A stretch of 36,052 bases of DNA, taken from assembly GCA_031259605.1 (NCBI GenBank), contig JAIRLE010000039.1, forward strand, positions 1 through 36,052, written 5' to 3'. Below, one piece after another: positions 1-36,052 of this stretch. The DNA comes from Zoogloeaceae bacterium (GTDB lineage Bacteria > Pseudomonadota > Gammaproteobacteria > Burkholderiales > Rhodocyclaceae). The notes beneath the pieces are model-generated. The model did not search any database. It was not told the origin of the DNA and saw nothing but the letters and a program-made list of their open reading frames with translations. How positions within the stretch are numbered: the first letter of the stretch is position 1; each line of letters starts with the position of its first letter. The position numbers and the translations under genes are program-made.

Positions 1-191
1 TGTTCGTCTCCCCCAGACCCCGTCACTTTCTTCGGCCCAAAGGGCGTCTCCCATTCGTAGCGCGTCTTCTGCCGCAAGGGGTCTTCCGATTCCAGCAACA
101 CCCCCGTCCGCGGCTCATACAGGTTCCGCCATACGCCTCCGTCCGGGTCGGTTTCACTCAGGATGCGCAGACTGTGAAGCCTATGACTCAT
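1..191 (-). CDS. RHS/YD-repeat-like protein, N-terminal part only (runs off the window edge)
   Basis: Reverse-strand reading from ATG at 191: MSHRLHSLRILSETDPDGGVWRNLYEPRTGVLLESEDPLRQKTRYEWETPFGPKKVTGSGGDE. The YEPRTG..ESEDPLRQKTRYEWETPFG segment resembles YD/RHS repeats. An AGAGGAG Shine-Dalgarno lies just upstream. No stop within the window. Confidence 0.5.
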   Translation of the reverse strand, partial: MSHRLHSLRILSETDPDGGVWRNLYEPRTGVLLESEDPLRQKTRYEWETPFGPKKVTGSGGDE

Positions 192-367
192 GATTTCAAC
201 TCCTCTTGTCGGTGAGATTCTATCATTGTCCGTGGAATAGCCTCTGCGCGGAATAAAGGCCAGCTACGGATCGGGATGGAATCGGACGGAACCAGACATG
301 ATGCAGGTTTCTCGACCTGGATCGTCACGCCCGTCCATGTATGCTAATCGGCAAGAATCCGCTTTGC

Positions 368-1498
368 TCATTCCCACGCCAGGCTTCCCCCCGTCTGATA
401 TTCCGTGACTCTCGTCTCGAAGAAGTTTTTCTCTTTTCGCAGATTGGCCTGTTCATCCAGCCAGGGCAGCGTGGCTTGCGCACCGGGGAAGGGTTCGTCG
501 AGGCCCATCTGGCGGGCGCGGCGGTTGGCGACGAAGCGGAACTGGCCCAGGTGCAGGTCGGCGGAATAGCCGAGGATGGCTTCCTGTAAAATGTAATGGG
601 CATAAGCTTCTTCCGTCGCGTCGGCCTCTGCCCAGAGTTCGGCGACGGCTTTCGGGTCGAGCGTCAGGTTTTCCTCGTGCATCAGTTCGCGGATGACGCG
701 CAGGCCGAAGGCGCAGTGCAGCACCTCGTCGCGCATGATGTACTGGAACTGTTCCGCGGTACCCTTCATCAACCCGCGCCGTTGCAGGGCGAAGATGGGG
801 GAAAAGCCGTTGTAGAACCAGCAGCCCTCGAAAATGCCGGCGAAAAAGAGATAGGACAAGGCAAATTCGTGCAGGGTGTCCCGGTCGCTCAAATCGAGGT
901 CGGAGCGCAGGATTTTTTCCAGTCTCCGGTTGGCGAGCACGATCTTGCCGTGGATGGCGGGCACCACCCGGTAACGGTTGTAGATTTCCTCCTGCTCCAG
1001 ATTCAGGGTTTCGATGCAGTGCTGGTAGGTCCAGGTGTGCAGGGCTTCCTCGAAGACCTGTCGCGCCTGGTAGATCTGCAATTCCGGCGCAGTCATCTTT
1101 TCCATGACCGCGAGACCAATGTTGCGCATGGCGAGGATGTCCGAGGTGGTGAGATAGGCGAGCACGTTCTCGAACATGTGCCGCTCCGCCGCCGTGAGCT
1201 TGTGGTGGTAATCCTGCACATCCTGCGCCATGTTGATTTCCGTGGGCGCCCAGTGATTGCGGTTGGCTTTCAGGAAGAATTCCCAGGCCCAGGGATAGCG
1301 AAAAGGCGCGAGCTGATTGATGTCGCCGTGGCCATTGACCACGCGCTTGTCGGCGGCTTTCACCGGGGCAAGGCCGCCGCCGGGGGGAGCGACGGATTCG
1401 GCGGCGGTCGCGGGTGCGAGGGTAGTCCGGACGGGCGCTTCGGGGGCGGCAACCGCAGGGGTGGGCGCATCGTCCCAGTCATCGAAAAAGGCGTTCAT
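368..1498 (-). CDS. nrdB: Class I ribonucleoside-diphosphate reductase, beta subunit
   Basis: 376 aa. E-x-x-H-x-x-x-Y (EALHTWTY) keeps the metal ligands and the radical Tyr spacing; DEVLHCAFG motif. Strong AGGAGA RBS upstream of ATG. Confidence 0.95.
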   Translation of the reverse strand: MNAFFDDWDDAPTPAVAAPEAPVRTTLAPATAAESVAPPGGGLAPVKAADKRVVNGHGDINQLAPFRYPWAWEFFLKANRNHWAPTEINMAQDVQDYHHKLTAAERHMFENVLAYLTTSDILAMRNIGLAVMEKMTAPELQIYQARQVFEEALHTWTYQHCIETLNLEQEEIYNRYRVVPAIHGKIVLANRRLEKILRSDLDLSDRDTLHEFALSYLFFAGIFEGCWFYNGFSPIFALQRRGLMKGTAEQFQYIMRDEVLHCAFGLRVIRELMHEENLTLDPKAVAELWAEADATEEAYAHYILQEAILGYSADLHLGQFRFVANRRARQMGLDEPFPGAQATLPWLDEQANLRKEKNFFETRVTEYQTGGSLAWE

Positions 1499-1648
1499 CG
1501 GGGTTCTCCTGTAGTGAATCGCATCATTGAAAGTCCGCCGTTATGCGCTGGCCTGTTTTCGCGCTCAGATGGCGCGGACGGCAAATGACCGGGAGGGCGC
1601 GATTCTCCATCTCTGGCGGCCTTGAGCCAAACGACTTCCCCTTGCGCG

Positions 1649-2383
1649 TCATGAGCACTGTCCGACACTTCTGGTCTGCCGCGGATGTTCCGGGCAGCCG
1701 AACAGGTAAAACGTGCCATTGTGGAACAATTTTTCATGAATCACCGTGCCCGGCAATTGCAGGATCAGGCGCATGGGTTTTCCACACTGGTCGCAACGCG
1801 GCTTTTCGGGACTCTGAATCCAGGCGGGGGCAAGGCCGATTCGCGCCTGGTTGATGGGGTCGAATTCAAAGCTCGCGCTACCGGCGCACAGGAGATAAGA
1901 GAGCAGGTCTTCGGGATATGCCGGACAAACGGCGCTCAAGGCCGGACGCAACGCGGGGATATTCTGGATGAGCCGCCTGGGAGAAAAGATGTTCCGTCCC
2001 TTATGCCGTGGAACCGGCACGATCCGGTATGCGCGGCCAAGAAGCGTCGGCGCGGAAACTCGCGCGTCCACGAAATGAAATTCCACCTCCTTGTGGGACG
2101 TCACCTCGATCACCTTGCCGCTCCAGGGGAATCCGGAAAAATCCTCCGGAACCGGCACCAGACAACGCGCCTCGTCCGTTTCGGCATTTCCGCGGGCAAG
2201 CACGTAACCGCCCGGAGATGACGCGCAAAACGTGTCGATGCACGCATAGATGCCTTCCAGTTGTCCGGGCGCGGACGCCGCGACGCACCGGGCGATATGG
2301 CGTCGCTTGCGATTGAACCGGAAAAGGGGAATCCCCAGCGCCGCCATGGCGGCCAGGAGAAGGATGGCAATGAGCGCTTTCAT
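1649..2383 (-). CDS. Hypothetical membrane-anchored protein with C-terminal CxxC putative zinc knuckle (possibly DUF1963/YwqG-like)
   Basis: 244 aa. N-terminal hydrophobic segment MKALIAILLLAAMAALGIPLF. C-terminal ...PAWIQSPEKPRCDQCGKPMRLILQLPG resembles the W-x-Q/CxxC/M-x-QL pattern of YwqG-like proteins. Same strand as nrdA and nrdB. Confidence 0.6.
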   Translation of the reverse strand: MKALIAILLLAAMAALGIPLFRFNRKRRHIARCVAASAPGQLEGIYACIDTFCASSPGGYVLARGNAETDEARCLVPVPEDFSGFPWSGKVIEVTSHKEVEFHFVDARVSAPTLLGRAYRIVPVPRHKGRNIFSPRRLIQNIPALRPALSAVCPAYPEDLLSYLLCAGSASFEFDPINQARIGLAPAWIQSPEKPRCDQCGKPMRLILQLPGTVIHEKLFHNGTFYLFGCPEHPRQTRSVGQCS

Positions 2384-2420
2384 CGAAAGACGGGCGCGTT
2401 TGGGGTCAAAACGACAACTT

Positions 2421-2520
2421 CGTCATTGCGGGGGCCGAAGGTCCGTGGCAATCCAGATGGCCTTGCAGGTTGCCGGAACGCTTCATGGATTGCCGCGGCG
2501 CTGCGCGCCTCGCAATGACG
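2421..2520. repeat. Palindromic MITE-like intergenic repeat
   Basis: Terminal inverted repeat cgtcattgcg (2421-2430) / cgcaatgacg (2511-2520). Imperfect inverted arms extend ~36 nt (…gtggcaatccagatgg / ctTCATGGATTGCCGCGG…). Confidence 0.75.
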
Positions 2521-2540
2521 ATGGTTTTGAGGTGGGTTCA

Positions 2541-2569
2541 TCTGTCCTCTGTCTTCTGTCTTCCGTCCC
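2541..2569. repeat. Short degenerate tandem repeat (tctgtc-type units)
   Basis: tctgtcctctgtcttctgtcttccgtccc, just 3' of the nrdA stop codon. Confidence 0.5.
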
Positions 2570-2573
2570 CCGA

Positions 2574-5387
2574 TCACTGGCACGCCTCGCAATCCGGATT
2601 GTCGATGGAACAAAAGCGCGGCGCTTCGGCATACGCTTCTGATTCCTGATCCCTGATTTCCGATCCCTGATCCAGCTTTTCCGCCTGCGAAGCGCCCAGG
2701 GTGCGCAAGTAGTAGGTGGTCTTCAGGCCCTTCGTCCAGGCGAGTTTGTAGAGTTCGTCCAGTTTCTTCCCGGAAGGCGCGGCAAGATAGAGGTTCAGCG
2801 ACTGCGCTTGATCGATCCATTTCTGCCGTCTCGATGCGGCTTCCACCAGCCATTTTGGGTCGATTTCAAAGGCGGTGGCGTAGCGTTTCTTCAAGTCTTC
2901 CGGCACCCGGTCGATGCGGGCGATGGAACCGTCGAAGTACTTCAGGTCGGCCACCATCACCGTGTCCCACAGACCGTGTTCCTTCAGTTCGCGCGCCAGA
3001 TGTTCGTTGATGATGGTGAATTCGCCGGAAAGATTGGATTTCACGTAGAGATTCTGGTATTCCGGCTCGATGCCTTGCGAGACGCCGACGATGTTGGAAA
3101 TGGTTGCGGTCGGGGCAATGGCGACGCAGTTGGAATTGCGCATCCCCACTTCCCGGATGCGGGCGCGCAGGCGTTCCCAATCGAGGGTGGCGCTTCTGTC
3201 CTGGTCGATGGGCGCGCCGCGTTCGGCTTCCAAAAGCGCGATGGAATCGAGCGGCAGGATGCCTTGATCCCACAGGCTGCCGGGAAAACTCGAATAGCGC
3301 CCGCGCTCCACGGCGAGATCGGTGGAGGCCCAGTAGGCCAGATAGCAGACGGTTTCCATCGCGCGGTCGGCAAAGAGCGCCGCTTCTTCCGAGGCATAGG
3401 GCAGGCGCAAGAGATGCAGGCAATCCGAAAAGCCCATGATGCCCAGACCCACGGGTCGATGGCGCAGATTGGCGGCTCTCGCCTTGGCGGTGGCGTAGAA
3501 ATTGATGTCGATCACGTTATCCAGCATCCGCATGGCCGTGCCGATGGTGCGGGAGAGTTTTTCCATGTCGAGCCGCCCGTCTTTCAAGTGCGCGGGCAGG
3601 TTGATGGAACCCAGGTTGCAGACGCCGGTTTCCGCATTCGAGGTGTTGAGGGTGATCTCGGTGCACAGGTTGGAACTGTGCACCACGCCCGCGTGTCGCT
3701 GCGGCGAGCGCAGGTTGCAGGGGTCCTTGAAGGTGATCCAGGGATGCCCGGTCTCGAAAAGGAGCGTGAGCATACGCCGCCAAAGCTGCACGGCGGGCAG
3801 CTTGCGAAAGAGCTTGATCTCGCCGCGCGCCGCCTTTTCTTCGTAAGCGAGATAACTTTGCGCGAAGGCGCGCCCGAATTTTTCGTGCAGATCGGGCGTC
3901 TCGTCGGGGGAAAAGAGCGTCCATTCGCCGTTTGCCAGCACCCGTTCCATGAACAGATCGGGAATCCAGTGCGCGGTGTTCATGTCGTGACAGCGGCGGC
4001 GCTCGTCACCCGTGTTCTTCCTCAGTTCCAGGAATTCCTCGATGTCCAGGTGCCAGGTTTCCAGATAGGCGCAGACCGCGCCCTTTCGCTTGCCGCCCTG
4101 ATTGACCGCCACCGCCGTGTCGTTGACCACCTTCAGGAAGGGAATCACGCCCTGGCTCTTGCCGTTCGTGCCCTTGATGCGGCTGCCCAGCGCGCGGATT
4201 GGCGTCCAGTCGTTGCCCAGGCCGCCTGCGTATTTTTGCAGCAGGGCGTTTTCCTTCAGGCTCTGGTAGATGTCCTCCAGATCGTCGGAGACCGTGGTCA
4301 GGTAGCAGGAGGAAAGCTGGGAATGCCGGGTGCCGGAATTGAACAGGGTCGGCGTCGAGCACATGAAATCGAAACGGGAAATGAGATCGTAGAATTCGAT
4401 GGCGCGCGCCTCCCGATCAATCTCGTTCAACGCCAGCCCCATCGCCACGCGCATGAAGAAAATCTGCGGCAGTTCGATGCGGCGCTCCTCGATGTGCAGG
4501 AAATAGCGGTCGTAGAGGGTTTGCAGGCCGAGGTAGGTAAATTGCAGGTCGCGCCCGGAATCGAGCGCCGCCGCGAGACGTTCGAGGTCGAATTCGGCAA
4601 GGCGGGGATCGAGGAGTTCGGTTTCGACGCCCAGTCTCACGAAACGGGGGAAATAATCCTTCATTGCCGCTGCCGCCGTTTCCGGGGAGATTCCCTGGCC
4701 GGTTTCCCGTCCGAGTACCTCCTCGCGCAGCGCGAAGAGGGTAAGCCGCGCCGTCACCTTGTCATAGACCGGGTCCTGCTCGATCAGGGTGCGCGCGGCG
4801 AGGGTGAGCGCCGTGTAGACCTCGGAGAGCGGCATGTTGTCGTAGAGATTCTTCAGCGTCAGTTCCAGCACGGCCTCGGCGTTGGCCTCGTCCATCCCGT
4901 CGCAGGCGGAGGCAAGACGCGCGCGCAGGGCGGCGACATCCAGCGGACGCCGCTCGCCCGCCACGGTGACATGGATGCCGGAATCGGTCGTCTTGCTCTG
5001 CCGGGCTTCCTGAGCGGCGCGTTCCTCGGCGCGGCGCTCGCGGTAGAGCACGTAGGCGCGCGCCACATCGTGCTCGCCCGCGCGCATCAAGGCCAGTTCC
5101 ACCTGATCCTGTATCGTTTCGATATGCACCGTGCCGCCCGCCGGACGACGGCGGATCAGGGCTTCCACCACATTGCGGGTCAGACGCGCCACCACCTCCC
5201 GAACACGGACGGAAGTGGCGCTCTGCGCGCCTTCCACGGCGAGGAACGCCTTGGTCAGGGCAAGCGCGATTTTTTCGGATTGAAAGGCGGCAATCGCCCC
5301 GTTGCGGCGAATGACTTCCAGACTGGCGGTATGCGCCTCGGCGGCTTCCTCTGTGGCGTTCCCCGGAACTGATGAATTGTGCGGCAT
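2574..5387 (-). CDS. nrdA: Class I ribonucleoside-diphosphate reductase, alpha subunit (apparently two N-terminal ATP-cone-like segments)
   Basis: ORF to 5498, but the likely start is MPHNSSVPGNATEE (ATG 5387), downstream of the riboswitch. ATP-cone-like LEVIRRNGAIAAFQSEKIALAL and a second related segment; STPTLFNSGT, SSCYLT, NLCTEI and NCVAIAPTATIS motifs; C-terminal DCEAC redox pair. Confidence 0.95.
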   Translation of the reverse strand: MPHNSSVPGNATEEAAEAHTASLEVIRRNGAIAAFQSEKIALALTKAFLAVEGAQSATSVRVREVVARLTRNVVEALIRRRPAGGTVHIETIQDQVELALMRAGEHDVARAYVLYRERRAEERAAQEARQSKTTDSGIHVTVAGERRPLDVAALRARLASACDGMDEANAEAVLELTLKNLYDNMPLSEVYTALTLAARTLIEQDPVYDKVTARLTLFALREEVLGRETGQGISPETAAAAMKDYFPRFVRLGVETELLDPRLAEFDLERLAAALDSGRDLQFTYLGLQTLYDRYFLHIEERRIELPQIFFMRVAMGLALNEIDREARAIEFYDLISRFDFMCSTPTLFNSGTRHSQLSSCYLTTVSDDLEDIYQSLKENALLQKYAGGLGNDWTPIRALGSRIKGTNGKSQGVIPFLKVVNDTAVAVNQGGKRKGAVCAYLETWHLDIEEFLELRKNTGDERRRCHDMNTAHWIPDLFMERVLANGEWTLFSPDETPDLHEKFGRAFAQSYLAYEEKAARGEIKLFRKLPAVQLWRRMLTLLFETGHPWITFKDPCNLRSPQRHAGVVHSSNLCTEITLNTSNAETGVCNLGSINLPAHLKDGRLDMEKLSRTIGTAMRMLDNVIDINFYATAKARAANLRHRPVGLGIMGFSDCLHLLRLPYASEEAALFADRAMETVCYLAYWASTDLAVERGRYSSFPGSLWDQGILPLDSIALLEAERGAPIDQDRSATLDWERLRARIREVGMRNSNCVAIAPTATISNIVGVSQGIEPEYQNLYVKSNLSGEFTIINEHLARELKEHGLWDTVMVADLKYFDGSIARIDRVPEDLKKRYATAFEIDPKWLVEAASRRQKWIDQAQSLNLYLAAPSGKKLDELYKLAWTKGLKTTYYLRTLGASQAEKLDQGSEIRDQESEAYAEAPRFCSIDNPDCEACQ
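2637..2672. repeat. Short degenerate tandem repeat inside the 3' end of nrdA
   Basis: tctgattcctgatccctgatttccgatccctgatcc; translated on the minus strand as DQGSEIRDQESEA in the NrdA C-terminal linker. Confidence 0.5.
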
Positions 5388-5504
5388 GTTTTCCAATACT
5401 CCCCGTAGGCGTGTGGCAAGCGGGGGGGACTGGCGGATGGCGCGCGGCAAGCCGCGAAAAGCCACCGTCCGGAAAGACGCCCCGCTTCCCGAAGACAATC
5501 AAAA

Positions 5505-5661
5505 TGCGCGGCAGGTTTCCTGGCTCTCGGGTCGCCGCCTTGCGCCCGCCTTCCCGGAAAAGTCCAGTGACAGGACATGGCCTCGAATGACGCAAGACTC
5601 GCCGACTACAGTTGCGGGGGCAGCTCCGGCATGAAGACCATAAAATCCACCGGATTCCCTT
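5505..5661 (-). promoter_or_regulatory. Cobalamin (B12) riboswitch in the nrdA leader
   Basis: Minus strand: AAGGGAATCCGGTG…GCTGCCCCCGCAACTGT…GTCACTGG…GGGAAGGCGGGC…GACCCGAGAGCCAGGAAACCTGCCG. The B12 box GAGCCAGGAAACCTGCCG (5526-5509) fits the rAGYCMGgAgaCCkGCcd consensus. Confidence 0.93.
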
Positions 5662-5677
5662 GACCGCGCGAGGGCGA

Positions 5678-5706
5678 AGTCTAGGAGTGAGGCGAAACAC
5701 TGTCAA
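5678..5706 (-). promoter_or_regulatory. Sigma70-type promoter for nrdA
   Basis: Minus strand TTGACA (5706-5701), 17 nt spacer, TAGACT (5683-5678), immediately upstream of the riboswitch. Confidence 0.75.
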
Positions 5707-5714
5707 GGAGAAAA

Positions 5715-5730
5715 ACACAATATATAGTGG
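5715..5730. promoter_or_regulatory. NrdR box 1
   Basis: acacaatatatagtgg matches the NrdR consensus acaCwAtATaTwGtgt at 15/16 positions. Confidence 0.85.
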
Positions 5731-5745
5731 TTTGTTGATTAGGAT

Positions 5746-5761
5746 CAACTAGATATAGTGC
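5746..5761. promoter_or_regulatory. NrdR box 2
   Basis: caactagatatagtgc keeps the core CtAgATaTaGtg. Start lies 31 bp from box 1, about three helical turns. Confidence 0.8.
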
Positions 5762-5899
5762 TTCCACAACGTACAGCCTTGTGCCGCCAGGGACGGGATC
5801 GGTGCCATTTTCCATGCTGTTATCGTAAATTTCGCACGTATCGTCGAGTGTCTCCGATAGTGTGAACACTCCCTGGGACAGCTTCTATGACGCACACGC

Positions 5900-7372
5900 T
5901 CACGGCGGCAACAATTCGAGTTTTAGCTCACCTTTGTCTTGCGGCAACGCGTTGCCGCCTTCGACGCTCACGGCTTCCGCCTGTTCCAGCAAACGTTGAT
6001 TGGCATTGCGCAGGCGGGCGATGATCTTGGCGATCAGGGCGTTGCGCATGCGTTCCTGGAGTTCATCCGAGGCCATCGCCAGCGCCGGACCGCTGATTTC
6101 CACGAAGAGGCAAGGTTCCAGCGTCACCACTGTCGCGCCGCGCTTGCCTTCGGCGGGAGAAAGATAGGCCATTTCACCAATGACCTCGCCCGCGCCCAGG
6201 CGACACAGCATCTTGCCTTCGCGCGAGACTTCCACCTGGCCCGAAACCAGGATGCCGAAACGCCGGTCTTCCTCGCCTTCCCGCATCAGGGCGACGTTGG
6301 CGCCAATGTTGCGCCACACCGCGGAGCGCAGGATTTCCCACAATTCCACGTTTTCAAATTCAAGGAAAAACTCCAGCTTGCGCAGGGCTGAAAAATGTTC
6401 ATTATCCTGCCGCGCGTGGTCTTCGTTGTCGGTCATGATCTTGTAGCGCACCGAAGACAATTCCTTGGCAAATTCCGCGCCATTGCTGTAGCGGCTGTAG
6501 AGATTCTTTTCCAGCGCCTTCTTGAGAATGGCGTCGAGCTTGACGGGCACATTGGGATTCATGCGCGAGGCCAACGGCGGGTCCATGTTCATGATTTTGT
6601 ACACCAGCGTTGCCTGATCCTGCGCCCGGAAAGGCAAGCGCCCGGTGAGCATCTGAAACAGCACCACGCCCAAAGAATAGAGGTCGGTCTTCTGGTTCAG
6701 CGGGTATGCCTTGATTTGCTCCGGCGACATGTAGGCCGGGGAACCCACGCCCATCACAAAGGTGGAATCCCGATCCATGTCCTTGTTGATGTTGATCGCC
6801 AGGCCGAAATCGGCAATCTTGGGGTTGTCTTCCTGATCCACCAGAATGTTGGCGGGCTTGATGTCGCGGTGGATGACGCCTTGGCGATAGGCATGGTCCA
6901 GCGCCATGCAACACTTGAAAATAATGCCGATGGTGCGATGTAGGGGCAACAGGCGGTCGATGTGGCAGAATTCTTCCAGGGAAACGCCATTCACGTATTC
7001 CATGGCGATATACGCTTGGTTCTCCTGGACTTCGGCGTCATAGACGCGCACGATATTGGGATGGTCGAGCCGCTCGGAAATCATGCGCTCCGTGCGAAAG
7101 AGCTTGCGCAAGCGCCGGGAGACCGCCAGGTTCTTGTGGTTGAACTGCACCACCTTGACCGCCACCTGCCGGTCAACGTCCGGGTCCTGGCAAAGGTATA
7201 CCACGGCGGTCGCGCCCTTGCCCAATTCCCGGATGATGTGATATTTGCCAATACTTTCCATGTCGCCAAATCCAGTTGCCTGCCGACGCAGCGTGTCCGA
7301 AACAGGGATGCTAACAAAATCCTGCCCCGGCTTGAAAAAACTTTTTTCATCCCCATAACCCGGAATATTCAT
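5900..7372 (-). CDS. Hanks-type serine/threonine protein kinase with C-terminal cyclic-nucleotide-binding-like domain
   Basis: 490 aa. [47 protein letters not shown]-terminal [33 protein letters not shown] is cNBD-like. The true start could be a later Met ([16 protein letters not shown]). Confidence 0.9.
7331..7358 (+). promoter_or_regulatory. Sigma32-like heat-shock promoter upstream of grpE
   Basis: CTTGAAA (7331-7337), 13 nt, CCCCATAA (7351-7358), against consensus CTTGAAA-N11-16-CCCCATNT. Confidence 0.8.
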
Positions 7373-7383
7373 GGGAGCCTCAT

Positions 7384-7950
7384 ATGAGCAAAAACGTTAC
7401 GCCACAAGCCCCGGCGGAGGCCGCATCCGCCGAAGACGCAATTTGCGCGGAAGCCGCGTCCACGCCGGAATCCTCCACGGAAGCCGTTCCAGACCTTACC
7501 GCCCGGATTGCCGGGTTGGAACAAAAAAATGCCGAGTTACAGGATAACTGGCTGCGCGCCAGGGCCGAAGCCGAGAACGTGCGGCGGCGGGCGCAGGAAG
7601 ATATCGCCAAGGCGCACAAGTTCGGCATAGAAAAGTTCGCGGGCGAACTGCTGGCGGTCAAGGACAGCCTGGAAGCGGCGCTCGCCAGCGAGAAGCAGAC
7701 GGCGGATGACCTGCGCGGCGGCGTGGAACTGACCCTGAAGCAGCTCGTTTCCGCCTTTGAAAAATACGCGCTGAAGGAAATCGACCCGCTGGGCGAAAAG
7801 TTCGATCCAAATCGGCATCAGGCCATCCAGATGGTCGCCAGCGACATGGAGGCCAATACCGTCGTGCAGGTGCTGCAAAAAGGCTATCTGATCGCTGGGC
7901 GCGTGCTGCGTCCGGCAATGGTGCTGGTTTCCGGCGGCAAGGCGGATTGA
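7384..7950 (+). CDS. grpE: Nucleotide exchange factor GrpE
   Basis: 188 aa. [62 protein letters not shown]. Next to dnaK and dnaJ. Confidence 0.95.
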
Positions 7951-8021
7951 GGCATTGCCGCCTCCAGAAACTCGTGGATGCGCGTTTCTTCGCTTTTGTG
8001 AGCACGGCACGGCAGGCTCGA

Positions 8022-8049
8022 CTTGAAATCCGCGCGCCTGGCCTTATCT
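8022..8049 (+). promoter_or_regulatory. Possible sigma32-like promoter upstream of dnaK
   Basis: CTTGAAA (8022-8028), 13 nt, CCTTATCT (8042-8049). Confidence 0.55.
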
Positions 8050-8115
8050 GCGGGAACAGGCAATCTATCAACTCGCGCCTTTTTCTTGCGGGCGCATGAC
8101 ATAAAGGAATGCAAC

Positions 8116-10041
<1,926 letters not shown>

Positions 10042-10066
10042 CCGCTTCCTCTTCCTTTTCTGCCGG

Positions 10067-10094
10067 AACGGGGATGGCTCGCCACATCCCCGTT
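10067..10094 (+). terminator. Hairpin terminator or attenuator between dnaK and dnaJ
   Basis: aacggggatg-gctcgcca-catccccgtt: 10 bp perfect stem followed by gttt. Confidence 0.65.
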
Positions 10095-10175
10095 GTTTGC
10101 TTCGTCTGCCTGAAAAACGCCATGCGTAACTCTTTTCCTTGGCGCTAACACCATTTACACCCGGAACGTCACATC

Positions 10176-11309
10176 ATGAGCAAGAAAGATTTTTACGAAG
10201 TCCTCGGCGTAAATAGCGACGCCAGCGAAGAGGAAATCAAAAAAGCCTACCGCAAGCTGGCCATGAAGTATCATCCAGACCGTAACCCGGACAACCCGTC
10301 GGCGGAAGAGCGGTTCAAGGAGGCCAAGGAGGCTTACGAAGTGCTCTCCGATGGACAGAAGCGCGCGGCCTACGATCAATACGGGCACGCGGGCGTCGAT
10401 CCGCAGGCTGGATTCGGCGCGGGCGGCGGACAGGGCTTTGGCAATTTCGCCGACGCCTTCGGCGGTATTTTCGACGAAATTTTCGGCAATCGCGGCGGCG
10501 GTCACGGCGGACGCAGCAACGTCTATCGCGGCGCCGATCTGCGCTACAACCTGGAAATCTCGCTGGAACAGGCCGCCAAGGGAACCGAGACCAAGATTCG
10601 CATTCCCACCATGGAAGTCTGCGAAGCTTGCAACGGCTCCGGCGCGAAACCCGGCTCCAAACCCAGCGTTTGTCCCACTTGCGGCGGCAGCGGTCAGATT
10701 CGCCTGCAACAGGGTTTTTTCTCCATTCAGCAGACCTGCCACAAATGTCACGGCACGGGCCGCTTCATCTCCGATCCATGCAGCGCCTGTCACGGCGCGG
10801 GGCGCGTCAAGACACACAAGACCCTGGCGGTGAAGATTCCCGCCGGCGTCGATGAGGGCGATCGCATCCGTCTTTCCGGCGAGGGCGAACATGGCGTAAA
10901 CGGCGGCCCGGCGGGCGATCTCTACGTACAGGTGCACTTGAAGCCGCACCCGGTCTTTTCCCGCGAACACAACGACCTGCACTGCGAGATGCCCATCTCC
11001 TTCACCACCGCCGCGCTGGGCGGAGAAATCGAAATCCCCACGCTGGACGGCGCCGCCAACCTGAAGATACCCCCCGAAACCCAGAGCGGACGCATCTTCC
11101 GCCTGCGCGGCAAGGGCATCAAGGGCGTCCGTAGCCACGCCCACGGCGATCTGCTCTGTCATGTCGTCGTCGAGACGCCGGTGCGTCTCACCGAACGCCA
11201 GAAAGAACTCCTGCGGGAACTGGAAACCATCTCCGCCGACCACGACGGCAAGCACCACCCGCGCGCCCAATCATGGATGGACAAGGTAAAGGATTTCTTC
11301 GGCAATTAG
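10176..11309 (+). CDS. dnaJ: Molecular chaperone DnaJ
   Basis: [34 protein letters not shown]-domain with HPD; four CxxCxGxG-type zinc motifs; Gly-rich linker. Confidence 0.97.
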
Positions 11310-11410
11310 CCCGCGGGACACGCCCCGAACGGAGATCGGGGACGGGAGGAACAAAACCAAGCGGATAAAAGGAGGCTTGCTGGATGGGGGGGATAAGTGG
11401 AAACCGGCGG

Positions 11411-12634
11411 ATGAAACGCCGTGACTTCTTGGCGGCGACGGCGCTGGCCCTGGCGATGCCGACCGCTTTGGCGGCGGAAAAACCCAAAAATGCGGCGGCG
11501 AGGAAAAAGCCCCAAAAAGCCATGCCTGCGGCGGCGGGTGCGCAGACCAGCGCGAGGAATTCCGTGCTGGTTGCCGCGCCCAAAGGCTCTTCGGCAACCT
11601 ATCTGCCCCCCGCCAAAGCGCCAGCGCTGCCTGAGGATTGGCATGCTTTTGTCTTGACGTTTGCCGTGCAAATGCCTGTCGTCGCCGCGCCGCTGCGTCT
11701 CTGGCTGCCTTTGCCCAAGCAGCAGGAACCGCTTTATCAGCGCAATCCGGGCTTGCGCTGGCAAGGCAATTTTTCCCGCTGCGGTCTGCATCGCCTGCCC
11801 GACGGCGAACTGGAAGCCTTTTTTTGCGACTGGCCCGAAGGCGTTGCGCCACATCTGGAGATTGTCGCCACGCTGGCAACCGCGGATCGGGTTTTTGACG
11901 CTTCCCGGCGCACCCAGCCGCCTGAACGCGACGACATCCTGCGCCAGAGCTTGCGGGAGACCGCGCAATTGCCCAATGCGGGCGCGGCGCGCGAACTGGC
12001 GTTGCGGATCGTCGGGCGCATCATCGATCCGTTGGCACAGGCGCGCGCCCTTTTTTTCTGGGTGGCGGACAAATGCGTCTATGATCCGGCGCTGCCGCCC
12101 TGCGGCATGGGCGACGTGCGGGCGCAGATCGACGCGCAACGCTATGGCGGGCGTTCCGCCGACATCAACGGTCTCTTTGTCGCGCTTTGCCGCGCCATCG
12201 GCATTCCGGCGCGGCGGGTATTCGGGCAACGCCTCGGCCCTTCGCGTCTGGCGGCCTGCCTGGGCGTGGAAGGCGAAGACGTGACGGCCGCCGCGCATTG
12301 TCGCGCCGAATTCTATGTGCCGGGCTATGCCTGGATTCCCGCCGATCCCGGCGACATGTGCCGCGTCCTCTCTCTGGAAAAGCCCGCGCCCGAAAACGAG
12401 CGCGCCCTGCGCCGCGTCCTGTTCGGCGTCTGGGAGATGAACTGGCTGGCCTATAATCACGCTGAATCCCCCATCCTGCCGGACCTGCCGGACGACACGC
12501 CTGTTCCTCCTTTTTTTGTCGCGCCGCGCTTGACTGGCCCTGGCGCGCCGCGGGATGCTCCAGAAGCGGCGGAACCGGCCTACCACATCCGCAGCAATGC
12601 CCTGTATGGACAAGGAACGCAAGATGATAAATGA
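11411..12634 (+). CDS. Tat-exported transglutaminase-like-fold protein
   Basis: MKRRDFLAATALALAMPTALAAE twin-arginine signal; GGRSADINGLFVALCRAIGIPARRVFG and HCRAEFYVPGYAWIPADPGD resemble transglutaminase-core motifs. Confidence 0.7.
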   Translation: MKRRDFLAATALALAMPTALAAEKPKNAAARKKPQKAMPAAAGAQTSARNSVLVAAPKGSSATYLPPAKAPALPEDWHAFVLTFAVQMPVVAAPLRLWLPLPKQQEPLYQRNPGLRWQGNFSRCGLHRLPDGELEAFFCDWPEGVAPHLEIVATLATADRVFDASRRTQPPERDDILRQSLRETAQLPNAGAARELALRIVGRIIDPLAQARALFFWVADKCVYDPALPPCGMGDVRAQIDAQRYGGRSADINGLFVALCRAIGIPARRVFGQRLGPSRLAACLGVEGEDVTAAAHCRAEFYVPGYAWIPADPGDMCRVLSLEKPAPENERALRRVLFGVWEMNWLAYNHAESPILPDLPDDTPVPPFFVAPRLTGPGAPRDAPEAAEPAYHIRSNALYGQGTQDDK

Positions 12635-13790
12635 AAGCATGCTGGCGGAACTGGCCGCCTTGCGCCGCGATCTGCACGCGCATCCGGAACTGGCCTTTCA
12701 GGAGATGCGCACCGCCGACATCGTGGCGCGCGAATTGGCGCGCCATGGCCTGGAAGTGCATCGCGGCCTGGCGAAAACCGGCGTGGTTGGCGTGTTGCAT
12801 GGCAAGAAAGGCGCGGGCGGACGCATGATCGCCCTGCGCGCCGACATGGACGCCCTGCCCCTGGAAGAGCAAAACAACTTTGCGCACCGCTCCGTCCATG
12901 CGGGCAGGATGCACGCCTGCGGACATGATGGGCATGTTGTCATGCTGTTGGGCGCGGCGCGTCATCTGGCCGAGCATCCCGATTTTTCCGGCAGTATCGC
13001 CTTTGTCTTTCAACCTGCCGAGGAAGCCGAAGGCGGCGCGGCGGCCATGCTGGCGGACGGATTGTTCCGGACATTTCCCATGGAAGCCGTCTATGGCCTG
13101 CACAACTGGCCGGAACTGCCGGTTGGCACCATGGCGGTACATCGCGGCCCGGTGATGGCGAGCACGTGCAGACTGGAAATCCGGGTGCGAGGCCAGGGCG
13201 GACACGCCGCCCTGCCGCAACAGGGCGTGGACGGCATTGTCGCCGCCAGTCACCTGGTTACCGTCCTGCAAACCGTGACCGCGCGCAATCTTTCACCGTT
13301 GGATGCCGCCGTGGTCAGCATTACCCAGTTCCACGCCGGATCGGCCTGGAACGTGCTTCCGGATGAAGTATTGCTGCGCGGCACCATACGCAGTTTTGAA
13401 GAAAGGGTGCAAGAGCAGGTGGAATCCGCCATTACACGCCTGTGCGCAGGCGTTGCGGCAAGTTTCGGCGCGTGCATCGAAGCCCGCTTTACCCGTCTTT
13501 ATCCGCCCACCCGCAATACGGAAAACGAGGCCGGAATTTGCCTCTGTGCCGCGCAAAAGGCTTTTGGCGCGGACAAGGTCTTGACCGATCTGCCCCCCTC
13601 GATGGCGGCCGAGGATTTTTCCTATTTGTTGCAGGAAAAGCCCGGTTGCTACGTCTGGCTGGGCAGCGGCCCCGCGACGGACGCCATGCCGGAAGGCCCA
13701 CGCTGCGCCCTGCATGATTCCCGCTACGATTTCAACGATGCCGCCTTGTCCGCGGGTATCCGGTATTGGGTTCTACTGGCAATGGAATAG
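12624..13790 (+). CDS. M20-family amidohydrolase/metallopeptidase (hippurate hydrolase-like)
   Basis: LRRDLHAHPELAFQE, GVVGVLHG, ALRADMDALPLEE, MHACGHDGH, FQPAEEAEGGAAAM, MAAEDFSYLLQ. Start ATG 12624 overlaps the preceding gene; 12606 is an alternative. Confidence 0.9.
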   Translation: MINESMLAELAALRRDLHAHPELAFQEMRTADIVARELARHGLEVHRGLAKTGVVGVLHGKKGAGGRMIALRADMDALPLEEQNNFAHRSVHAGRMHACGHDGHVVMLLGAARHLAEHPDFSGSIAFVFQPAEEAEGGAAAMLADGLFRTFPMEAVYGLHNWPELPVGTMAVHRGPVMASTCRLEIRVRGQGGHAALPQQGVDGIVAASHLVTVLQTVTARNLSPLDAAVVSITQFHAGSAWNVLPDEVLLRGTIRSFEERVQEQVESAITRLCAGVAASFGACIEARFTRLYPPTRNTENEAGICLCAAQKAFGADKVLTDLPPSMAAEDFSYLLQEKPGCYVWLGSGPATDAMPEGPRCALHDSRYDFNDAALSAGIRYWVLLAME

Positions 13791-13913
13791 GTTCTAGGAA
13801 GCTGTTTTGAAAATACCTTGAGAGGCGTTCAAGCGTCGCATCCATTCTTCGCGCCTCGCTTTTGACGAGGACGCTTATCCGCTCTACTTTCAATTTTTAA
13901 AATAGCTTCTAAA
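13791..13913. repeat. Large imperfect palindromic element between convergent genes
   Basis: ttctaggaagctgttttgaaaat…aagcgtc near the left end pairs with gacgctt…atttttaaaatagcttcta near the right end. Confidence 0.65.
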
Positions 13914-14466
13914 GCGGCAAGTAGCGCACGGAGAGGATGTCGATGTCGCGGATGCCCGCGGGGGTCTTGAAGCGCAGGCTATCGCCTGCGCGCGCCTTGA
14001 TCAGCGCGCGCGCCAGCGGGGAAATCCAACTGATGCGACCGCGCGCGGCGTCGGCTTCGTCGATGCCGACGATGGCGAACGTCTGTTCCGGTTCGTCATC
14101 AAACTTGAGCGTCACCGTCGCGCCGAAAAAAATCTGCTCGTTCTCGCCTTGCGCCAGCGGATCTACCACTTGCGCGTTTTCCAACCGTTTGTTCAGGAAA
14201 CGGATGCGGCGATCGATTTCGCGCAGGCGTTTCTTGCCGTACAAATAGTCGCCGTTTTCCGAGCGATCCCCATTGCTGGCTGCCCAGGCGACAATTTCCA
14301 CAATGCGCGGGCGCTCGTTGCGAATCAATGCCTCCTGCTCCGCCAGCAGGCGCGCGTGTCCGCCGGGCGTCATGTAATTCTTGCCGCCCGGCGGCAGTTT
14401 GAGCGCGGGCGACACGCCTTCATCGTCATCGTCCGTTTCCGCCTCACGGGTAAAGGCCTTGTTCAT
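13909..14466 (-). CDS. greB: Transcription elongation factor GreB
   Basis: NYMTPGGHARLLAEQEALIRNERPRIVEIVAWAASNGDRSENGDYLYGKKRLREIDRRIRFLNKRLENAQVVDP; acidic N-terminal extension. Confidence 0.92.
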   Translation of the reverse strand: MNKAFTREAETDDDDEGVSPALKLPPGGKNYMTPGGHARLLAEQEALIRNERPRIVEIVAWAASNGDRSENGDYLYGKKRLREIDRRIRFLNKRLENAQVVDPLAQGENEQIFFGATVTLKFDDEPEQTFAIVGIDEADAARGRISWISPLARALIKARAGDSLRFKTPAGIRDIDILSVRYLPL

Positions 14467-14795
14467 GTCAGAAATACCGGGGTTTGTTTTTCACGTCCCA
14501 GGACGCCGTAGATCAGGATGTGTCGTCCGGCGCCGACGTCGAAGGCGGCGGGGATAACGGCGAGTTCCGGCGCGACGTCGGGATGCGCTTCCCGCCAAGC
14601 GCGCGCGGCGGCGGAAGCCGAGAAAAAGCTGGGGTGGAGGGCGCGCAGATCGGGGTGACGCACCGGCAAAAAATCATGGGTGCGCCGATCCAGCAATTGA
14701 TCGCAGCCCAGATACTGCACGGCATACCCTCCTGCCGGACGCGGCAACGGCAGGTCTTCCAGACGAAACGGGTCGCCAAAGAAATAATCGGACAT
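14463..14795 (-). CDS. Hypothetical protein
   Basis: 110 aa, 4-bp ATGA overlap with greB and close spacing to aroC support translation in an operon. No family recognised. Confidence 0.6.
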   Translation of the reverse strand: MSDYFFGDPFRLEDLPLPRPAGGYAVQYLGCDQLLDRRTHDFLPVRHPDLRALHPSFFSASAAARAWREAHPDVAPELAVIPAAFDVGAGRHILIYGVLGREKQTPVFLT

Positions 14796-14800
14796 GCGCT

Positions 14801-15883
14801 TTAATCCCGCATGGCGTTATCCGTTGCGCCGCGCATTGCCCGCTGGCGCAGGGCGTGGTCGATGAGCACCAGCGCCAGCATGGCTTCGGCAATGGGGGTT
14901 GCGCGAATGCCCACGCAAGGGTCATGACGGCCTTCGCTGGCGACGGTTGTCGCCTTGCCCGCAAGGGTGATGGAGCGGCGCGGCAAACGGATGCTGGGTG
15001 TCGGCTTGAGCGCAAGCCGCACCAAAATGTCCTGGCCGGTGGAAATGCCGCCGGTTATGCCGCCCGCGTGATTGGAGAGAAAGCCCGCCGACGTGATCTC
15101 GTCGCCGTGTTCGCTGCCCCTTTGCGTGATTGCGGAAAATCCCGCGCCGATTTCCACGCCCTTTACCGCGTTGATGCCCATCATGGCGCTGGCGATGGCG
15201 GCATCCAGCCGATCAAAGACTGGCTCACCCCAGCCGGACGGCACGCCCTGGGCGGCGACATCGATGCGCGCGCCGATGGAGTCGCCGGATTGCCGCAGGG
15301 CGTCCATGAAAGCTTCCAGTTCTGGCACCTTGCCCTGATCGGGCGCGAAAAAAGGATTGGCGTCGATATCGGCATCGCGCGTAAAAGGAATCTCGATGGG
15401 ACCCAGGGCGCTCATCCAGCCGCGGATACGCACGCCCGCGCATTCCCGCAGCCATTTTTTCGCAATCGCGCCCGCCGCTACCCGCGCCGCCGTTTCGCGG
15501 GCGCTGGCCCTGCCGCCGCCGCGATAATCGCGCAGACCATATTTCTGGAAATACGCGTAGTCGGCGTGACCGGGACGAAAGGTCTCCGCGAGAGCGCGGT
15601 AATCGCGGCTTCTTTGATCCTGATTGCGAATCAGGAGCGCAATGGGTGTTCCGGTGGCGCGTCCCTCGAATACGCCGGAAAGAATTTCCACCGTATCCAG
15701 TTCGCGCCGCTGGGTGACGTGCCGCGAGGAACCGGGCTTGCGCCGATCCAGTTCCGGCTGGATATCCGCCGCCGCCAGCGCCAGACCCGGCGGGCAGCCA
15801 TCCACCACGCAGCCTATCGCCGCGCCGTGCGATTCGCCAAAGGAAGTGACGCAAAAGAGTTTGCCAAAGGTATTGCCGGACAT
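14801..15883 (-). CDS. aroC: Chorismate synthase
   Basis: [75 protein letters not shown]. Confidence 0.98.
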
Positions 15884-15922
15884 GATGAAACGGGTCGTAA
15901 TCGTGAAGGGAATTGTAATGCG

Positions 15923-17329
15923 TTAATCCTGCGACCGCGCCAGGTTCTCGAAACGGGTGTATTCGCCGAGAAAGGCGAGACGCACCGTTCCGGTAGGGCC
16001 GTTGCGCTGTTTGCCGATGATGGCTTCGGCGGTGCCGGGAAACTGGCTTTTTTCCTTGTTGTAATACTCGTCGCGGTAGAGCATGATGATGACGTCGGCG
16101 TCCTGCTCGATGGCGCCGGATTCGCGCAGGTCGGACATCAGCGGGCGTTTGTCGGTACGTTCTTCCACCTTGCGCGACAGCTGCGACAAGGCGATGATGG
16201 GCACATGCAATTCCTTGGCCAGCGACTTGATGGCGCGGGAAATATCCGAAACTTCCGTCGCGCGGTTTTCGTTTTGGCGCACGGAACTCATCAACTGGAT
16301 GTAGTCGATGACGATCAGCCCCAGCCCGTTGTTTTTGCTGTGCAGGCGGCGAGCGCGCGAACGCAGTTCGTGAGGATTCAGGCCGCCGGTTTCATCGATG
16401 TACAGCGGTGCCTTGTACAGCGCTTTCATGGCGTCGGTGATTTTGTCCCATTCCTCGTCATTCAGGTGCGCCGTGCGCAGACGCTGGGAATCCACGCGCG
16501 CGGAAGACGCCAACATCCGCATGGCCAGCTGCGAACCACCCATTTCCATGGAAAACACGCCGACCGGCAGACCTTCGCGCGCGGCGACGTGCTCGGCAAT
16601 ATTCAGGGCAAAGGCGGTTTTCCCCATGGAGGGGCGTCCCGCCACCACGATCAGATCGCCGGGCTGCAACCCCGACATTTTTTCGTCGATATCCGCGAAA
16701 CCCGTGGCGATGCCGGTAATGTTGCCGGGATTGTCGCTGTCGTACAGTTCCTGCGTATGTTCGACCACCTGCTTCAACAGGGGGTCGATGTGGATGAAGC
16801 TGTCGTTGGTGCGCGTGCCTTTTTCGGCAATTTCAAAAATCCGCGCTTCGGCCTCGTCCAGCAATTCCTGGGTTTCGCACCCCTGCGGATTCAGCGCCTT
16901 GGCGGCGATTTCATCGGAGATGGCGATCAGTTTGCGGCGAATGGCGCGTTCGCGCACGATTTCGGCATAACGGACGATATTGGCCGCCGACGGCGTGTTG
17001 TTGGCGAGTTCGCCCAGATAGGCCAAGCCGCCGGTATGCGCGCTTTCCCCGGCGTTTTCCAGCGCCTCGGCCACGGTCAGGACATCGGCGGGCTGGTTCG
17101 CGCCCAAAAGGGCGCTGATCTGGCGAAAGATGCGCCGATGTTCGTCACGATAGAAATCCGCGTCGGCAATCTGGTCGGTAATCCGATCCCAGACGGCGTT
17201 ATCCAGCAATAAGCCGCCCAGCACCGATTGCTCGGCCTCGATGGAATGCGGCGGTAAGCGCAACTGCGTTACCGCAGGGTCGGACGACGGGGTGGACAAG
17301 GACTTTCGGAAAGTTGCGGATTCGGTCAT
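15923..17329 (-). CDS. dnaB: Replicative DNA helicase DnaB
   Basis: LRLPPHSIEAEQSVLGGLL; GDLIVVAGRPSMGKTAFALNIAEH; LIVIDYIQLM; LSQLSRKVEERTDKRPLMSDLRESGAIEQDADVI. Confidence 0.98.
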   Translation of the reverse strand: MTESATFRKSLSTPSSDPAVTQLRLPPHSIEAEQSVLGGLLLDNAVWDRITDQIADADFYRDEHRRIFRQISALLGANQPADVLTVAEALENAGESAHTGGLAYLGELANNTPSAANIVRYAEIVRERAIRRKLIAISDEIAAKALNPQGCETQELLDEAEARIFEIAEKGTRTNDSFIHIDPLLKQVVEHTQELYDSDNPGNITGIATGFADIDEKMSGLQPGDLIVVAGRPSMGKTAFALNIAEHVAAREGLPVGVFSMEMGGSQLAMRMLASSARVDSQRLRTAHLNDEEWDKITDAMKALYKAPLYIDETGGLNPHELRSRARRLHSKNNGLGLIVIDYIQLMSSVRQNENRATEVSDISRAIKSLAKELHVPIIALSQLSRKVEERTDKRPLMSDLRESGAIEQDADVIIMLYRDEYYNKEKSQFPGTAEAIIGKQRNGPTGTVRLAFLGEYTRFENLARSQD

Positions 17330-18408
17330 GGGTTTTTTCCAGTGCGGGGCATGAGTTTAACTCTCTTTTCCATCCCGGCGGCCGGCAGCGCAATTTCTCG
17401 CAGCAGACGCGCCACGGGCGCTGGAATGCCGGATTCCAGCGCGTCGGTGATGGAAAGGCATTCCAGCGTGGCATCGTTCGTAACTGGCATCTTTTCCACC
17501 CGGTAGAGCAAGGGATGAATCTCCAGGCGGAAGTGAGTGAAGACATGGACGCGCGGCGGCAAGGACAAGGGAAAGTGATCGGCAAGTCCAAGGCGCGGCA
17601 AAAGCGCGGCATCCTCCGGCAACGCGTACAGACCGCCCCAGACGCCCGTCATCGGGCGGCGTTGCAGGAAGACATGCTCGCCATCGCTGACGATCAAGAA
17701 ACGCGCGACGCGGCGCGGTCCTTTGATTCGTGTTTTTGGCGCGGGCAGGCTTTCCACGCGGTTCTGCCGCAACGCCAGACAATCCGCGGCAAGCGGGCAA
17801 TTCGCGCAACGCGGCGCGCGGCGAGTGCATAGCGTTGCGCCCAAATCCATCAGTCCCTGGGTGTAGACGGGCATGTCGGATGCGGCGGGCAGCAGGGATT
17901 CGGCCTGTTTCCAGAGCATTTTTTCCACCGCGCCGACAGGCGCGCCTTCGATGGCAAAATAGCGGCAGAGCACCCGCTTGACGTTGCCGTCGAGAATGGC
18001 GGCGCGTTCATGGCTGACGAAAGCGGCAATAGCCGCCGCCGTGGAACGTCCGATGCCGGGCAACGCGGCCAGTTCCGCCGCCGTTCGCGGAAAATCCCCG
18101 GCATGATCCGTAACGATCCTGCGCGCGCAAAGATGCAGGTTGCGGGCGCGGGCGTAATACCCCATCCCCGCCCACAATGCCAGCACCGCTTCAACCGGCG
18201 CGGCGGCAAGCGTTCGCACATCGGGAAAACGCGCGACAAAACGGGGAAAAAGAGGAAGCACGACCGTCACCCGGGTTTGCTGCAACATGATTTCGGAAAG
18301 CCAGACCCGATACGCATCAGGCATTCCTTGCCACGGCAGATCGCGCCGACCATGCAGACGCTGCCAGTCGATGAGCGAACGGGCGAAAGCGGGAGATTCG
18401 AAAATCAT
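17326..18408 (-). CDS. mutY: A/G-specific adenine DNA glycosylase MutY
   Basis: LPWQ…YRVWLSEIMLQQTRVTVV; LPGIGRSTAAAIAAF HhH; FeS cluster CTRRAPRCANCPLAADC. Start MIFESPAF at 18408; the longer ORF reads into tRNA-His. Confidence 0.95.
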   Translation of the reverse strand: MIFESPAFARSLIDWQRLHGRRDLPWQGMPDAYRVWLSEIMLQQTRVTVVLPLFPRFVARFPDVRTLAAAPVEAVLALWAGMGYYARARNLHLCARRIVTDHAGDFPRTAAELAALPGIGRSTAAAIAAFVSHERAAILDGNVKRVLCRYFAIEGAPVGAVEKMLWKQAESLLPAASDMPVYTQGLMDLGATLCTRRAPRCANCPLAADCLALRQNRVESLPAPKTRIKGPRRVARFLIVSDGEHVFLQRRPMTGVWGGLYALPEDAALLPRLGLADHFPLSLPPRVHVFTHFRLEIHPLLYRVEKMPVTNDATLECLSITDALESGIPAPVARLLREIALPAAGMEKRVKLMPRTGKNP

Positions 18409-18414
18409 GGTAAC

Positions 18415-18491
18415 TGGGGCGACATACCGGGATCGAACCGGTGACACCTGGAGCCACAATCCAGTGCTCTACCAACTGAGCTAATGCCGCC
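18415..18491 (-). tRNA. tRNA-His(GTG)
   Basis: GGCGGCATTAGCTCAGTTGGTAGAGCACTGGATTGTGGCTCCAGGTGTCACCGGTTCGATCCCGGTATGTCGCCCCA; G-1:C73 pair, anticodon GTG, encoded CCA. Confidence 0.96.
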
Positions 18492-18512
18492 ATTGCATAT
18501 GGGCTTGTTTCC

Positions 18513-18589
18513 TGGCGCACCCGGCGAGAATCGAACTCACAACCTACGGCTTAGAAGGCCGTTGCTCTATCCAGTTGAGCTACGGGCGC
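18513..18589 (-). tRNA. tRNA-Arg(TCT)
   Basis: GCGCCCGTAGCTCAACTGGATAGAGCAACGGCCTTCTAAGCCGTAGGTTGTGAGTTCGATTCTCGCCGGGTGCGCCA; anticodon TCT, encoded CCA. Confidence 0.96.
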
Positions 18590-18634
18590 CGATTTTCTGG
18601 CCTCGCCTGAAGACTGCCTCGCACGCTTTTACTT

Positions 18635-18711
18635 TGGTCGGGGCGGTGGGATTTGAACTCACGACCCTCTGCTCCCAAAGCAGATGCGCTACCAGACTGC
18701 GCTACGCCCCG
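18635..18711 (-). tRNA. tRNA-Pro(TGG)
   Basis: CGGGGCGTAGCGCAGTCTGGTAGCGCATCTGCTTTGGGAGCAGAGGGTCGTGAGTTCAAATCCCACCGCCCCGACCA; anticodon TGG, encoded CCA. Confidence 0.96.
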
Positions 18712-18722
18712 AAGAGACAGGC

Positions 18723-18751
18723 ATTCTATAGACCGTCCCCGGTTGCGTCAA
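18723..18751 (-). promoter_or_regulatory. Sigma70-type promoter for the tRNA-Pro/Arg/His cluster
   Basis: Minus strand TTGACG (18751-18746), 17 nt, TAGAAT (18728-18723), directly upstream of tRNA-Pro. Confidence 0.75.
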
Positions 18752-18893
18752 GGCGAACATTCGACCAGGAACGGCAAACCGATCGATGAAGCGGCGGCGA
18801 CCGACACTTGCCAGGTGCGCTCGCCGACGGTCAGGCGCCGTCCTTCCAGCAAGAAGCCGTGTCGTCATCATGAACAAGCGATGTCACGTTTTC

Positions 18894-18922
18894 TTGCAAA
18901 GCGCGGACGTTTCTGATATTAA
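18894..18922 (+). promoter_or_regulatory. Sigma70-type promoter for dksA
   Basis: TTGCAA, 17 nt, TATTAA. It lies next to the longest ORF start (18923), supporting the downstream ATG 18950. Confidence 0.6.
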
Positions 18923-18949
18923 GTGCGCTTTCGTCAATCAGGGACAGCC

Positions 18950-19375
18950 ATGGAAGAATATCTGCTGCAAAAGCATTTTGCCCCTTACACGCCAAAGCGC
19001 GGTGAAAAATACATGAGCGCTGGTCAGCTCAAACATTTCCGGGCCATCCTGGAAAACGTCAAAAAAGGGTTGGGCGAGGACATAGACCGCACGGTGCATA
19101 CCATGCAGGATGAAGCGACGATCTTTGCCGATCCCAATGACCGCGCCAGTCAGGAGACCGACATCGCCATTGAGTTGCGCAACCGCGATCGGGAACGCAA
19201 ACTCATCAAGAAAATCGACGAGACGCTGGCGCGTATCGATTCGGGCGATTACGGCTATTGCGACAAATGTGGCGTGGAAATCGGCATCAAGCGCCTGGAG
19301 GCGCGTCCCACCGCCACGCTCTGCATCGACTGCAAGACGCTGGACGAAATGAAGGAAAAACAGATGGCGAAATAA
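18950..19375 (+). CDS. dksA: RNA polymerase-binding transcription factor DksA
   Basis: FRAILENVKKGLGEDIDRTVHTMQDEATIFADPNDRASQETDIAIELRNRDRERKLIKKIDETLARIDSGDYGYCDKCGVEIGIKRLEARPTATLCIDCK. Confidence 0.95.
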   Translation: MEEYLLQKHFAPYTPKRGEKYMSAGQLKHFRAILENVKKGLGEDIDRTVHTMQDEATIFADPNDRASQETDIAIELRNRDRERKLIKKIDETLARIDSGDYGYCDKCGVEIGIKRLEARPTATLCIDCKTLDEMKEKQMAK

Positions 19376-19420
19376 GCCGCCGCCGTCTCGTGCGCCACGT
19401 CCGCGCGCCACAAACAAAAA

Positions 19421-19438
19421 AGGAACCGCCCGGTTCCT
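19421..19438. terminator. Bidirectional intrinsic terminator between convergent dksA and rho
   Basis: aaaaa-aggaaccg-cc-cggttcct-tttttt: perfect 8 bp stem with A tract and T tract on opposite sides. Confidence 0.88.
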
Positions 19439-19490
19439 TTTTTTCGACGCATCCGCGCACAGGCGCGGATGGAAGGCAAAACCTGCTCCG

Positions 19491-20750
19491 CTATCCCCGG
19501 CGCATGGCGTCGAAGAATTCGCCGTTGCTCTTGGTTGCCTTGATCTTGTCGAGCAGGAATTCCATCGCTTCCAGATCGTCCATCGGGTAGAGGAGTTTGC
19601 GCAGTACCCACATCTTTTGCAGCACGTCGGGTTTCAAAAGCAACTCCTCGCGGCGGGTGCCGGAGCGGTTGACGTTGATGGCCGGATACATGCGCTTTTC
19701 CGACATGCGTCGATCCAGATGGATTTCCATGTTGCCGGTGCCCTTGAATTCCTCGTAGATCACATCGTCCATGCGCGAGCCGGTTTCGATCAGGGCGGTG
19801 GCGATGATGGTCAGCGAGCCGCCTTCCTCGATGTTGCGCGCCGCGCCGAAGAAGCGCTTGGGCTTTTGCAGGGCGTTGGCGTCCACGCCGCCGGTCAGTA
19901 CCTTGCCGGAGGCGGGCTGCACGGTGTTGTAGGCGCGCGCCAGCCGGGTGATGGAGTCGAGCAGGATGATCACATCTTTTTTCATTTCCACCAGGCGCTT
20001 GGCTTTTTCGATCACCATTTCGGCAACCTGCACGTGGCGGGTGGCCGGTTCGTCGAAGGTGGAGGCCACCACTTCGCCGCGTACGGTGCGGGTCATTTCG
20101 GTGACTTCTTCCGGACGCTCGTCGATCAAGAGCACGATCAGCACTGCTTCCGGGTGGTTCGTGGTCAAGGCGTGGGCGATATGCTGCATCATCACGGTCT
20201 TGCCGGATTTTGGCGGCGAGACGATAAGGCCGCGCTGCCCCGCGCCAATGGGGGCGATCATGTCGATTACCCGGCTGGTGATGTTTTCCTCGGCCTTGAT
20301 GTCGCGTTCGAGATGCAGATGCCGCGTGGGATGCAGCGGCGTCAGGTTTTCGAACATCAGTTTGTTCTTGGTGACTTCCGGCAGTTCGCCATTGATCGTG
20401 TCCAGCTTGGTGAGCGCCGAATAACGCTCGCCGTCCTTGGGCGTGCGAATTTCGCCTTCGATGGAATCGCCCGTCCTCAAATTGAAGCGGCGGATTTGTG
20501 AAGGCGAGACGTAGATGTCGTCGGTGTTGGCTTGGTAGGAAGTGTCCGGCGAACGGAGAAAACCAAAGCCATCAGAGAGGATTTCCAGCGCGCCATCGCC
20601 GTAGATGGGTTCGCCTTTCTTGGCGTGGGCGCGCAGGATGGAAAAAATCAGTTCGTGTTTTCTGAGGCGATTGGCGGCGTCGATATTGAAGCTGGCGGCC
20701 ATTTCGACCAGCTGGCTGACGTGCAGGGACTTGAGTTCGGAAAGGTGCAT
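19491..20750 (-). CDS. rho: Transcription termination factor Rho
   Basis: [23 protein letters not shown] start; [54 protein letters not shown]. Confidence 0.97.
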
Positions 20751-20901
20751 TGGCGTTGCTGCGAAAAGAGAGGAAGGACAGGATGGAAAGCGCGTGGGCA
20801 ACGCGTTCCGTGAGATGGGGGAAAAGAAAACTGAAGAAGGAAAAGTGAAAAAGCGCCTGGAAGAATATTTTTTGTGTGCCCAAGCGCGCAGGGTAGGGAA
20901 A

Positions 20902-21237
20902 TCAGAGCGCGTTGTCAATCATGGCGACCAGTTGTGATTTGCTTTGCGCTCCGGTGCGGGCATCTTCCGGGTTGCCGCCCTTGAACAGCATCAGGGTCGG
21001 CACACCGCGCACATTGTAGCGGGAGGCGATTTCGCCGTCCGTATCGATATTGAGTTTTCCGAACTTGATTTTTCCCGCGTAATCGGCGGCCACGGTCTCG
21101 AATGCGGGCATCATCATCCGGCAGGGCTGACACCACGGCGCCCAGTAATCCACGAGCACGGGAAGCGCTGAATTGAGCACTTCCGTTTCAAAATTTTCTG
21201 CGGTAATCGAAAGAATCGGGCTTGTTGCTTCGGTCAT
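20902..21237 (-). CDS. trxA: Thioredoxin with non-canonical WCQPC active site
   Basis: [39 protein letters not shown]…[13 protein letters not shown]. Start MTEATSP at 21237. Confidence 0.9.
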
Positions 21238-21383
21238 GACATCCTCTGGAAATGTTCGCGCAATGGGGAGTTCAGGCGCTTTCCGGCGCCGCAAAACAGG
21301 TATGGAGTATAGCAAAAGCGCACATCCTACCCAAGAATGCGGCGGATGAAAAGCCGCATCCGCATCCGCGCCACGCAGGCGTC

Positions 21384-21416
21384 AAAAAGCAGGGGTTTAT
21401 TTTTGCGCCTCCTGCT
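21384..21416 (-). terminator. Probable terminator at the end of the EPS operon
   Basis: Minus strand AGCAGG…CCTGCT stem followed by TTTTT. Confidence 0.5.
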
Positions 21417-22512
21417 AATCCGAGCGTCTGACATGGCGTCTCCACAACTGCCAGACGCCATAGGCCAGGCCGAAGGCCAGACCGCCGGGGCGGCAGGAAT
21501 AAAAACGCCAGCGCCGGTGTTCGATCTGACCACTCATGCGCTCGCGCAACTGGTGGCGGGAATGTGAACGGCGCACCCGGGAAGCGTCGATCCACTGCCA
21601 GCCTTCGTCCAGACCCCAGCGTATCCATTCGTCCAGCAACAGACGACCGCTGCCAAGGGCGGCATAGGCGGGCATGAACGCCAGGCTGTAGTCGTACAGG
21701 CGTCCCTGTTCCAGCAGGCCGAGACGATAGCTGATGCAGCGCCCCTCATGTTCCAGCAGCACCGCGCGCACACGGTCTTCCGCCGCGAGGGCGCGCAGCG
21801 CTTCCGTGGTTGCCGCCACATTGTCGGAGCTGAAGATGCCGACATCTTGCGCGCCTTTCCAGCTGATCCGTTCGACGGCGCAAATCCGCGCCAGCAGCGC
21901 GTCCATCGTGTCGGCATCCGGCCTTGCCCGGCGCGGCGCGGCACCGATGGCGGCGCTGCGCTTTCTTGCCCGGCGCAATTTATACCGCGCATCTCCCGCG
22001 GGTTCGTCGCGATCTTTTGCGCACACGCGATATTCGGGCACGAGGCAGATCAGACGGTTCTCCCAACGAAAACTGCCGCGTCTTCCCCATGCCGTAAGGC
22101 CGGCGTTACTGGCTGGCGCCGGGAGAATTTCATCCAGTTGCAGCAGGGCATGGGGCAAGGCGCGGCGGATACGCGGCAAGGCATCCATCAATACGGCTTC
22201 CTGCCCCGGCTCGACGGCCAGAACGATGCGATCCGCAAGAGGATAGCCAAGATGACGCACTACCCGCAACGGCAGTCCGGCTTGGCGCTCGCGGCAATGG
22301 AGCAGCGGCAGGCACAGGACAAGACGCGCATCCTGCCAGGCAATCAGCACATGCAGCGTTTGCCCTGGCCGCAAATGACGCGCCATTGCCCGTAGCCAGG
22401 ACAGGCGATTGAAAGGCGTAAATGTCGGCAGGCGGAGAAGAAGCTCATTGTAGGCAGCCGCCGGAAAAGCTCCGGCTTCCAGATCGTCATGCCATGCAAA
22501 ACGCGCCGTCAT
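21415..22512 (-). CDS. GNAT/FemAB-type acyltransferase of the EPS locus (CelD/BcsL-like)
   Basis: FTPFNRLSWLRAMARHLRPGQTLHVLIAWQDARLVLCLPL; C-terminal GRCISYRLGLLEQGRLYDYSLAFMPAYAALGSGRLLLDEWIRWGLDEGWQWIDASR. ATGA overlap with the upstream gene; start MTARFAW at 22512. Confidence 0.75.
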   Translation of the reverse strand: MTARFAWHDDLEAGAFPAAAYNELLLRLPTFTPFNRLSWLRAMARHLRPGQTLHVLIAWQDARLVLCLPLLHCRERQAGLPLRVVRHLGYPLADRIVLAVEPGQEAVLMDALPRIRRALPHALLQLDEILPAPASNAGLTAWGRRGSFRWENRLICLVPEYRVCAKDRDEPAGDARYKLRRARKRSAAIGAAPRRARPDADTMDALLARICAVERISWKGAQDVGIFSSDNVAATTEALRALAAEDRVRAVLLEHEGRCISYRLGLLEQGRLYDYSLAFMPAYAALGSGRLLLDEWIRWGLDEGWQWIDASRVRRSHSRHQLRERMSGQIEHRRWRFYSCRPGGLAFGLAYGVWQLWRRHVRRSD

Positions 22513-23198
22513 TCCGATCTCTGCGGCGAAATACGGTTGCGATCCGGTTTGCGCAAGGAGGAAAAACGCGGTTCGCGGTAAGCGCATATGTGCGTGAAAT
22601 GCAGAAAACCAAACAGGGTGTAGACATGCGTCGCTTCTCCGGTTTCCCTGAATCCCATGTGCATGTGCATCGCTAGCGCGGGCAGGTTGCGCGTATCCAT
22701 CAGAGAGCGGACAACATGACAACCGAGTTCATGATGCCCTTGCTCGCAAAGCGCGCGCAGGTAGCGCAAGGGCACCCCCGTATTGCGGTACGGTTCGGCA
22801 ACCTCGCCGGCGAACTGATACATATGGCCCGGCGGCAGGCGAATCCAGCGGCGATACAGCGGTTCGTAGTAATCCCGGTTGGTCATCCACACCATGCCGA
22901 TGGCGTCGCCGTTTTCATCCGCGAACGCGTCGCCACGCACGCCTTCCTTGGCAAGCAGTTTGCGCGCGGCGGGCAGGTAATGCGCAAAATGTTTTTCCAG
23001 CTTCGGCAGGGTTTCTTCATCGATGCGCACATGTTCCCAACGATACGCCTTCAGGCGCTTGGATAACGGCGCTTCCAGCGAACGTTCCACGGTCAGCAAT
23101 TCCTGGCACCGGTAGATGAAACGTTGGCACAGTACGCGCAGCGTGCCGCGCCAACCCTTGCGCCGGATTTTGCCGAGCAATTCCGCCAGCGGCCTCAT
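22509..23198 (-). CDS. GNAT-family N-acetyltransferase-like protein
   Basis: DAIGMVWMTNRDYYEPLYRRWIRLPPGHMYQFAGEVAEPYRNTGVPLRYLRALCEQGHHELGCHVVRSLMDTRNLPALAMHMHMGFRETG. Start MRPLAELLGK at 23198 with ATGA overlap. Confidence 0.7.
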   Translation of the reverse strand: MRPLAELLGKIRRKGWRGTLRVLCQRFIYRCQELLTVERSLEAPLSKRLKAYRWEHVRIDEETLPKLEKHFAHYLPAARKLLAKEGVRGDAFADENGDAIGMVWMTNRDYYEPLYRRWIRLPPGHMYQFAGEVAEPYRNTGVPLRYLRALCEQGHHELGCHVVRSLMDTRNLPALAMHMHMGFRETGEATHVYTLFGFLHFTHICAYREPRFSSLRKPDRNRISPQRSE

Positions 23199-25156
23199 GG
23201 CGTCTTCCAGCTCAGGGCAAACAGGGTTTCGCCCGGCACGTTGAAACGCGGACGGGATCCGCCGCAATCCAGTTTCACCGCGCGCGCGCGGTTATCGGAG
23301 CCGAAAAATTCGAGTTTCGCGCTCACCTGACAAAGACCATCGGCTCCCGACAGGCTTATCTGTTGCAAGCGCCTGCTCTTGTTTACCCCCAGCAGGCCAT
23401 GCCGTTTGCCGTCGCGCATGGCGAGCGCATCCACTTCAAAGGCGTTGTTGTCCAGCGCCTCGACCTGGGACAACCAGTGATTGCGAATGAATTGTTGCGC
23501 AAGGCCGACCGGGCGCGGTTCAAAATTTCCCGCCCCACGCTCCCGCAGCATACCCTTGGCGTGACCTGCGTCATCGGCAACCAGAAACCAGTTGAGCATA
23601 TCCAGCAAACCGTCACGGGAAGCGTTGATGACGACCGAAGCCCACCACAACGCCGCAAAATTCGTATCCTGCTGGTAGACGCTGACACTGGAGCCGCTGG
23701 AAATATTGGTTTGGTTGAGCAGCAGCGCCTTCTTCGGACGACCGTCGGCATCCCTGCCCACCAGTCTGGCGGCAGCCTGGACATTGTCGCGATAACGGCG
23801 CGTGGCAAAAAGGTCGCGTACCATCCATTCGTGCCAGACAATGGCGTCAATGTCGTTTTCGTAACGCCGCAACAGCCTTTCCGTCCAGATCATGCCGCGG
23901 CGCGCGTTTGCGTCTCCATCATGGAAAGGGCCATTGATGAAACGCGAACTGGCGGGGACGGCAATGCGCACACCGGCGTCGCGCGCCCTGGAATTTCCCC
24001 GCACCCGTCGCACGAGCGCGTCAAAATAACGCTCGAAGCTGGCGTAATCCGGGTAGTTGAGATTGGGTTCATCGGCAAGGGACAGATAGTGAATGCCGCC
24101 GGATTTCAGCCGGGCGCTGTCGGCCAGCCAGGCATCCACTCCGGCCAGAGTCTGCTGGTCGTCGGCAAGCACGGCGCGGCGTCCGCTTCCGGCCAGCAAG
24201 GTGAGATCGAAATCAATGCCGAAACGCTCGCCATACTGGCGACGAAAACCGATTTCGCGTTCCGGTTGCCGGGGAAGCACATCGACGAAACTGTAATAAT
24301 TTGCCGCCTGCGGCGCCAGGGCATCGAGGGCGGCAAATCCCGATTCCGGCCATGCCGCATAAGGCAGGCCAAGACCCAGACGCGGTGCGGCACCAAGGAT
24401 GTTCCCGGACAGCGTCAATTCCACCATGCCGGAAGGGTAGTCCAGGCGATGCAGATGTTCCGGTTTTTGCGCGAACAGGTTGTCCGCGCCATCCAGCCAG
24501 AAGGCTGCCTTGCCGCTGCCTTCCAGGGTAAGACGCCAGATTTCGTCCTGTTTCGACTCCGGCAACGGCATGCGGTCGAAGCTCGAATATTGCGCGTATT
24601 GCTGCAAATTCAGGCGCAGGGTCTGGCTGTCGGACAGGCGCGTTGCCCGCAACGCATGAACGCCGCCATGATGCTTGCCGCCGAGTACGGCTTTCTCGCC
24701 CGCCGCCACGCGAAAATAAAATTCGGAATTGCGGGGCACATCGGCGCAAAAATGCACCTTGGCAGGCTCGAATTGCGCGGCGGTGTCCGCATCGTGCGTC
24801 ACGTGGTAATTGCGAAAACTGTAGCCCGGAATACCCAGGCGATAGTCGGCATTGCCGGCTTTCAGGATAAAGGCGTATTCGCCGTGCGTCTGGTCGGCAT
24901 GGATGTCCAGTTGTTCCACCAGTTTCCCGTTGCCGTCCAGCAGGTAAACCCGCTCGCTGTTGGCCTCGGCCTGCCAGGCCGCCTGCCAGCGCAGTTGCAC
25001 GGACTCGGCAGGTGCCGATGGGCGCAGGTACAGGCTGCCGTCGCGGACGGCGCCCCATTCCACGGAGCCGCCGCGTGAGGTCGACATCAACGCGAAGGGC
25101 AAGCCGAGCGTCAGCAGCAAAGCCAGGGCAAACCACTTGCGGTTTTTCAGCATCAT
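23195..25156 (-). CDS. Secreted glycoside hydrolase-like protein (clan GH-A-like features)
   Basis: Signal peptide MMLKNRKWFALALLLTLGLPFALM; HYLSLADEPNLNYPDYASFERYFDALVRRV (E-P motif) and DAIVWHEWMVRDLF (candidate second acid). Start overlaps the preceding stop (ATGATG). Confidence 0.55.
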   Translation of the reverse strand: MMLKNRKWFALALLLTLGLPFALMSTSRGGSVEWGAVRDGSLYLRPSAPAESVQLRWQAAWQAEANSERVYLLDGNGKLVEQLDIHADQTHGEYAFILKAGNADYRLGIPGYSFRNYHVTHDADTAAQFEPAKVHFCADVPRNSEFYFRVAAGEKAVLGGKHHGGVHALRATRLSDSQTLRLNLQQYAQYSSFDRMPLPESKQDEIWRLTLEGSGKAAFWLDGADNLFAQKPEHLHRLDYPSGMVELTLSGNILGAAPRLGLGLPYAAWPESGFAALDALAPQAANYYSFVDVLPRQPEREIGFRRQYGERFGIDFDLTLLAGSGRRAVLADDQQTLAGVDAWLADSARLKSGGIHYLSLADEPNLNYPDYASFERYFDALVRRVRGNSRARDAGVRIAVPASSRFINGPFHDGDANARRGMIWTERLLRRYENDIDAIVWHEWMVRDLFATRRYRDNVQAAARLVGRDADGRPKKALLLNQTNISSGSSVSVYQQDTNFAALWWASVVINASRDGLLDMLNWFLVADDAGHAKGMLRERGAGNFEPRPVGLAQQFIRNHWLSQVEALDNNAFEVDALAMRDGKRHGLLGVNKSRRLQQISLSGADGLCQVSAKLEFFGSDNRARAVKLDCGGSRPRFNVPGETLFALSWKTP

Positions 25157-27495
25157 GAGGCTCCTTTTCGCGCTGACGTCCGGATATGCAGCCAGGCGCG
25201 CAACAGCGCCACATCGCCGGGCAACAAAAACAGCGTGCGCGCCCAGGATACGCCGCTGAGCCTGCAATACAAGCGCAGCATGGTAAGGGTAATGGCAAGA
25301 TAGGCTACGGATGAGGCGATGCCCGCGCCGACAATGCCCATATGCGGAATCAGCCAGAAATTGAGCAGCAGGTTCAGCGCGGCCGCCGCCGCCGCCATCA
25401 GCGACAAGCTGCCGGGGCGCTGTTTGCCAAGCAAATCCAGGCGCAGGATGCTCACATAGCAAAGACCGAACAACCCGGGCAGCAGCGCCAGCAATGCCGG
25501 GTAGGCGGGCGCGTAATCCTCGCCGAACAGGGTGACGATCAGCCATTCGCCAATCAGCGCCATCCCCGCGCAGGCGGAGAACATGACGGTAGCCGTCAAC
25601 CGCAGGGCAAGCGGCGTAAGTTTCTCGATGCCATCATCCTGTTGCAGCAGGCGTTTCATCAAGGGCGTCGTCACCGCTTCCGGGATGATCAACAGCAATT
25701 CGGCGGCGGCGCTGGCCATGGCGTAGTGACCGAGCGCGGCCGGAGGCAAGATGGCGGCAATCAGCAAATAATCGGCGCGCAGCAGCAGTTGCTGAAACAG
25801 CACTTCAGGATGGCTGTACGCGCCATAGCGCAGCAATTCCTTTTGTTGATCCGGCCGCCAACAAAACCGCAAGGGGTAGAACCGCGCCAGCCAGAATCCG
25901 CCGACCGCCACCACGCATGCCAATCCAATCAGCCAGCTGCCCAGCGCGGCCATCAGCGCGCTGGGCAACAGCAGCCAGAAAATGATGAACAGCAGGAGCG
26001 GCGTCAGAGATTCCAGCAGACGCAAGACATTGAAAACGCCAACCCGACCGTCGGCATTGTGCAGCGTCAGCAGACCGCCTTTGCAGACGGTCAGCGGTAC
26101 GGCCAACAGCAATAGCCAGGCCATCCCCCCCAACTGCTCCGCAAGCTGCCGGGTCAGGTCAAAATCGCCGCCAAACCAGCGTAGCGCCGCCACGCCGGAC
26201 AGCGTGACCAGAGTGGCGAACAGGCATCCGTAGACCAGCAACTGGGTGAGCAGCACGCTGATCGGATGTCGGCGAGCCGTTTGATAGCCGACAGCGGTGT
26301 TGAGACCTCCACAGGTGAGCGCCGCTATCAGGTCCGGCAGGGTATTCAACAGGGCGAACAAACCACGATCGGCAGGGCCGAGCAAACGCGCAAGCAAGAT
26401 GTTGCGCAGCAGACGGATGCCGGTCATCAGAATGCGGGTGCCCACGCTCGATGCCATGTTCCAGAGATAGGAACCGCGTTTCATGCCCGTACTCTCCCGA
26501 AACAGGGGCCAGGCAAGTTGCGTCGGCCGACTGCTGATATGGTTGACGCCGATGCGCGGCAGCGCCAGCGCCGCGCTGTTGGGAGCAATCAGACCCGGCT
26601 GTGTGCTCAACGCGTAACGATAGCCAAAGGCGGTGAGCGCGCGGCACACCCGCTCATCGTAAGCGCCGTGAGGGTAACAATATACGGACAGGGGATGACG
26701 ACAATGCGCGCGCAATGCGGCATGTGAGCGCGCCAATTCGGCTTCCAGGCCAGCGTCATCCAGTTGGGTGAGCATGGCGTGACTGGCGCCATGCGGGCCG
26801 AAACGCACCAGAGCGGAATCTTCCAGAGCGCGCACCTGCGTCCAATCCAGGGCGCTTGAAGACTGGGGCGCGGGCAGCAGGGAGGTGATGGCTTCCAGTT
26901 TCTCCAGGGGTAGTCGGGTCAATGTCTGCAGGTAATGGGCAATGGCCAGACTGCGCCGGTTGCTGCTTTCCGGTCGCAACAGTCGTGCGGGCGCCGACAT
27001 GCCCTCCGCGCGCAAGGCGTCGCATATGCGTAACGCGTCGGGAGATTGCGGCGTTTGCCAGAAGGTTTTGGCGATCTCTTCCCACCAGAAGCGCCGGTTC
27101 GGTTTCGTCGCATCGCCAATGAAATCGGTGGAGAGAAAGATGCTCGCCGGAATTTCATGGCGTTGCAACAGCGGAAAAGCCAGTTCGGCGTTGTCGCGCC
27201 AACCGTCGTCGAAGGTCAGCGTCACGCGCGGACGCTCGCCGCTGGGTTGCTCCAGCAGTGTTTCCAGGGCAACACACTCGAATTGCTGCCGCAACCAAAA
27301 GAGCAGATGCTCGAATGCTTGACGGCCGATGCACATTCCGCAGCGGTGCGGCCAGGCGGCTTCGCGATCGTTTTCCACTACCCGATGCAAAACCAGTATG
27401 CTTCCGCGTTGACGCAAGGCATGACGTCCCGGCGGAGAGGCGAGATAGGCTTGTCCGATCAGGCGTTTCAGGGTGGTTACGCTCAACATGGTCAT
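25153..27495 (-). CDS. Polysaccharide deacetylase - Wzx-type flippase fusion protein
   Basis: N-terminal half: SILVLHRVVEN, RPRVTLTFDDGWRDNAELAFPLLQRHEIPASIFLSTDFIGD. From MKRGSYLWNMASS (26484): polytopic membrane protein LLRNILLARLLGPADRGLFALLNTLPDLIAAL… in one uninterrupted frame. Confidence 0.8.
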   Translation of the reverse strand: MTMLSVTTLKRLIGQAYLASPPGRHALRQRGSILVLHRVVENDREAAWPHRCGMCIGRQAFEHLLFWLRQQFECVALETLLEQPSGERPRVTLTFDDGWRDNAELAFPLLQRHEIPASIFLSTDFIGDATKPNRRFWWEEIAKTFWQTPQSPDALRICDALRAEGMSAPARLLRPESSNRRSLAIAHYLQTLTRLPLEKLEAITSLLPAPQSSSALDWTQVRALEDSALVRFGPHGASHAMLTQLDDAGLEAELARSHAALRAHCRHPLSVYCYPHGAYDERVCRALTAFGYRYALSTQPGLIAPNSAALALPRIGVNHISSRPTQLAWPLFRESTGMKRGSYLWNMASSVGTRILMTGIRLLRNILLARLLGPADRGLFALLNTLPDLIAALTCGGLNTAVGYQTARRHPISVLLTQLLVYGCLFATLVTLSGVAALRWFGGDFDLTRQLAEQLGGMAWLLLLAVPLTVCKGGLLTLHNADGRVGVFNVLRLLESLTPLLLFIIFWLLLPSALMAALGSWLIGLACVVAVGGFWLARFYPLRFCWRPDQQKELLRYGAYSHPEVLFQQLLLRADYLLIAAILPPAALGHYAMASAAAELLLIIPEAVTTPLMKRLLQQDDGIEKLTPLALRLTATVMFSACAGMALIGEWLIVTLFGEDYAPAYPALLALLPGLFGLCYVSILRLDLLGKQRPGSLSLMAAAAAALNLLLNFWLIPHMGIVGAGIASSVAYLAITLTMLRLYCRLSGVSWARTLFLLPGDVALLRAWLHIRTSARKGAS

Positions 27496-28631
27496 CGATT
27501 CTGTTGCGGATTCCAGAGGGCATACCGCCGTCCGCACAAGAACTGCCAGAGGCCGGCGTTCATGCCCGCCAGGGTGATCAGCAGGAAACCCGCGACGCGA
27601 AAGGGTTTGGGCAGACGTCCCTTGCAATCGAGCAGGCCCAGCGCGCCAACGGCGTAGCCGGTCAGTTGCGCCGCCAGGGTGTAGCGATAAAAATTGCCCG
27701 CGTTCCACAGCGGCAGGTTCAAGAGCAGCAAGGGCGCAAGCAGGAGCGGCGCAAGACGACGAATCAGTTTGTGACTGATGAGCGCGACGGCGTACAGGCC
27801 ATGCCGCAGCGGATTCATCAATTCGCGCCGCGCGACCAGACTTTGCAGTCCGCCGACGGTAATGCGCACCCGCCGGCGGAATTGCTCGCCGACCGTATCC
27901 ACGCCGCTGTCCAGCACTTGCGCTTGCGCCACGTAAACGCTGCGTTTTCCGGCGGCTGGCGCGCAGGTGCAGAGGAAGAAATCGTCATTTACCTGCGCGG
28001 GCACCGGTTGAAACAATTCGCGGCGCAGCGCCAGTAACGCGCCATTGGCGGAAACCGCGCAGCCAAAGTGATTTTCCGCCGCGCACAGCCAGGTTTCATA
28101 ACGCCGGTACAGAAGATCTCCGATGCTAAGGGCATGCCCTGCGCGGGGAATCCGCATGTTGCCGACACAGCAGCCGACCTCCGCATCGGCAAAGGGCGCG
28201 ACGAGATGAGCAAGGGTGTCACGCCGCCAGCGATTATCGGCGTCGGAAAACACCAAGACGGCATGGCTGGCCTCGCCCGCTGCGGCGTTCAAGGCCGCTG
28301 CCTTTCCCTGCCGCGGCAGATCGAGCACTTTTATGCGGTGATCGTCAATGGCGCGGGCGCGCGCCACCGTGTCGTCGCTGGAACCGTCGCTGGCCACGAT
28401 GATTTCCACTTCGGCGGGATAATCCTGGGCAAGCAGGGTGTGCAGTTTTTGCGCGATATGCAAGGCTTCGTTATGCGCGGCGATAATCACGCTGACCGGT
28501 TGCGGCGCATGCGCCGTTGACGGCGGTTTGCGCGGACGCATGAACAGTCCGCACACGGCCAGACCGAGCGGATAGCCAATCCAGGCGTAAAAGGGCAGGA
28601 ACAGGCAAAACCAGAAAATCGCTTCAACCAC
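27492..28631 (-). CDS. Glycosyltransferase family 2, membrane-associated
   Basis: PVSVIIAAHNEALHIAQKLHTLLAQDYPAEVEIIVASDGSSDDT; VFSDADNRW; several C-terminal hydrophobic segments. Likely GTG start at 28631 (VVEAIFWFCLFLPFYAW); the longer ORF is an artefact. Confidence 0.88.
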   Translation of the reverse strand: MVEAIFWFCLFLPFYAWIGYPLGLAVCGLFMRPRKPPSTAHAPQPVSVIIAAHNEALHIAQKLHTLLAQDYPAEVEIIVASDGSSDDTVARARAIDDHRIKVLDLPRQGKAAALNAAAGEASHAVLVFSDADNRWRRDTLAHLVAPFADAEVGCCVGNMRIPRAGHALSIGDLLYRRYETWLCAAENHFGCAVSANGALLALRRELFQPVPAQVNDDFFLCTCAPAAGKRSVYVAQAQVLDSGVDTVGEQFRRRVRITVGGLQSLVARRELMNPLRHGLYAVALISHKLIRRLAPLLLAPLLLLNLPLWNAGNFYRYTLAAQLTGYAVGALGLLDCKGRLPKPFRVAGFLLITLAGMNAGLWQFLCGRRYALWNPQQNR

Positions 28632-29583
28632 GTTCGGGTCTCCATGCAGCCCGTTTGCAAAAACCAGCCCACAAGGCCGCTGCGCCCACATGCAGGCGTA
28701 GCCAGTGCAGTACGGTAAGTTGCAGCGTAAAAACCGGCTGGCGATACGGGACGCTTTGCCGCAAGGAAAGCGCGAATGCTGCCAGCAAACCCGGAAAAAG
28801 CGCCAGAATCGCGGGCAGTGGCCGGGCGAACAGCAGCATCGCCAATGCGAACAGGCTGCACAGTCCCGTACCCAGGCAAAACAGGGGAAACCGCAACAGG
28901 CGCAAGCGCGCATTGCCCCTGATTAATTGCAGATGACCGCTCTGCCGCCAATATTCCTTGCCCAACCACTCACGCCAATTGCGCTCATAGCCCCAATGCA
29001 GAACCGCTGGCGCGGGCAGGCGCAACAGACGCGCTCCTGCCCGATGCAGGCGCAGAGTGAATTCCTTGTCCTCGCCAGTCGGCAGGCGCTCATCAAAGCC
29101 GCCGACGCGCTCGAACCAGGAACGCGTCATGCACAGGTTTTGCGTCGTCAACCAATCCCGCGGACGCCCGCGTTGGCCAGCGGCAAGATTGCGATGCTGC
29201 CAGACGCGCGCAAACCAGGGCGCGTCCGCGGGGGTATCGCATTCCAGGGCGAGCACATCGGCACGGCATGCTTCATGGACATCCTTCCAGATGGACAGCC
29301 AGTTGCCGGGCGTCTCGATATCGGCGTCGACGAAGGCCAGCCAATCCCCGCCGCCCGCCTCGACGCCGCGATTACGCAGCGCGCCAATGGAGAGACCAGG
29401 GTAATGGAGCACGCGCGCGCCATGTTCGGCGGCGATACATGGCCCCGCATCGGTGGAACCGTTGTCTACCACCCACAATTCGCAGTCAAGCCGGGAGAAG
29501 TCGGCAGCTCGGCGGATGCCGTCCAGCGTCCGCCCGATATGGCGCGCTTCATTGAACATCGGAATGACCACACTGATCTTCAT
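28624..29583 (-). CDS. Glycosyltransferase family 2
   Basis: MKISVVIPMFNEARHIGRTLDGIRRA…LWVVDNGSTDAG…LAFVDADIETP. Confidence 0.9.
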   Translation of the reverse strand: MKISVVIPMFNEARHIGRTLDGIRRAADFSRLDCELWVVDNGSTDAGPCIAAEHGARVLHYPGLSIGALRNRGVEAGGGDWLAFVDADIETPGNWLSIWKDVHEACRADVLALECDTPADAPWFARVWQHRNLAAGQRGRPRDWLTTQNLCMTRSWFERVGGFDERLPTGEDKEFTLRLHRAGARLLRLPAPAVLHWGYERNWREWLGKEYWRQSGHLQLIRGNARLRLLRFPLFCLGTGLCSLFALAMLLFARPLPAILALFPGLLAAFALSLRQSVPYRQPVFTLQLTVLHWLRLHVGAAALWAGFCKRAAWRPERG

Positions 29584-31031
29584 TTACGCGCCTTCTCCGG
29601 CAAGGAAGGAACAAGACGCTTGCGCAAAAGCGCGCTGCCGCGATTTGCCGGGCGATCGTCATCGCGATGATCTTCCTTCCATGGCGTTTCCTCAGCCTGC
29701 GCGCGCAATACGCTGGAGAGCGCGAGCAGCATCCAGAGGTACTTGTGATTGGGCACGCTCAGGAACATCAAAAACAGGCTCAACGCCAACATGCTCAACC
29801 CCAGGTGTGCGGCAAGATCCGATTTCTCCCGATCTCCTTTCTGTACCCAGAGGTTGCGCGCGCGTTCAAAATTGCGCAGCGCCAGGACGATCAGGCTGAC
29901 AAAGAACAAGCCTGCGGGGATGCCCATTTCACTGAAAATTTCCAGATAGGTATTATGCGCGCGGCGGGAAATGTCGATTTGCCCGATCTCGTCGGCGAAT
30001 GCCTTTGCATAACCGGTGCGTTCGTAGCGCAGCGGAAAATTTCCGGGGCCGGAACCCAGCAGCGGGTTGTCGCGGATCATTTCCGCGCCGACCAGCAGAT
30101 AAGAGGCACGGCGACCGAGTGAAGGGTCATGTCTTGCGCTGGCGCTGGATTTGAGCATACTCAGGGACTTGACGCGCTCGATGTACTCATCCGGCAAGGA
30201 AGCGAGCGTCAGCGGCGCCAGGATCGCCATCCCAAGCATGACGATCCCCAGGTGACGCGGGCGCACCCGGCACAATCCATCGCGATGCTGCCAGGCGCCG
30301 ATCGCGCAGCTCAGCAGCACCACGAGCAAACCGGAACGCGAATCGGTCTTGACCATGCCCGCAAGCAGAATGAGACAGACGCCGCCCCAGAACAGGCGCG
30401 GAATCATCTTTTTGGCATACAAGACAAGTAACGCGGCAGACGGCAGGGCGACGGCAATCAGCAGGGCAAAAAAATTGGCATCGCGCAACAAACCGATGGC
30501 GCGTCCCTCAACCTGGTATTCGGTCGAAAGGATAGCGTTCAGGCAGGTGATGGCGACGCCCAGGGCGATCAGGCGGCACAGCGTCATCGGGTTGACGTCG
30601 CGCCCCACCAGCAAGGTGATGCCGAACAAGGTCATGCCGACGAGCAGTTCCCGCCAATTGTTCAGGGAGTACAGCAGGTTTCCAGTGAAGAGCGTACTCA
30701 GGAACATGCAGAACAGGAACAGCGCCAAAGGCCGCCAGAGGTTGCTGGCGAAACGCGTCTCGGGCAGGCGGCGCAACAGCAGTTGCAGGGCGAGAACGAG
30801 AATCAGCGAAGCGCCCAACAGTTTGGTGCCGGAAATCATGCTTTCCTTGAAAACCCCTTCAAAGGGCACCAGGGCAACGATTCCAAGCAAACCCCAGGCG
30901 GGACGCCGGAAAAGCGCAATCAACCCGAAAATGCCGAAAATCGCCAATGGCGCGAGGTAGGGCCAGGGACTGGCGAGCAGCGACAGGCACACGAGCGCCA
31001 TGAGGCCGCCGCCAAACAGCGTCATCAACAC
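29580..31031 (-). CDS. O-antigen ligase/Wzy-like polymerase family membrane protein
   Basis: Polytopic; GAEMIRDNPLLGSGPGNFPLRYERTGYAKAF…RRAHNTYLEIFSEMGIPAGLFFVSLIVLAL is typical of the Wzy_C region. Confidence 0.87.
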   Translation of the reverse strand: MLMTLFGGGLMALVCLSLLASPWPYLAPLAIFGIFGLIALFRRPAWGLLGIVALVPFEGVFKESMISGTKLLGASLILVLALQLLLRRLPETRFASNLWRPLALFLFCMFLSTLFTGNLLYSLNNWRELLVGMTLFGITLLVGRDVNPMTLCRLIALGVAITCLNAILSTEYQVEGRAIGLLRDANFFALLIAVALPSAALLVLYAKKMIPRLFWGGVCLILLAGMVKTDSRSGLLVVLLSCAIGAWQHRDGLCRVRPRHLGIVMLGMAILAPLTLASLPDEYIERVKSLSMLKSSASARHDPSLGRRASYLLVGAEMIRDNPLLGSGPGNFPLRYERTGYAKAFADEIGQIDISRRAHNTYLEIFSEMGIPAGLFFVSLIVLALRNFERARNLWVQKGDREKSDLAAHLGLSMLALSLFLMFLSVPNHKYLWMLLALSSVLRAQAEETPWKEDHRDDDRPANRGSALLRKRLVPSLPEKARK

Positions 31032-32077
31032 GGCGCGCCTTCCTGGACGAGCGCATAGAAACAGCGCCAGCGTTCCGCCAGTTTTGCAAGATCATAATCA
31101 CGCCTCTGGCGAAGATGGCCTGCGCTCGCCAGATGTTCGGCGAGTCGCGCGTCGGTGAGCAGGCGTTCGATCTGCATCGATAGCGCCTGTGTATCGCCTG
31201 GAGCGGCGAGCAGGCCGTTTACGCCATCTTCGATCATGTCCGGCACCCCGCCAACGGCAAAGGCGGCAATCGGCGTCCCGGCGCGCATGGCCTCGAGCAA
31301 TACCATGGGCGTACCCTCGGCGCGCGAACTCAGCGCCAGGACGGACAAGCGCGCAAACCACGCCGCCATGTCATCCTGATAACCGGCCAGATGGATGCGC
31401 CCATTCAGGTCGGCGGCGTCGATACGCGTCCGCAGGGCGGCGGCTTCCCTGCCTTCGCCCAACAGCACCGCCTGGAGTTCCGGATGTCGGCGACACAGCG
31501 GCAACACGGCATCGAGAAACAGGTCTGGCCCCTTTTCAGCGTCCAGGCGTCCGGCGAAGCCAATCAGCGGCGCGGCAACCTGGCGCGGCGGCACGGCGCA
31601 GGGCGGCAAGCCATTGGGAATGACGTCGAGTTTTGCGGGCGATGTCCCGGCGCGTATATGCAGATCGGCAATGCTTTGCGCCACACAGGCAATACGCCGT
31701 ACCCGGCGACTGCCGCCCATATGCAGCGCGGTTTGCATGTAGAGCCGCTGCTTGAGGCTGCGCGGCGCGAAACCGTGCTGGGTCAGCGCCAGCGGCAGCT
31801 TCAGAAGCCCCGCGCATACCCAGGCGAAAACCTGTCCGCGGAAATTGTGCGCGTTAATCAGGCCGGGACGCCGCCGCAATTCCGGCAGCAAATCCTTGAG
31901 GCCGCGCACATTGAGACATTCCACGCCTGCGGCGAGAAATCGCTGCAACAAGCTGTCGATCGCCCTGAGAAAAATCACCCGGTGACGCCCCGGCACATAC
32001 CGGCAATGGTCGAGCAACATGCGTTCGGCGCCATAAAAACCGCCGCTGTGGATGAGATGAACAATCCCGCCGCACAT
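31025..32077 (-). CDS. Glycosyltransferase family 4
   Basis: HLIHSGGFYGAERMLLDHCRY…LIGFAGRLDAEKGPDLFLDAV…LSSRAEGTPMVLLEAMRAGTPIAAFAVGGVPDMIEDGVNGLL. Start MCGGIVHL at 32077. Confidence 0.92.
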   Translation of the reverse strand: MCGGIVHLIHSGGFYGAERMLLDHCRYVPGRHRVIFLRAIDSLLQRFLAAGVECLNVRGLKDLLPELRRRPGLINAHNFRGQVFAWVCAGLLKLPLALTQHGFAPRSLKQRLYMQTALHMGGSRRVRRIACVAQSIADLHIRAGTSPAKLDVIPNGLPPCAVPPRQVAAPLIGFAGRLDAEKGPDLFLDAVLPLCRRHPELQAVLLGEGREAAALRTRIDAADLNGRIHLAGYQDDMAAWFARLSVLALSSRAEGTPMVLLEAMRAGTPIAAFAVGGVPDMIEDGVNGLLAAPGDTQALSMQIERLLTDARLAEHLASAGHLRQRRDYDLAKLAERWRCFYALVQEGAPC

Positions 32078-32088
32078 GCCGCGACGGC

Positions 32089-33684
32089 CTACTGCCGCGC
32101 CCAGCGCCACAGCCACTTCCAGCTCCATCGCCGGTATGGGTTGCGCGCGGGTTCCTCCATTGCGTTGATCACCATCAGCACCGGCAGGCCAAGATGCTGC
32201 TGAATCTGCAACGGATGCTTGAAACGATGGTCGAGAAATTCGCGCATGTACCCCAGGGCAATCGCCAGCAGGAGACCAGTAATCAAACCCAGTGGAATAA
32301 TCTGCAAGGGTTTGGGGAAAGCGGGTTCCGTGGGTTCATAAGGCTGGCTCAGGATGCGGGCATTGGATAACGCGCCGTCAATCAGTCCCTGTCCGCGACT
32401 TTCCTCATACCGCTGGGTGTAGGTGAAAAACGCCCGGTGCAGGGCCTCGATCTCGGTGTCGATCTGGCGCAGCTTGCTCTGCACTTCCTGCAACGCGCGC
32501 ACCCGCGCCCGGTATTCGTTGACGCGCGCGTTCTTCTGCGCGACCACCAGGCGGATGGTTTCCAGATCATTGCCGCGCTCCTGGATGCGATTTTCCACCA
32601 CCTTCAGAAATTGCAGACGGGTATGCCCAATCTGCGCGCTCAGTTCGATGACGGGCAGACTGTTGGCCTGGTAGGTTTCAATGGCCTTGTTGTAACGATT
32701 GACCAACTCGGTCAGTTGCTCGCCCAGCCGCTTGATCTCACGGTCTTCAAAAGCGACGGCGTCCACGGTGTTGGCAAAGGAAAACGGAAACATGTAGTCC
32801 GTCAGTTTTGCCTTGCGCGCAGAAACCAGATGTTTTTTCAGGTAATCGAGCCAACGCTGGTTTTCCAGGGCGCGATCGCGATAGAGGTTGAGCGTCTGTT
32901 CCTCCGTATTGATGGCGTTCAGGCGAAAGATGGCTTCTTCTTTCGGATCAGAGGTTTGCGCCGCTGTCAGCAGCGCCTGCCGACGACCTTCGAGGTCATC
33001 CAGACGGGACTTGTATTGCGCTTTTTTCTGTTCGTAGAAAGACTCCGGCGGGTCGTTGGATTGCATGGATTGGCGATTTTTCAGGTAGTTTGCCAGCAGG
33101 CGCTCGACGAAGCGCGTACCCAGAGCTGGATCGGAGGAATCATGAATCACGGAAATGACATTGGAACCGGGCAGGGTTTCGACGGTCAGATGCTCGCTTG
33201 CCTGTTTTGTCCAGACATCGAGTGTGCTGTCGCGCACCGGATCGACTTCCAGGCCGAACAGCGCGCGCGCCGGGTTGATGACATAAGTGCGCAGGGGGTT
33301 GCTGACAAAACGCTTCAGTGGATTGAACAGCAGACGATCGAGCACGGCGGGTTTGGGATCGTAGCGCCCTTCGTCCCGCAACTCGGAGATCGTCTGGTGA
33401 ATCAGCGCCGGCGAGCGCAGAATGTTGCTCTCGGTTTCCATGTCGGTCAGCGAGGTTGGAATGAACCGGTCGGGATCGTAGGCAAGCGCCGTGCTGCTGG
33501 AATCCGTTTGCGACAATTTTTTCGATTGCACGATGACTTCCGCCGTAATCTCGAAACTTTGCTTCAGCATCAGGGGCAGCAACAAGGTAATGACGGCAAA
33601 CACCAGAAACACGCGCTTGATCAGGCGGCGGTTGGCAAAGAACACGCGCAGGAATTCGTGCAGGTAATTTTCCATTCTGTTCAT
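32089..33684 (-). CDS. Polysaccharide co-polymerase/chain-length determinant (Wzz/GumC-like, no fused kinase domain)
   Basis: N-terminal and C-terminal TM segments; long coiled-coil middle; PxxP-type EPTEPAFPKPLQIIPLGLITGLLLAIALGYMREFLDHR; ends RRWSWKWLWRWARQ. Confidence 0.88.
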   Translation of the reverse strand: MNRMENYLHEFLRVFFANRRLIKRVFLVFAVITLLLPLMLKQSFEITAEVIVQSKKLSQTDSSSTALAYDPDRFIPTSLTDMETESNILRSPALIHQTISELRDEGRYDPKPAVLDRLLFNPLKRFVSNPLRTYVINPARALFGLEVDPVRDSTLDVWTKQASEHLTVETLPGSNVISVIHDSSDPALGTRFVERLLANYLKNRQSMQSNDPPESFYEQKKAQYKSRLDDLEGRRQALLTAAQTSDPKEEAIFRLNAINTEEQTLNLYRDRALENQRWLDYLKKHLVSARKAKLTDYMFPFSFANTVDAVAFEDREIKRLGEQLTELVNRYNKAIETYQANSLPVIELSAQIGHTRLQFLKVVENRIQERGNDLETIRLVVAQKNARVNEYRARVRALQEVQSKLRQIDTEIEALHRAFFTYTQRYEESRGQGLIDGALSNARILSQPYEPTEPAFPKPLQIIPLGLITGLLLAIALGYMREFLDHRFKHPLQIQQHLGLPVLMVINAMEEPARNPYRRWSWKWLWRWARQ

Positions 33685-34736
33685 GGGAAATTTTCACCTT
33701 CCTTGTGATCGACACGATAGGTAAAGCTGTAGCCGACACCATTGAACAGCACGGTTTCCGCAAGCTGGCGACTGATTTCGCCAATCCTGGTCAAGTAGGT
33801 CTTGGGCACATAAATCAGGTCGTCCGCTTGCAGATAGGCAAATTGTTCGGCGTCGCCATCGAGCGCCTTTTCTACGTCATATCGGCGCGCTTCCACCTGA
33901 TTGCCTTGGCGACGCATGATGATCACCGAATCCAGTCGCGCGCCGATTGGCGTGCCGCGCGCCATGGACAAGGCTTCCAGCACGGAAACCGGACGGCGGA
34001 TCGGATAGGCTCCTGGCTGGTTTACCGCGCCCAGCACGAAAATTTGATTGGCGATGGTGGATTTCAGCAGCACATCGACGCGAATCTGTCCCGGCAATCC
34101 GGCATACCGTTCGTTCAGGGTTTGCGGCAGTTGGTCGATGCTCATCCCCTGCAAGGCAATGGCGCCCAACAGCGGAAAACTGGCGCGGCCATCGGCGCTC
34201 ACGGAGATTTCCCGGCTCATGCCGGTCAACGGATGCTGCAAGGATTGGCGCAGATTTTCCAACTGTGCCCACGGACGCGACACGGAAAACACGATTTCGG
34301 GATGCTTGAGCAAGCTCGCGAATTTTTCCCGGATCAATTGCTGGGCATCCACGACGGTCATGCCGCCGACCCGGACAGAGCCGACATAAGGCAGCATGAT
34401 CGTGCCGTCCGGCATCACCAGCCGGGTGCCGCTGAATTCATCGGCGGTCAGAAACCGCAGATCCACCTGATCGCCGGACTGGACGCGATAGGCGTCACGA
34501 GTAGCGGTATCGATGTGGAAGATGACATCCAGAACATCCTGCGGACGCAACACTTGCTTGATGGGAATGAGTTCGCTGGCCTGCGACTGCTCGGCGGGCG
34601 CGGTGACGATCTGCACCGGCGTGTCGAAGGAGAGCGTGCCGCAACCCGCGAGGATTGCGGCGCAGGCGGCCAGAATCGATACGCGCGGCGGGAAAAACGA
34701 CAGGGCGGAAAATTTCGTCATTGGCGTATCCGTCAT
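33681..34736 (-). CDS. Polysaccharide export outer-membrane lipoprotein (Wza/GumB-like)
   Basis: Lipobox ILAGCG; DVIFHIDTATRDAYRVQSGDQVDLRFL; GSVRVGGMTVVDAQQLIREKFASLLKHPEI; FVLGAVNQPGAYPI. Confidence 0.9.
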   Translation of the reverse strand: MTDTPMTKFSALSFFPPRVSILAACAAILAGCGTLSFDTPVQIVTAPAEQSQASELIPIKQVLRPQDVLDVIFHIDTATRDAYRVQSGDQVDLRFLTADEFSGTRLVMPDGTIMLPYVGSVRVGGMTVVDAQQLIREKFASLLKHPEIVFSVSRPWAQLENLRQSLQHPLTGMSREISVSADGRASFPLLGAIALQGMSIDQLPQTLNERYAGLPGQIRVDVLLKSTIANQIFVLGAVNQPGAYPIRRPVSVLEALSMARGTPIGARLDSVIIMRRQGNQVEARRYDVEKALDGDAEQFAYLQADDLIYVPKTYLTRIGEISRQLAETVLFNGVGYSFTYRVDHKEGENFP

Positions 34737-35380
34737 CAGAGATGGTCGTAAACCCATTTTGGCATATAGTACTTGCGGGCATTGAAAATGCCGCCGATCA
34801 ATTTGGCACCGACCTGGGTCAGGCGCTGGGCGGCGGCTTGGGCGACTTCCCAGCGCGTTTCCTCGCCACGCACCACCAGCGCCACGCCATCGGCCTGGGT
34901 GCTGATGGCCAGCGTATCGGAACTGGCGTATACCGCCTCGCCGTCGATTACCACGAAACGGTACCGTTCGCCCAGTTGCGCGAACAGATTGCGCAAGCGC
35001 TGGGGATCCAGGCGTTCGCCATGCCGCGGATGGACGCCCACCGGCATGATGTCGCAAGACAGACCTTCCACTTGAACGAGACATTCCTCGATGGCGGGTG
35101 CCTGCCCAGGCAATGCCAAATCCATGAATCCCGGCTGCTCCTGCAACGCCAGACGCCGCGTGATGCTGTTGGCGGACAGACTGGCGTCCATCAGCAACAC
35201 CGATGTGTGGCTGCTGCGCGCCAGTTCGCTGGCCAGGGCTATGGCGCTGGTCGTGACGCCGTTGCCCGCATTCGCCGCGGTGAGCAGCAGCACGTTCAAG
35301 CCCTGATCGAGCACGATGGCGGCAAGATTGCTTTCGCTGGGCGCAAAAATCCGCAAGGTGTTTGGAATCGGGCTATCCAT
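34736..35380 (-). CDS. CpsD/CapB-like BY-kinase homologue with degenerate P-loop
   Basis: NVLLLTAANAGNGVTTSAIALASELA…VLLMDASLS…YRFVVIDGEAVYASSDTLAISTQADGVALVVRGEETR; tail ARKYYMPKWVYDHL. Start MDSPIPNTLRIF at 35380. Confidence 0.8.
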   Translation of the reverse strand: MDSPIPNTLRIFAPSESNLAAIVLDQGLNVLLLTAANAGNGVTTSAIALASELARSSHTSVLLMDASLSANSITRRLALQEQPGFMDLALPGQAPAIEECLVQVEGLSCDIMPVGVHPRHGERLDPQRLRNLFAQLGERYRFVVIDGEAVYASSDTLAISTQADGVALVVRGEETRWEVAQAAAQRLTQVGAKLIGGIFNARKYYMPKWVYDHL

Positions 35381-35382
35381 CG

Positions 35383-35985
35383 TCAACTGGCTCCATGCGC
35401 GCTGAGTACTGCAAAAGGTGTCTTGAGCAGGATTTTCAAATCCAGCCACGGACTTTGCCGGGCGATGTATTGCAGGTCGATGATGACCCGATCGTCAAAC
35501 CCCACGTTGCTGCGGCCGGAAATCTGCCACAGGCCGGTAACGCCGGGATAAACCCCCAGACGGCCAAGATGGGCTTCCTTGTAGGCTTGCGCGTGAAATG
35601 AAGTCGGACGCGGGCCGACCAGGCGCATTTGCCCGCATAACACATTGAACAGGTTGGGCAGCTCGTCCAGGCTGGTGCGGCGCAAGATGCCGCCAATGCT
35701 CGTGACGCGCGGATCGCGGTCGATTTTGAAATCCACAGAATCCGGGCCATGCTTGTTCATGTGACGTATCGAATGCTTCAATGTCTCCGCATCGACCACC
35801 ATGGTACGGAACTTGATCATGCCAAAACGGCGGCCCCGGAATCCGGTGCGCTGCTGTATGAAAAACACAGGGCCGGGACTGGTCAGCTTGATGGTGACGG
35901 CAATCGCCAATAACAGCGGGGAAAACAGCATTACCAGAAAACTGGCCGTCAGCACGGAAGTCAAATGTTTGGTGCGGGACAGCAC
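35383..35985 (-). CDS. Undecaprenyl-phosphate sugar phosphotransferase (WcaJ/ExoY-type), probably 5' truncated
   Basis: [32 protein letters not shown]…[38 protein letters not shown]…[28 protein letters not shown]. The frame stays open upstream into the poly-G run. Confidence 0.92.
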
Positions 35986-35990
35986 CCAGG

Positions 35991-36052
35991 GCGGGGGGGG
36001 GGGGGGGGGGGGGGGGGGCGGCGGGGGGGGGGGCGGGGGGCGGGGGGGGGGG
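35991..36052. other. Poly-G run at the contig end, likely a sequencing/assembly artefact
   Basis: ~62 nt almost entirely G with a few C, abruptly following normal coding sequence. Confidence 0.9.

What the first reader, a model, noticed from the sequence alone, without database searches (positions are those of the whole stretch)
5505..5661. Cobalamin riboswitch in front of a class I (B12-independent) ribonucleotide reductase operon
A near-consensus B12 riboswitch, including a B12 box that fits rAGYCMGgAgaCCkGCcd, sits in the leader of nrdA, whose enzyme does not use B12. The known logic, described for Streptomyces nrdAB, is that B12 shuts off class I RNR when a B12-dependent class II enzyme (NrdJ) can take over. 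This predicts an nrdJ elsewhere in this genome and a B12-driven switch between RNR classes. The 117-nt gap between the B12 box and the likely ATG has a CGCGG-CTTG-CCGCG hairpin but no U-tract, so control may be translational.
Basis: partly seen in the sequence, partly recalled or inferred. Interest (0 to 1): 0.75.

Follow-up and report, generated by a model that had tools for sequence, protein, structure and literature searches.

The report
B12 riboswitch on ribonucleotide reductase genes
A genuine vitamin-B12-sensing RNA switch sits in front of the genes for a B12-free DNA-precursor enzyme, most likely shutting them off when B12 is available so that a second, B12-using enzyme found elsewhere in the same genome takes over; this is a known regulatory logic, shown here in a lineage of betaproteobacteria.

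Summary
Confirmed. Rfam's cobalamin riboswitch model matches window 5683..5493 (minus strand) over its full length at 87.6 bits (gathering score 31.5), just upstream of nrdA (5387..2574); nrdB lies downstream. The prediction of a second RNR holds: the genome encodes a B12-dependent NrdJ on another contig, no class III RNR, two further cobalamin riboswitches (one before btuB), a PduO-type adenosyltransferase, and no CobS. It probably scavenges B12.

New here: beyond the Rfam model, a 9-bp hairpin (P13, 5493..5468) carries a CGGGG loop complementary to aptamer loop L5 (CCCCG). Loop and stem recur in relatives, with compensatory changes in 6 of 7 stem pairs. P13 nucleotides are also complementary to a C-rich strand that can pair with the Shine-Dalgarno sequence, so control is probably translational (not proven). 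NrdR boxes lie upstream of both nrdA and nrdJ.

All 26 riboswitch-bearing NrdA found form one supported clade, and all 26 hosts have NrdJ. The logic is already known (Streptomyces nrdABS; Propionibacterium nrdAB and nrdDG; delta-proteobacterial nrdDG), so this is a new member of a known kind.

The parts
5746..5761 (-). NrdR box 2 (GCACTATATCTAGTTG, 12 of 16 to consensus)
   Evidence: consensus scan, spacing 31 bp to box 1
5715..5730 (-). NrdR box 1 (CCACTATATATTGTGT, 15 of 16)
   Evidence: consensus scan; nrdR gene present
5678..5706 (-). sigma-70-like promoter TTGACA-17-TAGACT, placing the transcript start at the aptamer's 5' edge
5493..5683 (-). cobalamin riboswitch aptamer (RF00174, full-length match; short or missing P2)
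   Evidence: 87.6 bits, E 1.6e-20; 2.5e-22 in the whole genome
5611..5624 (-). aptamer L5 region GCTGCCCCCGCAAC, kissing partner of L13
   Evidence: sequence; conserved in every leader examined with at most one change
5510..5526 (-). B12 box GAGCCAGGAAACCTGCC
5468..5493 (-). P13 hairpin, 9 bp, loop L13 CGGGGCGU (5484..5477)
   Evidence: covariation in 6 of 7 pairs, 0/500 shuffles for the covariation score
5480..5487 (-). AAGCGGGG, antisequester strand (part of P13/L13)
   Evidence: 8 contiguous pairs with 5425..5418; in the centroid fold
5443..5456 (-).
   Evidence: not seen in the leaders printed
5418..5425 (-). CCCCGCUU, pairs either with P13/L13 (on) or, through CCCCG, with the Shine-Dalgarno sequence (off)
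   Evidence: MFE and centroid folds show the two alternatives
5399..5404 (-). Shine-Dalgarno GGGGAG
   Evidence: sequence
2574..5387 (-). nrdA, class I RNR large subunit, 937 aa with ATP cone
   Evidence: NF005544 1650.7 bits (cut-off 965); PF02867, PF00317, PF03477
1649..2383 (-). ORF of 244 aa between nrdA and nrdB, no family match, absent from 80 related loci
368..1498 (-). nrdB, class I RNR small subunit; apparent metal ligands and radical tyrosine present
   Evidence: NF005550 345.1 bits (cut-off 309)

Best explanation
The nrdA leader is a cobalamin (most likely adenosylcobalamin) off-switch. When the cofactor binds the aptamer, loop L5 (CCCCG) kisses loop L13 (CGGGG) and locks the P13 hairpin. 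That frees the C-rich strand 5425..5418, which pairs with the Shine-Dalgarno sequence, so NrdA (and probably NrdB) translation falls and the B12-dependent NrdJ supplies deoxynucleotides. Without B12, P13/L13 nucleotides (AAGCGGGG) instead pair with CCCCGCUU, leaving the Shine-Dalgarno sequence free and class I RNR on. NrdR adds a separate nucleotide-sensing layer on both nrdA and nrdJ. Shown by sequence: aptamer, P13/L13, both RNR classes, riboswitch on nrdA only. Inferred: direction of response, ligand identity, translational mechanism.
For: RF00174 hit. NrdA and NrdB identified. NrdJ present without a riboswitch. P13 covariation: 85% of cells paired, 6 of 7 pairs with changes on both sides, covariation score 0.575 against a shuffled mean of 0.239, and higher than every slid control. 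L13 CGGGG invariant in the 19 aligned rows. Two competing folds, one with the antisequester helix and one with CCCCG paired to the Shine-Dalgarno region. No conserved terminator. All riboswitch hosts have NrdJ. The published model for E. coli btuB and env8 is that L5-L13 stabilises P13 and promotes the RBS hairpin (PMC10653944).
Against: Sequester and antisequester helices in the window are not stronger than composition shuffles (p 0.64 and 0.23), and the leader's fold is no more stable than shuffles (z -0.21). Forcing P13 changes the modelled Shine-Dalgarno accessibility little in the window (0.23 to 0.19). A weak terminator-like hairpin overlaps the 3' arm of P13 in the window only. No expression or binding data.
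Confidence: 0.8

Rival explanations
1. Same B12-off logic, but by transcription: ligand binding leads to intrinsic or Rho-dependent termination in the leader, as reported for Streptomyces nrdABS (control of transcription) and inferred for Propionibacterium acnes nrdAB.
For: A terminator-like hairpin CGTCTTTCCGGACG-GTGGCTTTTC overlaps the P13 3' arm. Leaders are long (about 60-160 nt from P13 to the Shine-Dalgarno sequence in most), which leaves room for Rho loading. P. acnes nrdAB transcription appears to stop before the first gene (PMC3848588).
Against: Most relatives have no terminator-like site in this stretch and those found sit at differing places; the candidate is a 5-pair stem with a broken T run. 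Rho-dependent termination cannot be judged from sequence.
Confidence: 0.2
2. A decayed riboswitch that no longer regulates nrdA.
For: Window aptamer scores lower (87.6 bits) than most relatives, has four non-standard outer pairs in the Rfam P1 alignment and lacks P2.
Against: Core, B12 box, L5 and a 9-bp P13 are intact; the sister L035 (84.7 bits) shares the same form, so it has persisted through divergence (about 79% NrdA identity); P13 pairs covary across the clade.
Confidence: 0.04
3. The switch senses B12 to serve functions other than RNR exchange (for example general corrinoid status), with NrdJ co-occurrence reflecting ancestry only.
For: NrdJ is nearly universal in the family (60 of 61 genomes, counting fragments), so 26 of 26 is weak as independent evidence; ten family genomes hold both NrdA and NrdJ without a riboswitch on nrdA.
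Against: Riboswitch on the B12-independent enzyme and not on NrdJ matches the RNR-exchange logic reported for other phyla. Among the other 36 named genomes searched, 16 lack NrdJ, and none of these has a B12 box near nrdA.
Confidence: 0.1

Closest known systems
Streptomyces coelicolor nrdABS B12 riboswitch (Borovok et al. 2006, cited in PMC4991794)
   Same: Cobalamin riboswitch on a class Ia RNR operon; B12-dependent NrdJ elsewhere in the genome
   Different: Control reported at transcription; different phylum; no nrdS here; the expression platform here looks translational
Propionibacterium acnes nrdAB and nrdDG leaders (PMC3848588)
   Same: Cobalamin riboswitches on B12-independent RNRs and not on nrdRJ, with NrdR as a second layer
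   Different: There most nrdAB transcription seems to end early; the window genome has no NrdD
delta-proteobacterial nrdDG B12 elements (PMC545781)
   Same: B12-independent RNR preceded by a B12 element in genomes with NrdJ; same isozyme-replacement logic proposed
   Different: Class III RNR rather than class I
E. coli btuB / env8HyCbl translational corrinoid riboswitches (described in PMC10653944)
   Same: L5-L13 kissing loop stabilises P13 and is reported to promote an RBS hairpin
   Different: Regulates nrdA here, not the transporter; the window's antisequester is inferred only

Membership tests
Cobalamin riboswitch (RF00174) | Covariance-model score above gathering threshold | tested here: met
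   87.6 against 31.5 bits, full-length match
Cobalamin riboswitch (RF00174) | B12 box and conserved core | tested here: met
   GAGCCAGGAAACCTGCC; GTCACTGG (one change from GCCACTGG); GCTGCCCCCGCAAC
Cobalamin riboswitch (RF00174) | L5-L13 kissing loop coupling aptamer to expression platform | tested here: met
   CCCCG/CGGGG complementarity and covarying P13 stem; the kissing pairs themselves do not vary, so they have no covariation support
Cobalamin riboswitch (RF00174) | Binds a cobalamin and changes expression | not testable with these tools
   needs in-line probing and reporter assays
Translational off-switch | Ligand-stabilised sequestration of the Shine-Dalgarno sequence | tested here: inconclusive
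   alternative folds exist but helices are not beyond composition shuffles in the window
Intrinsic-terminator (transcriptional) riboswitch | Hairpin plus U-tract conserved downstream of P13 | tested here: not met
   one weak site in the window, not conserved
Class I RNR (NrdAB) | NrdA barrel with curated family match, NrdB with metal ligands and radical tyrosine | tested here: met
   NF005544 and NF005550 over cut-off; D/E/H ligands and Y seen in the alignment with relatives
B12-driven RNR class exchange (Streptomyces type) | B12-dependent NrdJ in the same genome, itself without a cobalamin riboswitch | tested here: met
   NrdJ at G000:C43; riboswitches only at C15, C19, C145

The most novel reading that the evidence does not exclude
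A cobalamin riboswitch and class I nrdA have been inherited, and perhaps transferred, as one unit within a single betaproteobacterial NrdA clade, mostly with its own NrdB type, under joint NrdR and translational B12 control, giving these bacteria (including a probable B12 scavenger) a two-input switch between RNR classes.
Probability: 0.35. Interest if true: 0.45.

Novelty: new member of a known kind. Interest (0 to 1): 0.35.

Why it matters
It extends B12-controlled exchange of ribonucleotide reductase classes to a clade of Rhodocyclaceae-type betaproteobacteria, including cultured genera (Azospira, Dechloromonas) where it can be tested directly. In a probable B12 scavenger the switch would tie the choice of DNA-precursor enzyme to vitamin supplied by neighbours.

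Tried and rejected
Intrinsic termination: weak and not conserved. Composition-shuffle tests of the sequester and antisequester helices in single leaders: mostly not significant, so only the covarying P13 is claimed firmly. Link between B12 auxotrophy and keeping nrdA: none (NrdA in 7 of 17 genomes without CobS and 19 of 44 with it). Class III RNR in the genome: none found. The Rodionov 2003, Vitreschak 2003, Nahvi 2003 and Borovok 2006 papers are not held in full.

Full report
Observation. Rfam's cobalamin model matches 5683..5493 on the minus strand over all 189 positions (87.6 bits, E 1.6e-20). In the whole genome (2.36 Mb draft, 93.7% complete, 210 contigs) it is one of three such matches; the other two precede a TonB-dependent-receptor-like frame (C15) and btuB (C19; both gene names are read from the translations, not from a family search). 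Downstream of the window's riboswitch lies nrdA (ATG 5387, 937 aa; NF005544 at 1650.7 bits against a cut-off of 965), then an unknown 244-aa ORF, then nrdB (NF005550 over its cut-off).

Prediction of a second RNR. The genome holds one other RNR large subunit, at C43, matching the adenosylcobalamin-dependent NrdJ model at 592 bits (cut-off 400), better than the class I models. No NrdD was found. Neither CobS nor CobA/CobO/BtuR was found but a PduO-type adenosyltransferase was. With btuB this suggests import and adenosylation of B12 rather than synthesis; two missing marker families in a 94%-complete draft are suggestive, not proof. NrdR is encoded, and box pairs with 31- or 32-bp spacing precede nrdA (15/16 and 12/16 matches to a consensus taken from memory) and nrdJ (12/16 and 11/16). 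A TTGACA-17-TAGACT promoter ends where the Rfam match begins.

Expression platform. Rfam's model ends before it. Directly after the B12-box region the window has a 9-bp hairpin with loop CGGGGCGU, and every riboswitch-bearing nrdA leader compared has the CGGGG motif in a hairpin downstream of its B12 box (L126 and L128 were assigned by eye, and L079 was read). CGGGG is complementary to the conserved L5 CCCCG, matching the published L5-L13 kissing loop (PMC10653944; PMC9600662). On 19 ungapped sequences, 6 of 7 stem pairs show changes on both sides; the covariation score is 0.575 against 0.239 in shuffles (0 of 500 as high) and at most 0.318 when the partner strand is slid. Shuffles do not keep relatedness, but the slid controls do. 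The kissing pairs do not vary, so covariation cannot test them.

How it would control nrdA. AAGCGGGG of P13/L13 can form 8 contiguous pairs with CCCCGCUU (5425..5418), and the overlapping CCCCG can pair with CGGGG of the Shine-Dalgarno region (5405..5401). One fold contains each: the centroid the first, the minimum-energy structure the second. In the Dechloromonas-like leaders (L037-L040, L118) a strong hairpin hides the Shine-Dalgarno sequence (modelled accessibility 0 to 0.17). In single leaders most of these helices do not beat composition shuffles, so the sequester/antisequester step is inferred. No terminator is conserved.

Distribution. Of 80 named NrdA loci, 11 have a B12 box with core just upstream (all but L036 rechecked with Rfam, and L036 is the same genome region as L115/G020, matched); a twelfth (L079, Thauera) has the riboswitch further upstream, before an extra ORF. 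In one genome per genus of the window's family, 26 of 61 have NrdA, and by coordinates 15 of these have a cobalamin riboswitch within about 0.5 kb upstream. The leaders of the other 11 have no Rfam match. In a 104-row NrdA tree all 25 rows labelled as riboswitch-bearing, plus L079, form one clade (SH-aLRT 99), needing only two label changes against 22.5 in shuffles. All 26 distinct hosts have NrdJ, L038's in fragments. NrdJ is near-universal in the family, so the association is weak there; outside the clade 16 of 36 named genomes lack NrdJ, and none of those has a B12 box near nrdA.

Relation to known work. B12 riboswitches on B12-independent RNRs are reported for Streptomyces nrdABS (PMC4991794 citing Borovok 2006), Propionibacterium acnes nrdAB and nrdDG (PMC3848588) and delta-proteobacterial nrdDG (PMC545781), with the same isozyme-replacement reasoning. 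I found no paper in the held library on this riboswitch in Rhodocyclaceae-type bacteria, but the primary comparative papers are not held, so prior listing there cannot be excluded.

Noticed in passing
window 368-1498 and loci L035-L114: NrdB of most riboswitch-clade operons is about 78-88% identical to the window's, whereas NrdB beside all other betaproteobacterial NrdA (and beside riboswitch-bearing L056 and L094) is only about 37-43% identical although NrdA stays near 68-72%: the small subunit seems to have been exchanged within the clade.
   Followed up: partly
window 1649-2383: A 244-aa ORF between nrdA and nrdB has no family match and no counterpart in 80 related loci.
   Followed up: partly
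L043 and L051 (both in G069): One genome carries two NrdA: one in the riboswitch clade with the riboswitch, one outside it without.
   Followed up: partly
G019:C3, G027:C1, G031:C1, G033:C147, G037:C38, G058:C59, G059:C11: Cobalamin riboswitches lie just upstream of 723-805-aa frames that begin with an ATP-cone-like match, probably class III nrdD; not checked with an NrdD model.
   Followed up: no
G004:C111 and G041:C4: NrdJ matches are split within frames of 1364 and 1352 aa, as an intein or other insert would give.
   Followed up: no
window 5683-5650 and L035: The window and its closest relative lack the P2 hairpin that most riboswitches of the clade have; L128 may lack it too.
   Followed up: partly

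What the first reader, a model, noticed from the sequence alone, without database searches (positions are those of the whole stretch)
5678..5761. Layered nrdAB control region: two NrdR boxes exactly 31 bp apart, abutting a TTGACA-N17-TAGACT promoter and then the riboswitch
acacaatatatagtgg and caactagatatagtgc match the NrdR box. Their starts are 31 bp apart (about three helical turns), the spacing described for NrdR sites. They lie just upstream of the -35 element, and the riboswitch begins about 17 nt downstream of the -10. One transcript would integrate dNTP/ATP status through NrdR and cobalamin status through the RNA.
Basis: partly seen in the sequence, partly recalled or inferred. Interest (0 to 1): 0.72.

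Follow-up and report, generated by a model that had tools for sequence, protein, structure and literature searches.

The report
Two-layer control of nrdAB
In front of the oxygen-dependent DNA-building-block enzyme (nrdAB) of a beta-proteobacterium lie two binding sites for the repressor NrdR, a promoter and a vitamin-B12 RNA switch; the set is real and conserved in relatives, and a similar double control was already known from actinobacteria.

Summary
Box 5715-5730 (2 mismatches to ACACTATATATAGTGT) is the only site with 3 or fewer mismatches in the 2.36-Mb genome. Box 5746-5761 (4 mismatches) starts exactly 31 bp away. A TTGACA-N17-TAGACT promoter follows 8 bp downstream on the minus strand, then an Rfam cobalamin riboswitch (87.6 bits), then nrdA. 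No shuffled sequence reaches the pair (0/5000). A strict pair pattern run over 21 congeneric genomes hits nrdA and nrdJ leaders plus two stray loci; the reversed control gives none. In ten aligned congeners the 31-bp spacing, both critical C/G contacts, the -35 and the -10 are kept while the sequence between them drifts. The genome encodes an intact NrdR and a B12-dependent class II RNR (nrdJ) with its own NrdR pair. In the genus, all 9 genomes with both enzymes carry the riboswitch; in 3 genomes where nrdJ is not found it is gone, deleted in its core, or mutated, while boxes and promoter persist. Best reading: NrdR represses transcription when dATP is high; B12 blocks nrdAB translation when NrdJ can work. 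NrdR plus riboswitch on nrdAB is documented in Propionibacterium acnes, so this is a betaproteobacterial member of a known kind. TSS, NrdR binding and B12 response are untested here.

The parts
5746..5761 (-). upstream NrdR box, GCACTATATCTAGTTG in the orientation of transcription
   Evidence: C4/G13 contact bases kept in 10 of 10 aligned congeners
5715..5730 (-). downstream NrdR box, CCACTATATATTGTGT
   Evidence: only match with 3 or fewer mismatches in the whole genome; C4/G13 kept in 10 of 10 aligned congeners
5701..5706 (-). -35 element TTGACA, 8 bp downstream of the box pair
   Evidence: 5 of 6 columns invariant in 10 congeners
5678..5683 (-). -10 element TAGACT (N17 spacer)
   Evidence: 5 of 6 columns invariant in 10 congeners
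5493..5683 (-). cobalamin riboswitch aptamer (RF00174, 87.6 bits); B12 box about 5512-5525, loop L5 about 5612-5623
   Evidence: conserved in genus and in Rhodocyclaceae
5478..5489 (-). hairpin loop L13 GGAAGCGGGGCG: GCGGGG complementary both to L5 CCCCCGC and to the downstream C-run
5418..5429 (-). platform C-run TCCCCCCCGCTT, able to pair with L13 or with the Shine-Dalgarno
5399..5404 (-). Shine-Dalgarno-like GGGGAG of nrdA
2574..5387 (-). nrdA, class I RNR alpha subunit (937 aa from ATG)
   Evidence: PRK07207 1651 bits, Ribonuc_red_lgC, ATP-cone
368..1498 (-). nrdB, class I RNR beta subunit (376 aa)

Best explanation
This is the control region of a class I ribonucleotide reductase operon with two independent sensors in series. 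(1) When dATP is plentiful, an NrdR tetramer binds both boxes, which sit on one face of the helix 31 bp apart just upstream of the -35, bends the DNA and lowers initiation at the TTGACA-N17-TAGACT promoter. (2) The leader begins at or next to the aptamer of a cobalamin riboswitch. With B12 bound, loop L5 (CCCCCGC) kisses loop L13 (GCGGGG), the downstream C-run is freed to pair with the Shine-Dalgarno GGGGAG, and nrdA is not translated. Without B12, L13 pairs with the C-run and the ribosome site opens. The B12-independent enzyme is thus made when dNTPs are short and the B12-dependent NrdJ cannot work; nrdJ itself carries NrdR boxes but no riboswitch. Shown: sequence elements, their conservation, presence of NrdR and NrdJ, co-loss of riboswitch and nrdJ. 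Inferred: binding, TSS, direction of both responses, and translational rather than transcriptional output.
For: Box pair beyond chance. A strict pair pattern over 21 genomes hits nrdA and nrdJ leaders plus two stray loci, with 0 hits for the reversed control. Intact NrdR with C3/C6/C31/C34, D15, R17 and RRRR, the residues that contact zinc and DNA in PMC9110341 and PMC12176259. 15-16 bp between boxes is the standard NrdR spacing (PMC12051234). Boxes, -35 and -10 conserved while spacers drift. Riboswitch conserved. nrdJ present, with its own NrdR pair in the genus. Riboswitch on nrdA in 9 of 9 congeners with nrdJ and intact in 0 of 3 where nrdJ is not found, Fisher p 0.005 (0.014 with the 57%-complete genome added); 12 of 12 riboswitch-bearing against 10 of 18 riboswitch-less further genomes have nrdJ, p 0.007. 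L13, C-run and Shine-Dalgarno complementarity recurs in the relatives examined.
Against: No measurement of NrdR binding, TSS or B12 response. Box B is a weaker match (4 mismatches). Both boxes lie upstream of the -35 rather than over the promoter as in most described NrdR targets. Two of 13 congeneric nrdA leaders depart: G007 has no box pair, G016 has a degenerate upstream box. The plain MFE fold of the leader is not better than shuffles (z -0.45). The three genomes without nrdJ are 73-91% complete drafts.
Confidence: 0.85

Rival explanations
1. The functional NrdR-controlled promoter is a second one that overlaps the boxes (TTGATC 5748-5743, N18, TATATT 5724-5719), so NrdR works by simple occlusion as in nrdJ, and TTGACA-N17-TAGACT is a separate, NrdR-insensitive promoter.
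For: It scores 9 of 12, lies over both boxes, and its sequence is kept in the closest relatives. In nrdJ leaders of the genus a weak -35 lies between the boxes and the -10 touches the second box (partly by eye).
Against: Its -35 is not kept in G004, G009, G010, G003 or G006, whereas TTGACA and TAGACT/TACACT are. Its -10 is part of the NrdR palindrome, so its conservation has another cause.
Confidence: 0.12
2. The pair is a fossil or a chance AT-rich palindrome and only the riboswitch matters.
For: Box B has 4 mismatches; G007 has a riboswitch but no boxes.
Against: Chance excluded. The boxes persist even in G015, G019 and G001, where the riboswitch has decayed, so they appear to be under selection on their own.
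Confidence: 0.03
3. The riboswitch acts by transcription termination rather than by masking the ribosome site.
For: A weak terminator-like site at 5479-5466 was found; much transcription of the P. acnes nrdAB operon, which has the riboswitch, ends before the first gene (PMC3848588).
Against: The site is within shuffle expectation (1 found, mean 0.5 in shuffles). Complementarity of L13, C-run and Shine-Dalgarno recurs across relatives.
Confidence: 0.15

Closest known systems
Propionibacterium (Cutibacterium) acnes nrdAB (PMC3848588)
   Same: nrdAB with an NrdR box at the promoter, a cobalamin riboswitch in the leader, and a separately encoded NrdR-controlled nrdJ
   Different: one box overlapping the promoter instead of two upstream of it; transcripts appear to end early; actinobacterium, nrdR in operon with nrdJ
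Streptomyces coelicolor nrdABS (riboswitch: Borovok 2006, cited in PMC4991794; NrdR: PMC9110341)
   Same: class I operon under a coenzyme-B12 riboswitch and bound by NrdR, together with an NrdR-bound nrdRJ operon
   Different: different phylum; nrdABS instead of nrdA...nrdB; NrdR boxes described in general as often overlapping the RNA polymerase site
Streptococcus pneumoniae nrdHEF NrdR boxes (PMC12051234)
   Same: both -35 and -10 lie downstream of the last NrdR box
   Different: 24-26 bp between boxes, class Ib, no B12 riboswitch mentioned
nrdJ leader of the same genome (G000 C43; L004)
   Same: tandem NrdR boxes, 32 bp apart
   Different: no cobalamin riboswitch found; a weak promoter appears to lie inside and over the pair

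Membership tests
NrdR binding site (NrdR-box pair) | two 16-bp palindromes close to ACACTATATATAGTGT with C4 and G13 | tested here: met
   2 and 4 mismatches, C4/G13 in both boxes
NrdR binding site (NrdR-box pair) | 15-16 bp between boxes (31-32 bp start to start) | tested here: met
   31 bp; standard spacing per PMC12051234
NrdR binding site (NrdR-box pair) | upstream of RNR genes in a genome with nrdR | tested here: met
   nrdA/nrdB; NrdR 155 aa with zinc and DNA-contact residues
[quoted passage not shown]
   needs MST, EMSA or reporter assays
NrdR binding site (NrdR-box pair) | boxes overlap the RNA polymerase site (usual, but not a defining feature) | tested here: not met
   the pair ends 8 bp upstream of the -35; S. 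pneumoniae nrdHEF is a precedent for this
Cobalamin riboswitch (RF00174) | covariance model match above the gathering score with conserved core and B12 box | tested here: met
   87.6 bits against 31.5
Cobalamin riboswitch (RF00174) | L5-L13 kissing complementarity and an expression platform | tested here: met
   CCCCCGC and GCGGGG, with a C-run and Shine-Dalgarno, across relatives; complementarity only, no probing
Cobalamin riboswitch (RF00174) | binds B12 and changes expression | not testable with these tools
   needs in-line probing or a reporter
B12-independent isozyme under B12 riboswitch | a B12-dependent isozyme (nrdJ) in the same genome | tested here: met
   co-occurrence tests

The most novel reading that the evidence does not exclude
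In Rhodocyclaceae the riboswitch and a separate promoter lie downstream of the NrdR boxes, so NrdR bound wholly upstream of the -35 modulates or even assists this promoter instead of occluding it, while it occludes the nrdJ promoter; the two enzymes would then respond differently to the same dATP signal.
Probability: 0.12. Interest if true: 0.55.

Novelty: new member of a known kind. Interest (0 to 1): 0.4.

Why it matters
It shows that stacking a nucleotide-sensing repressor on a B12-sensing RNA in front of nrdAB, known from actinobacteria, also exists as a compact, well-conserved module in betaproteobacteria (Rhodocyclaceae and some others). The genus is a natural experiment: where nrdJ is not found the riboswitch has decayed in different ways (complete loss, core deletion, core mutations) while the NrdR boxes and promoter stay. 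That is evolutionary support for the idea that such riboswitches exist to choose between RNR isozymes, and it separates the selective reasons for the two layers.

Tried and rejected
I tested whether the nrdA promoter came with the other cobalamin riboswitches of the genome; they do not share TTGACA-N17-TAGACT. I looked for NrdR boxes at nrdR itself: none with 4 or fewer mismatches in L001, consistent with the reported lack of NrdR autoregulation in Proteobacteria (PMC5343134). A class III RNR (nrdD) was sought and not found in the genome. A plain MFE fold of the leader was uninformative (z -0.45). G020 (57% complete) carries a riboswitch with no nrdJ found, but its nrdA groups with other genera, so I give statistics with and without it. 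The strict pair pattern misses true weaker pairs (for example G019), so its hit list is a lower bound.

Full report
WHAT IS THERE. The region lies between a protein-kinase/cNMP-domain gene (5900-7372, minus) and nrdA (ATG at 5387, minus). Both neighbouring genes read leftwards, so there is no divergent gene for the boxes to serve. In transcription order: NrdR box GCACTATATCTAGTTG (5761-5746), 15 bp, NrdR box CCACTATATATTGTGT (5730-5715), 8 bp, TTGACA (5706-5701), 17 bp, TAGACT (5683-5678), predicted +1 about 5671, cobalamin aptamer (RF00174, 5683-5493, 87.6 bits), L13 hairpin, C-run, GGGGAG, nrdA. nrdA is PRK07207 (1651 bits) with an ATP-cone; nrdB follows at 1498-368.

CHANCE. The downstream box is the sole site with 3 or fewer mismatches to ACACTATATATAGTGT in the window and in the whole 2.36-Mb genome. 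No shuffle of 5000 reaches the observed pair. A strict gapped pattern for a tandem pair (18 fixed bases) was run on 21 congeneric genomes. In the window's genome it hits only the nrdA and nrdJ leaders; across the genus it hits nrdA or nrdJ leaders plus two other places (G014 C108, G006 C95). The reversed control pattern hits nothing in any of the 21.

COMPARATIVE EVIDENCE. nrdA leaders were collected from 13 congeneric genomes and from other genera. In ten aligned congeners (G000, G001, G002, G003, G004, G006, G009, G010, G015, G019) the box spacing is 31 bp every time; C4 and G13, the base pairs whose inversion costs NrdR at least 50-fold in binding (PMC9110341), are kept in both boxes of all ten; -35 and -10 are 97% conserved; the sequence between the boxes, between box and -35, and within the promoter spacer is only 53-57% conserved. 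Exceptions: G016 (32 bp, upstream box degenerate), G020 (32 bp) and G007 (riboswitch but no pair). The nrdA genes of G007 and G020 group with Dechloromonas, Azonexus and Zoogloea in the tree, not with their genus, suggesting transfer or binning error. Outside the genus, cobalamin riboswitches in front of nrdA occur in Azospira, Dechloromonas, Azonexus, Zoogloea, Pseudothauera, Thauera (about 0.8 kb upstream there), Tepidiphilus, Methylobacillus and a Methylomicrobium-labelled MAG. Tepidiphilus has the same order of box pair, 7 bp, TTGACA-N18-TAGACT and riboswitch.

THE PARTNER ENZYME. The genome has an intact NrdR (155 aa; C3, C6, C31, C34, D15, R17, RRRR) and a class II NrdJ, and no nrdD was found. 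nrdJ leaders of the genus carry NrdR pairs 31-32 bp apart. Riboswitch and nrdJ go together. In the genus the nine genomes with both nrdA and nrdJ all have the nrdA riboswitch; in the three where nrdJ is not found (G001, G015, G019) it is absent, mutated in the conserved core (31.3 bits, CCCCCGCAACTGTA changed to CCCTTGCAATGGGC), or has lost about 130 nt of its core. Fisher p is 0.005, or 0.014 counting the 57%-complete G020. G015 lies apart from the other two in the nrdA tree, so at least two losses are likely. Across 30 further genomes, 12 of 12 with the riboswitch have a class II RNR against 10 of 18 without it, p 0.007; one of these, G041, appears to be the same genome as G009, and these tests do not correct for shared ancestry. 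In all three decayed cases the NrdR boxes and promoter remain; in G001 the pair is weaker (12 mismatches in all, reached by 14 of 1000 shuffles).

HOW IT WORKS. NrdR tetramers bind two boxes three turns apart when loaded with dATP plus ATP and are thought to block RNA polymerase by occupancy and sharp bending (PMC9110341). Here the pair sits upstream of the -35, centred near -52 and -83 relative to the predicted start. This is less usual than overlap but has a precedent in S. pneumoniae nrdHEF (PMC12051234). In the RNA, the L13 loop GCGGGG, kept in the relatives examined, can pair either with L5 CCCCCGC (kissing loop, B12-bound form) or with a downstream C-run that otherwise covers the Shine-Dalgarno; the same three-way complementarity recurs in relatives although the exact letters change. 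This favours translational control. CobS was not found in this genome and a second riboswitch precedes a TonB-receptor/B12-binding-protein pair (named by eye), so the B12 sensed may be scavenged; this is inference from a 94%-complete draft.

WHAT IS KNOWN. NrdR boxes plus a cobalamin riboswitch on nrdAB are described for P. acnes (PMC3848588). The S. coelicolor nrdABS operon has the riboswitch (Borovok 2006, cited in PMC4991794) and is bound by NrdR (PMC9110341). B12 riboswitches on isozymes of B12-dependent enzymes are an established class (PMC3766115), and NrdR regulons are mapped across Proteobacteria (PMC5343134). In the papers I could search I found no description of the betaproteobacterial module or of its coupled decay with nrdJ, but that search is limited to open-licence full text.

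VERDICT. Observation confirmed; interpretation supported on comparative grounds; kind already known; modest new content in the conserved geometry and in the evolutionary uncoupling of the two layers.

Noticed in passing
L138 2716-2758 (G006 C95:11215-11257, minus): A good tandem NrdR pair with TTGACA between the boxes lies directly upstream of a gene that looks, by eye, like an MBL-fold protein, not an RNR; possible extra NrdR target or relic.
   Followed up: partly
L137 2150-2192 (G014 C108:8649-8691): NrdR pair nearly identical to the nrdA pair of G010, in a genome where no nrdA was found and in front of an unrelated gene: looks like the remnant of a lost nrdAB control region.
   Followed up: partly
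window 1499-2573: nrdA and nrdB are separated by about 1.1 kb holding an ORF of 244 aa without Pfam match (1649-2383) and an inverted-repeat element with CGTCATTGCG ends (2421-2520).
   Followed up: partly
L012 4350-4690 and L034 1168-1560: Riboswitch remnants in genomes where nrdJ is not found: core deletion with mutated B12 box (G019) and point changes in the L5 core (G015).
   Followed up: yes
L020, L036: nrdA of G007 and G020 groups with other genera and carries a different type of leader; transfer or binning error.
   Followed up: partly
G000 C19:8643-8860 and C15:554-761: Two further cobalamin riboswitches; the first precedes a TonB-receptor/B12-binding-protein pair, the second lies near a contig edge.
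   Followed up: partly
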